Below, piece after piece: positions 1 to 64,000 of a stretch of DNA of 64,000 nt. Numbering within the stretch: position 1 is the first letter of the stretch; the number at the start of each line of letters is the position of its first letter. Position numbers and translations under genes: made by a program. This stretch comes from Yersinia mollaretii ATCC 43969 (GTDB taxonomy: Bacteria; Pseudomonadota; Gammaproteobacteria; Enterobacterales; Enterobacteriaceae), in contig NZ_CP054043.1 in the NCBI RefSeq assembly GCF_013282725.1, forward strand, positions 4,539,535-4,603,534, read 5' to 3'. The notes beneath the pieces were generated by a model. It worked only from the letters and a program-made list of their open reading frames with translations. It had not been told where the DNA came from and searched no databases.

Positions 1-805
1 AAATGGCGGGTTTCACTTCAAATTCAGTTTGTGACAGTGCATTTTCAGCCTCCGCGCGGCTGGCTCCGGTAGCCTCAACCACAATGCGGCAAGCACGATC
101 GACCAGCTTCACATTGGTCGCTTTCACATCCACCATTAGATTTTGGTAAACCTTACCCAACCTGACCATCGCCCCGGTGGATAGCATATTCAGTACCAAT
201 TTCTGCGCCGTACCCGACTTCATTCGGGTGGAACCGGTCAGCGCTTCCGGCCCGACCACGGGTGAGATGGCAACCAATGCTTCCTGCGCGATAGGGGAGT
301 CTGGATTACAGGAGATGGCCGCCGTCGGGCAGCCAAGTTGCCGGGCATAGCGCAGAGCACCAATGACATAGGGGGTACGGCCCGAGGCTGCCAGACCCAC
401 CACCATATCGGTTGCGGTAAGATTTAAATCTTGCAGATCCCGCATCCCGAGCGCCATATCATCTTCGGCCCCTTCTACGGCTTTGAGTAACGCACTGGGG
501 CCGCCCGCAATTAAGCCAATCACCATGCCATGAGGCACACCAAAGGTCGGTGGGCATTCCGAGGCATCCAGAACCCCGAGCCGGCCGCTAGTTCCAGCCC
601 CCAGATAGATCAGCCGCCCGCCCTGCTTGAGTGCCTCGGCTGCCAGATCAACCGCCTGCGCAATCGCCGGTAAAACCAAGCGAATGGCCTCCGGCACTTT
701 GCGATCCTCATCATTAATGCAGGTCAGCATCGCCAGCGTAGAGAGTTTGTCCAACTCCATAGTGGCCGGATTACGACTTTCAGAAATTAACATGCCCAGA
801 TTCAT
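1..805 (-). CDS. murQ: N-acetylmuramic acid 6-phosphate etherase, 3' end cut by window edge
   Basis: MurQ cleaves the D-lactyl ether of N-acetylmuramate 6-phosphate to GlcNAc-6-phosphate in cytoplasmic peptidoglycan recycling. The reverse strand reads a SIS-type sugar-phosphate protein with the family motifs [32 protein letters not shown] and [13 protein letters not shown]. The ATG at 803-805 follows a GAGGAA ribosome site; a second Met four codons later is an alternative. The gene is divergent from the SIS-domain regulator at 1012, with a 206-bp AT-rich gap for both promoters. The C-terminus lies outside the window. Identity is firm from motifs and length read so far. Confidence 0.95.
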
Positions 806-1011
806 GATTTGTTCCTCGTTGAATTTTTAATTCAAAAATATTTATTTATAATTGAATATAATATTCATTAAAGCGACTGTTTTCTTGTCGCATTCATCGG
901 ATGATCACAAAAAAAGGGTGTTATGCTCGCTAACTTAGCCTTTGCCCTCTGTTTTTATGGGTATTCTTAACCCGCATGGCAAAATAGCTTCCCTTATTCA
1001 GGAACTGATTT

Positions 1012-1854
1012 ATGAGCACTCTTCTACGTATCCGCCAGCTCTACCCGACGCTGGCACAAAATGACCGCAAGCTGGCCGACTTTCTGCTGACCAATCCTGA
1101 GCAGGCACGCCATCTGAGTTCGCAGCGATTGGCGTTGCAGACCGGTGTCAGTCAATCTGCGGTGGTCAAATTTGCTCAGAAATTAGGCTACAAAGGCTTT
1201 CCGGCTCTGAAGCTGGCACTGAGCGAGGTGGTCGCCGCACCAGCGCAGGCCGTCACACTTCACAACCAAATTCTGAGTACCGATAGCTTAAAAACCGTCG
1301 GCGAAAAGCTATTGAGTGAAAAAGCCGCCGCACTGCGGGCGACACTGGATATCAACAGTGAACAGCGCCTCACCCAAGCATTAGAGATGCTGCGGGCAGC
1401 ACGACGTATTATCTTGACCGGTATTGGTGCATCTGGGCTGGTGGCGAAAGATCTTGCCTATAAGCTGTTAAAAATTGGCGTGATGGCGGTATCGGAAACG
1501 GATATGCATGCCCAGTTGGCCGCCGTGCAAGCATTAGATTCGCGGGATTTGCTGTTGGCGATCTCCTTTAGCGGTGAACGCCGAGAGATCAATCTGGCCG
1601 CTGAAGAGGCACAGCGGTGTGGTGCTAAGGTACTGGCACTGACCAGCTTCTCCCCCAACAGTTTGCAACAGCGCGCTGACCATTGCCTGTATACCATCTC
1701 AGAAGAGCCAGCCATTCGCAGTGCCGCGATATCTTCAAGCACCGCGCAATATGCCCTGACGGACCTGCTGTTTATGGCGATGATTCAGCAAGATCTTGAA
1801 AGCGCTCAGGATCACATTAAGCACAGTGCGGCACTGATGAAAAAACTGGTCTAA
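1012..1854 (+). CDS. yfhH: RpiR/MurR-family transcriptional regulator with SIS domain, YfhH ortholog
   Basis: A 280-residue regulator with an N-terminal RpiR-type helix-turn-helix (about residues 1-75, including the VSQSAVVKFAQKLGYKGFPALK recognition region) and a C-terminal SIS sugar-phosphate-binding domain (about 120-260, LTGIGASGLVAKDLAYKL). Length, sequence and position next to yfhL-acpS-pdxJ match Escherichia coli YfhH. Here it is divergent from murQ, an arrangement also used by MurR, so control of MurNAc-6-P catabolism by this protein is a reasonable inference, though the effector cannot be read from sequence. The ATG start has no obviously better alternative. Confidence 0.9.
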   Translation: MSTLLRIRQLYPTLAQNDRKLADFLLTNPEQARHLSSQRLALQTGVSQSAVVKFAQKLGYKGFPALKLALSEVVAAPAQAVTLHNQILSTDSLKTVGEKLLSEKAAALRATLDINSEQRLTQALEMLRAARRIILTGIGASGLVAKDLAYKLLKIGVMAVSETDMHAQLAAVQALDSRDLLLAISFSGERREINLAAEEAQRCGAKVLALTSFSPNSLQQRADHCLYTISEEPAIRSAAISSSTAQYALTDLLFMAMIQQDLESAQDHIKHSAALMKKLV

Positions 1855-1914
1855 GGAGTTCAGAGGCGTATAATCCTCCGCTGTTCAGAATACCCGACCT
1901 AAGGTAAGAAAATC

Positions 1915-2175
1915 ATGGCCCTGTTGATCACTCGTAAATGCATTAATTGCGACATGTGCGAGCCGGAATGCCCTAACGAGGCAATTTCCATGGGTGCGGA
2001 AATCTATCAGATTGACCCGATGCGCTGTACGGAATGTGTGGGTCATTACGAAACGCCAACTTGCCAGTTGGTCTGCCCAATTGATAATACGATATCGATC
2101 GATCCTGCTTGGGTTGAGTCTAACGAGCAGCTGTGGGATAAGTTTGTCCAACTGCATCACGCCGATCGTTTGTAG
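1915..2175 (+). CDS. yfhL: YfhL family 4Fe-4S ferredoxin
   Basis: An 86-residue ferredoxin carrying two cysteine clusters: CINCDMCEPECP at residues 9-20 and a second set, CTEC...C...CP, at about 38-55. Spacing matches two [4Fe-4S] clusters of the Allochromatium-type ferredoxins, which have an extended second cluster loop and a C-terminal helix (residues 65-86 here). It is a cytoplasmic electron carrier of unknown partner. The start ATG is preceded by TAAGGTAAGAAAATC, a good ribosome site. It lies 60 bp after yfhH on the same strand, so co-transcription is plausible. Confidence 0.93.
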   Translation: MALLITRKCINCDMCEPECPNEAISMGAEIYQIDPMRCTECVGHYETPTCQLVCPIDNTISIDPAWVESNEQLWDKFVQLHHADRL

Positions 2176-2205
2176 CCTTTGCGACTCCCCAATACTGTGA
2201 ATGAT

Positions 2206-2227
2206 CAGTGCCTCCGTGGAAGCACTG
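2206..2227. terminator. Possible bidirectional hairpin between convergent yfhL and permease genes
   Basis: A CAGTGC/GCACTG stem with a 10-base loop lies in the 76-bp gap between the convergent genes. There is no good T-tract on either side, so an intrinsic terminator is only a weak inference. Confidence 0.3.
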
Positions 2228-2251
2228 GTCACAAATCAACTCAAAACCGCG

Positions 2252-3595
2252 TTAAACAAACAGGCTGATCAGCAGCACCATCCCCAAGCCAACCACCGAG
2301 TTAGTCAACTCCAGCAAGCCCCAAGTTTTCAGCGTGTCTTTAATCGACAGCTCAAAATACCCTTTAAACAGCCAGAATGAAGCATCATTAATATGGGTGA
2401 AGGTGTTAGAACCTGCCGCCGTTGCTAGCACCAACAGCGCCGGATCGACCGAGGTAATGGTGTGGGTGACGGGGTCCATGACAGCGGCACCAATAATCCC
2501 CGCTGCGGTCATGGCCGACACCACACCTTGCCCAGTTGATAGGCGAATAAGCACCGTAATCAGCCAGGCCATGATATAAGGTGATACCCCACCCGCTGAC
2601 ATCAGCATACCGATGGTATCGCCAATGCCAGTATCAATGATGACCTGTTTTAGCGCCCCACCCGCACCGATGATCAAGATGACCATCGCAATCCCTTTTA
2701 CCGCCCCTTCAAAGGAGTGCATCACCCATTCCATCTTATGACCGCGCCCAGTGCCGAAAAGAACAAAGGCGACCAGCATCGCGATAAACATGGCAATAGG
2801 TGACGAACCAAGGAAGTTGAGGAGGGTGTACGATGTCGTCCCTTTAACCAACCAGATGTTAGCAATGGTCGTGAAAATCATAATAAAAGCAGGGATGAGC
2901 GGAACCAAAATTGAGGTGCTAAACGACGGTAAATTATTTTCATCCAGCGGGTTTTCTGCCTTCAGGAACGTCGGTACTGGCCGCTCCAGATTGCCAAGGA
3001 ATTTCGGCAAAATTAGTCCCGCACAGATAACTGAAGGGATGGCAACCAGCACGCCGTAGATATAAACCATCCCCATATCAGCACCATACGCACTAACAAG
3101 GGCAACTGGCCCCGGCTGTGGTGGGAAAAGGGAGTGCGCAGTCGTCGCAGCAGCAACGGCGGGGATCGCCAACTTCAGGAATGGGATCTTGGCTTCAACC
3201 GCGATAGCAATGATCAAGGGTGCCAAAATGATAAAGGCAACTTCATAGAACATAGCCAAACCAAAGATCAGGCCAATGATGATGACGGCAAACTCGACAT
3301 ACTTAAGCCCAAACCGACGCAACAGAGTCTGAGCTATCTGATGAGCGGCACCAGAGTCGACCATCAGCTTGCCGATCACCGCACCAAAGACGACGATGAT
3401 AGCCAGTTCACCGAGCGTCCCCCCAAACCCCGCTTTAATGGTATGCAGAAGTTTGAGCAGATCCATCCCGGCGAGAGTTCCCACCAACAGTGCCGCTAAC
3501 AGCAATGCAATCATTGAGTTAATTTGATAGCGGATATTGAGCAGTAGCATCAAGCCAATGCCCAATACCACCCATAGGATATTAATCCATTCCAT
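2252..3595 (-). CDS. GntP-family permease (gluconate/sugar-acid:H+ symporter)
   Basis: A 447-residue, strongly hydrophobic protein with about 12-14 membrane segments. It matches the GntP family (GntP, GntT, IdnT, DsdX, YgbN): [20 protein letters not shown] near residue 150, a long central loop near 210-230, and the conserved [13 protein letters not shown] near residue 400. Family members import gluconate, idonate, D-serine or similar sugar acids with protons across the inner membrane; the substrate cannot be chosen from sequence alone. No metabolic gene adjoins it and the gene stands alone, convergent to yfhL. The 457-bp upstream gap carries operator-like palindromes that suggest control by a GntR-family regulator. 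Confidence 0.85.
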
Positions 3596-3763
3596 CTTTT
3601 ATTTTCCCCAGAGGTTAATTATCAATGTCTTCAAGTATCACTATTTTTATATTGGTCAGGCCAAATTAAGTGATTTTTAGTTGGCAGAAGATCACATTCA
3701 TACTGGAGTTTTTGCTTTAACCCCACACTCTTGCGATCAAGCCGTTCATTGCATCCAATAATT

Positions 3764-3816
3764 TGGTATTACAAGTACCACTTACTGGGCGACCAAATGA
3801 AGTATTGGTTAACCAA
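3764..3816. promoter_or_regulatory. Paired palindromes, candidate GntR/FCD-type operators upstream of the permease
   Basis: Two inverted repeats lie 170-220 bp upstream of the permease start: TGGTA-N7-TACCA at 3764-3780 and the perfect TTGGTTAACCAA at 3805-3816. The second resembles the TTGGTNNACCAA core of UxuR/ExuR-like and other FadR-subfamily GntR regulators. The rest of the 3596-4052 gap shows no gene. The regulator is not encoded nearby, so this is an inference from pattern. Confidence 0.45.
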
Positions 3817-3980
3817 CTTGTCGGACAGATCGCAAAATTAAGATTTATTGCAAAATAAAGACTTATTACAAAAAGTTTTTACACCCTGATGCGGATTGAG
3901 AAACGGAGAGCGGGATGGGAGTGATAGGAGTGATGAGTTAGGGTCGGGTTGAATAGGGCTAGGTTGGATGGGATAAGTCA

Positions 3981-4014
3981 CAAAAAAGGAGCGGCATTTT
4001 CATGCTCGCTCCTT
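3981..4014 (-). terminator. Rho-independent terminator after acpS
   Basis: On the reverse strand an AAGGAGCG...CGCTCCTT stem of about 12 pairs with a short loop is followed by TTTTTTG. It lies 39 bp downstream of the acpS stop and fits the end of the rnc-era-recO-pdxJ-acpS transcript. Confidence 0.8.
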
Positions 4015-4052
4015 AATGCTTATTAGCAGCCTCTTGGCAGCAATAGGTAATC

Positions 4053-4433
4053 TTAGCTTTCAATGATCACAGTGGCACAGGCATAGCGCCGCTCATCCGC
4101 TAAAGTAACATGCAGGGATTTGACCCCTAGCTCGGCTGCCAATTCTGCCGCCCGTTGATGCAAATGCAGTGTCGGCTTACCCAATGCATCGTTAATCACT
4201 TCAAACTGATTAAACGCCAGACCATTACGGATGCCAGTGCCAAATGCTTTGGCCGCCGCTTCTTTGACCGCAAAACGTTTAGCCAGAAAACGGATGGGTT
4301 GCTGATGCTGCTGATAATGTTGCCATTCGGATGGACTCAGGATACGCCGTGCCAATCTGTCACCGCTACGTTCAACCACGGCCTCTATCCTTGAAATCTC
4401 AACAATATCAGTACCTAAGCCAAGAATAGCCAT
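4053..4433 (-). CDS. acpS: Holo-[acyl-carrier-protein] synthase
   Basis: A 126-residue phosphopantetheinyl transferase that moves 4'-phosphopantetheine from CoA to the serine of apo-ACP, activating fatty-acid synthesis. The N-terminal [13 protein letters not shown] holds the Mg-binding Asp (residue 8-9), and [15 protein letters not shown] (about residues 53-67) carries the second family motif with the catalytic Glu/Lys. Length is usual. Its start overlaps the pdxJ stop (TAATG), showing translational coupling, and a terminator follows. Confidence 0.97.
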
Positions 4434-5164
4434 TAACGACGCGCTTCCCGCATCAACACTTTCATATCGCCAACCGCAGCGGCAAGCCCGGTCATCACTG
4501 CCTGACCAATAATAGCATGGCCAATATTCAGCTCCTGGATTTCAGGTAAGGCGGCGATGGGTTGCACATTGTGGTAAGTCAGGCCATGGCCTGCATTGAC
4601 CTTCAGCCCTTTGCTGGCCGCATAAGTCGCGGCTTTCGTGATCCGCACTAACTCGGCCTGACGCGCTAAATCAGTAATGGCATCGGCATAAGCGCCGGTA
4701 TGGATTTCAATATAAGGTGCACCCACGGTAACAGCCGCATCAATCTGGCGCATATCTGCATCAATAAATAGTGATACCAAAATGCCCGCCTCAGCTAATC
4801 TGCTGACGGCTATCGTCATTTTGTCAATTTGCCCGGCGACATCCAGACCACCTTCGGTCGTCACTTCCTGACGTTTTTCCGGCACCAAACAGCAAAAGTG
4901 GGGTTGTAACTCACAGGCGATCCCCACCATTTCATCCGTGACGGCCATTTCCAGATTCATGCGGGTCTGGATGGTCTGACGTAAGATACGCACATCGCGA
5001 TCCGTGATATGGCGACGATCTTCACGTAAATGCACCGTAATGCCGTCGGCACCGGCTTGTTCGGCGATAAACGCGGCCTGAATAGGATCAGGGTAAATGG
5101 TTCCACGTGCATTTCGTAATGTCGCAATGTGATCAATATTAACGCCCAGCAACAAATCAGCCAT
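4433..5164 (-). CDS. pdxJ: Pyridoxine 5'-phosphate synthase
   Basis: PdxJ condenses 3-amino-2-oxopropyl phosphate with 1-deoxy-D-xylulose 5-phosphate to give pyridoxine 5'-phosphate, the last ring-closing step of DXP-dependent vitamin B6 synthesis. The 243-residue TIM-barrel protein shows [17 protein letters not shown] at the N-terminus (His/Arg ligands), HLREDRRHI near residue 45, and [11 protein letters not shown] near 190. It precedes acpS with an overlapping stop/start, as in other enterobacteria. The recO gene lies upstream across a 154-bp gap. Confidence 0.97.
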
Positions 5165-5318
5165 GACAGCCCTCCCGTTATGGATGCATCTTGATTAGGT
5201 CAATAAGCACGCAAAAAGCCTGCTATGAAACGCATAAGTGCCTCGCAGTTTACACTGAGTAGACGGGCGGCAATAAGTGAAAATTGGCGATGGAGAGTTT
5301 AAATAATGTCGGAACGCA

Positions 5319-6044
5319 CTAGGTTAAGGGTTCAACCGGTGGCTTAATCACGAATTGGCGGAACAGTTCACGACTTTTTAGCGGCTTACCGCCCAGATAG
5401 GGTTTCAGCGCAATGCGGGTAAATCGTTTGGCAGCACGCAGAGTGTCGGCATCAGGAAATTCACGATGAGCCAAGGCCAGCAATTGGCGGCCGGTAAAGC
5501 TGTAATGGTCGATCACCAGACTGGCGATAAAACCTTTTTCTTCCCGATAGCGGTAGGTCATGGTCTCCGATACGGGCTGCCCGCTGCCTGAACAATGAAG
5601 AAAATCAACGCCATAGCCAAGGTGAGCCAATATCGCCAATTCAAACTGGCGTAATGCATATTCAGGCGTTCCATCACTGCCAGCCAATGATTGCAAACAG
5701 TGCAGATAGTCGAAGAATAAGGCAGAGTAATTGGTTTGGTGTTCTAACACCCGAGAAAGCAGCTCATTGACATATAAGCCGCTGTACAACATAGAGCCGC
5801 TCAATGGGAGAGCTAACGATACTGGCTCGGCACTGCGTAATGTTTTGACCTCACCTCGTCCGCTCCAGCGAACCAGTAAAGGCGTAAAAGGCTGCAAGCA
5901 GCCTTTTAGATTGGATCGGCGACCCCGCGCACCTTTTGCCAATACCCGCATGCGGCCTTCTCCTTCAGTGAATAGATCCAGCATCAAACTGGTTTCACTG
6001 TAAGGTCGCCCATGCAGGACAAATGCGCGTTGCCAACCGTCCAT
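5319..6044 (-). CDS. recO: DNA repair protein RecO
   Basis: RecO promotes RecA loading with RecF/RecR and anneals single strands in recombinational gap repair. The 241-residue protein begins with the OB-fold domain ([18 protein letters not shown], residues 2-19) and continues into the helical domain; CLQPFTPL near residue 49 is typical. It ends 8 bp before nothing but the intergenic gap to pdxJ and starts 8 bp after the era stop, so era and recO are clearly one transcription unit. Confidence 0.96.
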
Positions 6045-6052
6045 CGGCGGCC

Positions 6053-7942
<1,890 letters not shown>

Positions 7943-8941
7943 TTAATGAACGCCACCAATCCGACTTAAACGTACGCCCGTTGGCCATTCACCTTCTTGC
8001 TTTTCAAAACTCATCCAAATAGCCGTAGCCTTACCCACCAGATTACGCTCTGGCACAAAGCCCCAGTAACGGCTATCTGCGCTATTATCGCGATTGTCGC
8101 CCATCATAAAGTAATGACCTTCCGGCACCACCCAAACCCCGAGAGGCTGATTAGGCTGCTGATAATAGCCACCAATCTGATCCTGACGCCCTGGCACTGT
8201 CAGAATATGGTGTGCAACCGTGCCTAACGTCTCACTACGTTCACGCAGACGCACACCACCGTCAGGTACAGCCTGATTGGTCGGGATCTGGAAGAAGCCA
8301 GCAGAAGTCTCGCCATTACCGCTATAGCGGAATGTCTGCACAAAATCACTTGGTTCAGACGGGCTGTAAGTAATCGGTAACGCGCTATCGCAAGAAGTAC
8401 CGGTATTGCACGCAGGCTGAACCGTCACTTCTTTGCTAATTGGATTATAGCTAACACGGTCACCCGGTAAACCCACCACCCGCTTGATATAATCTACTCG
8501 CGGATCTAGCGGATATTTAAACACGGCAATATCGCCACGTTTTGGATGCCCAGTAGGGATCAGCGTAGTTTGCGTTATCGGATCTTTAATACCGTAAGCA
8601 AACTTCTCAACCAGAATGAAATCACCAATCAATAGCGTGGGCATCATCGAACCAGACGGAATCTGGAAAGGTTCGTAAATAAACGAACGCACGATAAATA
8701 CCAGTGCCAATACCGGGAAAACGGAAGCACAAGTCTCAATCCAGCCGGGTTGTCTCGCCGCCTGTGATAATGTTTTATTATCTACCGCGTCACCCGCCTG
8801 AGCCTTGATTTCCGCAGTTTGTGCGTGTACTGCGGCAATTTTCGCCTGACGTGCCGGGCCCCATTTAAACCGCTCGAAGCACCAGATAATCCCTGTCAAC
8901 AGCGTTGCTATCGCTAAAATCAAAGCGAACATATTAGCCAT
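7943..8941 (-). CDS. lepB: Signal peptidase I
   Basis: LepB is the inner-membrane Ser/Lys protease that removes signal peptides from exported proteins. The 332-residue protein has two N-terminal membrane segments (MANMFALILAIATLLTG and about residues 58-77), the catalytic Ser in PSGSMMPTLLIGD (about residue 90-ff) and the Lys in DYIKRVVGLPGD, plus the GDNRDNSADSRYWG box near 280. The ATG at 8941 follows GGAG; a TTG one codon upstream is less likely. It lies 9 bp downstream of lepA, the usual lepA-lepB operon. Confidence 0.97.
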   Translation of the reverse strand: MANMFALILAIATLLTGIIWCFERFKWGPARQAKIAAVHAQTAEIKAQAGDAVDNKTLSQAARQPGWIETCASVFPVLALVFIVRSFIYEPFQIPSGSMMPTLLIGDFILVEKFAYGIKDPITQTTLIPTGHPKRGDIAVFKYPLDPRVDYIKRVVGLPGDRVSYNPISKEVTVQPACNTGTSCDSALPITYSPSEPSDFVQTFRYSGNGETSAGFFQIPTNQAVPDGGVRLRERSETLGTVAHHILTVPGRQDQIGGYYQQPNQPLGVWVVPEGHYFMMGDNRDNSADSRYWGFVPERNLVGKATAIWMSFEKQEGEWPTGVRLSRIGGVH

Positions 8942-8950
8942 CAAAACTCC

Positions 8951-10750
8951 TTATTTACTGTCTTTTCCGACGTGCAGAATAGCCAGGAAAGCCTCTTGCG
9001 GTAATTCAACGTTACCGACCTGCTTCATACGTTTCTTACCATCTTTCTGTTTCTGCAGAAGTTTTTTCTTACGGCTAACGTCACCGCCATAACACTTCGC
9101 CAGTACGTTTTTACGTAGCTGTTTCACTGTTGAACGGGCAATGATGTGGTTGCCGATAGCAGCCTGAATCGCAATATCGAATTGCTGGCGTGGGATCAGC
9201 TCTTTCATTTTCTCAACCAGATCACGGCCACGGTACTGCGCATTGTCGCGATGGGTAATCAAGGCCAATGCATCCACTCGTTCATTATTGATTAATACAT
9301 CAACACGAACCATATCAGAGGTCTGGAAGCGTTTGAAATTGTAATCCAGTGAAGCATAGCCGCGAGAGGTTGATTTCAGGCGATCGAAGAAATCAAGGAC
9401 CACTTCAGCCATTGGAATTTCATACGTCAATGCAACTTGGTTACCGTGGTAAACCATGTTGGTCTGCATACCACGCTTTTCGATACACAATGTGATGACG
9501 TTACCCAGATACTCCTGTGGCAACAGCATATGGCATTCAGCAATCGGCTCGCGCAGCTCTTCAATATTGTTCAGAGCGGGTAGCTTGGAAGGGCTATCAA
9601 CATAAACCGTTTCCTGATTGGTGGTGATCACTTCGTAAACCACTGTCGGTGCCGTGGTGATAAGTTCCAGATCGTATTCGCGCTCCAAACGTTCCTGAAT
9701 GATTTCCATATGCAGCAAGCCAAGGAAACCACAACGGAAACCAAAGCCTAGTGCCGTCGAGCTTTCTGGTTCATAGAACAAAGAGGCATCATTCAGGCTT
9801 AACTTGCCGAGCGCATCACGGAAGGCTTCATAATCATCAGAGCTAATCGGGAACAGACCCGCGTAGACCTGTGGCTTAACTTTCTTAAAACCGGGTAATG
9901 ATTTCTCTGCTGGGTTGCGAGTTAATGTCAAGGTATCGCCGACGGGCGCACCGAGAATATCTTTAATCGCACAGACCAACCAACCCACTTCACCGCAGTT
10001 CAGCACATCACGATCAATACGTTTTGGCGTGAAAATACCCAAGCGCTCAGCGTTATAGCTCTGACCGGTACTCATTACCTTAACTTTATCGCCTTTGCGC
10101 AATGAGCCGTTCTTGATACGGATTAATGACACCACACCTAAATAGTTATCAAACCAAGAGTCGATGATCAGTGCCTGCAATGGCCCCTCAGGATCACCTT
10201 TTGGTGGTGGGATATCACGCACTAAACGCTCAAGAATATCAGGCACACCGACACCCGTTTTGGCTGAGCAACGAACAGCATCAGTCGCATCAATGCCAAC
10301 GATATCTTCGATCTCTTCAGCAACGCGTTCAGGATCAGCAGCAGGCAGGTCGATTTTGTTCAGAACCGGAACAACTTCCAGATTCATTTCCATTGCGGTG
10401 TAGCAGTTTGCCAGCGTCTGTGCTTCAACGCCCTGCCCTGCATCAACCACCAACAGAGCCCCTTCACAAGCCGCCAAAGAGCGGGAAACTTCATAAGAGA
10501 AGTCAACGTGTCCGGGGGTATCAATAAAGTTGAGTTGATAGGTTTGACCATCCTTCGCGTGATAATCAAGGGTCACACTTTGTGCCTTGATGGTAATACC
10601 ACGCTCGCGCTCCAGATCCATAGAATCGAGCACTTGAGCGGCCATTTCACGCTCAGATAATCCGCCACAAATCTGAATAATACGGTCCGACAGTGTCGAT
10701 TTACCGTGGTCGATATGGGCAATAATAGAAAAGTTTCTTATGTGCTTCAT
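8951..10750 (-). CDS. lepA: Elongation factor 4 (back-translocating GTPase LepA)
   Basis: LepA/EF4 is a ribosome-associated translational GTPase. The 599-residue protein opens with [19 protein letters not shown] (G1 HIDHGKST), followed by G2 [11 protein letters not shown]3 DTPGHVDF, G4 NKID and the LepA-specific C-terminal domain ending in the basic [16 protein letters not shown] stretch near residue 570. Length matches the family. lepB follows closely on the same strand. Highly conserved in all bacteria, so identity is certain. Confidence 0.99.
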
Positions 10751-11155
10751 TTATATGAATTTTTCTCTAGTCGTTGTCTTTAATTAATTATTGGTGGACA
10801 CAGCGATGGATTCAAACCCAAAACTACCCACATAAATATGCACGCATCTTACACTGTAAGTTAGCCTCGTGAAAGGCATCGCACTTAGCTTGTTAGCTGA
10901 TTTACCCTGCTAAAATGTATCCACACCTTACCGCTCACGGCAATTGATACCCGCAACACAGAAAACTATTTCTATCTAAAAAACCGATAAGAATAGACAA
11001 TACCCTTAATTAATTTATGCCTATAAACTCTACATTCGAGCCTCAATAATTTTTTACTGAAAAAGACAGCGCGCTAGGCAATAGCGTTGTCATTATTCAT
11101 GACCGTCAATAATGTCTATTTTTAGCTGTCATTTTTATTAAATCACTTTAGGAAA
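10751..11155. other. AT-rich intergenic region between divergent lepA and the orphan membrane gene
   Basis: This 405-bp stretch must hold promoters for leftward lepA and for the rightward gene at 11156. It is clearly more AT-rich than flanking core genes. I see no coding sequence and no RNA gene in it. Confidence 0.5.
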
Positions 11156-12091
11156 ATGCTCATTTACCTCAAGAAAAAACAACCTAGAGTTATTAATATC
11201 AACCAAGTGAAATATCCTCTTGGCGGCCATGTGGAGAATATTATGATTGACGAAGGAAAAATACTTAGCCGCCATGAATTTAAAAATGAAAAATCGAATC
11301 TAACTATTGCTGCTATAACATTTACTTTATTACTTATTTTATTACTCATTGCTGTATCGATAACAAATTCTACATTTTCAACGCTAACTACCCTCTCTAT
11401 TTTATGTGTCGTTATTTCAGCGCTCTCACTGAGTTTAATGATTTACTACCGATTAAATAACAGCCCGATGTTTACCTATTTTCTGTATGAAAAAGGTGTG
11501 CGAGTTTTTAATCATGACAACGGAAATGTCTATTTTATTCCATTTAATAAAATTAAATACATTCACAAATATCACACCGGAATAAACCCTAATGGTAAAA
11601 TTAACACTATGGCCTTCCGTACATCAAAAACTCAATCATGGAATATCATAATTAAGAATATAAGTAATGCTTTCCCACTTATAAATACGATAATTCATCA
11701 ACAAGTTATGCATGTCGGTGTAGTCAGCTTAAATACTTTATCTCTAGGTAAAAACGTTATATTTGAGTTAATAAAGAAGAACGATAAATGGCTAAATTTG
11801 CCGATAGTTAAAGGTATTTTAAATATCATTAAAGCAAATAGTACTCAGATGGACACGACTCCACTGACACTAAATGCACATGCATTGATGACGATAGAAG
11901 GTATTATTTATATTGAAGATATTTCATACGTCAAGGTTTCTCGCGAAAAACATCATGAAAAAATACAATTGTTTAATGCAGAAGGTAACATACTTTTATC
12001 ATTAGACTATTCAGCGCTTATCAGTGCTGATCTTTTTATTGCTTTAATTGAGCACATGATACAAAACCGCATCCCCGCCTATTCTGACTAA
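11156..12091 (+). CDS. Orphan membrane protein of unknown function, AT-rich
   Basis: A 311-residue protein with two adjacent hydrophobic segments at about residues 49-68 and 75-95 (ITFTLLLILLLIAVSI and the following LSILCVVISALSLSLMIYY), then a long soluble C-terminal part. The second half contains PH-like beta-rich patterns (GVRVFNHDNGNVYFIPFNKIKYI; IYIEDISYVKVS), so a bPH-like fold is possible but unproved. The first ATG has a close AGGA; the ATG at 11243 has a better placed GGAG and may be the true start. Low-GC codon use unlike lepA and rseC on either side, and its location splitting two core operons, suggest acquisition by transfer. Confidence 0.75.
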   Translation: MLIYLKKKQPRVININQVKYPLGGHVENIMIDEGKILSRHEFKNEKSNLTIAAITFTLLLILLLIAVSITNSTFSTLTTLSILCVVISALSLSLMIYYRLNNSPMFTYFLYEKGVRVFNHDNGNVYFIPFNKIKYIHKYHTGINPNGKINTMAFRTSKTQSWNIIIKNISNAFPLINTIIHQQVMHVGVVSLNTLSLGKNVIFELIKKNDKWLNLPIVKGILNIIKANSTQMDTTPLTLNAHALMTIEGIIYIEDISYVKVSREKHHEKIQLFNAEGNILLSLDYSALISADLFIALIEHMIQNRIPAYSD

Positions 12092-12106
12092 GATTGAGAT
12101 TATGGA

Positions 12107-12571
12107 TCACTGCTCTTGCTGAATTCGTATAGCCGTTGGCGGTAGCCCAATTTGTAAAACAGTCGGCTGATAATTACTCTGCCCTTCAATTCTAGTAGCC
12201 AATTTTTTGGCTAACAAAAAACCCAACCCAGTCCCTGAAATAGCACCGAGAGCAGTAAAAGCATCAGTGACAAATAACGCTTGGAATAAAGCACCGCCGG
12301 TAATTAACCCCGCTAATGGGGTTAAATACACCAAAGAGGCTGAACGTAACAAACTGCCTTCGCTGATCCCGACTTCAACCTTCTGCCCTGGTTCAAGCGG
12401 CTGTGAAATGGCTATTTGTAGCTGATGATTAGATTCTGGTCCCAACTCATTTAATAAATGACTACCACAGCCCCTCTGTGCATTACAGCTTCCACAACCA
12501 GATTGTGGCTCGCAACGTAGAAGCGCAATTCCGTTTGTCCACGAGATAACTGTGGCCCACTCTTTCATCAT
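12107..12571 (-). CDS. rseC: SoxR-reducing/sigma-E regulatory protein RseC
   Basis: RseC is an inner-membrane protein at the end of the rpoE-rseABC operon, a minor positive modulator of sigma-E and linked to SoxR reduction. The 154-residue protein shows the N-terminal cysteine cluster C-x2-C-x5-C (CGSCNAQRGC, about residues 23-32) and two membrane helices at about 78-120. Its start overlaps the rseB stop by four bases. Family length is about 155-160. Confidence 0.94.
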   Translation of the reverse strand: MMKEWATVISWTNGIALLRCEPQSGCGSCNAQRGCGSHLLNELGPESNHQLQIAISQPLEPGQKVEVGISEGSLLRSASLVYLTPLAGLITGGALFQALFVTDAFTALGAISGTGLGFLLAKKLATRIEGQSNYQPTVLQIGLPPTAIRIQQEQ

Positions 12572-13524
12572 TTTGCAGACTCCAGAACCACACTGTCAGC
12601 AATGCGCTTCGCCGTTGCAGGTGGTAGTTCACCGACGACAGTGATTTCTACATTATTACGAGCTTCAGTATGAACAGTACGCCGCCCCTGACGCAGAGAT
12701 TGTTCTGAAGGAACATCTTTACCCAGTAGGTTCACATTCACCGAAAAGCTAAATAAACCATCACTATATAGCCGTGACTCCGTTGGTGTATCCATATTCG
12801 GCAAAGTGCGGCGGCTGCGTGAAATCTCAGTAACACCTTCCGGTAACCAGCGGGGAGCCCAAGTGAAATCCACCTTAGTTTTAGCCGGTAATGCCAGCAA
12901 CGGCGGCAAAGAGAGTTTAACCAAGCCTTTTAGTATCTCCTGAATAGGCTCCCCGATAGCAAAAGAGATCACACGAAACTGCTCAAGTGTTTCACCATCT
13001 TTGTCTAACAGGTCTATTCGCATCGGCAGTTTGGTTGTCTCATCCATCCAAATAATATAGCTGTAGCGTGTACTGTCACGGGATACCACTCGAATAACCT
13101 GACAGGGTCTATCTGCCACGCGGGCACGACCAAGCGCAATATAGTTATAATATTTTGACAGTTTTTCAAAATCGGGGAAAACAACAGAAGGCAATGCATC
13201 GACAATATGCTCACCAGCAAGGGTGAAAGAGTCAAAACCTGGCTCGAAATAACTTATTTCATTTCCACGCTGTAAGATCTCAGTGCGCGGACCATCCATA
13301 CGCAGTAATTGCGCTAAGGTTTTTTTATCTAAAATAGCATGTCGATAGCGAAGAGAATCAATCCCTTGCTTGTTAACATTGATATACGATAGCTCATAGT
13401 TGAGCGATTGGCTGGCATTGCTCATTTCCTGCAACATAGCTATCGGCGCTGTTTCCGCCGAAGCTAGTGTTGGCATGAATAGGCTGCCCGCCATTAAACA
13501 AACGGAAAACCAAATTTGCTTCAT
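12568..13524 (-). CDS. rseB: Sigma-E factor regulatory protein RseB, periplasmic
   Basis: RseB binds the periplasmic part of RseA and protects it from DegS until lipid signals displace it. The 318-residue protein has a signal peptide (MKQIWFSVCLMAGSLFMPTLASA, cleavage after residue 23) and the MucB/RseB lipid-binding N-domain followed by the C-terminal RseA-binding domain. It overlaps rseA by one base (TAATG) and rseC by four, confirming a coupled operon. Confidence 0.96.
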   Translation of the reverse strand: MKQIWFSVCLMAGSLFMPTLASAETAPIAMLQEMSNASQSLNYELSYINVNKQGIDSLRYRHAILDKKTLAQLLRMDGPRTEILQRGNEISYFEPGFDSFTLAGEHIVDALPSVVFPDFEKLSKYYNYIALGRARVADRPCQVIRVVSRDSTRYSYIIWMDETTKLPMRIDLLDKDGETLEQFRVISFAIGEPIQEILKGLVKLSLPPLLALPAKTKVDFTWAPRWLPEGVTEISRSRRTLPNMDTPTESRLYSDGLFSFSVNVNLLGKDVPSEQSLRQGRRTVHTEARNNVEITVVGELPPATAKRIADSVVLESAK

Positions 13525-14180
13525 TACTGCTGCTGCATTCCTAAGGACTGGGTGCCAGGGACCTGAATTGCAGCTTGCGTTGATGTTGAAGGCTGCTGCA
13601 ACACATCAGTTTGTGGTAAACGACGTTGCAATTCAAAATCCTGCAACTGGGTCATCATATTGACGCGCCGACGTTGCTCTTGAACTTGATGTTGTTGAGA
13701 TGTTCCAAAAGACCCATCAGCAGGCACACCAAAACTGACTGGTGAGGCTTTACCCATCATCGGTAACGTATTAAATGCAGGTGACTCTGGCTGCAAATTA
13801 CCTGACGCAGGTTGATTATATTGCTGAACGCCAACAATGACGGCTAACGAAACACAGGCTGCCACACCCACTTGCGTAATCTGACTGGCCCATGGGCGAA
13901 CTTTTTGCCAGAAAGGCATTTTCTGCCAGATATGGGGTTGTGGCTGAGATTCAGGCACAGCAATAGGAACAAAACGAGTTGGCTCGTTTTTGAGCGCTTC
14001 TGCAACACGGCTGGCAATATCCAGATGCAAGACTTCACCAATGTCCCCCCGCAGGGTATCACGGATTAAATGATAGCTCTGCCAGCTTTGCTGCAATGCT
14101 TCATCTTTCGATAAAGAACCAAGCAGCTCACTATCAAGAGTTTCTCCGTCCATCAGAGCGGAAAGCTTTTCTTTCTGCAT
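13524..14180 (-). CDS. rseA: Anti-sigma-E factor RseA
   Basis: RseA is the single-pass inner-membrane anti-sigma factor that holds sigma-E inactive and is degraded by DegS, RseP and ClpXP under envelope stress. The 218-residue protein has the N-terminal sigma-binding domain (MQKEKLSALMDGE...), a membrane segment at about 99-117 (VGVAACVSLAVIVGV) and a Gln-rich periplasmic tail ending in GMQQQ. An aromatic-poor, hydrophobic C-terminal segment fits control by RseB. The gap to rpoE is 24 bp. Confidence 0.96.
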   Translation of the reverse strand: MQKEKLSALMDGETLDSELLGSLSKDEALQQSWQSYHLIRDTLRGDIGEVLHLDIASRVAEALKNEPTRFVPIAVPESQPQPHIWQKMPFWQKVRPWASQITQVGVAACVSLAVIVGVQQYNQPASGNLQPESPAFNTLPMMGKASPVSFGVPADGSFGTSQQHQVQEQRRRVNMMTQLQDFELQRRLPQTDVLQQPSTSTQAAIQVPGTQSLGMQQQ

Positions 14181-14204
14181 GCCAAATACCCTTTATGTGT
14201 CCGC

Positions 14205-14780
14205 CTAACGCTGAATTAGCGGCTGAACTTTGTTATCAATAGCTTCTCTGGCACGGAAGATACGGGAACGAACAGTACCCACCGGACAGTCCATAATTTC
14301 AGCTATCTCTTCATAGCTTAGACCATCTAACTCCCTGAGTGTAATCGCCATCCGGAGATCTTCAGGAAGTGACTCTATGGTTTTAAAAACTATCTGCCTT
14401 AACTCTTCAGACAACATTAAGTTCTCAGGGTTCGATATTTCTTTCAATGCACCCGCATTTTCGTAATTTTCAGCATCATTTGCATCCACATCACTGGATG
14501 GCGGACGCCGCCCCTGAGCAACTAAATAATTTTTCGCTGTATTAACAGCAATACGGTAAAGCCACGTATAGAAAGCACTATCGCCACGGAATGATGCCAA
14601 TGCGCGATACGCCTTAATAAAAGATTCCTGCACTACATCAGGGACATCGCCCTGAGGCACGTATCGGGATACGAGGCTCGCAACCTTATGCTGGTATCGA
14701 ATTACCAGTAAATTGAACGATTGCTGATCACCTTTCTGGACCCGTTCAACCAGCATCTGATCCGTTAACTGCTCGCTCAT
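14205..14780 (-). CDS. rpoE: RNA polymerase sigma factor RpoE (sigma-24)
   Basis: Sigma-E directs the extracytoplasmic stress regulon (outer-membrane protein folding, LPS). The 191-residue ECF sigma factor has region 2 (DVVQESFIKAYRALASFRG, about residues 48-66; YTWLYRIAVNTAKNYL) and region 4 (LRELDGLSYEEIAEIMDCPVGTVRSR, about 147-172). Its ATG overlaps the TGA of the upstream leader ORF (ATGA), so its translation is likely coupled to rseD. A sigma-E promoter inside that leader supports autoregulation. Confidence 0.98.
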   Translation of the reverse strand: MSEQLTDQMLVERVQKGDQQSFNLLVIRYQHKVASLVSRYVPQGDVPDVVQESFIKAYRALASFRGDSAFYTWLYRIAVNTAKNYLVAQGRRPPSSDVDANDAENYENAGALKEISNPENLMLSEELRQIVFKTIESLPEDLRMAITLRELDGLSYEEIAEIMDCPVGTVRSRIFRAREAIDNKVQPLIQR

Positions 14781-14941
14781 CCGAGGTGAACTCTCCCGAA
14801 ATCTATCCCCACGCTATAAATAGTACTGCCAGCCATATCTTTATTTTCCTGAGCAAGCACACGCTTGGAGTTTATAAAAATTGCAAAGTTCCATGTTGCC
14901 AGATTTTTTGTCTGAATATTATTCAGGCATCTTATAGCCAT
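14777..14941 (-). CDS. rseD: rpoE leader peptide RseD
   Basis: A 54-codon ORF (Met at 14941; the same frame is open to a GTG at 14992) that ends exactly over the rpoE start. In E. coli the comparable 51-residue ORF upstream of rpoE, rseD, is translationally coupled to rpoE and repressed by CsrA; position, size and the ATGA overlap match here. The region encoding QENKDMAGSTIYSVG leads straight into rpoE. The true start is uncertain because the ribosome site is weak. Confidence 0.7.
   Translation of the reverse strand: MAIRCLNNIQTKNLATWNFAIFINSKRVLAQENKDMAGSTIYSVGIDFGRVHLG
14864..14892 (-). promoter_or_regulatory. Sigma-E-type promoter inside rseD
   Basis: On the reverse strand GGAACTT (14892-14886) is followed by a 16-base spacer and TCCAAG (14869-14864). 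This matches the sigma-E consensus GGAACTT-N15/16-TCnnA/G well at -35 and fairly at -10. It lies about 85 bp before rpoE and would give a transcript lacking the start of rseD. Confidence 0.6.
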
Positions 14942-15004
14942 AGCTTTTGCTCTGGCAGATAGGCTAACATGAAATTCACTCTTCTTCTGCACACATCATA
15001 CGAT

Positions 15005-16606
15005 ATGCAATCATCATCTGAACACGTTAGCGATGTATTGATCATCGGGAGTGGCGCTGCTGGCTTGTCATTAGCGCTACGCCTCGCACCACATTGTAAA
15101 GTCACCGTTCTGAGTAAAGGGCCGCTCAATGAAGGCGCCACTTTTTATGCTCAGGGAGGAATTGCTGCCGTGTTTGATGAAACCGACAGCATCAGTTCAC
15201 ATGTCGATGACACCCTAATTGCTGGGGCCGGACTTTGTGACAAAGACGCCGTAGAATTTATTGCCAGCAACGCCCGTTCTTGTGTGCAATGGCTGATTGA
15301 TCAAGGTGTCCTATTTGATACCGAAACCAGTGCCAGCGGCGAAGAGCGTTATCACCTGACGCGTGAAGGCGGCCATAGCCATCGCCGCATTTTGCATACC
15401 GCTGATGCTACAGGTAAAGAAGTAGAAACTACACTCGTAGGTAAAGCAAGTACCCACCCTAATATTTTAGTTAAAGAGCGCTGCAATGCAGTCGACCTTA
15501 TCACATCCAACAAAATCGGCCTGACAGGGACTAAACGCGTAGTTGGCGCTTACATCTGGAACCGCGAGTTGGAAAAAGTTGAAACTTTTCGGGCTAAAGC
15601 CGTGGTGTTAGCGACAGGTGGCGCGGCTAAAGTTTATCAATACACAACCAATCCAGATATCTCTTCTGGCGATGGTATTGCCATGGCATGGCGTGCCGGA
15701 TGCCGAGTCGCTAATCTGGAATTTAACCAATTTCACCCAACCTGCCTGTTCCACCCGCAAGCACGTAACTTTTTATTGACTGAAGCATTGCGTGGTGAGG
15801 GTGCCTATCTTAAGCGCCCTGATGGCAGCCGTTTCATGCCTGATTTTGACTCACGAGGTGAACTCGCGCCACGTGATATAGTCGCCCGCGCGATAGACCA
15901 TGAAATGAAGCGTCTCGGTGCAGATTGTATGTATTTGGATATCAGTCATAAACCCGCTGATTTCGTGGTACAGCACTTCCCGATGATTTACGAAAAACTG
16001 TTGTCATTGGGTATTGATCTGACCAAAGAAGCCATTCCTATCGTCCCGGCCGCTCATTATACCTGCGGTGGTGTGATGGTGGACCAGCACGGGCGCACTG
16101 ATCTGGATGGGTTATATGCTATTGGTGAAGTCAGCTATACCGGATTGCATGGCGCTAACCGTATGGCCTCTAACTCGCTGCTCGAGTGTCTGGTTTACGG
16201 CTGGTCTGCCGCTGAAGATATTCTTACGCGCTTACCCCATGCCAAGCTGGCTAAGCATCTGCCGGACTGGGATGAGAGTCGTGTTGATAACTCAGATGAA
16301 CGAGTTGTCATCCAGCATAACTGGCATGAATTGCGCTTATTTATGTGGGACTACGTCGGTATCGTGCGAACCACCAAACGCTTAGAACGCGCCTTACGCC
16401 GAATTAATACATTGCAGCAGGAGATTGATGAGTATTATGCGAATTTCCGTATCTCCAACAATCTGCTTGAATTACGTAATTTGGTACAGGTTGCCGAGTT
16501 GATCGTGCGCTGTGCGATGGACCGCAAAGAGAGTCGTGGTTTACATTATACGCTTGATTATCCTGATCAAATAGATAATCCGAAACCGACCATTCTCCAT
16601 CCGTAA
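15005..16606 (+). CDS. nadB: L-aspartate oxidase
   Basis: NadB oxidises L-aspartate to iminoaspartate, the first step of de novo NAD synthesis. The 533-residue flavoprotein has the FAD Rossmann motif [19 protein letters not shown] near the N-terminus, the substrate loop [12 protein letters not shown] near 120, and the succinate dehydrogenase-like core [14 protein letters not shown] near 350. The start chosen is the Met of [12 protein letters not shown], matching family N-termini; the frame is open 12 codons further upstream. It is divergent from the rseD-rpoE operon. Confidence 0.96.
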
Positions 16607-16613
16607 CACCTTC

Positions 16614-16640
16614 AGGGCGCAGTTTCGAGTATTGCGCCCT
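16614..16640 (+). terminator. Hairpin after nadB
   Basis: AGGGCGCA and TGCGCCCT form an 8-pair stem with an 11-base loop directly downstream of the nadB stop. The following T-run is short (GTTTC), so it is a weak intrinsic terminator, possibly serving both convergent genes. Confidence 0.6.
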
Positions 16641-16690
16641 GTTTCAATCTCCCCTTGCGACCTTAATATCCAAGTTACGTAATATCCAAA

Positions 16691-17446
16691 CTAATAGTTA
16701 AGATAAAAATCACTGATTAATGCGCAAAACTCAGGTGAATACACACCTTCTGATTGGCGCAGATCTAACTGTTGGTATTCCGTCGCACCGGATTGACGCG
16801 ATAAGGTCAACAGCATTCGATGCAGCGGCTTACCGGGGCGATCCCGAATATCAACCTGACAGCGGACAAACCAGTTTTGTTGCACAGCTAGCCCCGCGAG
16901 TTCTACACCTAAATCCTGAGGTAAAACCACACAAAACAGACCGTCCTCTGTGATAAGTTTCTCAGCACAGCGCAGCAAAGCGTCATGAGTTAAGGAGCCA
17001 GTGTAACGTGCGGTATCACGAGCTTCATCCCGACAGGCAACGGCAGGGGAAAAATAGGGTGGATTACTAACAATCAAGTCATACTGATGAGGATGGTTTT
17101 CAGCAAACTGATGCACATCTTGCGCATAAATTCGAACCCGTGCAGCCCAAGGCGATAATGCCGCGTTGCTGCTTGCTTGTTGTGCTGCCTCAGGTTCCAG
17201 TTCAACACCATCAATCAATACCTCTGATGATGAACGCTGAGCAATCATCAAGGCGATTAGCCCACTACCACAGCCAATATCCAGTACTTTGCGGGCTTTT
17301 TCTACGGGTACCCAAGCACCCAGCAGCACACCGTCGGTGCCCACTTTCATCGCACAACGATCATGCGCCACAAAGAATTGTTTAAAAGTGAAACCACCAC
17401 CACGCAATACCGGTTTTTTTTTCAATTGTTCGCCCACATTAGTCAC
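16691..17446 (-). CDS. trmN6: tRNA1(Val) (adenine(37)-N6)-methyltransferase
   Basis: TrmN6 (YfiC) methylates N6 of A37 in tRNA-Val1 using S-adenosylmethionine. The 251-residue class I methyltransferase shows motif I VLDIGCGSGLIALMIAQ (about residues 50-66), an acidic motif near IDGVELEPEA and the catalytic NPPYFSP (about 129-135). It sits between nadB and srmB in the usual enterobacterial order. The N-terminal extension is similar to family members. Confidence 0.93.
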   Translation of the reverse strand: MTNVGEQLKKKPVLRGGGFTFKQFFVAHDRCAMKVGTDGVLLGAWVPVEKARKVLDIGCGSGLIALMIAQRSSSEVLIDGVELEPEAAQQASSNAALSPWAARVRIYAQDVHQFAENHPHQYDLIVSNPPYFSPAVACRDEARDTARYTGSLTHDALLRCAEKLITEDGLFCVVLPQDLGVELAGLAVQQNWFVRCQVDIRDRPGKPLHRMLLTLSRQSGATEYQQLDLRQSEGVYSPEFCALISDFYLNY

Positions 17447-17569
17447 CAGAATCTATAACCGGCGTAGCATAGGACAATATGATTGAAGGGAAAAGACATC
17501 ATTACCGCTTAAACAGGTGAAGAATTCGGCTAACCCGTCTATAATCGGCGCCCCAAGTAGAGGAAGACC

Positions 17570-18895
17570 ATGACTGTAACCAATTTTTCCGAACTCGATC
17601 TCGATGAACGCCTGATTGACGCACTGCGCGACAAAGGCTATGAGCGCCCTACCGCTATTCAAGCTGCGGCTATTCCGCCAGCGATGGATGGGCGTGATGT
17701 ATTGGGTTCGGCTCCAACAGGAACTGGCAAAACTGCCGCCTTTTTGCTGCCAGCCTTGCAGCATTTGCTGGATTTCCCACGCAAAAAATCTGGCCCACCT
17801 CGGATTTTGATCCTGACGCCAACCCGTGAGCTGGCGATGCAAGTGGCGGATCAAGCCCGTGAACTGGCCAAACATACACAACTGGATATCGCGACAATAA
17901 CCGGTGGTGTGGCTTATATGAACCATGCGGAAGTCTTCAGCGAGAATCAGGACATTGTGGTCGCTACCACTGGCCGCTTGCTGCAATACATCAAAGAAGA
18001 AAACTTTGACTGTCGCGCAGTAGAAACCCTGATTCTGGACGAAGCTGACCGTATGTTGGATATGGGCTTTGCGCAGGATATCGAAACCATCGCAGCAGAA
18101 ACCCGCTGGCGCAAACAGACATTGCTGTTCTCCGCAACACTGGAGGGTGAAGCTATTCGCGAGTTTGGGGAGCGTATCCTCAATGAGCCAGTAGAGCTGG
18201 AAGCCGATCCATCGCGCCGTGAACGCAAAAAAATTCAGCAATGGTACTATCGCGCTGACGATATCGAACACAAAACAGCCTTGCTGGTGCATCTGCTCAA
18301 GCAACCAGAAGTACAAAAATCCATTATTTTCGTACGCACCCGTGAAAAGGTACATCAACTGGTGAGTTGGTTGCGTGAAGCTGGGATCAACGCCTGGTTC
18401 CTCGAAGGCGAAATGGTTCAGGCCAAACGGACCGAAGCCGTTATTCGTTTAAGTGATGGCCGAGTCAATGTGTTAGTGGCGACTGATGTTGCTTCGCGCG
18501 GCTTGGATATCGACGATATCAGTCATGTGTTCAACTTTGACCTGCCGCTGACCGCAGATGTCTACCTCCACCGCATTGGCCGTACTGGCCGCGCGGGGCG
18601 TAAAGGCGTGGCGATCTCACTGGTTGAAGCACATGACCACTTATTACTGGGCAGAATCGGCCGCTACCTTAAAGAGCCGCTGAAACCGCGTGTGATTGAT
18701 GAACTTCGCCCAACCAGTAAAGAGCCAAGTTCAAAATCTACCGGTAAGCCGTCGAAAAAGGTTTTGGCTAAGCGTAAAGAGCTAAAAGAAGCGAGCAAAG
18801 AGAAAGCCAAAGTGAAAGTTCGTCACCGCGATGCCAAAAATGTAGGTAAACGCCGTCAGCCGAAAGAAAAACCGGATACCAAGAGTTCCAGTTAA
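17570..18895 (+). CDS. srmB: ATP-dependent RNA helicase SrmB
   Basis: SrmB is a DEAD-box helicase that helps assemble the 50S subunit. The 441-residue protein has Q-motif, Walker A SAPTGTGKTAAFLLPA (about 48-62), motif Ib, DEAD (LILDEADRMLDMGF), SAT (LLFSATLE) and motif VI HRIGRTGRAGR. A long Lys-rich tail (about 375-441, KSTGKPSKKVLAKRKELKE...) is the RNA-binding extension of SrmB. A clear terminator follows at 18912. Confidence 0.97.
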   Translation: MTVTNFSELDLDERLIDALRDKGYERPTAIQAAAIPPAMDGRDVLGSAPTGTGKTAAFLLPALQHLLDFPRKKSGPPRILILTPTRELAMQVADQARELAKHTQLDIATITGGVAYMNHAEVFSENQDIVVATTGRLLQYIKEENFDCRAVETLILDEADRMLDMGFAQDIETIAAETRWRKQTLLFSATLEGEAIREFGERILNEPVELEADPSRRERKKIQQWYYRADDIEHKTALLVHLLKQPEVQKSIIFVRTREKVHQLVSWLREAGINAWFLEGEMVQAKRTEAVIRLSDGRVNVLVATDVASRGLDIDDISHVFNFDLPLTADVYLHRIGRTGRAGRKGVAISLVEAHDHLLLGRIGRYLKEPLKPRVIDELRPTSKEPSSKSTGKPSKKVLAKRKELKEASKEKAKVKVRHRDAKNVGKRRQPKEKPDTKSSS

Positions 18896-18911
18896 CTCAG
18901 CAAACTGACTA

Positions 18912-18943
18912 AAAAGCCGCTTATATTAAACAGCGGCTTTTTT
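18912..18943 (+). terminator. Intrinsic terminator after srmB
   Basis: AAAAGCCGCT pairs with AGCGGCTTTT around a 10-base loop and runs into TTTTTTAT, 16 bp after the srmB stop. The A-tract on the other side allows weak bidirectional use. Confidence 0.88.
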
Positions 18944-18950
18944 TATAAGC

Positions 18951-18971
18951 AAAAAGGGAGCCGAGGCTCCC
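18951..18971 (-). terminator. Intrinsic terminator after grcA
   Basis: On the reverse strand GGGAGCC-TC-GGCTCCC is followed by TTTTTGC, 36 bp downstream of the grcA stop. Confidence 0.85.
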
Positions 18972-19006
18972 TTAGAATGTTTGCAACTGAATCGTTATGA
19001 CAAAAA

Positions 19007-19390
19007 TTACAGACTTTCAGTGAAAGTACGGGTAATCACATCACGTTGCTGTTCTGGTGTCAGTGAGTTGAAACGCACGGCATAGCCAGAGACACGAATA
19101 GTCAGCTGTGGATATTTTTCTGGATTCTTCACTGCATCTTCCAGCGTTTCGCGGCGCAGAACGTTCACGTTCAAATGCTGACCACCTTCAACACGCACAG
19201 TCGGTTGCAGTTCCAGTGGAACTTCACGATATTCGATCTGGCCCAACTCACTTGCTGGAACGATCTGGTCTTCTGCGTAGCCTGATTTAGCACAAACACA
19301 ACGCAGTTCATCTTTTTCATTATCCAGCAGCCAGAAAGAGTTCAGTAGAGCTTCGTTGCTAGCTTTAGTAATTTGAATACCAGTAATCAT
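19007..19390 (-). CDS. grcA: Autonomous glycyl radical cofactor GrcA (YfiD)
   Basis: GrcA is a 127-residue spare part that replaces the oxygen-damaged glycyl-radical domain of pyruvate formate-lyase. The C-terminal [20 protein letters not shown] carries the radical glycine (G in VSGYA) and matches the PflB C-terminus. The ATG at 19388-19390 follows GGAGGCACCAA, fixing the start although the frame stays open further upstream. An FNR box upstream fits anaerobic induction. Length is as in E. coli YfiD. Confidence 0.97.
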
Positions 19391-19742
19391 TTGGTGCCTC
19401 CGTAATACGGCTATAAATTCCAAGGGGAGAAAACTATCTTGGTTATTTGGTAAAACCATTGTTGTCTTATTGTTCTGTATACCAGCCAGACAGCCACGAT
19501 TCTTTGATTTAAATCAACATTTCAGCCTCACTGACGAGTGCGCCACTGCCAAATTTATGTTTTATATCAATTTTATCAATAGAGATGACAGCAATTATTT
19601 TTGTAAATTTTCAACATTTTTTGCATGAAAAGGTCAAAAAAACATCATTACGTCACAGACTTGGGTTTAACGGTTTCACTCATGAGTTTGAATCGGTAAG
19701 CTATCGCACATCAATATCTTACAGAAACCAAGGAGAGTGTTT
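19391..19742. promoter_or_regulatory. Divergent promoter region grcA/ung with FNR box
   Basis: TTGATTTAAATCAA at 19504-19517 is a perfect match to the FNR consensus TTGAT-N4-ATCAA and lies 114 bp upstream of the grcA start. A second, weaker TTGAT-like pair is visible at about 19566-19580. In E. coli yfiD is FNR-activated through tandem sites. No gene is seen in this 352-bp gap. Confidence 0.75.
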
Positions 19743-20429
19743 ATGTCCGTCTCCCTTAGCTGGCATGATGTCATCGGCCAGGAAAAAGAACTGCCTTACT
19801 TTAAAGATACGCTGGCCTATGTGGCCGCAGAACGCAATGCTGGAAAAACGATCTACCCGCAGCAAAAAGACGTTTTTAACGCATTTCGCCTAACCGAACT
19901 GGATCAAGTCAAAGTGGTTATTTTGGGTCAAGACCCCTACCATGGCCCCAATCAGGCGCATGGATTGTCATTTTCCGTGTTGCCCGGTGTCCCTGCCCCT
20001 CCCTCTCTGGTGAACATGTACAAAGAGCTGGCTACTGATATTCCTGGCTTCCAGCGCCCTAACCATGGTTTTTTACAAAGCTGGGCCGAGCAAGGTGTGC
20101 TGCTACTTAATACCGTGCTAACTGTCGAAGCAGGTAACGCGCACTCTCACGCCAACCTTGGCTGGGAAACCTTTACCGATAAAGTGATTGCGGCACTAAA
20201 TGAACATCGTGATGGTGTGATTTTTATGCTTTGGGGGGCCCATGCGCAGAAAAAGGGTCGAATTATCGATACCCAGCGCCATTTTATTTTGAAAGCCCCA
20301 CATCCATCACCGCTCTCCGCACATCGCGGTTTTCTTGGCTGTAAGCACTTTTCACAAGCGAATCAGCTGTTGCAACAGCAAGGTTTACCGCCGATTGACT
20401 GGCAACCCAAGCTCCCAGCCGCAGAATAA
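19743..20429 (+). CDS. ung: Uracil-DNA glycosylase
   Basis: Ung removes uracil from DNA to start base-excision repair. The 228-residue family-1 enzyme has the catalytic-water motif [18 protein letters not shown] (about 61-78, Asp and Tyr visible) and the C-terminal [11 protein letters not shown] (about 186-196, with catalytic His). The ATG at 19743 follows AAGGAGAGTGTTT; an in-frame Met two codons upstream is less well spaced. It is convergent with grpE over a shared terminator. Confidence 0.98.
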
Positions 20430-20455
20430 AACTTTATTTGCTCAAAAAAGCGTAT

Positions 20456-20485
20456 AAAAAAGGCACCTAAAAAGGTGCCTTTTTA
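20456..20485. terminator. Bidirectional terminator between ung and grpE
   Basis: AAAAAGGCACCT-AAAA-AGGTGCCTTTTT, a 12-pair symmetrical stem with an A-tract on one side and a T-tract on the other, lies in the 68-bp gap between the convergent genes. Confidence 0.9.
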
Positions 20486-20497
20486 CATTAGGACACC

Positions 20498-21076
20498 TTA
20501 AGCTTTCGCTTTAGATACCGCAACCATTGCCGGGCGTAACAGGCGGCCATTCAACGTATAGCCTTTCTGCATCACCATCATCACGTTATTGGGTTCGTGA
20601 TCAGCAGATTCAAGCATCGTCATTGCCTGATGAACTTCAGGATTAAATGGCACGTTGGTATCGCTGACCACTTCAATACCAAATTTACCGACAGCATCAA
20701 GAAGTGATTTCAGCGTCAATTCGACACCTTCAATCATTGAAGTGAGTTCGGTATTGGCTTTGTCAGCAGTATCCAGTGCGCGCTCCAGATTATCGATCAC
20801 TGGCAATAATTCAGCTGAGAATCTTTCCAAAGCAAACTTATGCGCTTTTTCAACATCCAATTCAGTACGACGACGGATATTCTCAACCTCAGCCTTGGCG
20901 CGCAGCAAGCTCTCGCGCTCACGCTGTAAGGCTTCAGCCAACTGCGCTTCAAGCTCGGCAACACGCGGATCTACACCTTCACCCGTCTCTTGTGTCGCTT
21001 CCACTTGCTGCTCTGCTGCATTTTCCATTTCTTCCGAGACTTGCTCGTTTGGTGTTTTCTGTTCTTTACTACTCAT
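20498..21076 (-). CDS. grpE: Nucleotide exchange factor GrpE
   Basis: GrpE releases ADP from DnaK in the heat-shock chaperone cycle. The 192-residue protein has an acidic N-terminal tail, a long coiled-coil (about 35-90, [25 protein letters not shown] region) and the C-terminal beta-domain with FNPEVHQAM and [15 protein letters not shown] well-formed sigma-32 promoter lies 42 bp upstream of the ATG. Confidence 0.98.
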
Positions 21077-21117
21077 GGATATCTCCGCGTTTTAGCATTA
21101 ATCTCGCTACTTGGCTT

Positions 21118-21148
21118 ATTATGGGGATCAAAACCGGGGATTCAAGGG
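21118..21148 (-). promoter_or_regulatory. Sigma-32 (heat-shock) promoter of grpE
   Basis: Reverse strand: CCCTTGAA (21148-21141), 14-base spacer, CCCCATAAT (21126-21118). Both halves match the sigma-32 consensus CTTGAA and CCCCATnT almost perfectly. Position before grpE agrees with E. coli heat-shock control. Confidence 0.9.
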
Positions 21149-21200
21149 AACCGGTCATAATGTGGGGTAAAAGACTCCCTCAGTAAGGAAAATCACGGCA

Positions 21201-22082
21201 ATGAATAATAAAAGATTCAATTGTATTGGTATTGTCGGTCACCCACGGCACCCGGCTGCACTTGCCACCCATGAAATGCTCTACCACTGGCTAAACGCCA
21301 GAGGTTATGACGTTATGGTTGAACAACAGATTGCAAATGACCTCAATTTAACTGGCGCAGTTACTGGCAGTTTGGCTGACATCGGCCAAAAAGCTGATTT
21401 AGCTGTGGTGGTCGGCGGTGACGGTAATATGCTTGGCGCTGCGCGAGTACTCGCCCGCTATGATATCAAAGTGATTGGCGTCAACCGAGGTAATCTGGGC
21501 TTTCTGACCGATTTAGACCCAGATAATGCCCAGCAACAGCTTTCCAATGTGTTGGAAGGTGAATACTTGAGCGAACAACGTTTCTTACTGGAAGCTCAAG
21601 TCACCCGCACTGATCAACAAAGTCGCATCAGTACAGCGATCAATGAGGTGGTTTTACATCCGGGAAAAGTAGCGCATATGATTGAATTCGAAGTGTATAT
21701 CGATGACCGCTTCGCATTTTCTCAACGTTCTGATGGTCTGATCATCGCCACCCCGACCGGATCGACAGCTTATTCGCTCTCCGCAGGAGGCCCAATTCTG
21801 ACGCCCACACTGGATGCCATCGTCTTAGTTCCCATGTTCCCACACACCCTAACTGCTCGCCCACTAGTGATTAATAGTAGCAGCACTATTCGTCTGAAGT
21901 TTTCACAAATTACCAGCGATCTGGAAATAAGTTGTGACAGTCAGATAGCCTTACCGATTCAGGAGGGAGAAGAAGTACTAATTCGGCGTAGTGATTTTCA
22001 TCTCAACCTTATTCATCCAAAAGACTACAGTTATTTCAATACGTTAAGTACAAAACTGGGTTGGTCAAAAAAATTATTCTAA
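21201..22082 (+). CDS. nadK: NAD kinase
   Basis: NadK phosphorylates NAD to NADP with ATP. The 293-residue protein carries the [11 protein letters not shown] motif (about residues 73-83), [10 protein letters not shown] (about 98-107) and the [13 protein letters not shown] motif (about 190-202). Length matches E. coli NadK (292). It is divergent from grpE and lies 86 bp before recN with the SOS boxes of recN in between. Confidence 0.98.
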
Positions 22083-22102
22083 AAAATGCCTCAAGGACTT
22101 TA

Positions 22103-22140
22103 CTGTATATAAAACCAGTCTATACTGTATTCAAATACAG
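22103..22140 (+). promoter_or_regulatory. Two LexA boxes controlling recN
   Basis: CTGTATATAAAACCAG at 22103-22118 and CTGTATTCAAATACAG at 22125-22140 match the LexA consensus CTG-N10-CAG, the second being nearly a perfect palindrome. They lie 29-66 bp upstream of the recN start. E. coli recN also has tandem LexA sites. Confidence 0.93.
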
Positions 22141-22168
22141 TCGTGTGTTTATGTACAGGGGATTTACC

Positions 22169-23830
22169 ATGCTGGCCCAATTAACCATCAGTAATTTTGC
22201 AATTGTGCGTGAGTTAGAAATTGATTTTCAACCCGGAATGACCGCAATTACTGGCGAAACTGGGGCGGGTAAATCCATCGCCATAGATGCCTTGGGATTA
22301 TGTCTTGGCAGCCGTTCAGACGGCAGTATGGTTCGTTTGGGGGCAACACGTGCTGATATTTGCGCTCGCTTCTCATTGGCAGACACGCCATCGGCCCGTC
22401 AGTGGTTGGAAAATAACCATCTTGATGACAGCAATGAATGCCTACTGCGGCGAGCAATTGGAACAGATGGCCGTTCAAGGGGCTTTATTAATGGTACGGC
22501 AGTACCGTTATCTCAATTACGGGAGCTGGGGCAACACCTGATCCAGATTCACGGTCAGCATGCCCACCAATTGTTGTTAAGGCCAGACCACCAAAAACAA
22601 TTGTTAGATGCTTATGCAGACCAATCAACCCTGCTGGCCGAAATGAAGGCCGCCTATCAAATCTGGCACCAAAGCTGCCGTGCGTTGGCACTTCACCAAC
22701 AGCAATCACTGGAGCGTAACGCGCGTCATGAGCTGCTGCAATATCAGTTGAAAGAGCTAAATTCATTTGCTCCGCAAGCGGGAGAATATGAGCAAATTGA
22801 TATTGAATATAAGCGGTTGGCAAATAGTGGTCAGTTACTCTCCCTCAGCCAACAGACCTTGCAGTTATTGTCAGATGATGAACAAAACAACATCCTCAGC
22901 CAACTCTACTCCGCCAAACATCAGCTAACCGAATTGGCAAGTATGGATGAGCAATTTAATAATTTGCTCAATATGCTGGAAGAAGCCTCAATCCAAATCA
23001 GTGAGGCCAGTGATGAATTACGCCACTATGCAGAACAATTGGATATGGACCCCAACCGTCTGTATGAACTGGAACAACGGTTATCTCGTCAATTAAATCT
23101 GGCCCGCAAACACCATGTTGCTCCAGAAGAACTGCCGCAATTCCATCAACAGCTACTGGACGAACAAGAACAACTTTCACAACAAGAAAACGATCACGAG
23201 CAACTAAGCCATGAAGTTAATACTCACTATCAGCATGCACTAACTATAGCTCAGCGTTTGCACGAGGAACGCCAGCACTATGCTGATGAGTTGGCTGCAC
23301 TGATTACCGAGAGCATGCACGAGCTATCGATGCCACATGGCAGACTCACTATTGATACCCAATTTGAACCTGAGCACCTCAGTGCTGAAGGGGCGACACG
23401 AATTGAGTTCTGTGTCACGACCAACCCAGGCCAACCACTGCAACCGCTAGCTAAAGTCGCCTCTGGTGGCGAGCTATCCCGTATCGCCTTGGCTATTCAG
23501 GTCATAACAGCACGTAAAATGGACACTCCTGCGCTTATCTTTGATGAAGTCGATGTGGGTATCAGTGGGCCTACAGCAGCCATCGTAGGTCGCCTATTGC
23601 GCCAGCTTGGCGAATCGACCCAAGTCATGTGCGTCACTCACCTTCCACAAGTTGCAGGTTGTGGTCATCAACATTTCTTTGTCAGCAAGCAAACCGATGG
23701 CACTGAAACCGAAACACATATGCATCGGTTAGATAAAAAAGCCCGCTTACAAGAGTTGGCGCGCCTTCTGGGTGGTAGTGAAGTGACGAAAAACACCTTA
23801 GCAAACGCAAAAGAATTGCTCGCAGCATAG
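22169..23830 (+). CDS. recN: DNA repair protein RecN
   Basis: RecN is an SMC-like ATPase induced early in the SOS response that supports double-strand-break repair. The 553-residue protein has N-terminal Walker [17 protein letters not shown] (about 27-42), a central coiled coil rich in Gln/Leu (about 150-390), the ABC signature [17 protein letters not shown] and Walker [14 protein letters not shown]. The Met of [13 protein letters not shown] is chosen as start; it matches family N-termini and excludes the SOS boxes, though the frame is open upstream to 22061. Confidence 0.97.
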
Positions 23831-23943
23831 AAAAGATTAACTTTTTTCCTTTCCAGAGGTCATACAGGTGCCCTGTAAAGGTTTCCAACTGCTGCAAGGT
23901 CTATTATCATCGTCATCCTACGCCCTAAAGGAATGTGATTACT

Positions 23944-24285
23944 ATGCGCTGTAAAATGCTGACTGCCGCCGCTGTAATGCTTGCAATGCTTACTGCGGGT
24001 TGTTCAACGCTGGAGAAGGTGGTCTACCGGCCTGATATTAATCAGGGTAACTATTTATCACCTAATGATGCGTCCAAAATTCATAAAGGTATGACCCAAC
24101 AACAAGTGGCATATACCTTAGGCACCCCAATGTTGCAGGATCCGTTTGGTACTAAAACCTGGTTCTATGTATTCCGTCAGCAACCTGGTCATGAGAAAAT
24201 CACGCAACAAACACTGACGTTGACCTTCGATAGCAGTGGCGTGCTGACTGATATCAAAAATGACCCAACGTTAGCAGGAAATTAA
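23944..24285 (+). CDS. bamE: Outer membrane assembly lipoprotein BamE (SmpA)
   Basis: BamE is a small lipoprotein of the BAM complex that inserts beta-barrels into the outer membrane. The 113-residue precursor has a lipoprotein signal peptide with lipobox LTAGC (Cys at residue 20) and the conserved [25 protein letters not shown] and [15 protein letters not shown] motifs. The start at 23944 matches family N-termini (MRCK...). It follows recN, as in E. coli. Confidence 0.96.
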
Positions 24286-24413
24286 TTATCTGAAGATTGC
24301 CAAGTAGATTGAGGGGGCGGGGCGAATATTGATTAGGATTTGCTGGAGCGATTAATGCTTATGCAACCACACGATAGCGCACGTTTTCCTCAATGGCACT
24401 CTAGGGCTACAAT

Positions 24414-24446
24414 AAAAAATAAGGCGCGGTTGTGCCTTATTTTTTT
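24414..24446. terminator. Bidirectional terminator between bamE and rnfH
   Basis: AAAAAATAAGGC and GCCTTATTTTTT form a stem around GCGGTTGT. The T-tract suits bamE and the A-tract suits leftward rnfH, whose stop codon lies inside the element's edge. Confidence 0.85.
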
Positions 24447-24721
24447 GCGTGCTCCGCGCGCTGACGACGTAGCTCTTTCGGGTCAGCGATTAATGGGCGA
24501 TATATCTCTACCCGATCACCGTCATTAACCTTATCGCCAAGTTTTACCGGGCGGCTATAGACACCCACTTTATTTTTTGTCAGATCGATATCTGATCGTA
24601 ATTCAAGCAGACCCGATGCTTTGATAGCTTCCTCGACAGTACTGCCTTCATCAAGAGAAACAGAGCGCAGATATTGGCGTTCAGGCAGGGCATAAACCAC
24701 CTCAACGCAAATATCAGACAC
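24437..24721 (-). CDS. rnfH: RnfH family ubiquitin-like protein
   Basis: A 94-residue beta-grasp protein of the RnfH (UPF0125) family. It shows [36 protein letters not shown] and the C-terminal [22 protein letters not shown] typical of the family. The GTG start at 24721 (VSDICVEV) overlaps the ratA stop by eight bases. The frame stays open to an ATG at 24769 inside ratA, which is unlikely to be used. Function is unknown; it is always paired with ratA. Confidence 0.93.
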
Positions 24722-25148
24722 AGTAAACCTCTTTAGCTCGCTGAGTGAACGCCTGCACCATACTCCCAATCAACTCTTTGAATATTTTACCAAAAGCCAA
24801 CTCAATCAGCTTATTAGTAAACTCAAAATCAAGGTGCAGCTCAACTTTACAAGCATCTGCACTCAGTGGGGTAAAATGCCATCCGCCCATTAACTTGCGA
24901 AACGGCCCATCCACCAGTTGCATATTAATGCTCTGGTTATCAGTTAATGTATTGCGTGTAGTAAAGGTTTTACTTATTCCGGCCTTGGCAACATCAACGG
25001 CTGCCGTCATTTCATTTTCAGTAGCATCCAGTACTCGGCTTCCAGTACAACCTGGTAAAAATTCTGGGTAAGAACGAACATCATTAACCAGTTGATACAT
25101 CTGTTCTACGCTGAACGGAACCAACGCAGAGCGGCTAATTTGTGGCAT
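24714..25148 (-). CDS. ratA: RatA, START-domain ribosome association protein
   Basis: RatA (YfjG) is a 144-residue START/Coq10-like protein. In E. coli it has been described as binding 50S subunits and blocking 70S formation, while the related Coq10 family binds ubiquinone. Visible features are [34 protein letters not shown] at the N-terminus (a characteristic family start) and a C-terminal amphipathic helix ([20 protein letters not shown]). It is divergent from smpB and coupled to rnfH. Confidence 0.94.
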
Positions 25149-25308
25149 AACATTTCCTGTGAGACATAATACGCACCGATAATACCATTTATCTGCCGTC
25201 AGACAAAAAATCTGCTAGGCATTCAGTGCAACAAATGAGACAAAATGCATCAGCATCCTGCGGGAAAGGATTTCATTCGCCTCCACATACAGTATAATGA
25301 TCAACATT

Positions 25309-25791
25309 ATGACAAAGAAAAAAGCATACAAACCCGGTTCCGCAACCATTGCGCAAAATAAGCGCGCCCGCCACGAATACTTCATTGAGCAAGAGTTCGA
25401 AGCGGGCCTGTCTTTGCAAGGTTGGGAAGTAAAATCCCTGCGTGCTGGTAAAGCCAATATCAGTGATAGCTACGTCACTTTTAGGAACGGCGAAGCTTTC
25501 CTATTCGGGGCAACCATTACACCGCTTAACGTCGCTTCAACTCATGTAGTCTGTGAGCCAATGCGTACACGCAAATTACTGCTGAATAAACGTGAACTGG
25601 ACTCGCTGATCGGCAAGGTTAACCGTGACGGCTTTACCGTAGTTGCTCTTTCCGTATATTGGAAAAATGCGTGGGTTAAAGTTAAAATCGGTGTCGCAAA
25701 AGGTAAAAAAGATCACGATAAGCGTGATGACATCAAAGATCGTGAGTGGCAGGTTGATAAAGCTAGAATAATGAAACACGCCAATCGTTAA
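25309..25791 (+). CDS. smpB: SsrA-binding protein SmpB
   Basis: SmpB binds tmRNA and carries it to stalled ribosomes for trans-translation. The 160-residue OB-fold protein has [20 protein letters not shown] near the N-terminus, [14 protein letters not shown] and the Lys-rich C-terminal tail ([22 protein letters not shown]) that enters the mRNA channel. The Met at 25309 ([11 protein letters not shown]) matches family starts. It lies 49 bp before ssrA. Confidence 0.98.
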
Positions 25792-25839
25792 GTCACTGGC
25801 TTAACAGGCGATAGTTCTGGTATACTAAATAAGTTCTTT

Positions 25840-26220
25840 GGGGCTGATTCTGGATTCGACGGGATTTGCGAAACCCAAGGTGCATGCCGAGGTGCGGAGG
25901 CCTCGTAAAAAACCGCAAAAAAAATAATTGCAAACGACTCGCAATACGAATCTGCTGCTTTAGCAGCTTAATCAGCCTAAGAAACTGAAGATTCCCTCTC
26001 TCCCTAGCCTCCGCTCTTAGGACGGGGATCAAGAGAGGTCAAACCTAAAAGAGATCGCGTGGACACCTTGCCTGGGGTGAAAGCGTTAAACCCAATCAGG
26101 ATAGTTTGTTAGTGGCGTGTCCGTCCGCAGCTAACCGGCGAATGTAATGACTGGACTAAGCATGTAGTGCCGACGGCGTAGTAATTTCGGACGGGGGTTC
26201 AAATCCCCCCAGCTCCACCA
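25840..26220 (+). ncRNA. ssrA: tmRNA (ssrA), tag peptide ANDSQYESAALAA
   Basis: The 381-base transfer-messenger RNA starts GGGGCTGATTCTGGATTCGA and ends in the T-arm GGGGGTTCAAATCCCC and encoded CCA, both pairing into the tRNA-Ala-like domain. The tag reading frame is at 25930-25971: a GCA resume codon, then AND-SQYESA-ALAA and TAA, giving a 13-residue tag that ends in the ALAA degron. An extended -10 (TGGTATACT) stands at 25818-25826. The last bases are part of the island's attachment site. Confidence 0.97.
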
Positions 26221-26223
26221 AAT
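26201..26223 (+). other. attL: 3' end of ssrA used as integration site
   Basis: AAATCCCCCCAGCTCCACCA plus AAT spans the end of ssrA. An imperfect copy, CTCCCCCAGCCCACCAAAT, stands at the far end of the island (48417-48435). ssrA is a known target of CP4-57-type integrases, and the integrase gene begins 200 bp to the right, as expected for attL. Confidence 0.82.
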
Positions 26224-26265
26224 TCTTGGTTGATGGTTACCAGAGCCATCCAACGAAGTCCTAGA

Positions 26266-26298
26266 AGCCCGCATGGCGCAAGCCCTGCGGGCTTTTTT
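26266..26298 (+). terminator. Intrinsic terminator after ssrA
   Basis: AGCCCGCA and TGCGGGCT form a stem with a 12-base loop followed by TTTTTT, 45 bp after the tmRNA. A similar element recurs at 48477, see there. Confidence 0.88.
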
Positions 26299-26352
26299 GT
26301 ACCTTCAATTTGTCCCTCGAAGTCTGAAGCCAACTAATTAAATCCGAACCTT

Positions 26353-26405
26353 TTAGGCACCTTGTTAGGCACCTCGTAAAGCATTATTGTTTTTGAGGTG
26401 CCTAA
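26353..26405. repeat. Integrase arm-type repeats, left end
   Basis: TTAGGCACCT occurs as direct copies at 26353-26362 and 26365-26374 and as an inverted copy AGGTGCCTAA at 26396-26405, just before the integrase ATG. Further copies stand near the right end (48335-48355). Short repeats near both ends of an island are the layout of arm-type sites bound by the integrase N-domain. Confidence 0.7.
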
Positions 26406-26423
26406 AACTATGGAAACCCTGCA

Positions 26424-27665
26424 ATGGCAAGACAAACCAAACCTTTATCCGTCAAGGAAATCGAATCCGCCAAACCCAAGGAAGCGGACTACGTTCTCTA
26501 TGATGGCGATGGCCTTGAGCTACTCATCAAATCAAGTGGCAGTAAGATCTGGCAGTTTCGCTACATTCGCCCTGTCACTAAGAAGCGTGCGAAAAAGAGC
26601 ATTGGCCCTTATCCGTCAGTCACCCTTGCCGATGCTCGAAGCTACCGGGCAGAAGCTCGTGCTCTCCTGACAAAACAGATCGATCCTCAGGAGCATCAGC
26701 AAGAACAACTCCGCAGCACTCTTGAAGCCCAAACTAATACTTTCAAACTTGTAGCTGAACGTTGGTGGAGTGTGAAGAAGACCAGTGTGACTGAGGACTA
26801 TGCAGAAGATATCTGGCGATCGCTAGAAAGGGATGTTTTACCGGCGATTGGCGATATGAGCGTCACAGATATTAAAGCACATACTCTGGTCCAAGCAATT
26901 CAACCTGTTCAGGCTCGCGGAGCATTGGAAACTGTTCGTCGCCTATGCCAACGCATCAATGAGGTCATGGTTTATGCTCAAAACACAGGTCTGATTGATG
27001 CAGTCCCCAGCGTCAATATTGGCAAGGCATTCGAGAAGCCTCAGAAAAAGAACATGCCAAGCATCCGTCCAGATCAGCTACCGCAACTCATGCAGACTAT
27101 GCGTACTGCCAACATTATCCTACCAACACGGTGCCTGTTCATGTGGCAACTTCTTACTATCACCCGCCCTGCCGAAGCGGCTGAAGCCCGCTGGGACGAG
27201 ATATATCTGGAAGCACGAGAATGGAAAATCCCCGCATCACGCATGAAAATGAACCGCGACCACACTATTCCATTGTCAGACCAAGCAATGGCTATTTTAG
27301 AAATGATGAAACCACTAAGTGTAAATCGAGAGTTTGTTTTTCCCAGTCGCATCAAACCGACTCAATCAATGAACAGTCAAACTGTGAATGCGGCGCTAAA
27401 ACGCGCCGGGTTAGGTGGCATACTCGTGTCTCACGGCTTGCGATCTATTGCTAGTACTGCACTCAACGAAGAAGGCTTTTCGCCTGACGTGATTGAAGCT
27501 GCACTTGCCCATGTCGATAAGAATGAGGTTCGTCGTGCGTATAACCGCAGCGACTATCTGGAGCAGCGGCGTCCCATGATGCAATGGTGGGCTGATTTTG
27601 TAAAAGCCGCTGATAAAGATGGTTTAGTAATAACTGGTACTCAAAATCTACGATTAGTTGTATGA
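26424..27665 (+). CDS. Tyrosine recombinase, CP4-57/P4-type island integrase
   Basis: A 413-residue integrase with the N-terminal DUF4102-type arm-binding domain (about 1-95, KEADYVLYDGDGLELLIK), a core-binding domain (about 105-195) and the catalytic domain. The catalytic residues are visible as R248 (ITRPAEA), H337-x-x-R340 (SHGLRS), H363 (AHVDKNE) and Y373 (RRAYNRSDY). It moves the island into or out of the ssrA 3' end. The gene appears intact. A decayed relative sits at 48614-49131, and matches this one through GALETVRRL. Confidence 0.93.
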   Translation: MARQTKPLSVKEIESAKPKEADYVLYDGDGLELLIKSSGSKIWQFRYIRPVTKKRAKKSIGPYPSVTLADARSYRAEARALLTKQIDPQEHQQEQLRSTLEAQTNTFKLVAERWWSVKKTSVTEDYAEDIWRSLERDVLPAIGDMSVTDIKAHTLVQAIQPVQARGALETVRRLCQRINEVMVYAQNTGLIDAVPSVNIGKAFEKPQKKNMPSIRPDQLPQLMQTMRTANIILPTRCLFMWQLLTITRPAEAAEARWDEIYLEAREWKIPASRMKMNRDHTIPLSDQAMAILEMMKPLSVNREFVFPSRIKPTQSMNSQTVNAALKRAGLGGILVSHGLRSIASTALNEEGFSPDVIEAALAHVDKNEVRRAYNRSDYLEQRRPMMQWWADFVKAADKDGLVITGTQNLRLVV

Positions 27666-27694
27666 CTTTCAATCAGTTGGCGCCTAAATGGGCG

Positions 27695-28465
27695 CTAACT
27701 TAAAAGTTTTTTCGGCTTAAGGACTTTTTCGTTTAAAGTAGTACCAAGCTCAATATCTTTCTTCCCCCATAATTGTATCTTATCCACCAAATTTTCTTCT
27801 TTTAAATCAATGGTCTGATTATCTACTTTTTGTTCCGCAATAAATGACCAAAGTGGTTGCTCGATTGCTTTTGCGGCATCAGTCCAGTGCTTCCATTTTT
27901 CTCCTGTTTGAGAAGTGCTTTGCAACAATCGTATTGCCTCTTTGATTATTGGATTATAGACCTCTGCCTTAGTAACCCCACCTTTCGCAGCTGCCTTAAC
28001 TTTCACAGCATGGATTTCTCTCTCCCCATCTATTAGTTCACAGCACATACATGCGCCAGAACACTCGTGCAGCAGCATAAGAGCGACATTTAAAGCTTGA
28101 ACCGACAGCCGTTTGTCATAATTCCAGGCTGCTTTAGCCCACTGGTACTCGATACCTGCCAGCAAGAGATTTAATCTGAAATTTTCATTCAGCCCCTTGA
28201 TCCATCCATTAGCACGCAAGCGTGAAAGCTCAATATCCAGCTGAGGCCTACTCACAATAATTGCATCATTGCACATAGAATATTTACTCAAAGCCTGATC
28301 TAAATATCCTTTAACTTCTTGATTATCATCATTTAGTAGAGAAAGTTCTTTTCTCATTTTACGACCAGCAGGCCATTTATCTGGTTTGATTTCTTGATGT
28401 AACTCATCGCGTATTCTTGCGTATTGCTCACACATCAAACCAAAACACCAACTCAAATCATCCAT
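27695..28465 (-). CDS. Island protein of unknown function, 256 residues
   Basis: I do not recognise this protein. It is largely helical and hydrophilic, has no signal peptide or membrane segment, and contains a Cys cluster CSGACMCC near residue 139 that could bind a metal. It reads convergent to the integrase (30-bp gap) and divergent from the AlpA-like gene. The AT-rich 127-bp gap to alpA would hold its promoter. Orphan genes of this kind near an island integrase often act as cargo defence or excision-linked genes, but nothing in the sequence proves it. Confidence 0.7.
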   Translation of the reverse strand: MDDLSWCFGLMCEQYARIRDELHQEIKPDKWPAGRKMRKELSLLNDDNQEVKGYLDQALSKYSMCNDAIIVSRPQLDIELSRLRANGWIKGLNENFRLNLLLAGIEYQWAKAAWNYDKRLSVQALNVALMLLHECSGACMCCELIDGEREIHAVKVKAAAKGGVTKAEVYNPIIKEAIRLLQSTSQTGEKWKHWTDAAKAIEQPLWSFIAEQKVDNQTIDLKEENLVDKIQLWGKKDIELGTTLNEKVLKPKKLLS

Positions 28466-28591
28466 ATATAAATCAACCAGTTAAGTTTAACTTCTGTAAA
28501 AAAATTTTTATGTGGCAGCTATCTTTTTCCACACGTTCATAAAAGTTATCCTCAATCTCGTTCAAAACCAAACGATAAAGAGGAAGGCACT

Positions 28592-28810
28592 ATGATCACA
28601 TCCAATGTAAAAATTTTACGTTTGAGCTCGATTGTCACTAAAACTGGCATAGCCAGATCCACCATATACGACTGGCTTAATCCAAAATCACCAAGATACG
28701 ATTCTTCTTTCCCCAAGCAACGGAAGCTTGGACGGCAATCTGTAGGTTGGCTTGAGTCAGAAATTGACGCGTGGATCAATCAGCGCTGTCAGTCCTCAAC
28801 TGAAGCTTAA
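28592..28810 (+). CDS. AlpA-family DNA-binding regulator
   Basis: A 72-residue protein with the MerR/Xis-like winged helix of the AlpA family: VTKTGIARSTIYDWLNPKSPRY is the recognition region, and RQSVGWLESEIDAWIN the C-terminal signature. In E. coli CP4-57, AlpA activates the integrase gene and promotes excision, so a similar role is inferred. The ATG follows AAAGAGGAAGGCACT. The longer-than-usual insert after DWL (NPKSPRYDSSFP) is common in the family. Confidence 0.88.
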   Translation: MITSNVKILRLSSIVTKTGIARSTIYDWLNPKSPRYDSSFPKQRKLGRQSVGWLESEIDAWINQRCQSSTEA

Positions 28811-28844
28811 TTTTTAATTACTAGCAGTAATAAGGGAAACAGTG

Positions 28845-29603
28845 ATGTCACAACGTATAACATTCAGCAATTCTAACAATACAACTGTTGGAATTTTTAA
28901 AAAATTCTGCAGAATTAAAGGTATTTCTCTATCTTCCGGTATTTCATTTGTAATGGATGCCACTGCTCCACTTTTGGAAAAAATAATTTCGCATCATAAT
29001 GATGCTAATGAAATTGAAAAAATAATTTCCCAAGCGTATTTATTACCTACGAAACCCCCAATACGTAGTGTACCTGTCAGATCTCAAGAGGAGTATTACT
29101 TGGCTATTTGGAATACTCACATTAGGTATACTATCGATAGCCTTGACCATAATCGTTATAAACATAATTCATCTAACAGAAGGATAGGAAACAATGAGAA
29201 AAAATCGATAAGAGAAAGTCAGGGGAAAATTATAGAAAAATATAACGCAAAGAAAGGGATATTCATTTACATAGACAGAAGGATCAGCTATGCATACAAG
29301 CTATCAGCTGGTCATTCAAACTTAATAATGATTAAAGAGACTTCATACGATGGTGTTTTTTTTGACTTCAGTAAAATGATTATCGTTCCAATATTAGAAC
29401 TAATCACATTAGGAATAGATGAGGCTGTTAGTCGAAAAAACGACAATGTAAAGATACAATGCATTTGCTGGATTCCAGTTTATTACATAAACAACAAAGC
29501 ACTAATAATACCTATCGTACATGAGGACGATGCTTCAGCATTAACAAAAAACGGAGAAAAAATTATTATTGTTGAGCCATTTAAAGACGAGATAGACATG
29601 TAA
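28845..29603 (+). CDS. Unrecognised AT-rich island protein, 252 residues
   Basis: No family is recognised. The protein is rich in Ile, Asn and Lys, with no signal peptide and no clear membrane helix, and the N-terminal portion (residues 1-60) is amphipathic. The start ATG at 28845 sits 8 bases after AAGGG; a GTG one codon earlier is possible. It follows the AlpA-like gene by 34 bp and may be co-expressed. Base composition is much more AT-rich than the island's defence cargo, showing a separate origin. Confidence 0.7.
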   Translation: MSQRITFSNSNNTTVGIFKKFCRIKGISLSSGISFVMDATAPLLEKIISHHNDANEIEKIISQAYLLPTKPPIRSVPVRSQEEYYLAIWNTHIRYTIDSLDHNRYKHNSSNRRIGNNEKKSIRESQGKIIEKYNAKKGIFIYIDRRISYAYKLSAGHSNLIMIKETSYDGVFFDFSKMIIVPILELITLGIDEAVSRKNDNVKIQCICWIPVYYINNKALIIPIVHEDDASALTKNGEKIIIVEPFKDEIDM

Positions 29604-29751
29604 TTAATGACACCAACTTTATGCATTTTGGGGTAACTGCATAATCTTGCCCAGTATACAAACTCTATTAATGCCACCAATATTAAGCAAAAAAGACCAC
29701 TTTGCATAATGAAAAATAAGGGGCGTAACATTCAATCATCTATGGGTTTTT

Positions 29752-29937
29752 ATGGAAAATATGAATTTTAACACAAATGAAACACATCAAAAATCAGGTC
29801 GTCCACAAGGGAGTAAACATTATAATTACATACAAATAGTAAAGAAGCGAGGTCTCACACAGTCACAGACCGCAAGATATTTGCGCATCAGTATTTCAAC
29901 GGTGAAAAGGAATTGGAATGGTGGCGTAATAGACTAA
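29752..29937 (+). CDS. Small helix-turn-helix protein
   Basis: A 61-residue protein with a basic SGRPQGSKHY stretch (AT-hook-like) followed by a helix-turn-helix QIVKKRGLTQSQTARYLRISISTVKRNW. It resembles small regulators encoded before the Gp2/YfjJ-like gene in CP4-type islands. It lies directly before the repeat-rich region at 29938-30228, which is a plausible target, though binding is inferred. A Met three codons in is an alternative start. Confidence 0.7.
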   Translation: MENMNFNTNETHQKSGRPQGSKHYNYIQIVKKRGLTQSQTARYLRISISTVKRNWNGGVID

Positions 29938-30228
29938 CTAACCCCACCTAAATGCAGAGTAGTTTTTAAACGGCCATCGCAGGCTGGGGCTGCCCTCATC
30001 TCAATTTTAGATGTTGGATAGGTATTATAATGGCTATCTACTCTTAGTTCTAACTAATAACCCTCTAAGGGTAGAATTACTTAACAAGTAATTATCAGAT
30101 CACAACAGTATGGGGGTACTAAGATCTGACGCCAGTATATACCTTAATCATCGGTAAGGTATAGCCCTGCCTGTATGGCTCTTTATACGGTCTATAGCAG
30201 ACCGTAGGACCAACTACAGGTATATATT
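29938..30228. repeat. Cluster of four inverted repeats before the Gp2-like gene
   Basis: Within 132 bases stand AATTACTT-AAC-AAGTAATT (30075-30093), TCAGATC...GATCTGA (30095-30129), TATACCTTA...TAAGGTATA (30138-30163) and TACGGTCT-ATAGC-AGACCGTA (30186-30206). No ORF is seen in this stretch. Such hairpin density upstream of an HUH-type protein gene is what a replication origin or heavily folded leader would show; which one it is cannot be decided from sequence. Confidence 0.75.
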
Positions 30229-30855
30229 ATGAAAACATATCAAGGTACGCATGGTGAACACGTTCTCGAGTATTGGATCAAGATTAACTGTCTGCTGAAT
30301 GCATTGACCAACCGATACCAGAGAGTTACTGCTGTAAGAACTGATTTTCATCACACTCCTATTGTCGATAACGGAGACAATATCTGCTGCTTCCCTAACT
30401 TTGAACCCGGAGAGATATCGCGGACACGGGATTCCCTCAGAGCTAAACTGGTAGCTGATCGTATCCGTAAAGAGCGTGAAGGTAAACGAGTGTACCCCAG
30501 CCCTATGTTTTTGATATGGGCGAAAGAATACTCGAAATCAGGTAAATGCCACTATCACACTTGCCTGTTGTTCAACAAAGACGCCTATTACCACTTGGGA
30601 GATTGCGATCAGGCCAATAACCTGAGAGGGATGATCACCGGAGCCTGGTATAGCGCACTAAGGCTGGAATTGGACGATCACCCAGGTCTGGTCCATTTCC
30701 CTGAAAACTGTCGCTATGTGTTGGATACAAATAGTGCTGACTTCCAGCAGAACTACCAGGCGCTGTTAACCCGACTGGATTACCTCACCAAAGTTGAAAG
30801 CAAAGTTTTTGGGGAAGGGGATCGTAACTTCGGTTGCAGCCAAATCGATTTATAA
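30229..30855 (+). CDS. Inovirus-Gp2/YagK-YfjJ-like protein with HUH motif
   Basis: A 208-residue protein matching the YagK/YfjJ C-terminal (inovirus Gp2-type) family found in CP4-type islands. It carries HYH at residues 108-110 (GKCHYHTCLLFN), the form of the metal-binding HUH motif of rolling-circle initiators, and YLTK at 185-188, which fits the Y-x-x-K nicking motif, followed by the conserved DRNFGCSQ end. Inovirus gene II proteins nick the origin for replication; a similar activity is inferred. The start follows a strongly folded leader. A terminator follows at 30865. Confidence 0.8.
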   Translation: MKTYQGTHGEHVLEYWIKINCLLNALTNRYQRVTAVRTDFHHTPIVDNGDNICCFPNFEPGEISRTRDSLRAKLVADRIRKEREGKRVYPSPMFLIWAKEYSKSGKCHYHTCLLFNKDAYYHLGDCDQANNLRGMITGAWYSALRLELDDHPGLVHFPENCRYVLDTNSADFQQNYQALLTRLDYLTKVESKVFGEGDRNFGCSQIDL

Positions 30856-30864
30856 CTCGCCAGT

Positions 30865-30889
30865 GGCCTTCTCTGCGTGAGAAGGCCTT
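30865..30889. terminator. Terminator between convergent Gp2-like gene and cargo operon
   Basis: GGCCTTCTC-TGCGT-GAGAAGGCC followed by TTATT lies 10 bp after the Gp2-like stop. The cargo operon ends just to the right, so it may act for both strands. Confidence 0.75.
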
Positions 30890-30895
30890 ATTACG

Positions 30896-31303
30896 TCAGG
30901 GATAAGTTATATGTCCCATAATCGCGCAGATTAACCGGCAATCGGTGACGTTGAAGATCTTTGGGCTATCAGCGCTTTGCTCACCGATAAAGAAGACCCA
31001 AGCCTTATCTTTTAATCTTTTTGCTTTAGCTTCCTGTGCCTCTGTCCGAGCAGCTTCCAACTCTTTACGTACCACAGTCCGCTTGGCTTTTGACCACCCA
31101 GCCCATTTTATGTGGATCTGGTAACTTCGGGAGGATTTACGCTTTCCGGATTCGTCTTCCGCCCACTCGCCAGATAACGGGATGATGAGTTTTTCATCAT
31201 CTTCAACAAATTTATTCCAGAGCAGTTCAGCATAAAAGATCTTTGGCTCCGGGTAACGCGGAGCCTGAAATTGCGGGCTTGCCCCATGATACTTGACTCT
31301 CAT
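30896..31303 (-). CDS. Unrecognised 135-residue ORF at the end of the cargo operon
   Basis: The ORF starts at an ATG inside the multi-ubiquitin ORF and overlaps it by 77 bases in another frame. It contains an AELLWNKFVEDDEKLIIPLSG segment, an IHIKWAGW patch and a Lys/Glu/Arg-rich helix (VVRKELEAARTEAQEAKAKR). I do not recognise the family. The large overlap means either that the true start is further in, or that a frameshift or deletion fused the end of the preceding gene to this one. Function unknown; expected to be made from the same transcript. Confidence 0.5.
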   Translation of the reverse strand: MRVKYHGASPQFQAPRYPEPKIFYAELLWNKFVEDDEKLIIPLSGEWAEDESGKRKSSRSYQIHIKWAGWSKAKRTVVRKELEAARTEAQEAKAKRLKDKAWVFFIGEQSADSPKIFNVTDCRLICAIMGHITYP

Positions 31304-31631
31304 TGATAGTCAGTTTGAAATCGCGATCGGTCTGGAAGGCTACAAAGCGCTCTGCGCCACGACCGCGTAAATCGAAGGTTTCATCAAGGCGCAAGTCTTC
31401 AAAATCCCCCGTTTCCAGAATGGCAAACAGGCTATAATCATCATTTGCACGTAGACCAGCAGCAATCAGGATTTGACGACCCAGTGGCACAGGATCATTG
31501 ACTTCGATTGCGCGAAAAGCCAGGTTTTCCTGGGCGAACAGGATGCGGTAAGCGCGTGCCGAACGCAGATCACGGCCTTCGCGAATTGCTTCTCCTACAT
31601 CGTCAATATCGTTTATATTTTCAGTATTCAT
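31227..31631 (-). CDS. Multi-ubiquitin (beta-grasp) domain protein, probably truncated
   Basis: A 134-residue protein with one full ubiquitin-like unit at about residues 24-98. It shows the pattern of the Multi-ubiquitin family: strand IEVNDPVPLGRQILIAAG, FAILETGDFEDLRLDE and DLRGRGAERFVAFQT. A second unit begins (FKLTINESQVSWGKPAISGS) but stops after about 30 residues, so the protein looks cut short. In this family such proteins occur beside E1/E2/JAB-like genes, none of which is present here. AAGGTGATGCAAA precedes the ATG, and the ORF follows the fusion gene by 65 bp on the same strand. Confidence 0.72.
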   Translation of the reverse strand: MNTENINDIDDVGEAIREGRDLRSARAYRILFAQENLAFRAIEVNDPVPLGRQILIAAGLRANDDYSLFAILETGDFEDLRLDETFDLRGRGAERFVAFQTDRDFKLTINESQVSWGKPAISGSALPGAKDLLC

Positions 31632-31696
31632 TTTGCATCACCTTTTGAGTTTGGCCAGACGATGTCTGGCTCTACTACTCAATCGATGCAGGTCAA

Positions 31697-34600
31697 TCAG
31701 ACCGGTAAATTTTTTTTAGATTTTTTTTGAAGTACGCCTGCAGGAGTCAATCCGCAGACGAAAAATGCCGGGCAGGAGGGGCATACTCGAGATGATGACT
31801 CTGCTGGAAAGACTCCTTTAACTATTGAGTCAAGGGCAGTAAGAATTTTTTTATATCTATTATCCAACTGCTTAGCGGTCAGATCGATTGGGGTCACTGT
31901 TTGGTCAGAAAGGTGTACTAACTCCACTATTGCATCTGGAAAAACCTGCCGTGTTGCGAGTACAAAGGCAGCCGCGCCTAAGTCAGATTCTTCTTTATCT
32001 CTTTTATGTCCTGTTTTCACCCGGCGAAATGTTTTACGTCCATCTGGATGAACCAATACATCGTCAGGTTGTATGGTGATAGAGGTTTCCCCAAGCTTCA
32101 TTGTGAAGGCACAGGTTGCTTCAGAGTTGTGGCTTTCCCTAATCGAAGCGAAATAGCTAACCATGTCAATAGCTAGTGACTTAAATTCAGGAGCGTAACC
32201 GTGTTCAGTTAGGCCTTCGACAGTAAATGCCTGCGTGACCCTGTCTTCTATGTCCGTTATTTTTACGGGCGCGGTGTTGACCAACTCTTGGAATACATTG
32301 CGAACAGCATCGTGCATCTTTAGGAATGGCGTTGGAGTACGTCGTCCTCCAATTTGGAGAATGTGCGTATAGAAGAAACGGCGAGGGCAGGACTCATACA
32401 GGGAAATCTGAGCACCACTTAGAACTAGATCTCCGCTGACAACCCAGTCCACAGGTAATGACTCGGGCTTTTCGATTACCGCATGTAGAGGCTCCACGTT
32501 ATTTTGAACCAAGCTGGACCCTATACGGTTTAAAAAGTCGGATAACTTTCGGGTGCTGCCAGCAGCATTCCGCGTAGTAGCATAGAGAAATAGCCGATCT
32601 TCAGCTCTGGACAAGGCAACGTAGAATAAGCATTCTCTCTCCGCCTTATACTCCAGATTAAATTGCTCCTTGGCGTTGGACCTACCCTCTGCAATCATGC
32701 CATTGGGGGGTGGGCAAACCTGCTTCTGCGGATTACCTGGTAAAGTGTCTGCGTTCATGCCGGGTAAGTGAATCACAGGGAATTCGAGTCCCTTTGCTCC
32801 ATGAATGGTCATGAGGCGCACTGCATCAATGCTTTGTGCTGCCGCCGGAAGCTGCCGAAGATCGCGATCATCCCCTAGCCGAACCAAACGGCGGATGCGA
32901 TCTAATGTGCGAGTGATAAATACCCCTTCCCCGCTGGAGGGTTGTGCTCGTAAAAAATTGAGCAACTGCCAAGTTGCTATACATTGAGAGCGGACACTGC
33001 AGTGTGTTGATGTTGCCATACGGGCCGCGATTCGCGTCCTGTCTAAAAGTACAGTTGCCAACACGTTCCAGGGGGAGTCATTTGCGCTAAAACCGCTAAG
33101 TGTTTTGACAAGCCGATTTAAGGCTGTGCGCCCATTGTCTGAGATCTGAAAGTCATCGATTTTGGTTTTCCAATCACTTCCGGTTTCATCTTCACGCAGA
33201 TGTGTAAGGACACTGCCAACATCATCCAGTGACATCGTAAACTCAGGTAGGCAAGCTATTCGCACCAAGCCCATTGCACGACGATCTACTAAGAGGGAGA
33301 GCAGCGTCAGCCAATCCTTAATCTCGGGACGTTCAAATACACTTCCCAAGTAAAGTACAGGGATGCCTAAAATCTCGAGTTGTTGCCCGATTTCTGAGAG
33401 CTTCTCATTGCCTGTGCACAGGATTGCTTGATCACTGTATTTATAACCAGAGCCCTGCATCTCCTTTATCGCGTCCGCAATAGAGGGAGTTTGAAGACGT
33501 CCTTGATCCACGCAACGCAGCTCAGGTTTCTGGGCATTACTTGTTCGTTCCGCGCATAAACCGCTGTCAGCATCCCCTACAGTCATATTCAGCGCAAAAT
33601 TTGAAAATGCCGACACTATTTCGGGTACGGACCGGTAGTTCATTTTTAAACGATATCGCAACCCGCCAGGGAAATCCTCATTCCCAAAATGAATCATGTT
33701 GAACGACGAAGCGCCTCTGAAGCGATAGATTGACTGCTTAGCGTCTCCAACCACCCACAAGTTTTCGCCACCGCCACAAAGGGCTTTTAGCAGTCGTACG
33801 CTACTGTGGTTCACGTCCTGATATTCATCGACTAGAACGTGCTCATAAGTGGATTGGATGTGAGATAGAATGGCTTCATTTTCTTCAAGAAGCTTCACTG
33901 GCAATGAAACTAGGTCCCCAAAGTCAATGCATCGAGCCTGCCTTTTAAGGGTTTCGTAAGTGGCGTATACCCTGGCGACCTCAATGGATTTTTCTGCTGT
34001 TGCTATATCTTCAATCCCAACAGCTCTATCGCGCATGGCCTGTGCCAACGCGAGGTAGGTATTTGCATCGACTACCTCGTCCTTAGCACGCGAGATGCCG
34101 GTGAGGATGTCAGCAATCATCCGGGTTGGATCGTAAAGATTGCGATAGTGAACCAGATCTAATATGGGAAACTCATGTTCCAGCAGTTCTACTGCTTCCG
34201 TCCGGTCCAGCAGCCGAGGATCGAGCGGCAGATTCAGCTCGTCGTGAAATCGACGAATCAGATCGAGGCCGAATGAGTGGAAAGTGCCAATCCATATTGC
34301 AGCCGCAGCTTCCGTGTCAACGCGAGCTATCCTTTCAGCCATTTCTCCCGCAGCTTTGTTAGAGAAAGTCAGCAAAAGGATTTTTCGTGGGTCTACGCCA
34401 TCGGCAAGCAATCCTTTAACCCGTCCCACTAAAGTCTGAGTCTTGCCCGTACCAGGCCCAGCCTCAAGCAGAAAGGCCGGGCCTCGATGGGCGGCGGCTT
34501 TCTCCTGCTCAGCGTTCAATGGGTATTCAATCGCGGACTCTATATCTTCAGGTAAAGGTGGGGGTAGTAACAATGCATCAAAGATCTGCTGCGCAACAAC

Positions 34601-35107
34601 ATCGAATGGCGCACCAAGCTTCTCTGCAATACTTAACGCACTCATTCCATCCAGATAAAGCGTTTTTACTACATGCCGGGGAAGCAGAAACTCACGCGCA
34701 AATAGATCCATTTGGACCTCTCGACGCTGCCTGCGACTATAGTCTATAACCCGCTCAGCTCCCATCGGAGAAGCTTCTGAGGTTCTTGTTGGGTCTATAG
34801 TATAGCCTTGGTCATCCTCTTCAATGCCGTCGCCAAGTTCAGCGTGACCGATTTCATGGGCAACTAGGAACGCTTGTTCAAAAAGGGTTGTGCATTTTTC
34901 GTGGAGAATGAACTTCTCCGTTGGGAAAAAACGTGCTCGCGCGCCTCTTAGGCTAGGTGAGCCTTTCTTTGTACTCTCTACGTCAAAACCTCTTCTATCT
35001 GCCTCTGCAACAGCAAACTCGTATGGTTGCCATGGGTCATGTCCGGAAGCTACAGCTTGATCATGTAGAACAGCAGCAGCCTCGCGGGCCAATTCCACGG
35101 CTTGCAC
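31697..35107 (-). CDS. ImmA/IrrE peptidase - UvrD helicase - PD-(D/E)XK-like fusion protein
   Basis: A 1136-residue three-part protein. Residues about 1-180 form an ImmA/IrrE-type metallopeptidase: HEIGH at 84-88 with downstream E-V-Q-M-D-L-F-A-R-E-F. Residues about 195-870 form an SF1 (UvrD/Rep) helicase: Walker A EAGPGTGKTQT (about 215-225), VDEYQDVNHSS, GDAKQSIYRFRGA and VALSRAEDRLFLYA. The C-terminal part resembles the RecB/AddB nuclease: CPRRFFYTHIL plus CPSCPAFFVC (four Cys for an Fe-S cluster). The expected D/E-x-K is replaced by RRVKTG, so nuclease activity is doubtful. Start is GTG after GAGGA, one base past the previous stop. No exact family name is known to me for the fusion. Confidence 0.88.
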   Translation of the reverse strand: MQAVELAREAAAVLHDQAVASGHDPWQPYEFAVAEADRRGFDVESTKKGSPSLRGARARFFPTEKFILHEKCTTLFEQAFLVAHEIGHAELGDGIEEDDQGYTIDPTRTSEASPMGAERVIDYSRRQRREVQMDLFAREFLLPRHVVKTLYLDGMSALSIAEKLGAPFDVVAQQIFDALLLPPPLPEDIESAIEYPLNAEQEKAAAHRGPAFLLEAGPGTGKTQTLVGRVKGLLADGVDPRKILLLTFSNKAAGEMAERIARVDTEAAAAIWIGTFHSFGLDLIRRFHDELNLPLDPRLLDRTEAVELLEHEFPILDLVHYRNLYDPTRMIADILTGISRAKDEVVDANTYLALAQAMRDRAVGIEDIATAEKSIEVARVYATYETLKRQARCIDFGDLVSLPVKLLEENEAILSHIQSTYEHVLVDEYQDVNHSSVRLLKALCGGGENLWVVGDAKQSIYRFRGASSFNMIHFGNEDFPGGLRYRLKMNYRSVPEIVSAFSNFALNMTVGDADSGLCAERTSNAQKPELRCVDQGRLQTPSIADAIKEMQGSGYKYSDQAILCTGNEKLSEIGQQLEILGIPVLYLGSVFERPEIKDWLTLLSLLVDRRAMGLVRIACLPEFTMSLDDVGSVLTHLREDETGSDWKTKIDDFQISDNGRTALNRLVKTLSGFSANDSPWNVLATVLLDRTRIAARMATSTHCSVRSQCIATWQLLNFLRAQPSSGEGVFITRTLDRIRRLVRLGDDRDLRQLPAAAQSIDAVRLMTIHGAKGLEFPVIHLPGMNADTLPGNPQKQVCPPPNGMIAEGRSNAKEQFNLEYKAERECLFYVALSRAEDRLFLYATTRNAAGSTRKLSDFLNRIGSSLVQNNVEPLHAVIEKPESLPVDWVVSGDLVLSGAQISLYESCPRRFFYTHILQIGGRRTPTPFLKMHDAVRNVFQELVNTAPVKITDIEDRVTQAFTVEGLTEHGYAPEFKSLAIDMVSYFASIRESHNSEATCAFTMKLGETSITIQPDDVLVHPDGRKTFRRVKTGHKRDKEESDLGAAAFVLATRQVFPDAIVELVHLSDQTVTPIDLTAKQLDNRYKKILTALDSIVKGVFPAESSSRVCPSCPAFFVCGLTPAGVLQKKSKKNLPV

Positions 35108-35108
35108 G

Positions 35109-35690
35109 TTACTTGTCCTCTTCCATTAAGGTAGCGATATCTTCTTCAGACAGATCAGCATCTCGAAGGAGTTGTTCGAAAGTAATCTTCTCCACATTGC
35201 ACGGTTTTCCGTCGGACTTATAACTTCCTGCAACCGCCATGGGCGGCTGTTCAAGTGAGGTCGTGAGCTGCTTTACACTGCTTTGCAGCAGTTCAGCGAA
35301 TCTGCTCAAAAATCGCTGAGGAATAGATCCGGCAGCTACGGTTCGTTCCCTAAATGCCATGACTACCTGTCGAGGTAAGTTTAGTGCTTTGGAGATATCA
35401 CGCATTTTTTGAGCTGAGAGATCAGCGAATGGATCTATCATCATTTTTCCTGGAGCATTTTGGATGCGTGTGACGGCCGAACTGATCAAGCGGCGATCAT
35501 ATTCAGATAGCGGTGCCTCATCCTCCGCTAATGTGCTTGCCATCTCGCGAGATAGATCGATGATTTCATTGGTAAACGCTGGATATGCAGTAAGATATTT
35601 TTGCAAGGTAGCTGTACCTACATCATGCTCTATAGAGAATGACTCTAGTACCTCTTCCAGGGATGCCTGAGGTGAAAGTCCTGTCATCAT
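35109..35690 (-). CDS. Small cytoplasmic regulator-like protein, partner of the ImmA fusion
   Basis: A 193-residue protein without signal peptide or membrane helix. The central part (ALNLPRQVVMAFRERTVAAGSIPQRFLSRFAELLQ, about residues 103-137) looks like an XRE-type helix-turn-helix or related DNA/protein-binding fold, and the tail GKPCNVEKITFEQLLRDAD is conserved-looking. The start overlaps the sigma-like stop (ATGATG, four bases) and its stop lies one base before the fusion gene's GTG, so the three genes are one coupled set. By analogy with XRE-ImmA/IrrE pairs it may be the substrate of the peptidase domain; this is inference. Confidence 0.6.
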   Translation of the reverse strand: MMTGLSPQASLEEVLESFSIEHDVGTATLQKYLTAYPAFTNEIIDLSREMASTLAEDEAPLSEYDRRLISSAVTRIQNAPGKMMIDPFADLSAQKMRDISKALNLPRQVVMAFRERTVAAGSIPQRFLSRFAELLQSSVKQLTTSLEQPPMAVAGSYKSDGKPCNVEKITFEQLLRDADLSEEDIATLMEEDK

Positions 35691-36478
35691 AGGTCCCCTT
35701 GAAGCAGTATACGAAGACTTGCGAGTGCCTTCTTTTTTTGATTACGAATGGTCTTTTCAACCTTATTGAGTGCCTTGGAAATAGTCACCTCATTTGGGTC
35801 TATTGAGTCTATTGGAATATCTAATCGGGTCATTTCAATGATTCTCCGCTGTAGTTCAGGTAGAGCCTCAATCGCCGCATCAAGCCTACAACGGTAACGA
35901 TAATTGTCGATATCTGTTGCCTCAAAAGGATCATACCCCTCAGAGGCAGTCTCAACTTCTGAATTAAGGTCGGCCGAATCATCATCAAATCCCAAATCGG
36001 TATTTCTATTCTCAGCCCGATAAGATTTCCTTTGAGCGTCTTTTTTTAATCTCGATAAAGCCAGATCAAAACGCACTTCGAACATGTCCAATCGTTCCTC
36101 GTAGCCTGCTTTGTCGATCATAAGCATCTCAATGAATCGGTCATACACACCCTCTCGGATGTCGCTATTCGTCATTGATACGGCATTTCCGCCTAGGCTT
36201 TCGGGCCACGGAAGTTTCCTAAGGATTCGTTCTGAAAGAACTCTGAAGAGCTGTTCAAAAAGATATGGGTTAGTTGATGCGCTGCGTCGAACGAAATAAA
36301 GAAGGCATTCACTGGGTACGTATTGCGGATGTGTCCTACTTTGCTTACACAAATCTACCAGATCTCCGCCTGAAAGAGTGCTAAGTGCCGCTAGCCTGGT
36401 TTCGTTCACAGGTATGCGTGTGTACAGCTTTCCAGCCTCAGTTTTTTTTTGAAGAGGAACGATCAATGCAACCTCCAT
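35687..36478 (-). CDS. Sigma-70 region 4-like protein heading the cargo operon
   Basis: A roughly 263-residue protein whose C-terminus reads as a sigma-region-4-like helix-turn-helix: LDAAIEALPELQRRIIEMTRL, then SKALNKVEKTIRNQKKKALASLR. The middle (about 100-180) is charged and may be a region-2-like segment, but core motifs are weak. The ATG at 36478 lacks a strong ribosome site; a TTG four codons later follows GGAGG and may be used, and the frame is open to 36538. It is the first gene of the set with the regulator-like protein and the ImmA-helicase fusion. A role in switching on the operon or the host response is inferred. Confidence 0.55.
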   Translation of the reverse strand: MEVALIVPLQKKTEAGKLYTRIPVNETRLAALSTLSGGDLVDLCKQSRTHPQYVPSECLLYFVRRSASTNPYLFEQLFRVLSERILRKLPWPESLGGNAVSMTNSDIREGVYDRFIEMLMIDKAGYEERLDMFEVRFDLALSRLKKDAQRKSYRAENRNTDLGFDDDSADLNSEVETASEGYDPFEATDIDNYRYRCRLDAAIEALPELQRRIIEMTRLDIPIDSIDPNEVTISKALNKVEKTIRNQKKKALASLRILLQGDL

Positions 36479-36538
36479 CATATTACGCGTGCATAGACAG
36501 GTGCTTTGTGCTCCTAGCATTAGCACAACTAGACTCAA

Positions 36539-36866
36539 CCAAATTTTTAAAGCTACGAATACGTTAGCTCCATCATAGCTTCATACGCGAAAAAGTGATG
36601 AAAAGCTACAACTGCATCTGATATCAGTTTTTGGTAAGTCAAGGCATCACATTTTTATGAGACTTTGGTTACAGAGGTACCTCTACGCTGTTGATAACAA
36701 TGTCCGCTATTAACACTAAACCGCCAGTATGCAGGGGCCAAAGGACCGCTATGAGCATAGGTTGTGTGAAACCCGGACCAAAAACTTAAGTGCATAATGC
36801 AATGCAAAATCTGAAATCGATCGGCTGGTTAGTTACGTAGGGACGCGGTTTACCCAATCACGGGCG
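36539..36866. promoter_or_regulatory. Gap between the Gabija pair and the sigma-led operon
   Basis: This 328-bp stretch holds no ORF. It contains the perfect palindrome AGAGGTACCTCT at 36673-36684, a candidate operator for the leftward sigma-led operon. The separation shows that the operon has its own promoter and does not merely read through from the Gabija genes. Confidence 0.5.
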
Positions 36867-38495
36867 TTACCAAATGATGGGTGTAGCAATCGCGCCGTTC
36901 CTACCAATGAACTGTGAGGGATCACCGTTCTTAACATTTCCTTGCCCATTGATGCGATAGTTCGATGTCATCAACACGCAAGCTTTAATCGCACGCGTGA
37001 CCCCAACGTAATGCAGATTTAAACATTGAGTTTCATTCTCAAAGATAACCTGACCAAATGTTCCTGGAGGATAGAGGCGTGTAGGAATAACGTGATCGTA
37101 CAGATCAGCATGGAAAACAAGGTCAAATTCCAGCCCTTTGGCCTTGTGCAGGGTCATAATCTGAACGGCATTGTCGCTGGGTCTTTGGAACCAGCGAAGC
37201 TTGGCGGTATCACCGCAAACACTCTCAAGCTCAGTCACAGCGACTGGTGAAGGTTGTTGTCTTAGTAAGCTTGCGGCCGCAGCTAACACTCTCACAATGA
37301 GATCGCCATCTAAGCAAGATCGGCAACTTAAAATCGCTCGACGAAGCGCGCGCAGCTCCTGTGTAGTTCGATTTAGTTTACCAGCTCGATCAATCAGAGA
37401 CTCGGCAGTCATCCTTGGGTCGTAACGCAGTTTCAGCAAATCAGAAAAAAGTGTTGCTTCGGTCGTTGGTGCTGCCTCGAAAGGATTATCCTCGACAAGT
37501 CGGTGAGAAAGTCTCAGATGATTAGCAATCAACTTCGCCGAATGCTGATGCCGACAGAGAATGGCCACTCTTTCCGCCGAGGCAATTTGATAGTGATCCA
37601 CTAGATGAGGTATGGCGGTTTCTAACCAGAGACCCATAGCACGTTGGTCACCATTGATCGTCTTGATTAACACCCGCATATTGTCCGTCGGCGTGATTGG
37701 ATGGTTTGGGTTGAGCAGACGAAGTGCAAAATCATTGATGGACGGATGACAGCGGAAATTAGTAGTGATAGAAAAATGCTCAAAGCCGCTGCCTTGCGCT
37801 GTAAGTGCTAGTAGATGTTTGGGGGATTTTTGAGCAAATGCATAAATAGATTGGTCATTGTCGCCGACTGCAACAGCTGTCAAACCAAGTTCCTTCAACT
37901 TTTGAAATAACTGATGCTGAAAGTATCCACTGTCCTGATATTCGTCAATATAGACTGCTCGATAACGTGCCACGAGGTATTTCTGGCAGGCAAGTGACCG
38001 TCCGACCACGTAGTGGGCAAGCATACCTACTGCTTCTAAGGGGACGAAACCTAAGGCTAGTGCCTGCTGTATGAACGGCAGGAACTTAATTGTGTTGGTA
38101 ACGCTACCGTCCTTAAGCGGCGTCACCGGTAGCATACGTGTCACCGAGTCGGGCAGTTCCCTGATCTTGACAGTCTTGACCTCAGCGGCCGCAGACATCA
38201 ACTGCCGCGCGAATGGAAAGATGATCTCTCGAAGACAAAAATCGTCGATAGTGCCGAAGAAAGAACTCTTCACGTCGAAAGCGTCGGCTCTGCAGCGGCG
38301 ACCCAGCTCGTCACTCGCTTTGTTTGTGAAGGAAATGGCGATGATGCCTTGGTAGGGACGTAGCTCAGACACCATGTTCCGAACCTTGCATGACAGAACG
38401 CTGGTTTTCCCACTGCCGGGACGGGCGGTGATAACCATGTCGCTCTCGTATTGAATAGCTTGGTTTTGTTCTGCACTTGGCGTGAAGGTAGCCAT
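36867..38495 (-). CDS. gajB: UvrD-like helicase, GajB of a Gabija system
   Basis: A 542-residue SF1A helicase with Walker A ARPGSGKTSV (about 23-32), IDEYQDSGYFQHQL, GDNDQSIYAFAQ and LHYVGVTRAIKACVLM motif VI. The ATG at 38495 follows AGG with a 2-base gap from the gajA stop; a Met at 38525 inside gajA is less likely. Gabija pairs a GajA OLD-type nuclease with a GajB UvrD-like helicase, and this order and coupling match. GajB is typically about 490-560 residues, which fits. Note: 36867 is near 388 bp upstream of the sigma-led operon. Confidence 0.82.
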   Translation of the reverse strand: MATFTPSAEQNQAIQYESDMVITARPGSGKTSVLSCKVRNMVSELRPYQGIIAISFTNKASDELGRRCRADAFDVKSSFFGTIDDFCLREIIFPFARQLMSAAAEVKTVKIRELPDSVTRMLPVTPLKDGSVTNTIKFLPFIQQALALGFVPLEAVGMLAHYVVGRSLACQKYLVARYRAVYIDEYQDSGYFQHQLFQKLKELGLTAVAVGDNDQSIYAFAQKSPKHLLALTAQGSGFEHFSITTNFRCHPSINDFALRLLNPNHPITPTDNMRVLIKTINGDQRAMGLWLETAIPHLVDHYQIASAERVAILCRHQHSAKLIANHLRLSHRLVEDNPFEAAPTTEATLFSDLLKLRYDPRMTAESLIDRAGKLNRTTQELRALRRAILSCRSCLDGDLIVRVLAAAASLLRQQPSPVAVTELESVCGDTAKLRWFQRPSDNAVQIMTLHKAKGLEFDLVFHADLYDHVIPTRLYPPGTFGQVIFENETQCLNLHYVGVTRAIKACVLMTSNYRINGQGNVKNGDPSQFIGRNGAIATPIIW

Positions 38496-38497
38496 AA

Positions 38498-40216
38498 TTA
38501 AACCTGCGCTGCAGCTTGGATGCAATGGAGCAACGGCTTTAACAGATGCCCATTAATTTGAACTCTGAGCTGGGGTCCGCAGTGCTCAACGAACTCCTGC
38601 ATGCGTATGGCTTTTTTGCCTTGCATGTAAGCGATCGCTTGAATTAATTCATGACCTTTGAACCCGTTCAACAGTGTCGGGAGTTCGGCAGCAATGTCAT
38701 TTTCCAGATCAATTTGCGAAAGGAAGATGCCGTGGGGGGCGACGGAGGTACTGACTGTTTGCCAAGTGCCGTCAGCCAACGATGCAGCATGATCATATGT
38801 TTGAGAACGGTGTGGCTGAGGAGGCATACCAGCTAGTGATAGAGCACGGTTCATGCCCGCGAGGTTGCGACGCACCTCTTGCGCCCCTCGAGGGCCGATC
38901 AGAATATCGGAGATGTCATTATCGGTTCGCGCAGCCCATGGGATCTCCAAAGCGTTTAACACGCGCTTATAAACCTCAAACGCCACACCATCAACAGACA
39001 ACAATGATACATTGCTGTGATCAAGATCGTAACCATGAGCACGTGCTAGTGCTGCATAGAACAGCATTTCTGAAGGTCCCTCAACTAACATGACTGCTGA
39101 GGAGAAAAACGCCTCCGCTGGAAGAATGCTTATTCTGTAGCCAAGCCCTGTCCATGCGCTATTGATGCAATCAGAGCAGCCTTGACTTGCCGCTCGGGAC
39201 GCTCCGTTGCTACGCAATAGGCGAACAATCGAGTTGGGGTGGTAGCTTGCAGCAATCTGCGGAGAATGCGTGGTAACTATGGTTTGACCAGGTAACGCGC
39301 TGATGAGATAGCTTGCAAGTTTGCGCTGCTGATGAGGGTGCAGATGTGCTTCGGGCTCTTCGACGCAATAGATCACCACCTCGCTGTCTTGGTCATGCTC
39401 AAGCACACTCTTTGCTTTCCACAAAGCCAGCAGGATTTGATTATTGCGGCCGTCACCCCCGAGCATTACACGAGAACCATTGGTGCTGGCCCCCAGTTCC
39501 AACTGCTCGATGAATTGCTCGATACCTATTGCTCCGGTATCCAGTGAAACGTTGTATCCCATGTGATGGTGGGAGAGAGCCTGCAATTCATCGTTTAGGT
39601 CTCTGGTCGCCTCTGCTACGTAGTGCAGGTTCTTCACGCCAGAGTTTACTGATTCCAGCAGCCTAGCAAGTGTCTGTAGCTGTATGGCATCGGCATCCAC
39701 TTGGGCATCGTCGCGTGATTCCTGCGCAAGACGCAAAAGATGCCGCTTCTCCGAACGGATGTACCGCACAAGGTCCCGCTGAGAGTGGATGTACTTCAGA
39801 TGGAGGTGCTTCAGGTAGTGACGACTAGGAATAACCTCCATTGCTGAGAGGTCATAGCCTGCAGCGATTTCATAGCTATGGTTCGCCCTGGTGGCCCGAA
39901 ATTCAAGAAAGAAGTGGCCCGTAGCACTGACAAAACCCTTGAGCTGAGAAAGAACGGCGTCCTGAGTTACTTCTGAGAACGCAACTCGAATCATAAAATA
40001 ATCGGCCTGCATGCCATTTTGCCCACAATGGAAATCACGTGCAGTCGGCTCGATATCAGCCTCTGACAAACTCTTGTCGAGCAAGAGTCGCAACGCATGG
40101 ATCATATTGGTTTTACCAACATCGTTGCTTCCAATCACCAAGCTGTTCTTGGCTAGATTGATGTACGCTTCAGCGAAGTTTCGGTACTGATGCAGATAGA
40201 CGTAGTCGATTTTCAT
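38498..40216 (-). CDS. gajA: OLD-family ATPase/TOPRIM endonuclease, GajA of a Gabija system
   Basis: A 572-residue protein with an ABC-type ATPase domain: Walker A VIGSNDVGKTN (about 28-37), a signature-like MLGGDGRNN, Walker B YCVEEPEAHLHPHQQ and the H-loop THSPQ. The C-terminal TOPRIM domain shows VEGPSEMLFYAAL, SVDG and RTDND, the acidic metal-binding set. This is the class 2 OLD architecture, defined by an adjacent UvrD-like helicase, and it matches GajA in length (about 580). GajA senses nucleotide depletion and cuts DNA in phage-infected cells. The gene has a weak ribosome site. Confidence 0.82.
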   Translation of the reverse strand: MKIDYVYLHQYRNFAEAYINLAKNSLVIGSNDVGKTNMIHALRLLLDKSLSEADIEPTARDFHCGQNGMQADYFMIRVAFSEVTQDAVLSQLKGFVSATGHFFLEFRATRANHSYEIAAGYDLSAMEVIPSRHYLKHLHLKYIHSQRDLVRYIRSEKRHLLRLAQESRDDAQVDADAIQLQTLARLLESVNSGVKNLHYVAEATRDLNDELQALSHHHMGYNVSLDTGAIGIEQFIEQLELGASTNGSRVMLGGDGRNNQILLALWKAKSVLEHDQDSEVVIYCVEEPEAHLHPHQQRKLASYLISALPGQTIVTTHSPQIAASYHPNSIVRLLRSNGASRAASQGCSDCINSAWTGLGYRISILPAEAFFSSAVMLVEGPSEMLFYAALARAHGYDLDHSNVSLLSVDGVAFEVYKRVLNALEIPWAARTDNDISDILIGPRGAQEVRRNLAGMNRALSLAGMPPQPHRSQTYDHAASLADGTWQTVSTSVAPHGIFLSQIDLENDIAAELPTLLNGFKGHELIQAIAYMQGKKAIRMQEFVEHCGPQLRVQINGHLLKPLLHCIQAAAQV

Positions 40217-40735
40217 AAGATGAACGGAGCGCCCTGCAAATTGTTATGGGGGCCCTGCCAATAACAAGACCCTGCGATTCGGAGAACTATACTTTTTGAC
40301 GAGTATTACGTTGCATTAATTATGCCTAAGTAACTGTTCGAAATAGTACATTTCTTTGTGAAAACTCAGCCCGGATTGTGCGGTCTGGTCAATCGCCAAA
40401 CCAACTCAATAACCAACCGGACTGAGCGATGCCGACCGATGCCGATCATAGCACCAATAACCCGTACCGAACGACGTCTAAAGCAAAAAACGATTCATAA
40501 AACGCGTGATAAAAACCATGCCCGATGCTTACGGCCATTCTGATACTGAACCGGGGGAACAGCGTCAGCTAGGTTGGCAGAACGTTCTGCTAATTGCATT
40601 CGGTCTTACATAGCTTAACATTAAGTACGGTTCCTCTTTATATTCCAAATGATTTCAGACAGATATTATCTCCGTGAACTCCCTGCATCCTTACAGGATT
40701 GCGGGGCTTATTATTTTTCACGCTGAGATCTGTGT
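40217..40735. other. Non-coding junction between Gabija and the yfjP block
   Basis: This 519-bp stretch holds the Gabija promoter side, the IS630 remnant described separately, and the leader of the yfjP-like gene (GAGATCTGTGT before its ATG). A short hairpin TGCATCCTTACAGGATTGCGG lies just upstream of that gene. No intact gene is present. Confidence 0.6.
40439..40617 (+). pseudogene. IS630-type transposase remnant
   Basis: The frame from 40439 reads MPIIAPITRTERRLKQKTI, continuing as HKTRDKNHARCL, which matches the N-terminus of IS630-family transposases (the common start MPIIAPISRDERRLMQKAI). A shift by one frame continues LTAILILNRGE, then RVS-VGRTFC-like traces broken by stops. Only this N-terminal portion survives, and no inverted repeats were seen. 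It marks the right border of the defence cargo. Confidence 0.7.
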
Positions 40736-41611
40736 ATGAAAAAATCAGAAGGTCTGCAGGCCATCGAAAAGCCACTGGCGTCACTCCCCCATGCCATTGG
40801 CAAACATATTCTTGATCATATTCAAAAGCTCACTCACTACGAACCGGTCATCGGAATCATGGGCAAAACAGGTGTGGGAAAATCGTCGCTCTGCAATGCG
40901 CTTTTCCAGGGTGAGGTCACGCCCGTCAGTGATGTCCAAGCCTGCACCCGTGACGTGCTGCGATTGCGTCTGAGCAGCGGTGACCATAGCCTAATACTGG
41001 TGGATCTGCCCGGTGTGGGTGAGAGCGAGCTACGGGACAGCGAATATGAATCTCTGTATCGCCGTACCCTCCCTGAGCTGGATTTAATCCTATGGGTCAT
41101 CAAAGCCGATGATCGTGCTTTCTCCGTCGATGAATGTTTCTACAGGCGAGTGATGACGGGCTACCAACAGCGGGTACTGTTTGTCGTTAACCAGGCTGAC
41201 AAAATCGAACCCAGCCATGAATGGTATGTCACCGGCAATGCGCCATCCCCGCACCAGTTGGCGAATATTGAGGCAAGGTTAGAGTCCATTCGCCAGCTAT
41301 TTTCACCGCATCATCCGGTATCTGTCGTCTCAGCCAGGACAGAATGGAATCTGCCATCAATGGTAGAAACGATGATGCGCTGTCTGCCGGACTGTGCCAC
41401 CAGCCCTCTGGCGACGCAACTGCACGGGAGGTTATGCAGTGAACCGGTAAAAAAGCAGGCACGTGAGGGCTTTGGCGATGCGGTGGGAGAGGCGTTTGAT
41501 TCTGCGGAAGCTGCATCATTTATTCCCGCACCACTAAAAGCGGTCATTCGTACCGTCCGCGAGGCCGTGGTATCCGTTGCCCGTGCCGTTTGGGACTGGA
41601 TTTTCTTCTGA
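40736..41611 (+). CDS. yfjP: YfjP/YeeP-family dynamin-like GTPase
   Basis: A 291-residue GTPase of the YfjP/YeeP family from CP4-type islands. Motifs are G1 GIMGKTGVGKSSLCNALF (about 41-58), G3 VDLPGVGESE, G4 NQAD (about 152-155) and a C-terminal VVSVARAVWDWIFF tail seen in YfjP. The substrate and process are unknown; family members have been proposed to act on membranes or in phage response. First gene of the rightward block; an AATTATTTTTCACGCTGAG leader precedes it. Confidence 0.9.
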   Translation: MKKSEGLQAIEKPLASLPHAIGKHILDHIQKLTHYEPVIGIMGKTGVGKSSLCNALFQGEVTPVSDVQACTRDVLRLRLSSGDHSLILVDLPGVGESELRDSEYESLYRRTLPELDLILWVIKADDRAFSVDECFYRRVMTGYQQRVLFVVNQADKIEPSHEWYVTGNAPSPHQLANIEARLESIRQLFSPHHPVSVVSARTEWNLPSMVETMMRCLPDCATSPLATQLHGRLCSEPVKKQAREGFGDAVGEAFDSAEAASFIPAPLKAVIRTVREAVVSVARAVWDWIFF

Positions 41612-41823
41612 GCTGGGGCAACTGCCGTTATCTTCGGGACATACCCTGTCCGTTATGACGTTTTATAAGCTATCGAATTTGGTATGTTTTCTCTCTAAGC
41701 CCCGTCACAGTTGATTTCGGCAACAGTAAAAAATACGTCTTCTTGTGTCCATTCCCTGTCCCTGCCCCTCGTTAAAATAACTGTTTTATTTTCAGCTAAT
41801 TATCTCACTGGAGAACCTGTCTC

Positions 41824-42525
41824 ATGACTCAGGCTGAACGCCGTCATGACCGGCTTGCCGTCAGGCTGTCGTTAATTATCAGCCGTCTGGTGGCGGGCGA
41901 AACGCTAGATTTGCGAACGTTGGCAACTGAATTTGGCGTGTCGGTTCGTACCCTGCGCCGGGACTTTCGGGAACGGCTGATGTATCTGGATCTAGAGTAT
42001 CGCAAGGGTCAGTGTCGCTTGCTGTCCGGCGGCCGCCAGAGAGAGCTGGCTGTGATGACATTTGCCCGCCAGTCGGGCGTTGAAGCACTGTTTCCTGGTA
42101 TGGATAACCATCTGGTCGCTTCACTGTTGAGCGGTCCTGGTGAGTCTCCCTGCCTTATCTGGCAGGGAGTGGCCCAAGCGTCATCCCCAGACTTGGGCGT
42201 GTTCACACGACTGGTGAGCGCAGTATCGGAACACCGGAAGGTGACGCTACTGGGAAGCGGTTGTCGCTGCACAGACTTCGCTCCTTATCGCCTGGTTCTG
42301 CGTGAGGGAGAATGGTATCTGACGGGTGAGCATCAGGCCCGGATTGCCGTTTTTCCCCTGACCGATATTCGGGCGGTCACGCTCCACAACGGCAGCTTCG
42401 CTCCGGATATAGCGATGCGCGACATCCTTTCTCACCCGGATTTTCTTCAGGCTTTACCCCACTTTCGCTTTTTCCATTCATTGCTTGTCACAACTGACGA
42501 CGGGCTTATACCTCAGAAGGAATAA
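41824..42525 (+). CDS. WYL-domain/HTH transcriptional regulator, YfjR-like
   Basis: A 233-residue regulator with an N-terminal DeoR-type winged helix (LVAGETLDLRTLATEFGVSVRTLRRDF, about 20-48) and a C-terminal WYL-like region (YRLVLREGEWYLTGEHQARIAVFPL, about 155-180). YfjR of CP4-57 has the same layout and position after yfjP. WYL regulators in defence islands often repress neighbouring defence genes until ligand binding. The next gene begins 5 bp downstream, so co-expression is likely. Confidence 0.85.
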   Translation: MTQAERRHDRLAVRLSLIISRLVAGETLDLRTLATEFGVSVRTLRRDFRERLMYLDLEYRKGQCRLLSGGRQRELAVMTFARQSGVEALFPGMDNHLVASLLSGPGESPCLIWQGVAQASSPDLGVFTRLVSAVSEHRKVTLLGSGCRCTDFAPYRLVLREGEWYLTGEHQARIAVFPLTDIRAVTLHNGSFAPDIAMRDILSHPDFLQALPHFRFFHSLLVTTDDGLIPQKE

Positions 42526-42530
42526 TCACA

Positions 42531-43178
42531 ATGAAATTGCTTACCACTACAGTGCTGGCCGCCAGTTTTTGCCTTGGTGCTGTTTTTCCGGCTGACGCTG
42601 GAAACACTGTCGGCACAGTCAAAGCCTGGCAATACATGCAGGCTGACGGTTGGAAATCTGCCGATGGCATGGATGACAATAAGCTGCACAACATGCTCTA
42701 TCAAGCCAGCGTGATTGATAACTACCCGTGGACGAAACAGTTTCTGCTACGTGTCCGTGGCGGCGGTGCCATTTTCCTGGCCGACAAGAAAACCCACACC
42801 ATTCGCCAACTAAAACTGAATTCTGTCGGTGAAACCTACAACGATATTGAAACGGTTTATCAGGGAGAAGATAAAGGTGAAGGGTGCTATTTTGCCATTA
42901 TTGATAGCCAGTCCTCTGTACGGGATAAGGCTATTGATGACCTTATTTACCCCACATGGCCAGCGGTTCACGATACTGATGATGTTCTTAAGGCTAAAAT
43001 TGCAAACGTCAGGCAGCAAATAGCCGCGAAAGTCGTCATGGTCATGCCAGATAACTGTGTGAATAAACAGCAACAGGCCTCCCTGGCCGCTAAACGCTCA
43101 GAAAAGGACCGAAAGCTCCAGGAGTGGGTGGCACAGCAAAGCCTCGCTGAATTGTGTCGTCGCACCGGTAATTGTTGA
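42531..43178 (+). CDS. Exported protein of unknown function
   Basis: A 215-residue protein with a clear signal peptide (KLLTTTVLAASFCLGAVFPADA, cleavage near residue 23) and a single Cys pair near the C-terminus (CVNKQ; ELCRRTGNC). It resembles periplasmic proteins encoded beside YfjR-like regulators in CP4-type islands. AAGGAATAATCACA precedes the ATG, 5 bp after the regulator gene. Role unknown. Confidence 0.75.
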   Translation: MKLLTTTVLAASFCLGAVFPADAGNTVGTVKAWQYMQADGWKSADGMDDNKLHNMLYQASVIDNYPWTKQFLLRVRGGGAIFLADKKTHTIRQLKLNSVGETYNDIETVYQGEDKGEGCYFAIIDSQSSVRDKAIDDLIYPTWPAVHDTDDVLKAKIANVRQQIAAKVVMVMPDNCVNKQQQASLAAKRSEKDRKLQEWVAQQSLAELCRRTGNC

Positions 43179-43296
43179 ACCACTTCCCGAAAGAAGAGTG
43201 AATATGCCAGTAACGTCTTCGGTCCGGGCTTCTGATAGCTATCCCACTGAATAATTTCTCTGGGCGACTCAGGGGGTTTCACAGATAAGGAAAATC

Positions 43297-43450
43297 ATGT
43301 TTTCGCAAAGCCGGGGTGGATACTGCGGCTTTTGGCAAGCTGGCCTAGCTGGTCCCATTTTATCTGTGGCGGCGGGCTAAAACGCTTGGGCAGAAACCCA
43401 CGTATTTCTGGGTCTGGTTGGTGATGTTGGTACTGATCATTCTGACCTGA
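43297..43450 (+). pseudogene. Possible frameshifted small membrane protein
   Basis: An ATG at 43297 with AAGGAAAATC before it opens MFSQSRGGYCGFWQAGLAG and stops soon after. The next frame continues PFYLWRRAKTLGQKPTYF, then WVWLVMLVLIILT and a stop, the look of a membrane segment. Joining the two by a shift near 43350 would give one small membrane protein of about 50 residues. Could be a chance reading; low certainty. Confidence 0.3.
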
Positions 43451-43551
43451 TGTTAATTAACGTCTGACAAGAATATATCAGGGGATACATGGATTTATTA
43501 CAAATAATGCAGATTGCAAAAAATTCAATTTACTGATTTAAGGACAGAATT

Positions 43552-44019
43552 ATGCGTCTACCTCACGCAATGCTGATGGTGTCAACTCTGGTGTCAGCAA
43601 CAACCGCTCAGGCCATACCGAATATGTGGACCAGTGGTTTTGGTCAGGGTGTAACAGAATACCTGATCACCAATTCGGAAAATGTCGTTTTTAACCTTAA
43701 CTGCACTATGAACCCAGATGAGCAAAATATCTTGCAACATCACGTGCTCATTGACCTGCCTGACGGTACTGGTGCAGATTCACGCGATGATAAAACTGCA
43801 ATAACGGTTGTGACCGATGACCAACAGTTTCCGTTACCCTCTTCGCTGGGGTGGAGAAATGGGGACAACGCCTGGATCCAGTTTATTGATGCCCTTGGTC
43901 ACGCCGCAACGTTCGATGTTTATGTTAATGATAAAAAAGTAGGGAGCTTTACTCCCGGTATTAAGAATACGAAAAAAGAGCTGGATGACCTTAGCGGGTG
44001 CAGGAATACCGCTGGTTAA
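43552..44019 (+). CDS. Exported protein of unknown function
   Basis: A 155-residue protein with a signal peptide (MRLPHAMLMVSTLVSATTAQA, cleavage near residue 21) followed by a beta-rich domain (NMWTSGFGQGVTEYLITN, DDKTAITVVTDDQQFPLPSSLGWR, DVYVNDKKVGSF). Its two Cys near residues 51 and 151 may pair. It has the size and island position of the CP4-57 protein YfjT; identity to it is only inferred. A terminator follows at 44054. Confidence 0.7.
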   Translation: MRLPHAMLMVSTLVSATTAQAIPNMWTSGFGQGVTEYLITNSENVVFNLNCTMNPDEQNILQHHVLIDLPDGTGADSRDDKTAITVVTDDQQFPLPSSLGWRNGDNAWIQFIDALGHAATFDVYVNDKKVGSFTPGIKNTKKELDDLSGCRNTAG

Positions 44020-44053
44020 CTTTCTTTATCAGCAACCAATCGATCATCTTACG

Positions 44054-44091
44054 GGCCATGCCTCCTTCGGGAAGCATGGCCTTTCGTTTTT
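44054..44091 (+). terminator. Intrinsic terminator after the exported-protein gene
   Basis: GGCCATGC and GCATGGCC form a stem with a 12-base loop, followed by TTTCGTTTTT, 35 bp downstream of the stop at 44019. Confidence 0.85.
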
Positions 44092-44189
44092 AATCTCCGA
44101 ATAAGGACTTTGTAGTGTTACGCCAGCCAGACCTCGCGTGAGCCGTCACCATAAGCGCTCACTGACTTTTATTACCTCCCTCCAACGTA

Positions 44190-44225
44190 CAGGCCCCTCG
44201 GTTTTTCCGGTGGGGCCTGTTTTGT
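44190..44225 (+). terminator. Hairpin before the antirestriction gene
   Basis: CAGGCCCC and GGGGCCTG form a stem around a 14-base loop followed by TTTTGTT, about 26 bp before the antirestriction gene. It may be a terminator or attenuator for transcripts entering from the left. Confidence 0.6.
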
Positions 44226-44250
44226 TATTTATTTCAGAAGGATATTTTTC

Positions 44251-44697
44251 ATGAATACACATTCTACCCCGCCTGCGGCCTCCTCTCAGACAAACATACT
44301 GACCGCCACTGCTGTGCCAAACCGCCAGCGCCTCCGTTTCTGGCCACAGCATTTTGGAAACGTACCGCAATGGCTCATTCTGGAGCCTCATGTCTTTGGC
44401 TGGCTGGATCGCCTGTGTGCCGACTATCACGGGGGTTCCTGGGATTTTTACACGCTCAGTAACGGCGGGGCCTTTATGGCTCCAGAAGGCGATGAGCGGT
44501 GGTCACTGTTTAACGGTATGAATGGCAACGGTGCCGAGATGAGTGCTGAGGCCGCAGGGATCACCGCCTGCCTGATGGCCTTCAGCCACCACGCTTGCCG
44601 CACTGAGAGCGAAGCGATGACCGACCATTTCTATCGCCTGCGGGAATATGCGCTGCATCACCCCGACAGCCGCGCCATTTTCGCCCTGATTGACTGA
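44251..44697 (+). CDS. ArdB/KlcA-family antirestriction protein
   Basis: A 148-residue protein of the ArdB/KlcA (YafX/YfjX) family that blocks type I restriction enzymes to let incoming DNA survive. The signature is visible in LCADYHGGSWDFYTLSNGGAF (about 70-90) and the central FMAPEGDERW. The stop precedes a radC-like gene by 10 bp. Islands of the CP4 type carry the pair antirestriction-RadC regularly. Confidence 0.9.
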   Translation: MNTHSTPPAASSQTNILTATAVPNRQRLRFWPQHFGNVPQWLILEPHVFGWLDRLCADYHGGSWDFYTLSNGGAFMAPEGDERWSLFNGMNGNGAEMSAEAAGITACLMAFSHHACRTESEAMTDHFYRLREYALHHPDSRAIFALID

Positions 44698-44707
44698 GAA
44701 CACCGAA

Positions 44708-45193
44708 ATGAATTCCTCAACATTATTGGCGTCAACCGCACTGCCGTTAACGGCACAGCGTACGGTGAAACGCGCCCTGTCATTGCTGGAAAAACACCTG
44801 CGCGAACCAGGAGCCTTATTTACTTCCACCAACACCGCACGCGACTGGTTACGTTTGCAACTCGCCGGGCTGGAGCGTGAAGTCTTTATCGTGTTGTATC
44901 TCGACAATCAGCACCGGCTGCTGGCATGTGAAACGCTGTTCACCGGCAGTATCAGAAGCACGGAAGTCCATCCCCGTGAAGTGGTGAAGGCCGCGCTTCG
45001 CCATAACGCGGCAGCGGTTATTCTGGCTCACAACCACCCCTCTGGGGAGGCTGAGCCCAGCCAGGCTGACCGGCAGATCACCGACAGACTGGTGAACGCG
45101 CTGGCACTGGTTGATGTGAAGGTATTGGACCATCTGATTGTTGGCGGTCTTGATATCGTGTCATTCACCGAGCGCGGCTGGTTACCTGGCTGA
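44708..45193 (+). CDS. RadC-family JAB1/MPN-domain protein
   Basis: A 161-residue RadC-like protein (YeeS/YkfG/YfjY group). The JAMM metalloprotease-type motif is visible as HNHPSGEAEPSQAD (about residues 111-124), with RHNAAAVILA in front. The ATG at 44708 is chosen over a TTG 18 bases upstream that overlaps the previous stop. The biochemical role is not settled; such proteins occur in mobile islands. Confidence 0.9.
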   Translation: MNSSTLLASTALPLTAQRTVKRALSLLEKHLREPGALFTSTNTARDWLRLQLAGLEREVFIVLYLDNQHRLLACETLFTGSIRSTEVHPREVVKAALRHNAAAVILAHNHPSGEAEPSQADRQITDRLVNALALVDVKVLDHLIVGGLDIVSFTERGWLPG

Positions 45194-45241
45194 TAGCAAC
45201 CGCCCTCGTTTCCTCACCCTCATTTTCAAGGAGCCTTTACC

Positions 45242-45619
45242 ATGGGCTGGTTATTTTCACACCACTACCGCCGTGAACTGATCGCGGCACTGATCCAAAC
45301 CGATGACACTGAACACTATCAACACGTTACGCTGGCACATGCGCTGCGGGGCAATATCCTGTGGTCGGTTGTCCAGAGCACACCGAAAGATCCGGCAAAA
45401 GTCGCCAGAACGATCATTAACTGCACCCTAATGCAAAGCTCAGGTGGCTGTTGGGGCTATAAGGCGATGGATGAGTCGGTACAGCCTTGTTATTACTCCT
45501 GCCCAAAGCTCTACCTGACGATGGCCCCGGTCATCAGCCCGGAATGGCGTGAGAAGGTATTGGCGTATCATCAACGCCGTTATCCACGAACGGGTATAAT
45601 AAAGGAAGGAAGCCAATAA
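45242..45619 (+). CDS. Unknown 125-residue island protein
   Basis: A soluble protein beginning MGWLFSHHYRRELIAALIQ. The N-terminus matches a family of small island proteins starting MGWLF that I cannot name with confidence, often located near RadC- and CbtA-like genes. It has no signal peptide or recognisable catalytic motif. AAGGAGCCTTTACC precedes the ATG. Its stop overlaps the next ORF's start by one base (TAATG), showing coupling. Confidence 0.7.
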   Translation: MGWLFSHHYRRELIAALIQTDDTEHYQHVTLAHALRGNILWSVVQSTPKDPAKVARTIINCTLMQSSGGCWGYKAMDESVQPCYYSCPKLYLTMAPVISPEWREKVLAYHQRRYPRTGIIKEGSQ

Positions 45620-45936
45620 TGGTAACAACGCCACTTTTACGCTTCGGTCTGCAATGCAGTTCGGCCCATATCAGTGAGGACGACAATACGGTGCTGTACC
45701 GGATTTCACACTGCCAGGATGAGTTCAACGACGGTGAATGGATCTCGTTTTCGGGCACCGGCTATTTGCTGCGATTGGATGCGTGGATCCACCCTGTGTT
45801 GCAACTCAAGCGGCTGGGGCTTTCCAAGACCTGCCGCCATCTGGTCACCACGCTGATAAAGCGACACAAACTGAGCTACCTGCATATTGATGCCGTGGGT
45901 GAGGTCTTGCCCGACTTTACCACCTTCGACTGGTAA
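45619..45936 (+). CDS. DUF5983-like island protein
   Basis: A 105-residue protein with a pattern known from DUF5983-type proteins near YeeU/YeeV: an internal GTGYLLRLDAWIHPVLQLKRLGLSK and the tail HIDAVGEVLPDFTTFDW (the Asp-Phe-Asp-x-Phe-Asp-Trp end is characteristic). Function is unknown. It overlaps the previous gene's stop by one base. Confidence 0.7.
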   Translation: MVTTPLLRFGLQCSSAHISEDDNTVLYRISHCQDEFNDGEWISFSGTGYLLRLDAWIHPVLQLKRLGLSKTCRHLVTTLIKRHKLSYLHIDAVGEVLPDFTTFDW

Positions 45937-45992
45937 TACCCCCCAAGTTTCGCCTTCGCATTATCCCTTTATTTTACATGGATACATTCTCA

Positions 45993-46474
45993 TGAACACA
46001 AGCACATCGCCCGTGCCTGGCGTCTTTCATTTTCTGCAACATGGCAACGTGACATCGCAAGACTGGCAATCTTTATGCAAGGCAATCACCACCGCTTACC
46101 AGCAACTGTGTCAACAACCCACCATGTTGGGGTTAACCAGTGCGCCGGTTATCTGTGAACATACCGGCAACCGACGATACCGATTCGACAACGACCTGAT
46201 GGGATTGGGCATGATCGGTTTTAACGGTGAGCGATTTGCTCATCTGGCAGGCGATCCGTTCATCCTCTACCAACGCCAAACACCCTATGCCCTGATCCGC
46301 TGTGATACGCGAGGCTATCCCTACCAATGGCTGGTGATGAGCACATTATTGCTGGCCAATACGCAGTGCCCCAATACCTGGACGCTAGAATCTGATATCC
46401 CCGTGAAGCACTGGCGAAAGGTCGCTCACTGGCTGACTCACCACTGCCAGCTACCGGTTTCCCCACTTTGTTAA
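45993..46474 (+). CDS. Unknown 160-residue island protein
   Basis: Start chosen at the ATG 45993 (MNTSTSPVPGVFHFL); the frame is open further upstream to 45887 through the previous gene. No family recognised, though a pattern of hydrophobic and aromatic residues (RFDNDLMGLGMIGFNGERFAHL) is suggestive of a small globular domain. It precedes cbtA by 12 bp and belongs to the same transcript. Confidence 0.65.
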
Positions 46475-46486
46475 GGAGCTGCCCGT

Positions 46487-46822
46487 ATGAAGACCCTCGA
46501 TAAAATACCCCGCATCACGCCAAGCGCCAACCAAGCACGAACCGAATACCAGCAACTGCTGACCTGGTTGTTGGCTCACTGTTACGGCTTGGAGCTTAAC
46601 GACACGCCATACCACGATGAAGAGGCGATTGCCCAACAGATTGAGCATGGAGTAACGGTACGGGAAACCGTCAATGAACTGGTGGAGAAATTTGATCTGG
46701 TACGCATTGACCGATCTGGATTCAGCCTGATGGCACAGGACCCGACTTTGAACGGTGGCGATCTCCTACGCGCCCGCAGTGCTCTGGGCTTGCGCAGTCC
46801 CGCCATTCGCCGCCTGGCCTGA
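46487..46822 (+). CDS. cbtA: CbtA/YeeV-family cytoskeleton-targeting toxin
   Basis: A 111-residue protein aligning with CbtA (YeeV/YkfI/YpjF): YGLELNDTPYHDEEAI, IEHGVTVRETVNELVEKF and DLVRIDRSGFSLM, then LLRARSALGLRS. E. coli CbtA inhibits FtsZ and MreB. Here the toxin gene stands upstream of the antitoxin-like gene at 46902, while in E. coli cbeA comes first. TAAGGAGCTGCCCGT precedes the ATG. The tail is shorter than CbtA by about 10 residues, so activity is not assured. Confidence 0.88.
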   Translation: MKTLDKIPRITPSANQARTEYQQLLTWLLAHCYGLELNDTPYHDEEAIAQQIEHGVTVRETVNELVEKFDLVRIDRSGFSLMAQDPTLNGGDLLRARSALGLRSPAIRRLA

Positions 46823-46901
46823 CGGCCCTTCACTTATCTCAGTGCTCCAACAACACGCCAGCCTTGCCGCTGGCGTTGTACATTAATAAGGATGTTTCAC
46901 C

Positions 46902-47294
46902 ATGAAAGACAACGTTCCCGATACCGATAACCACACAACTCCCCCCCATGAAGATGACATTCCTTCACCTGTATGGGGATTGCAGCGAGATATCACGCCG
47001 CGCCTGGGTGCCAGATTGGTGCAACAGGGCAACCATCTGCATTTTCTGTCTGACCGTGCCGGTTTTATCGGTACATTCTCCCCCGACACGGTACAGGCTC
47101 TTGAGGTGACATTTTCAGCACTGCTGACAAAACTGGAAGCACAATTACAGTCTGGTGCATTAGATCCGCGCCGTCAGCATTGCGTCACTGTGCAGCACGC
47201 CGGTTTTACCTGCGAAGCCGATACGCTGGGCAGTTTTGGCCATGTCTATATCGCGGTCTATCAGACCACACACCCAACCCGGCATAAACCGTAA
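46902..47294 (+). CDS. cbeA: CbeA/YeeU-family antitoxin
   Basis: A 130-residue protein aligning with CbeA (YeeU/YafW/YfjZ): PVWGLQRDITPRLGARLVQQG, LHFLSDRAGFIGTFS and FTCEADTLGSFGHVYIAVYQT. CbeA counters CbtA by stabilising FtsZ/MreB filaments rather than by binding toxin, a type IV pair. An N-terminal DUF-like extension (MKDNVPDTDNHTTPPHED) is longer than in E. coli. It follows cbtA by 79 bp. Confidence 0.88.
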   Translation: MKDNVPDTDNHTTPPHEDDIPSPVWGLQRDITPRLGARLVQQGNHLHFLSDRAGFIGTFSPDTVQALEVTFSALLTKLEAQLQSGALDPRRQHCVTVQHAGFTCEADTLGSFGHVYIAVYQTTHPTRHKP

Positions 47295-47369
47295 GCACTC
47301 ACTCACACCACACCAACCTTTATACCTGCCTGTGATGACGCGGGCATTTTGTTTTTAAGGAACCCAGCT

Positions 47370-48227
47370 ATGTCAATGGCATTGAATGCGGTTATTGAAC
47401 CCGATGTACTGACCGATCACACCGAAGTGATTTGCTCCACCAGTATTGAACGTATCGTCACCGGACGTAACACCGTGCTGACGCAGATTGAAGCCCTTAT
47501 TCACCAGCTTGAGGATATCTCGGCCATCACCAGCAGCATCGGCGGTGGAATAGCCAGAGACTGGGCCATGCGACAAGATTTCCGTTGCGGTTGCTGGCTG
47601 ATGGAAAAAGCGGAAACGGCCATGCCAGTGATCACCCGCAATCTCGATCGCGATATATGGCGAGATCTGATGAAGCGCTCCGGCATGCTGAGTTTGATGG
47701 ATGCCCAGGCGCGTGACCAGTGGTACAGAAACCTGGAAGGGGATACTATCCCAACCATCAGCGAAGAAAGCATTTACAGCACGTTCGAGCAGTTGCACCG
47801 TGATAAGGGTGAAGTGTTTGAACGGGGGGTGATCAACGTGTTCAAGTCACTTTCCTGGGACTACAAATCGAACCATCCCTGTAAATTTTGCAAGAAAGTC
47901 ATCGTCAACAGTTTGGTGAGTTACAACCAATGGGGATTTACGCTTAACCACAGTTACCGGCGGGATCAATTAGCGGATCTGGAAAGGATGTTGTTCCTGC
48001 TGGAGGGCAAGGCGATCCCGGATAATCGGAGGGATGTCACCGCTCGGCTGTATGAGCATATCAGCGCCCACCGGCAAAGGGCGGAAGTTTATGAAGATGA
48101 GTATTTTGCGATAAAATACTTCATGAAAGGATCGGCGCATCTGACATTTAAGAAACCGGCGTTGATGGACAAGATGAACGATATCATCGCCAAACATTAC
48201 CCAGGGGTACTGCCAGAACGGGTATAA
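47370..48227 (+). CDS. DUF4942-family island protein
   Basis: A 285-residue protein of the DUF4942 type found at the end of YeeUV-like blocks. It contains CKFCKKVIVNSLVSYNQWGF (Cys pair) and GVINVFKSLSWDYKSN in the middle, and a charged helical tail. The ATG 47370 (MSMALNAVIEPDV) follows AAGGAACCCAGCT; an earlier Met at 47349 is less well placed. No activity is known. It is the last gene before the right attachment region. Confidence 0.82.
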   Translation: MSMALNAVIEPDVLTDHTEVICSTSIERIVTGRNTVLTQIEALIHQLEDISAITSSIGGGIARDWAMRQDFRCGCWLMEKAETAMPVITRNLDRDIWRDLMKRSGMLSLMDAQARDQWYRNLEGDTIPTISEESIYSTFEQLHRDKGEVFERGVINVFKSLSWDYKSNHPCKFCKKVIVNSLVSYNQWGFTLNHSYRRDQLADLERMLFLLEGKAIPDNRRDVTARLYEHISAHRQRAEVYEDEYFAIKYFMKGSAHLTFKKPALMDKMNDIIAKHYPGVLPERV

Positions 48228-48334
48228 CCATATTCTCAGAGCCAGACGAGCTACCGGGCTGATGAGCACTTAAATCATGTTAGCCCTTATCCTACCTCTC
48301 TTCTATTTCCCCTCAAAAAGGGGTGAAAAAACTT

Positions 48335-48355
48335 TTAGGCACCTAAATAGGCACC
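48335..48355. repeat. Integrase arm-type repeats, right end
   Basis: TTAGGCACCT at 48335-48344 and ATAGGCACC at 48347-48355 repeat the motif seen before the integrase (26353-26405). Their position inside the right end of the island fits arm sites for attR. Confidence 0.65.
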
Positions 48356-48415
48356 AGCGAAAAGTTGAACTAGAAGCTACCTAATTAAATTCAATGAGTT
48401 ACATATCCAATTCAG

Positions 48416-48435
48416 ACTCCCCCAGCCCACCAAAT
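48416..48435 (+). other. attR-like copy of the ssrA 3' end
   Basis: ACTCCCCCAGCCCACCAAAT differs from the ssrA end (CCCCCAGCTCCACCAAAT) by one deletion and a few changes upstream. This imperfect repeat is the right boundary of the island. The mismatches imply that this end is an old copy, or derives from a second element. Confidence 0.65.
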
Positions 48436-48476
48436 GTTAAACCGGTTATTACCAGATAAGTCCGGTGAAGTACAGA

Positions 48477-48512
48477 AAGCCCGCATCCCGCCTAGGTTTG
48501 CGGGCTTTTTTG
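48477..48512 (+). terminator. Second ssrA-like terminator beyond attR
   Basis: AAGCCCGCA ... TGCGGGCTTTTTTG repeats the stem sequence of the ssrA terminator at 26266. The two surrounding regions also share ACCAGA and AGAAAGCCCGCAT-type blocks, so this looks like the equivalent flank of an older element. Confidence 0.75.
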
Positions 48513-48553
48513 TGTCTGTAGTCGTCCAAGGAGATCCGGCTGAAGCCAGAGAC

Positions 48554-48597
48554 AATTGGTATACGCTAAGATAGATACCAATGGACGTATACCAATT
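48554..48597. repeat. Repeat array before the decayed integrase
   Basis: AATTGGTATACG (48554-48565), GATACCAAT (48574-48582) and CGTATACCAATT (48586-48597) are mutually inverted copies of one motif. The layout copies the arm-type site arrangement of the intact integrase but with a different sequence, so they would suit a different integrase specificity. Confidence 0.6.
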
Positions 48598-48613
48598 AAG
48601 GGAAGAACCATAC

Positions 48614-49131
48614 ATACCAAGGACTACACGACCCCTAACCCACACCGAAGTACAAAAAGCTAAAACCCTCGAAAAAACCTAACCCTCCATGATGATGATG
48701 GCTTATTTTTGTTAGTCAAAACCATCGGCAAGAAAATTTGACGTTTCCATTACCAGTTTCCCAATAGCCCCAAACGCACCATGATCAGCCTCGGCGCTTA
48801 CCCTGCTCTATCCCTCGTAGATGCCAGAGAGATGCGAGCCGAGAAATGGATAGTGAAGAGGCAGAAAAGCGCCAAATAGCTCAGGAAAGTATTTTCGTTA
48901 ACGTCGATCGTAAATTGGTTTGAGTTGAAAGAAAGCCACGTTAGTGCAGCCTATGCGAAAGATATTTGGCATTCTATTGAAAAAGACATCTTACCTAGCA
49001 TCGAAAATATTCCCATCCAAGAACTTAAAGCACGAACTCTGATTCAAGTATTAGAGCCAATCAAAGCTCGTGGGGCATTAGAGACGGTCAGGCGATTGTT
49101 AGACGAGCATATAATCGCTCTACTTATTTGA
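48614..49131 (+). pseudogene. Decayed tyrosine integrase of a second, older island
   Basis: Starting with ATA instead of ATG at 48614, the frame reads IPRTTRPLTHTEVQKAKTLEK then stops; a frameshifted continuation gives LHDDDGLFLLVKTIGKKI, ISLGAYPALSLVDAREMRAEK and, from about 48925, KESHVSAAYAKDIWHSIEK and IKARGALETVRRL. These blocks line up with residues about 1-175 of the intact integrase. Several stops and shifts break it, and the catalytic domain is missing. It marks a tandem remnant at the same ssrA locus. Confidence 0.85.
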
Positions 49132-49381
49132 GCAGCGTAAAGAGTTAATTGGAGTGCTCCCACCACTACAGCCACTCTCCGCAGGATCACAAAAGCCTAC
49201 TCTAGCTATCCCTCCCCAAATACACGCACAAAACTGAAAACCCTCTCTGCTAGGCTGAAAGATTCAACTCAAATGTATTAACTAAAATCTGAGCTAATAC
49301 ATATTATCTAATATTAAAAATCATTTAACTTCTTGAATGAAAATGAACAAAAATCAATAACTATTGCCGTAAAAAACAACA
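49132..49381. other. AT-rich spacer without gene
   Basis: 250 bp between the integrase remnant and the exported-protein gene. AT-rich, with no ORF or hairpin of note. Confidence 0.5.
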
Positions 49382-50245
49382 TCAATAAACATAATTATAT
49401 TTTACATCTGCAAGGTGATTGTAAACATGCTCCCCCTCGCCTTTATCATCTTTAATTAAAATTGAGATATTTTGTTTGGCATTAGTGCATCTCCCGAATT
49501 TATTCCAGTCTTTACAAGTTGTAATCGTTGTTTCTGTGGTAAAGAATTTTTGAACATTTTTGCTACCTAACTCTCTGTTATCACTCCCATAAGTAAACTC
49601 TTCTGTTGTTGAACCAGATGAGGTTTGTATTAAACGATTCTGAGAGTCATAATTAAATACTGTATTGACATTGTCATTTTTCAGTGTGCTAACTCGATTT
49701 GATTCGGATAGTCTCCCTTTGTCATCAATTAAAAACGTTGTTACTGCTCGACCTGATTCATGATTCTTTCCGACAATAATATTGGAGGCGTCTTCAGCTT
49801 TATTTATTTCCCCATTACTGCCCGTCAGAAATTCCCCACTCATTTTCTGTATCATCAGATTTCTTGTAGCACCTCCTTGTTCAAGGAGGTACATTTTAAA
49901 TGTCATGTTGTAATCCCAGCTTTTATTATTTTTATCCATAGCGATATCAAATTGGGTTACTAAAACATTGTCTTTATTTCGTGATTTAATTGTTCTATTA
50001 CTACGGAATTTCAACAGTGCACCACAATCATCAAATTCTACGTATGCGTTATTATTTATATAATCATCTTTACTTACTATATGTACACTGCTTTTTTTTA
50101 GAGAATCGTTAAATGATTGCTCTTGAACTAAGATAAAATTGTTAAAAGCATTGGTGGATACCATATCCTTGGAGCAGACTTTCTCACTTGAATGCACATT
50201 AGATGAAAAAATAAACACCAGACATAACAGCAATGATTTTTCCAA
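49382..50245 (-). CDS. Orphan exported protein with YD-like repeat
   Basis: A 287-residue protein with a signal peptide (MEKSLLLCLVFIFSSNVHSS, cleavage about residue 20) and one free Cys after it. Residues about 195-225 read FNYDSQNRLIQTSSGSTTEEFTYGSDNREL, a YD-type pattern seen in Rhs-like proteins, but with no further toxin features. C-terminal Cys residues lie in TTCKDWNKFGRCTN. Asn- and Lys-rich, low GC, no neighbours in an operon. Function unknown; possible acquired cargo of the older island. Confidence 0.65.
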   Translation of the reverse strand: MEKSLLLCLVFIFSSNVHSSEKVCSKDMVSTNAFNNFILVQEQSFNDSLKKSSVHIVSKDDYINNNAYVEFDDCGALLKFRSNRTIKSRNKDNVLVTQFDIAMDKNNKSWDYNMTFKMYLLEQGGATRNLMIQKMSGEFLTGSNGEINKAEDASNIIVGKNHESGRAVTTFLIDDKGRLSESNRVSTLKNDNVNTVFNYDSQNRLIQTSSGSTTEEFTYGSDNRELGSKNVQKFFTTETTITTCKDWNKFGRCTNAKQNISILIKDDKGEGEHVYNHLADVKYNYVY

Positions 50246-50327
50246 AACTTATATTCCCTATAATGCAATAAGTCGCTGTCGTGTAATAATTATACATAAC
50301 TATTGTAACTTACTACAACACAGTTGA

Positions 50328-50519
50328 TTGGTGCCAACCTCAGCCCGCTGGGTATTTGTCTGGGGTTATCATTCCGGTTGTTGGCTTGTCCATGATTGGC
50401 TGGTTCTGGCTTTCGCCCAGATGTTTGGCCCGACGGTGGGTAAAATCATCATGGCGCTGATAGCCATGTCTTGCTGCGGTTCCCTGCCGGGCTGGCAATT
50501 CACCATAATTACCCAATAA
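50328..50519 (+). pseudogene. Fragment of a PotE/CadB-type antiporter gene
   Basis: A 63-codon frame whose second half, LAFAQMFGPTVGKIIMALIAMSCCGSLPGWQFTI, matches an internal membrane segment of PotE-type putrescine/ornithine (and related CadB) antiporters. There is no start of the normal gene and the frame ends in ITQ, so only a central slice survives. Stands alone between the island remnant and chbG. Confidence 0.65.
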
Positions 50520-50547
50520 ATGGTCATTCGGTAATAAGGTTTATCTT

Positions 50548-51309
50548 TCAACAATCCAAATAGGACCCCAATCGATAACCACGCAGCTCAATCGCCTGCT
50601 TTAATGTCGGCGACGTCAGTACATCTAGCTCGGTCAGTCGGGGATAGCAGTAGCCGCTGGTCATCAAAATTTTATCCACAAAAGCAGGATGGCACATCAC
50701 TTCCAACGAGCTAACCCCCTGTTGGTCAGCCTGATCCAGCCGCTGTAAAAATATCTGTTCCGATAGCGTCTCACCATAAAAACCCGCATCAAACCACTCG
50801 GTCGTTCGTGGTTCATTGAGCGGGATACCTTGCTGTTGCGCTTCGTGGCGGTCAATACGCAACGCGAGTGATTTTTCGCGAGCGAAAGCTTCAACCAGCG
50901 GATAGATCTGCGGCAACATATGCACGTGGTGATGACTGTCGATATGTGTCGGCGAGCGACCAAAAATAGCAACAAATTGCTCAAACTGAGCAGCCAACTC
51001 TTGCGCAATTTCGCCCAAATTGAGTGCGCCAGCTTCGGCTCGTTGCCACAACCCCTTGCCCAGTAGCCCATTGGCATCAACCAAGGAGGGCATCGCGGTT
51101 AATGGCCGCCCGTAGGTCAACACAAAATGCATCCCAACTGGCAGTGCTGGATTCTGCTGGCTTAATTCTGCCGCGTGATGAATATCCGCACAGTTCATCA
51201 TCGCCGTAGTCGATGAGACAATACCATGGCGGAATGCTTCAATGATTCCATAACTTTGGCCTTTGCATAGACCAAAATCATCCGCATTAACAATAAGTAA
51301 CTTTTCCAC
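50548..51309 (-). CDS. chbG: Chitin disaccharide/chitooligosaccharide deacetylase
   Basis: ChbG removes an N-acetyl group from chitobiose 6-phosphate so that it can be cleaved and can act as inducer for ChbR. The 253-residue YdjC-type protein has [19 protein letters not shown] (Asp-Asp metal site, about 4-22), [15 protein letters not shown] (about 120-133) and MCHPAFVD (about 210). Last gene of the chb operon, separated from chbR by 47 bp. Confidence 0.94.
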
Positions 51310-51356
51310 TGAGAGTGCCTTCTAAGCTATTCCGGCAGGCAGTATCTGACCGGAAA

Positions 51357-52187
51357 CTAATCGGATAATCCCTCTCTGACGCAGTTGAATTTCTTGCGGT
51401 AGTTGCCGGGCGTAAAAGAGGTCAGTTTTTTGAAGTTTTTAATAAATAAGGTGGTATCACTGTAACCTGCGTCAAAGGCAATGTCTGAGACTAAGTAATT
51501 CGTCACTTCGAGTTGGGTTTTAGCAAAATTGATTCTTATTTCATTGATAATTTGCATCGGCGTTTTTTGATAATAACGTCGCGTCGCACGGGTTAGGTAC
51601 TCTTGCGTTTTGCCCGAAAGCTCAATCATATTCACCAAGGCTTTTTCACCAAACATCGTTTTATCGTGCATTTTGTCGATGCTGGTTTTCAGCCAAAGCG
51701 GAATATCGTCATTGGCCTCACTCTCTTTATAGTGGCTGATGCGGTTGGTAACATAAAATGTCAGCAGCTCGACCAATTCAGTTAGTTCATCTTCCCTGAA
51801 GTGTGGTGCAGAAATGGCTGATTCAATATAAGAGAGGAAATCTCCTTTTAGGCGATAAGCTTGCGAGGCCACAATAGGCCGTGATAACAGATGGAAGTAG
51901 TGCTCTTCAAAGAAGGATTTACTGATACCAACGTTTAATATACGCGTCGCACCAAATTCATAAGCGCTTTTATGATGAGAACCAATGGGAATAAAAACAA
52001 CATCACCGCGTTCTAAGAAGACTCGCTTACCATTAATTTCCTGATAACACATCCCGGTAAGTATCAGGGTATATTCATAATAATCGTGCTGGTGTAGGCC
52101 GGTTGCACTTTCCGTTTTGTTATAGATAAACAGATGGAACTCTTTTCCGTTAAAAAAGTCTTTTTGACGTACTAACCTGACTTCCAT
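51357..52187 (-). CDS. chbR: AraC-family regulator ChbR
   Basis: ChbR both represses and, with inducer and CRP, activates the chb operon. The 276-residue protein has an N-terminal cupin-type domain ([30 protein letters not shown]) and a C-terminal pair of AraC helix-turn-helix motifs ([38 protein letters not shown]). The Met after AAGGTAAATAAG at 52187 is chosen; 12 codons upstream another Met is possible. It aligns closely with E. coli ChbR ([19 protein letters not shown]). Confidence 0.92.
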
Positions 52188-52238
52188 CTTATTTACCTTC
52201 ACTCTATCGTTCGAAATAGCCAACAGATTTTACCCATT

Positions 52239-52586
52239 TCATCTTAACTTTTGATGTAATTCAATCAGCTCAGTAATTAACTCTCTGGCCAACATCGCGT
52301 TCATTAAGTGATCCTGGGCATGTACCAAAACCAGTGTGACTTTGGTTTTCCCCTCACCTTGATCAGACTCAATGAGTTTGGTCTGAACCAGATGCGCCTC
52401 ATTCAGCGCTAGCCGAGATTGCCCCATCAACTCCTCTGCTTGGGAGAAGTCACCATTTTTAGCCTGCTTCAACGCCTTATAAGCCAGGCTCCGAGCTTGC
52501 CCCGCGTTAATAATCAACCCCATGATCACATCTTCCATTTCATCTGTGGGTTGCACATCATCAACGATTTTATCTAAATCAAACAT
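52239..52586 (-). CDS. chbA: PTS N,N'-diacetylchitobiose EIIA component
   Basis: ChbA is the 115-residue EIIA of the lactose/chitobiose PTS family, phosphorylated by HPr and passing phosphate to ChbB. The phosphorylation site is the His of VLVHAQDHLMNAM (about residue 88). It has the all-helical trimer pattern of the family. In this operon it lies between the 6-phospho-beta-glucosidase gene and chbR, overlapping neither. Confidence 0.95.
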   Translation of the reverse strand: MFDLDKIVDDVQPTDEMEDVIMGLIINAGQARSLAYKALKQAKNGDFSQAEELMGQSRLALNEAHLVQTKLIESDQGEGKTKVTLVLVHAQDHLMNAMLARELITELIELHQKLR

Positions 52587-52598
52587 ACTGTTGCTCCG

Positions 52599-53984
52599 TT
52601 AATTAAAACCTTTTTGCTTTGCGACATCCGCAAACCAATGGCCACTCTTCTTGATGACCCGCGTTTGATCCGCGAGATTCAACCGAACAAATCCATAACG
52701 ATTTTTGTAAGCATTGAGCCAAGACCAGCAATCAATAAAGGTCCATAAGTGATAGCCTTTGCAGTTGCTGCCCTCTTGTAATGCTTGATGCAGCCATTTT
52801 AAGTGGTCTCGAATAAACTCAATCCGATATTCATCATCGACCTGACCGGATGTAGTGATAAATTGCTCTTCACCTTCAACTCCCATGCCATTCTCCGAGA
52901 TATAACACGGAATATTGCCATAATTTATTCTCAGGTTGGTCAGGATGTCATACAACCCTTTTTCATAGATCTCCCAGCCGCGATGCGGGTTGATTTTTCT
53001 CCCCGGCATCGAATAGAAACTAAATAAGTCTTCCGGCGTATTCACCTGCCCCTGAGGAGTTGGATTCTCTTTCGCCTGCACCCTTCTTGGCTGGTAATAG
53101 TTAACCCCCAACAAATCGATGACGCCACTCGCAATTAGCTCACAATCACCTGATTCAATCGCGGGCAGCAGATCGTGATCACGTAATAACCGGATCAGTT
53201 CATCAGGGTAAGCCCCTTTCGTGACGGGATCGAGGAAACTGCGGTTAAGCAGCAAATCGGCGTGGTTGGCGGCAACGAGGTCTGCTGGGTGGTCGGATCG
53301 AGGATAGGTCGGCGTAAGATTCAAAATGATCCCAATCTCACCGCCCTGCTTCAGTTCCCGGTAATTTTCTACCACTTTGGCATGTGCCAATACACAATGG
53401 TAGGCCACGGTCACCGCGCGTTTGAAATCGACCACACAAGGGTAATGTTGGTCGCCTAAATAGCCTGCCTCGACCGGAACAATCGGCTCATTGAAAGTGA
53501 ACCACTGTTTTACCCGGTCACCAAATAGGGTAAAGCAGATGTTGGCATAACGGACATAAGCATCAACAACAGCACGGCTTTCCCAGCCTCCTCTCTCCTG
53601 CATACACAGTGGCATATCAAAATGATAGAGATTGATAAATGGCGTGATGCCATTCGCCAATAAGTTATCGATCATCGAATTATAAAAGGTGACGGCGTTG
53701 GGGTTAAGCTCACCGTCCCCACTTGGGATCAGTCTCGACCATGAAATCGATGTCCTGAACGTGTTATGCCCCAGTTGCTTTAGCAGCAAGATATCCTGCT
53801 GATAATTATCGTAAAAGGTGGAGGTGTTTTCTGGGCCAATCTGACCATGAAAACGTTCTGGTTCAATCTCATACCAATAGTCGAAGATATTCTTGCTCTT
53901 GCCATCCTGCAATGACGCCCCTTCAGATTGGGTTGCAGAGGTAGCACTACCCCACCAAAAATCATCGGGAAATTGATATTTCAT
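52599..53984 (-). CDS. 6-phospho-beta-glucosidase, glycoside hydrolase family 1
   Basis: A 461-residue GH1 enzyme with acid/base TFNEP (about 164-168) and nucleophile ISENG (about 363-367), and the phosphate-binding C-terminal KKSGHWFADV region. It cleaves the 6-phosphorylated beta-glucoside delivered by the EII components. In E. coli the chb operon uses the GH4 enzyme ChbF at this position, so the substrate here is likely cellobiose- or aryl-glucoside-6-phosphate rather than, or in addition to, chitobiose-6-phosphate. It precedes chbA by 12 bp. Confidence 0.93.
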   Translation of the reverse strand: MKYQFPDDFWWGSATSATQSEGASLQDGKSKNIFDYWYEIEPERFHGQIGPENTSTFYDNYQQDILLLKQLGHNTFRTSISWSRLIPSGDGELNPNAVTFYNSMIDNLLANGITPFINLYHFDMPLCMQERGGWESRAVVDAYVRYANICFTLFGDRVKQWFTFNEPIVPVEAGYLGDQHYPCVVDFKRAVTVAYHCVLAHAKVVENYRELKQGGEIGIILNLTPTYPRSDHPADLVAANHADLLLNRSFLDPVTKGAYPDELIRLLRDHDLLPAIESGDCELIASGVIDLLGVNYYQPRRVQAKENPTPQGQVNTPEDLFSFYSMPGRKINPHRGWEIYEKGLYDILTNLRINYGNIPCYISENGMGVEGEEQFITTSGQVDDEYRIEFIRDHLKWLHQALQEGSNCKGYHLWTFIDCWSWLNAYKNRYGFVRLNLADQTRVIKKSGHWFADVAKQKGFN

Positions 53985-54022
53985 TCCAGCCTCCAGGCCA
54001 CTACGCTAAAACAGGGTATTGA

Positions 54023-55384
54023 TTAAAACTTCAAACTATCGGCAATCTCTTCTTCACTCTCAACCTGACGATCAATTTCGCTCTGCGCCTTATTAGCAAT
54101 AATCACGAACGGTAGATACATCAGTGTGGCAACACCTAAGTTGAACAAGCTTAATAACATCGCGGCAATACTGCCGTTGGTATTAAAGAATGCCCCTAAC
54201 CCGACCGGCATGGTCCACGGCGCAATATTGGTGATGGGCGGAATAAAGCCAGTGTAATAAGCAATTGAAGTGATGATAGCCAAGACCGGTTGTACCAGAA
54301 TAAATGGAATAAAGAACAGCGGGTTCATAATGACCGGCAAGCCAAACAGAATAGGTTCGTTAATTTGGAAAATACTCGCCGGTGCACCCAATTTTGCCAC
54401 CTGACGATAATCCTCACGGCGAGAGCCGATAAATATAGCAATAACCAGTCCTAGAGTTGCCCCGGTTCCGCCCAAGAAGATATAAGAATCAACAAAAGGT
54501 TTGGCCCACATATGGAACTCTTTGCCCGCAGCCAATGCAGCGGCGACTGAACCATATTGGGTATAAGTTGCCACGTTTTCTAAGGCAAACGGCATCATGA
54601 TGCCACTTTCCAGCGCAGATAATGCCATTGCGCCGTGTATCCCGAAGAACCACAACAGCGAAGAGCACATGACATACACCCAACCCACCACACTGCCCAT
54701 TTTCGACAGCGGTGCTGAGATGCTATCCATAATGATTTGGTGGAAGTTAGTGCCATATAACCCGAGGGTATAGGCCAGTACGCCCATAATGGAAAGAATA
54801 ACAAAGCCCGGAATCAAGGCCGAGAAGGAGCGAGAAACGGATGTTGGCACACTGTCCGGTAAGCGGATGATCCAGTTGCGCCGAGTAATGAAAGTAAAGA
54901 CTTCGGCAACCACTAAACCGATAATAATACCGGAAATTATATTCGCGCCGCCCAGCCAATTGGCTCCCACCGCATAGGCCTCACCCACGCTGTACGGGGT
55001 TACCGTCATAAAAGCCGCGATAGCCAATAATGCAGCGGCCAGAGGATCGACTCTCTTCTCTTCAGCCAAGGCCATACTGATAAAGAATGGCGTCATTAAC
55101 GACATGATGCCCAGAGTACCGTTATAAACATTGCCACCGATGGCTTTCAACCCATTGAGCGTGGCAATAGTATCAGCATCTAATCGCACCCCCATCGAGA
55201 AGAAGAAGGATCCCTCACCAAAACTTAGGAATACGTTATTGATAAGAACAAACATCGCCCCGGTCAGGGTTAATGGCATCAGCCGGATAAATCCGTTCTT
55301 GATGGCATTAATATGTTGCTGTCTGCCAATCTTAATCGCAAAAGGCAAAATAGCCTTTTCCAGAGAATTAATAAATGCGCTCAC
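54023..55384 (-). CDS. chbC: PTS chitobiose/cellobiose EIIC permease
   Basis: ChbC is the 453-residue membrane channel of the chitobiose PTS (EIIC, about 10 helices) that imports and phosphorylates beta-1,4-disaccharides. The family features [21 protein letters not shown] (about 342-362) and [15 protein letters not shown] near the C-terminus are visible. It lies 10 bp after chbB and 38 bp before the glucosidase gene. Confidence 0.95.
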
Positions 55385-55394
55385 AGTGCACCCC

Positions 55395-55712
55395 TTATTG
55401 TTTTGCTTTTTTTATTGCGGCTACGGCTGCTTTTAATACCCCTAAACCATCAACCTTGCCGTAGAGGAGCGCATCGATCACTTCAACTGGCTTATTGGGG
55501 AACATTTTGGTCACTTCGGGCAACATATAAGCAATTTGCGGCCCTAGCAGGATCACATCTGCTTGAGCACCATGTTCTGCCGCCAGTGCTTCCGGGTAAG
55601 CATTGATGATGACTGGCACCTCATACTTCTCTGCTTGTACTTTCATTTTGGAAACCAGTAGCGAGGTGGACATACCGGCAGAGCAAAATAGATAAATTTT
55701 TTTCTTTTCCAT
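55395..55712 (-). CDS. chbB: PTS chitobiose EIIB component
   Basis: ChbB is the EIIB of the chitobiose PTS, with the phosphorylated Cys in [13 protein letters not shown] (about residue 10). The 105-residue protein starts at MEKKKIYLF (55712); a GTG three codons upstream lacks a better ribosome site. It heads the chbB-chbC-glucosidase-chbA-chbR-chbG unit. Confidence 0.95.
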
Positions 55713-56162
55713 ACCCAACACCTTTTGATGTTCAAAAGAAACAGGTTATTTATATGCCAGTGCAATGGTGAATTCCCTTTATCTGTACTTTATCGTGCCC
55801 CTTGCCCAGCCCATTGTTTCTGGTTGTCGGCAGTATACGGCGTTGATAGCCAAGCCAGTAATTCACCTATAGCTATAATCGTCTCTAATTGACTTTTGAT
55901 ATTGATGCCCTTCACATTTCTAAGCGATTACAATGTGATGGTCATCGCAAAATGGCTATTTTTTTGCTCGGCGAATTAAGTTTAATTCATTTGTATTTCA
56001 TATGGTTAATTTTATTCTAGGATAGCAGCAGAACAAATGCAGTCATAAAAACAGATTGAAACGGATGACGGGATAAATTAGGGATTCTTATCGGTTGCAA
56101 AAATTGTCTGATACAGAGAAAACGTAGTGAAAATAAGAATGGTGCAGTCAATCTCAGTTTAG
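55713..56162. promoter_or_regulatory. chb operon promoter region with CRP site
   Basis: TGTGATGGTCATCGCA at 55934-55949 fits the CRP consensus TGTGA-N6-TCACA in nine of ten bases of the half-sites. It lies 222 bp upstream of the chbB start, a position that suits activation with ChbR. The rest of the 450-bp gap has AT-rich stretches but no gene. NagC-type sites could not be named with confidence. Confidence 0.65.
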
Positions 56163-56206
56163 CCCAAAAAAGCGAAAAACGTGGCTCGAAAGAAGTTCGG
56201 GCCACG
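56163..56206 (-). terminator. Intrinsic terminator after the glutathione S-transferase gene
   Basis: On the reverse strand CGTGGC and GCCACG arms form a stem with an inner CGAA/TTCG pair, followed by TTTTTCGCTTTTTT. It lies 15 bp after the gst stop, before the chb promoter region. Confidence 0.85.
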
Positions 56207-56220
56207 CCTGTCGGCACGAT

Positions 56221-56844
56221 TTAGGGCATACCATTCGCGCCGTACAGTAGAAAACCTGGGTGTTGTTTAAGACGTGAGAAGTAATCGGTTAAAGCTGGGA
56301 AGTCGGGCCGCTGGAAAGGCGTCATTAACCAACGGTTTAATGATAAGCCGATGACAATATCTGACAATGTAAAATGCGCGCCAGCAACATAAGCCCCTGT
56401 GGATACCAACCGATTTTCAAGAATCCCCATCAATCGGTTCCACTCATCACAGGCCGAGGCCAACAAGGCCACATCCTGATAGTCAGGGTGTTGTCGTACC
56501 CGCGACATAAAGACATAGCGCCACGCATTGTTCAGATCTGTCGCCTGCCAATCCATCCACATCTCAACTTTTGCGCGGCTGAGCGCATCTTGCGGTAATA
56601 GATCTTGGCGGCCCTCCTTTGTCACCAAATAGCGGCAGATAGTATTGGATTCCCAAAGCACCGTGTCGCCATCGATTAACACCGGAACCAGCCCATTGGG
56701 ATTGAGTGCCAAAAATTCAGGTTCCTGCGTAGAACGAAAACCGCTACCCCAATTTTGCTGATCGACAGGTAAACCCAACTCATAACAAGTCCAGAGAACT
56801 TTACGCACATTAATCGATGAATCTTTACCCAATAATTGCAACAT
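56221..56844 (-). CDS. Glutathione S-transferase family protein
   Basis: A 207-residue cytosolic GST. N-terminal thioredoxin-like fold (MLQLLGKDSSINVRKVLWTCYELGLPVD; VPVLIDGDTVLWESNTICRYL) and an all-helical C-domain (ALSRAKVEMWMDWQ, FTLSDIVIGLSLNRW). It conjugates or reduces with glutathione; the substrate is unknown. The ATG 56844 follows AAGAGG; the open frame extends 21 codons upstream but lacks a ribosome site. Terminator at 56163. Confidence 0.88.
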   Translation of the reverse strand: MLQLLGKDSSINVRKVLWTCYELGLPVDQQNWGSGFRSTQEPEFLALNPNGLVPVLIDGDTVLWESNTICRYLVTKEGRQDLLPQDALSRAKVEMWMDWQATDLNNAWRYVFMSRVRQHPDYQDVALLASACDEWNRLMGILENRLVSTGAYVAGAHFTLSDIVIGLSLNRWLMTPFQRPDFPALTDYFSRLKQHPGFLLYGANGMP

Positions 56845-57058
56845 AATGCCTCTTCTATCATTACCGTTATTTTCGCCACGGGTCACTCGTACCCCAACAA
56901 TGACCATTCCATTAATACCTGAGTGCTCTATTTTACGTCTTATAAACTCGAATAAAATATCATATTTAGTGACTGTTATTCGCCATATTCGAATCCTTCC
57001 TCAGCTTATTTGTACTACAATTATTAGACTCTAACGAATTGCCAATGAGGGCTTTGTT

Positions 57059-57439
57059 ATGACTGCAATAGATGTCATGTGGGTAGGACTGGGTGGCGGC
57101 ATCGGTTCACTTTTGCGATGGTGGATAGGGTTGAGAGTCGGAAAAATCTATAAAGGTCCTCTCCCGCTCGGTACATTTCTGATCAATATTTCCGGTGCTT
57201 TTGTTATTGGCTATCTGAGTATTCTTTTTAATGTTGACTGGCGTGATCGCTATGGCGATTTAATGAATGCGGCGGTATTAACCGGTATTTTAGGTGGCTA
57301 TACCACTTTCAGTAGCATGCAATTGGATGCGGCAAAATTAGCGACTGCCCGTGGCAGAGCTATCGCCGCCGGATATTTGATTATTTCGGTCTTGGTCGGC
57401 CTCATCGCGGCAGCATTTGGTGCGTGGCTAGCTTATTAA
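57059..57439 (+). CDS. crcB: Fluoride channel CrcB, first of two
   Basis: A 126-residue Fluc channel with four membrane helices: GGGIGSLLRWWIG at the N-terminus, GTFLINISGAFVIGYL (about 41-56), LTGILGGYTTFSSMQLDA (about 77-94). It exports fluoride as a dimer. Followed by a second crcB gene, the tandem arrangement used by heterodimeric Fluc pairs. GAGGGCTTTGTT precedes the ATG. No crcB-type fluoride riboswitch is recognised upstream. Confidence 0.93.
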   Translation: MTAIDVMWVGLGGGIGSLLRWWIGLRVGKIYKGPLPLGTFLINISGAFVIGYLSILFNVDWRDRYGDLMNAAVLTGILGGYTTFSSMQLDAAKLATARGRAIAAGYLIISVLVGLIAAAFGAWLAY

Positions 57440-57470
57440 TCGAAGACTGGTTTATTAATTGGAGAATGTT

Positions 57471-57875
57471 ATGCCAAATCTTCTTATTCTCGTCTTTGTC
57501 GGTGGTGCATTTGGTGCCATGTGCCGTGAGTTCATTATGCTGTCAGTACCACGGCTGGCCGACGGATTCCCGATGGATATTTTTATTGCCAATATCATTG
57601 CCGCATTTTTATTGGGGCTAACCACCTCTCTCTTTAAAAAAGACAAAATTAACCAATATGTGCATCTCATGGTGGGGACGGGGATCATGGGCGGGCTGTC
57701 GACATTTTCCAGCTTTGTATTTGGAGCCGTCGAAATGATGAAAAACCCGACAGGGGTTTTAGTCTCAATCTGCTATTTGGTCGCCAGCCTTATTGTGGGT
57801 TTTATCGCGGTGGAATTGGGTTTAATGGTCGGCCCAAAAGAGAAGCCTAAAGATCCACAAGCCGCAGCGGAATAA
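57471..57875 (+). CDS. crcB: Fluoride channel CrcB, second of two
   Basis: A 134-residue Fluc protein: [53 protein letters not shown] and a C-terminal tail with [12 protein letters not shown]. The ATG at 57471 follows GGAG with normal spacing; a TTG at 57459 is not needed. The 31-bp gap to the first crcB gene and conserved order suggest a co-expressed heterodimer. A terminator follows at 57915. Confidence 0.93.
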
Positions 57876-57914
57876 ATAACCAATCGCTGGATGTCGCCCA
57901 AAGCAGAAAAACCA

Positions 57915-57940
57915 ACACCCTCAGTACCGAGGGTGTTTTT
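57915..57940. terminator. Terminator between crcB and the potassium channel gene
   Basis: ACACCCTC-AGTACC-GAGGGTGT with TTTT, in the 97-bp gap between the convergent genes. Confidence 0.85.
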
Positions 57941-57971
57941 ATAAGTTATTACTGATAATAACTCGCTGTAA

Positions 57972-59147
57972 TTAATCTAATTTTTGGCATTTACCAAAAA
58001 ACATTTCCGTAATAAGGGAGTTATTGATGGTCTCGCCATTCAGAGTTCTAACCAGCAGTTCACTGCCTAATAAGGGGAGTGAGAACACCATATCAGGATT
58101 CACCCGTTTCACTTTCTCCATATTCTGTGTTTCATTTACTAATGCCAATGTTTTGGTGCCTGCACCGGCAATCTCTTTAGCAGCCAGAATAGTAAAGGTG
58201 TTATCGGCATCACTGCTGCATAATGCAATGATATATTTTGCTCTAGCGGCACCGGCCAATTTCAGCGTTTCGACCGAAGAGGGGTCACCCTCGATAATAT
58301 CTGCATGCGAAGGAAAGTTGTGTTGACTGCCGACGGCGCAAACGACAGTGACATCATCACCCCGGTCACGCAGACCGTTATAGACATTCAACGCCAAAGA
58401 ACCGGAACCGACAATAATAAAATGATTTTTACGTTCCACGTGATAAATCCTACCTTTAACTATGCGTTTAATATTATTACTGATTATCGGACCGGCAATA
58501 GAAGCAATCGAAGTCGCAAAGACAGTAATACCAGCAATAATCACCGTAAGAGTGAACATTCTCGCCACAGTGGTATGTGGAATAATGTCCCCGAAACCCA
58601 CCGTTGACATACAGACAATCGCGAAATAGAACGCAGTCGGTAAATCAGTGACTACCGGTGCGAATTCATTGCCCATGTAAAGTGTACCCAACATGCTATA
58701 GACGATTAATGAGCAAATACTTGCGATCGCAAAGAATGTCGCACTACCGAGACTGTAATGATCAAACTCTCGCCAATAAAACAGCAGAGCAACAATGACA
58801 ATAAGGGAATAAGTCGTCATCTTGTTCTGATCTTTCAGAATAAAGATATTGATAGCAACCAGAGTAAACAGTAATAACACTGTCAGGAACCATGCGGTAC
58901 GGATCTTCATCGACACTGCAAATGCCATCAGTATCAATAGCAGACCGATCATAAATTGCGGTATTTCAAATAAATCAAGAAAACTTAACGCCTCCTGCCA
59001 AGTACTGAAATTATTTATCGCCTCTGTTGAATGAGAGATCGCCCGGAAAAGCACGGGGCTTAACACCAGACACCCATTAATGGCCACCAAAATAGCCAGC
59101 AAAAGTGGTATTGATACCTTAGTCTTAATTTCCTGTAATATTTTCAT
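57972..59147 (-). CDS. Kch-like voltage-gated potassium channel with RCK domain
   Basis: A 391-residue protein with six N-terminal membrane helices (about residues 14-215), a pore loop with the filter STVGFGD (TVGFGD instead of the commoner TVGYGD) and a C-terminal RCK/TrkA-N domain (HFIIVGSGSLALNVYNGLRDRGDDVTVV, about 237-265). It moves potassium across the inner membrane under regulation by the RCK domain. ATG 59147 is preferred, one codon after a TTG. It stands alone and is convergent with crcB. Confidence 0.88.
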   Translation of the reverse strand: MKILQEIKTKVSIPLLLAILVAINGCLVLSPVLFRAISHSTEAINNFSTWQEALSFLDLFEIPQFMIGLLLILMAFAVSMKIRTAWFLTVLLLFTLVAINIFILKDQNKMTTYSLIVIVALLFYWREFDHYSLGSATFFAIASICSLIVYSMLGTLYMGNEFAPVVTDLPTAFYFAIVCMSTVGFGDIIPHTTVARMFTLTVIIAGITVFATSIASIAGPIISNNIKRIVKGRIYHVERKNHFIIVGSGSLALNVYNGLRDRGDDVTVVCAVGSQHNFPSHADIIEGDPSSVETLKLAGAARAKYIIALCSSDADNTFTILAAKEIAGAGTKTLALVNETQNMEKVKRVNPDMVFSLPLLGSELLVRTLNGETINNSLITEMFFGKCQKLD

Positions 59148-59593
59148 CAATAGAGTGACTAAAATTGTTATAGGTAGATTAAGTATAGATAATTAATGAG
59201 ATATTTCATGGCAAAAACAGACTATTTTTGACTAAAATCAAAAGAGAAACTTATTGAATATAGCGAGAGTTTCACGAATTTATAGACATCTAATATTCAC
59301 GTCGCGCAATGAAATTATCATTAGAAAAAAAACAATAATCACTTTCACTATAAAAAGCATGCAACCCTATGGATTAAATATATTTTTACGGGTTGTAAAG
59401 TTATTCATACTGAATAGCAAGAGAAATATTGAATTTAATTATTGGCATTAGCCGCCGTTATAAACAATAATATAGCCGTTCTCTGGAACTTAACCCTACC
59501 GGAGTTCATCTATCTGAGTGATATTTATCACCCTTAACTGAGTGCTGTTTATTTACAGCCAAATAAGTTTGACAGATAAATAAGGAAATAAGC
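59148..59593. other. AT-rich gap between the channel gene and hdeB-like gene
   Basis: This 446-bp stretch holds the promoters of both divergent genes. A 65-codon reading frame inside it (59254-59451) shows low-complexity AT-rich codons and no ribosome site, so I reject it as a gene. I see no further element. Confidence 0.5.
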
Positions 59594-59929
59594 ATGTCCT
59601 ACAAATCACTTCGTAACATTGCATTGACTGGTTTATTACTTTCCGCTGCCGCCACCTCTTTTGCAGCAACCACTAGCGCAACCGGGACCACCCCGAGTGA
59701 TATGACCTGCAAAGAGTTCCTGGATCTGAATCCTAAATCAATGACTCCCGTTGTTTATTGGGTATTGAATGATGATACTCAATATAAACATGGCGATTAT
59801 GTTGATTTGCATGAGACAGACACCATCGTGACACCCAAGGTGGTTGAAGTGTGCAAAAAGGCACCTGAAAGTAAACTGTCTGAAATGAAGCAGGATATTT
59901 TAAATTTCGCTAAGAAACACAATATGTAA
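59594..59929 (+). CDS. HdeB-like periplasmic acid-stress chaperone
   Basis: A 111-residue protein with a signal peptide (YKSLRNIALTGLLLSAAATSFA, cleavage about residue 24) and an HdeA/HdeB-type domain with two cysteines: DMTCKEFLDLNPKSMTPVVYWVLNDD (first Cys) and VEVCKKAPESKLSEMK (second Cys). The pair forms the disulphide of HdeB. HdeB protects periplasmic proteins at low pH. Near urease, also acid-protective, it suggests a common theme. AAGGAAATAAGC precedes the ATG. Confidence 0.87.
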   Translation: MSYKSLRNIALTGLLLSAAATSFAATTSATGTTPSDMTCKEFLDLNPKSMTPVVYWVLNDDTQYKHGDYVDLHETDTIVTPKVVEVCKKAPESKLSEMKQDILNFAKKHNM

Positions 59930-59951
59930 TTGCAGAGTATCATGCAGTCAG

Positions 59952-59991
59952 TAAGGCACTCATGAGTCATAACAACTTAATGAGTGCCTTA
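59952..59991. terminator. Hairpin after the hdeB-like gene
   Basis: TAAGGCACTCAT pairs with ATGAGTGCCTTA around a 16-base loop, followed by TATTTTG. Between the convergent hdeB-like and nickel-permease genes; may end both. Confidence 0.7.
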
Positions 59992-60043
59992 TATTTTGTG
60001 ACTTATCTATTTTTTAGGTGATCTATTTTTAAGTACTATGGTT

Positions 60044-61102
60044 CTAACGACTGATGCTTAATTTATCGTAACCACGGACATAATAGTTAACGGCTGAAAT
60101 TAACCAACAGAGTATAAACATACCAATAATCCAGTAGCCTATCTCGCCTAAATTCTCACTGATATTATTGATTGGCGTCCAAATCCCACCAGTTAAATTA
60201 AGCTTATCTGCAATGAGTCCTAGCGCCTCAATCCCACCAATAAAGAAAGCAATGATAACGGAAGCCGCTGTAATGGTAATGTTGTAATAGAGTTTTCGCA
60301 CCGGTTTAGAGAATGCCCAACCATAAGCGCCAATCATCACAAAATTATCAAGTGAGTCGATCAAGGCCATCCCCGCGGCAAATAAAATGGGGAATACCAT
60401 AATTGACCACAGATTCATACCGTGGGTTGCACTGGCAGCGGAAATACCTAATACCCCAATTTCAGTGGCCGTATCAAAACCCAAGCCGAATAAAAAACCT
60501 ACCGGGTACATATGCCAGCTTTTACTCACCATGTTGAACACACGTTTGAAGATTCTGGCGAGAAAGCCCCCATTATTGACCACCAGCAGATCAAGTTCTT
60601 CGTCTTTATAGATATGCCCCGCTTTGACCTGCTTGAACTTTTTGTACACTGAAATCAGGATGGCTAAATTAAGAAAACCAAACAGCAATAAAAACAGTGA
60701 TGAAACCAGCGTGCCAATTAAACCACCGGTTTCATGGAACCAAGCCATATTATTCTTAAATGCCATTGCCGTTGCCGCGATGGCCAGTGAAGCTAGTATT
60801 ACGATGGTTGAATGGCCGAGAGAGAAGAAGGTGCCGACCGCAATCGGCGTCTTACCCTGCTGCATCAGTTTGCGGGTGACATTATCAATGGCCGCAATAT
60901 GATCCGCATCAACCGCGTGACGAAGACCAAAGCTATAAGCCAAAAACGCCATCCCCATCAAGACGGCATTGTCATTAAACTCAATAAAGGCCCAACCCCA
61001 TGCCAGCCCGTTGACAATCAGTAAACCTATCAGCAAGTAGATAGCACGAAGCTTAGTTTGCCGATTGCCAAAGGCGCTACTTCTCTCTATTCCTGTCGTC
61101 AT
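60044..61102 (-). CDS. Nickel/cobalt permease, NixA/HoxN family
   Basis: A 352-residue membrane protein with about eight helices. The nickel signature HAVDADHIAAIDN lies at about residues 62-74, GHSTIV follows, and GFDTATE appears near 210. It supplies nickel to urease. GGAGTACAAAC precedes the ATG. The gene ends the ureF-ureG-ureD-yut-permease arrangement known from Yersinia urease clusters. Confidence 0.93.
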   Translation of the reverse strand: MTTGIERSSAFGNRQTKLRAIYLLIGLLIVNGLAWGWAFIEFNDNAVLMGMAFLAYSFGLRHAVDADHIAAIDNVTRKLMQQGKTPIAVGTFFSLGHSTIVILASLAIAATAMAFKNNMAWFHETGGLIGTLVSSLFLLLFGFLNLAILISVYKKFKQVKAGHIYKDEELDLLVVNNGGFLARIFKRVFNMVSKSWHMYPVGFLFGLGFDTATEIGVLGISAASATHGMNLWSIMVFPILFAAGMALIDSLDNFVMIGAYGWAFSKPVRKLYYNITITAASVIIAFFIGGIEALGLIADKLNLTGGIWTPINNISENLGEIGYWIIGMFILCWLISAVNYYVRGYDKLSISR

Positions 61103-61125
61103 GTTTGTACTCCAGAATAAGATCG

Positions 61126-62118
61126 CTATTGTCGATGCGCAGGCATCACCTCTTTATTCGGTACCAGGAATAACCATGAGGCCAACACAAATGGCATGGT
61201 TAACGTCGGAATGCCAATCGGCGACAGTAAAGTATTGAGTGCCCCTTGAACAATGACAGTGAAAATAACGCCAACAATGGTGTAAGCCAGAACACGCCAA
61301 CTGGGCTTATTGAAGGTAGAACCCAAGGCAATAGCGGTTAATACGGCGCTGAAAGCATAAAGCCCGGCATTAATACTCTGGTGATCTGCATCGAGGAAAA
61401 CGGCGGTAAGGATTGCTAATAACGCGCCACAGACGCCAAAAATAGCCGCCCATAGCGATTCAACCGCTAAGCCAATAACAAATAATATGCCGCCAATTAA
61501 GCTGCTGAATAAAAATACCTGTGAAATGCCGTTAAACATGCTGACAAAAATATTGCTCTGCGCGAAAAAATTACTGCTATCCAAAACGAGCTGATGCGGG
61601 AGAGCTGGCGTCGGAAGTCCGCTGCTATGGAGACCGGCAAAGGCATAGCTGCCCAGCAATATCATCCAGGTGGTTAAGACAAAAGGAGCGGTCAGTGCGG
61701 CGACTTTCCAGGTTTTTAAAATATCGGCGATACAAACAGTGACAATGACCGAGACGATACTGCCCAAGATAATGCAGGCCCAAAGTACCGGCGTGACGAC
61801 CAAAAATGTCGGCAGTGCCGCGCCGACTAAACAGCCGTTATAACCATATAATCCGGCCCGCCATGATTTACGGTCACGCATGGTTAGCCCGGTTAAGGTG
61901 GCAACCACCGTACCCAGCACACAGCCATAAGCCACCGCCGGATTCCCCTCACCATAAGCGCCGACAAATATGGCGATAAAAAAGAATAGCCCCGTTAATG
62001 GGTTATTTTGGAACATAACCTGTGCGCAGCCACGCAAAGTGGTATCGATAAATTCAATGAAAACATTCGAAGCACTTAATTGTGCCCAACCGGATTGATT
62101 GCCCGTTTTCGTATTCAT
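61126..62118 (-). CDS. yut: Urea transporter Yut
   Basis: A 330-residue UT-type urea channel with about ten membrane segments: FIDTTLRGCAQVMFQNNPLTGLFF (about 24-47, repeat 1) and a matching second half (GISQVFLFSSLIGGILF). Passive uptake feeds the cytoplasmic urease. The start is placed at MNTKTGN after AAGGGTAAAATA; the open frame extends 21 codons upstream. Lies between ureD and the nickel permease gene. Confidence 0.93.
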   Translation of the reverse strand: MNTKTGNQSGWAQLSASNVFIEFIDTTLRGCAQVMFQNNPLTGLFFFIAIFVGAYGEGNPAVAYGCVLGTVVATLTGLTMRDRKSWRAGLYGYNGCLVGAALPTFLVVTPVLWACIILGSIVSVIVTVCIADILKTWKVAALTAPFVLTTWMILLGSYAFAGLHSSGLPTPALPHQLVLDSSNFFAQSNIFVSMFNGISQVFLFSSLIGGILFVIGLAVESLWAAIFGVCGALLAILTAVFLDADHQSINAGLYAFSAVLTAIALGSTFNKPSWRVLAYTIVGVIFTVIVQGALNTLLSPIGIPTLTMPFVLASWLFLVPNKEVMPAHRQ

Positions 62119-62217
62119 TATTTTACCCTTCTTACTTGAAGCCGCAGCTGTGTTAGCTGCACTCCTCTGTTGTTGCAGCAATTTCTGACTGCAACGCCTA
62201 TAACGTTGAGCGGCACC

Positions 62218-63183
62218 TTAACGCCACAAGAATTTTTCCGGCAAGGTAATACCGAGAATTTCCTCGCGGGCGATTTTCCAGAATTGTCGAATTTCAGCCT
62301 TAACACCGCCGCTGTCGATGCCCAGCGCTTTAAATACCAAACCGCAATCATTGGGTAATCGGGTTGCCCCACTGGCAATGCCACCATTAATATCAAATCG
62401 CGCGGGAACCCGAGCCAGAATGCGGTCGTGATGCTCTTTTGGGGTTAATAAAATTACGTTGCCGAAAGCATCGAATGTTTGCATCACACCAATAGCATCA
62501 AGACTTTCTGACTTCGGTTGCAATATATATTTCTCAACAAACAGCTCCTTGCCAGCTAAATCCTGTGCCGCCACTCTTGATGAGTAAACATCAAAACCAA
62601 AGCGCTCTTCCGCGTGGTGATATTTACGCCCAGACATCAGCACTTCGGAATAGATCGCGGTCGCTGTCGGATGAATATTAATGGTGGTCTCCGTAATAAA
62701 ACGTGAATTACGGTGCGGGATTAGCGGGTCCGGCATAAATTCCAGATAGCCCCCCTCTTCCACGGTGAAATGTTGTATTTGCGATGCGTAGTTCGCATTC
62801 ATCATGTGCACTTTGGTTGCCGATTGTGTAGTGACATGAGCACAGGCTCCGGCCTCCACATGCACATCTGTTGCCAGCCGGTCCCCCTGCAAAATGCAGC
62901 CCGCCGTCGAGATCATGGTGACACAAGGTAACTCGGGCATCTCCTCATCCCAATAGAGTGCTTTTTGCACCAAGGAAGGCACCCGTCTTTCCATTTCTGC
63001 CAAAACACTGCGCTGTCCACGTTTGGCGAATCTCAGTTTGAGATAGCCACTTTTCCCTACGGCCCCGCTACGCATTTGCGCCGGTTCGTCCTGATATTTC
63101 GCGAGTTCCGGCGCGTTAATACCTAAGGCGTGAGCACGAACCCGTGAAGGTGTTTCCACGATATTCTGGCTCTGGGATGTCAT
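62218..63183 (-). CDS. ureD: Urease accessory protein UreD
   Basis: UreD (UreH) forms the UreDFG chaperone that carries nickel into the urease apoprotein. The 321-residue protein has the family [24 protein letters not shown] (about 45-68), [13 protein letters not shown] near 110 and [18 protein letters not shown] near 170. It overlaps the ureG stop by four bases (ATGA). Confidence 0.95.
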
Positions 63184-63845
63184 GCGTTGGCTCCTTCAGG
63201 TTGGACGTGGGTAAACAGGAAGTCGCGCATAATCATGTCCACCAGCTCTTCAATACCCTGCCCAGTTTTACAGTTGGTCAGGATATAAGGGCGCTCGCCA
63301 CGGACGACTTTGGTGTCACTCTCCATCACATCCAGACTGGCACCCACATAAGGGGCAAGGTCAATTTTGTTGATGACCAGAATATCGGCCTGAACCAAAC
63401 CGGGGCCATTTTTGCGTGGGATTTTCTCCCCTTCGGCCACATCAATGACATAGATATAGAAGTCAGCCAGTGCCGGGCTGAAAGTGAGTGTCAGGTTATC
63501 ACCGCCACTTTCAATCATAATTAGGTCGCTATCGGGGAAGCGCTCTTCCATCTCTTCCACGGCGGCAATGTTCATACTGGGGTCTTCGCGCACGGCGGTA
63601 TGCGGGCAGGCACCGGTCTCCACCCCGAGAATTTTCTCTTCATCTAAAATGCCTTTCAGTGTGCGTTTGACCTGTTTGGCATCTTCGGTGGTGACGATAT
63701 CATTGGTGATAATCAGTGGCTTAACGCCCCGCTTAATCAGAATGGGGGTGATCACTTCAATGATGGCGGTTTTACCTGAACCGACCGGGCCACCAATACC
63801 AATGCGGGTAATCTTTTTGCGTTTATCGGTTGAATGGCTATTCAC
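63180..63845 (-). CDS. ureG: Urease accessory GTPase UreG
   Basis: UreG is a SIMIBI-class GTPase that delivers nickel to urease. The 221-residue protein shows P-loop [15 protein letters not shown] (about 15-29), the ESGGDN motif near 115 and [13 protein letters not shown] at 63845 ([11 protein letters not shown]) after AAGAGGATTATCCC is chosen; an in-frame ATG further upstream gives an extension not seen in the family. It is coupled to ureD. Confidence 0.95.
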
Positions 63846-63961
63846 GGGATAATCCTCTTCATTTAATCTGATTTGGGTCAGTGCTCGGTTCACAGCAAAC
63901 CCAGCACTCAAAATTCATTCTTGTTTATCAGTCAATCGCTCACTGATTAATTGTTCACTGA

Positions 63962-64000
63962 TTAATTGCTGAATAGGCGGACATGGGCTTTCACATGCAC
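63962..64000 (-). CDS. ureF: Probable C-terminal end of ureF, cut by window edge
   Basis: The last 39 bases read on the reverse strand VHVKAHVRLFSN then TAA. A short ending of the form xxRLFxS is typical of UreF C-termini, and ureF precedes ureG in Yersinia. Only a dozen codons are visible, so identity rests on position and the end motif. Confidence 0.5.
   Translation of the reverse strand: MHVKAHVRLFSN

Follow-up and report, generated by a model that had tools for sequence, protein, structure and literature searches.

The window analysed here, the whole of a 64,000-nucleotide stretch of Yersinia mollaretii ATCC 43969 (contig NZ_CP054043.1, positions 4,539,535 to 4,603,534), carries four leftward co-directional ORFs, the first three of which overlap or touch (genes 1 and 2 overlap, genes 2 and 3 are separated by one base), while the fourth begins 65 bp past the third. 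Genes 1–3, all intact, make up a conserved cassette. A preliminary description of the locus had counted five leftward, near-touching genes; the contact between the first three is real, but the fourth gene is truncated and the fifth is foreign. The features are as follows:

35687..36466, minus strand: gene 1, modelled as a sigma factor, 259 aa (the ORF reaches 36538; TTG 36466 is the preferred start)
35109..35690, minus strand: gene 2 (g2), a helical 193-aa protein with an XRE-like part
31697..35107, minus strand: gene 3, 1136 aa from a GTG start, a fusion of ImmA/IrrE (M78) protease, UvrD helicase and a degenerate PD-(D/E)XK domain that has four Cys
34583..34996, minus strand: M78/ImmA domain of gene 3, residues 38–175, with HEIGH at 84–88
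31754..32422, minus strand: PD-(D/E)XK-like domain of gene 3, residues 896–1118, without [DE]-x-K, with Cys 907/1109/1112/1118
31681..31708, minus strand: P2, a promoter-like element (TTACCGG-N16-CGATT), the proposed target of gene 1
31254..31631, minus strand: gene 4, a truncated multi-ubiquitin gene
31254..31255: recombination junction, about 2 bp common to both sides
30896..31255, minus strand: C-terminal fragment of PD-Lambda-4_B (ORF 30896–31303), outside the system
36867–40216: the Gabija pair next door, GajA and GajB both full length

For gene 1, a start at 36538 was rejected in favour of TTG 36466 as the most likely one, which lies 5 bases after a GGAGG kept in three further loci (L011, L013 and L033). 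The Pfam match of its protein to Sigma-70 region 4 is sub-threshold (E 0.005). However, the AlphaFold2 model (pLDDT 90.4) contains both sigma-4 and sigma-2 folds, and among the 50 matches listed for it by VIA-align, 48 are titled as sigma factors or RNA polymerase complexes, with the sigma-4 part at an rmsd of 1.4–2.4. The structure model thus supports the sigma-region-4-like character first attributed to gene 1, which models as a sigma factor by fold and which may direct transcription, the P2 motif being circumstantial evidence for this. In g2, residues 83–150 are XRE/434-Cro-like.

Gene 3 had been described as a 1136-residue fusion of an ImmA/IrrE peptidase, a UvrD helicase and a nuclease relic, and this holds: the single 1136-aa protein matches Pfam M78/ImmA (E 4e-13), UvrD (1e-63, from residue 197 on) and PDDEXK_1 (2e-10), in that order. 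We compared 70 gene 3 sequences, taken from 61 loci, the window and eight copies in plasmids or E. coli; fusion matches shorter than about 900 aa had been dropped. The zinc ligands of the protease are almost always kept (H84 in 69, E85 in 67, H88 in 68 and E130 in 68 sequences), the window copy showing both the M78 HExxH, as HEIGH, and the third Glu, as E130. The 12 helicase residues checked and the four Cys of the nuclease-like domain are present in 70/70, and the [DE]-x-K nuclease motif is missing from all 70. A sequence search of the M78 part against solved structures found no IrrE/ImmA structure. Against PADLOC, the best model for gene 3 is RTasHel, followed by a partial GajB match, and an identification of gene 3 as GajB was rejected on these grounds; it is distinct from the neighbouring GajB, which forms with GajA the Gabija pair already recognized beside the operon (PADLOC GajA 3.8e-236, GajB 2.5e-197).

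Gene 4 is a multi-ubiquitin gene, as first described (Multi_ubiq, PF14452, E 2.5e-23), but an incomplete one: only its first Ub domain is whole, the second being partly lost through a cut at about 31254, beyond which the ORF continues to 31227 in foreign sequence. Between the window and E. coli CP61 (L011), identity is 94% from 36612 down to 31254 (E 0, far above chance), where the match stops; the multi-ubiquitin protein of CP61 is complete, with 251 aa and three Multi_ubiq stretches, and is followed by ThiF and DUF6527. On the other side, E. coli MDK6L1 (L014) matches at 81% identity from 29948 to 31255 and has PD-Lambda-4_B in full (302 aa) along with a YagK-like gene. The fifth ORF, previously counted as a member of the system, corresponds to residues 184–303 of PADLOC PD-Lambda-4_B (E 1.7e-62), about 180 N-terminal residues being missing. 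The two homologies meet at 31254/31255; the five-gene set is therefore partly a product of recombination, the window being a fusion of two islands, and we rejected the set as a single system. Genes 1–4 recur elsewhere, as had been asked of the proposed operon, but the order that includes gene 5 is unique to this strain. More generally, what looks like one set of genes in a single island may have been put together by recombination.

The genome of the Yersinia host contains a single Multi_ubiq match, that of gene 4, and DUF6791 was not found in it by a search that succeeds in a positive control. The effector half has been lost in this strain, genes 1–3 and P2 look intact, and the window copy can drive at most the truncated multi-ubiquitin ORF. 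It is probable that this copy is debris without function in the strain, given the absent E1 and the cut multi-ubiquitin gene. On the other hand, genes 1–3 are open with all checked motifs kept, and their dN/dS values to E. coli L011 are 0.27 for gene 1, 0.36 for g2 and 0.17 for gene 3, though these values probably reflect for the most part the time before the cut, since divergence may predate the truncation. In any case, this reading is about the strain only; for the family, genes 1–3 can still have the controlling role proposed below. The intact operon is rare in E. coli, where 2 of 5,426 genomes match this part, one of them with gene 3 shortened beside an IS1; the cassette occurs in 2 of 369 genomes of the host's class, one being the host itself.

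By annotation, the intact operon has the order sigma / g2 / ImmA-UvrD / multi-ubiquitin / DUF6791-ThiF / DUF6527 in E. coli CP61 and a Klebsiella plasmid, and the same six genes follow one another in Acinetobacter plasmids, Mesorhizobium, Cereibacter and Leptolyngbya; Rhizobium sullae has the first five, DUF6527 being missing from its gene table. In the ThiF protein of this operon, DUF6791 makes up the N-terminal half and ThiF the remainder. To follow the cassette further, species-representative genomes were scanned with the gene 3 alignment, and the best 80 of 586 candidate stretches were taken (70 fusions and 10 plain UvrD helicases); the counts below are thus not a census, and near relatives among the loci are not independent. 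Within these best 80, the fusions fall into eight named phyla, with 57/70 in Pseudomonadota; the cassette was also retrieved on a cyanobacterial plasmid. Viral contigs scanned with the fusion alignment gave 253 pattern matches, none of which was confirmed.

Among the fusion loci of the best 80 with 2 kb upstream, g2 lies upstream of gene 3 in 65 of 66 (L094 included) and a sigma gene in 61 of 66, as judged with iterated models for which 60/69 g2 and 56/68 sigma matches were kept after redundancy and length filters. Twelve of the 70 fusion loci had less than 4 kb downstream and were left out of the downstream count. In the 58 others from the best 80, conjugation genes adjoin the fusion in 54 (52 downstream, and two divergent, L036 and L067); of the remaining four, L101 has a PARP with a WGR domain and L066, L078 and L093 have neither. 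By comparison, none of the 10 plain-UvrD loci of the best 80 (seven of them with 4 kb) has conjugation genes, g2 or a sigma gene.

Three classes of effector emerged from these 58 loci of the best 80, labelled by best E-value because iterated E1 models cross-matched, and with domain names from Pfam:

— Class A, that of the window, combines multi-ubiquitin with a DUF6791-E1 (17/58).

— Class B has a JAB-E1 (18/58), with multi-ubiquitin in 17.

— Class C has a 162-aa protein, DUF7665, JAB and another E1 (17/58).

In two further loci of the 58, the E1 of class C occurs together with a multi-ubiquitin gene. Mapped on a gene 3 phylogeny built with FastTree, classes A, B and C require 5 changes (minimum possible 2, shuffled mean 29.8), suggesting that cassette and effector class have mostly moved together, with several re-pairings.

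The E1 of a class-B locus (L053) matches Citrobacter BubCD over residues 8–458 of 463 (E 1.3e-151), and its multi-ubiquitin protein matches a solved multi-ubiquitin protein, with BubA (E 2.4e-27) and BubB (E 1.1e-24) in one chain; hence, what follows the cassette in class B is a true Bub operon, and in classes A and C a diverged relative. A multi-ubiquitin protein and an E1 are common to Bub and the intact relatives of the window, but class A has DUF6791 where Bub has JAB, its E1 similarity to BubCD is weak (2.2e-5), and the E2-like BubB and JAB BubD present in class B, for instance in L053, are absent from it. The window itself lacks the E1-like ThiF, the E2-like BubB, the JAB peptidase BubD and DUF6527, and its multi-ubiquitin-like protein, though present, is the truncated one that is full in L011. 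Searched against solved structures, the class-C E1 gave MoeB at E 0.12 only; of ten conjugation-related proteins compared with NCBIfam, those of the window's class gave only unnamed PRK06153 models above the cut-off. Operons of this type were described as class 6e (Iyer 2006), with a polyUbl, a JAB-E1 or X-E1 and a metal-binding protein (PMC1779556). The sigma/g2/ImmA-UvrD cassette goes unmentioned in the available portions of the Bub and class 6e texts (PMC13373217, PMC4963859, PMC1779556 and PMC9519451), and no description of it was found in the literature searched, a search that fell short of the most relevant Bub papers and leaves absence from print unproven.

A promoter-like motif, TT[TA]CCGG-N15/16-CGATT, is situated between gene 3 and the conjugation genes. 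In the window, this site (P2) overlaps the 3' end of gene 3 and is 50 bp away from the start of the multi-ubiquitin ORF. The strict motif was detected in 33 of 63 search windows versus 0.17% of 12,077 random windows of the same length from the same loci, and a relaxed form in 42/63 versus 1.1%, a contrast that is descriptive because the pattern was drawn up after viewing the sequences. The relaxed form is most frequent in class A (26/27, of which 21/27 strict), followed by class B (11/16) and class C (5/17), and the spacing is 16 in 28 of 34 cases. It was found in none of eight DUF6791-ThiF loci without the cassette; L031, with diverged sigma and g2 genes, was excluded from these controls and is likewise without the motif.

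In class C, variant forms of the motif lie ahead of the sigma gene as well as of the conjugation genes. Across the 17 loci, the sigma-gene motif scores 14.65 of 16 against the P2 of its own locus and 13.17 against those of other loci, a difference reached in 0 of 20,000 permutations, although the permutation breaks up related loci, the best pair is not the motif in about 4/17, and random windows give a mean of 13.07 and a maximum of 16. Class A, the window included, shows no such motif before gene 1, so that self-activation is not general. As for the bare pattern, it occurs five times in the host genome, equal to the reversed control, and its sequence alone is therefore not diagnostic.

Several controllers occupy the promoter side of known operons. 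According to PMC13373217, CapH+CapP pairs are DNA-damage controllers in which CapP, activated by ssDNA, cleaves CapH, and 219 of 544 Bub operons carry CapW or CapH+CapP and 59 carry CapK+CapS. IrrE-DdrO is described as damage-responsive (PMC5552922). Like CapH+CapP and IrrE-DdrO, the cassette pairs an M78 protease with a putative HTH-type protein ahead of an immune or stress operon, but its protease is fused to UvrD and a dead nuclease, and a sigma factor is added. CapW and CapK+CapS share its promoter-side slot in Bub operons, but consist of WYL or kinase/STAS proteins, without protease, helicase or sigma factor.

We propose, with a probability of about 0.6, that genes 1–3 sense damage and control Bub-like operons by means of a sigma factor, in analogy to CapH+CapP. 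Gene 1 would be an alternative sigma factor, and g2, as a putative anti-sigma factor or repressor, would hold back either this factor or its promoter. Gene 3, through its helicase part and the dead Fe-S nuclease-like domain, would engage abnormal or invading DNA, and this engagement would let the fused ImmA protease cut g2. The freed sigma factor could then transcribe from P2, and in one class also from the similar promoter before its own gene, so that Bub or Bub-like protein-tagging machinery would be produced. The roles of the fusion as a protease with a DNA-motor sensor, of g2 as its substrate and of the sigma factor as its output are drawn by analogy with CapH+CapP, DNA damage being the presumed signal. 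The damage-triggered proteolytic release suggested in the preliminary description thereby survives as the best model, in view of the sigma fold, the protease motif kept in 67–69 of 70 sequences and the position of P2 between cassette and conjugation genes. Whether genes 1–3 amount to a fourth class of DNA-damage controller, in which a helicase-fused protease reads damage and releases a sigma factor that switches on conjugation by any of at least three classes of enzyme, or a PARP in a single genome, is in our view an evenly balanced question. A role of the operon in phage defence is plausible; according to PMC13373217, Bub operons are known but have not been shown to protect from phage.

The helicase had instead been considered the effector, the regulator genes merely controlling an antiphage helicase-protease. 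In Gabija and other systems, UvrD-like motors serve as effectors or as partners, Gabija adjoins the locus, and the helicase motifs are fully kept; yet this seems unlikely, since the nuclease motif is lost in 70/70, which led us to reject the helicase as a nuclease effector, the conserved downstream genes are conjugation enzymes (54/58 loci from the best 80 of 586), and the P2 motif separates gene 3 from them. That same adjacency in 54/58 loci (PARP in one; best 80 of 586) could also mean that gene 3 works within the conjugation pathway, as a DNA-recruited peptidase or a selector of targets for tags at breaks, with genes 1–2 as separate regulators. A metalloprotease could indeed deconjugate, but class B keeps this one despite the JAB peptidase fused to its E1, and where M78 peptidases adjoin multi-ubiquitin genes, their partners are HTH regulators (PMC4963859), so that we judge such a role just as doubtful. 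That genes 2–3 are a toxin–antitoxin-like addiction module stabilizing the operon is very improbable: the HTH (XRE)-DUF955 pairs beside 70% of PF14452 genes were read in this way (PMC4963859), but a sigma factor in 61/66 loci (best 80 of 586) and a promoter-like motif do not fit, and these pairs have since been interpreted as controllers that respond to damage (PMC13373217).

In the controller model, the novelty lies in the family and not in the window copy, as a sigma/g2/protease-helicase controller of Bub-like operons. Bub switch-on being known for only part of the operons, a conserved sigma factor with a candidate promoter would offer a direct handle on that of Bub-like systems. The model predicts DNA damage as the inducer and g2 as the protease substrate, and also where exactly the conjugation transcript begins; if true, it would provide an example of a DNA motor steering the protease to which it is fused. 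Should the PARP locus L101 be representative, it would extend the theme to another protein-modifying enzyme, PARP being linked to DNA breaks in eukaryotes.

The defence genes flanking the fusion loci are suggestive of such a role at most: a comparison of 125 of 178 chosen flanking genes (32/45 loci) with PADLOC yielded 46 families at 1e-20, among them IetA (4 genes), AbiEii (3), GajB-type helicases (3), AbiEi (2) and IetS (2), as against 11 families in 110 genes flanking the 10 plain-UvrD loci (mad3 with 7 genes, the others with one each), two sets that differ in taxa and island content and in which GajB models match UvrD helicases generally. On a Spirosoma plasmid (a bacteroidete), a diverged sigma gene (Sigma70_r4_2, 5e-12) and g2 stand divergent from the same three conjugation genes; they adjoin genes for a separate PD-(D/E)XK protein and for one of 829 aa in which Pfam recognizes no domain, which is perhaps a split version of the fusion cassette. 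Finally, the promoter-side slot of other multi-ubiquitin loci is filled by an HTH + M78 pair (L023, L030) or by a WYL protein (L024, L025), with domains checked in L023 and L024.

The island in the window seems to have ssrA as its insertion site, since the tmRNA gene is adjoined by an integrase-like ORF. Features outside the cassette (sigma gene, g2 and the gene for the ImmA/IrrE–UvrD fusion) include, in window coordinates:

25840-27665: tmRNA gene, then a 413-aa ORF resembling, by eye, a tyrosine integrase

36867-40216: Gabija pair, full-length, adjoining the cassette

60044-63911: ORFs judged by eye to resemble two transporters, one for nickel and one for urea, along with urease accessory proteins

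Among the comparison loci, the cassette usually stands in front of ubiquitin-like conjugation genes (multi-ubiquitin, ThiF E1, DUF6527 or relatives), and several variants were observed. At L082:13216-16079 and 17 similar loci, a conjugation-like set is composed of an unnamed 162-aa protein, DUF7665, JAB and a diverged ThiF E1; searches of Pfam and NCBIfam returned no match for the 162-aa protein. In an Armatimonadaceae genome (L101:13107-14420), the cassette is not followed by conjugation genes; in their place stands the gene for a PARP that also carries WGR and PARP_reg domains. Finally, conjugation genes are absent from the downstream sequence, at least 4 kb in each case, of the fusion genes of L066, L078 and L093; in L078, a PIN-domain protein follows the fusion gene.

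A more diverged set is found on a Spirosoma plasmid (L031:625-6780), where the sigma and g2 genes are both diverged and their group is oriented divergently from multi-ubiquitin/ThiF/DUF6527. There, PD-(D/E)XK forms a separate protein, and an 829-aa protein without any Pfam domain is also present.

Mobile elements were also detected at the operon. On an Acinetobacter johnsonii plasmid (L032:6312-7271), an IS5-type transposase, annotated as ISAba31, separates the fusion gene from the multi-ubiquitin gene, and in Escherichia coli STEC383 (L012:12444-15032) the fusion gene is shortened to 1764 bp and adjoined by an IS1. Two plasmids carry genes for Tn7-like transposition close to the operon (L013:2992-8895 and L032:14179-17173): TnsA, a transposase and, in L013, a TnsD-type gene.
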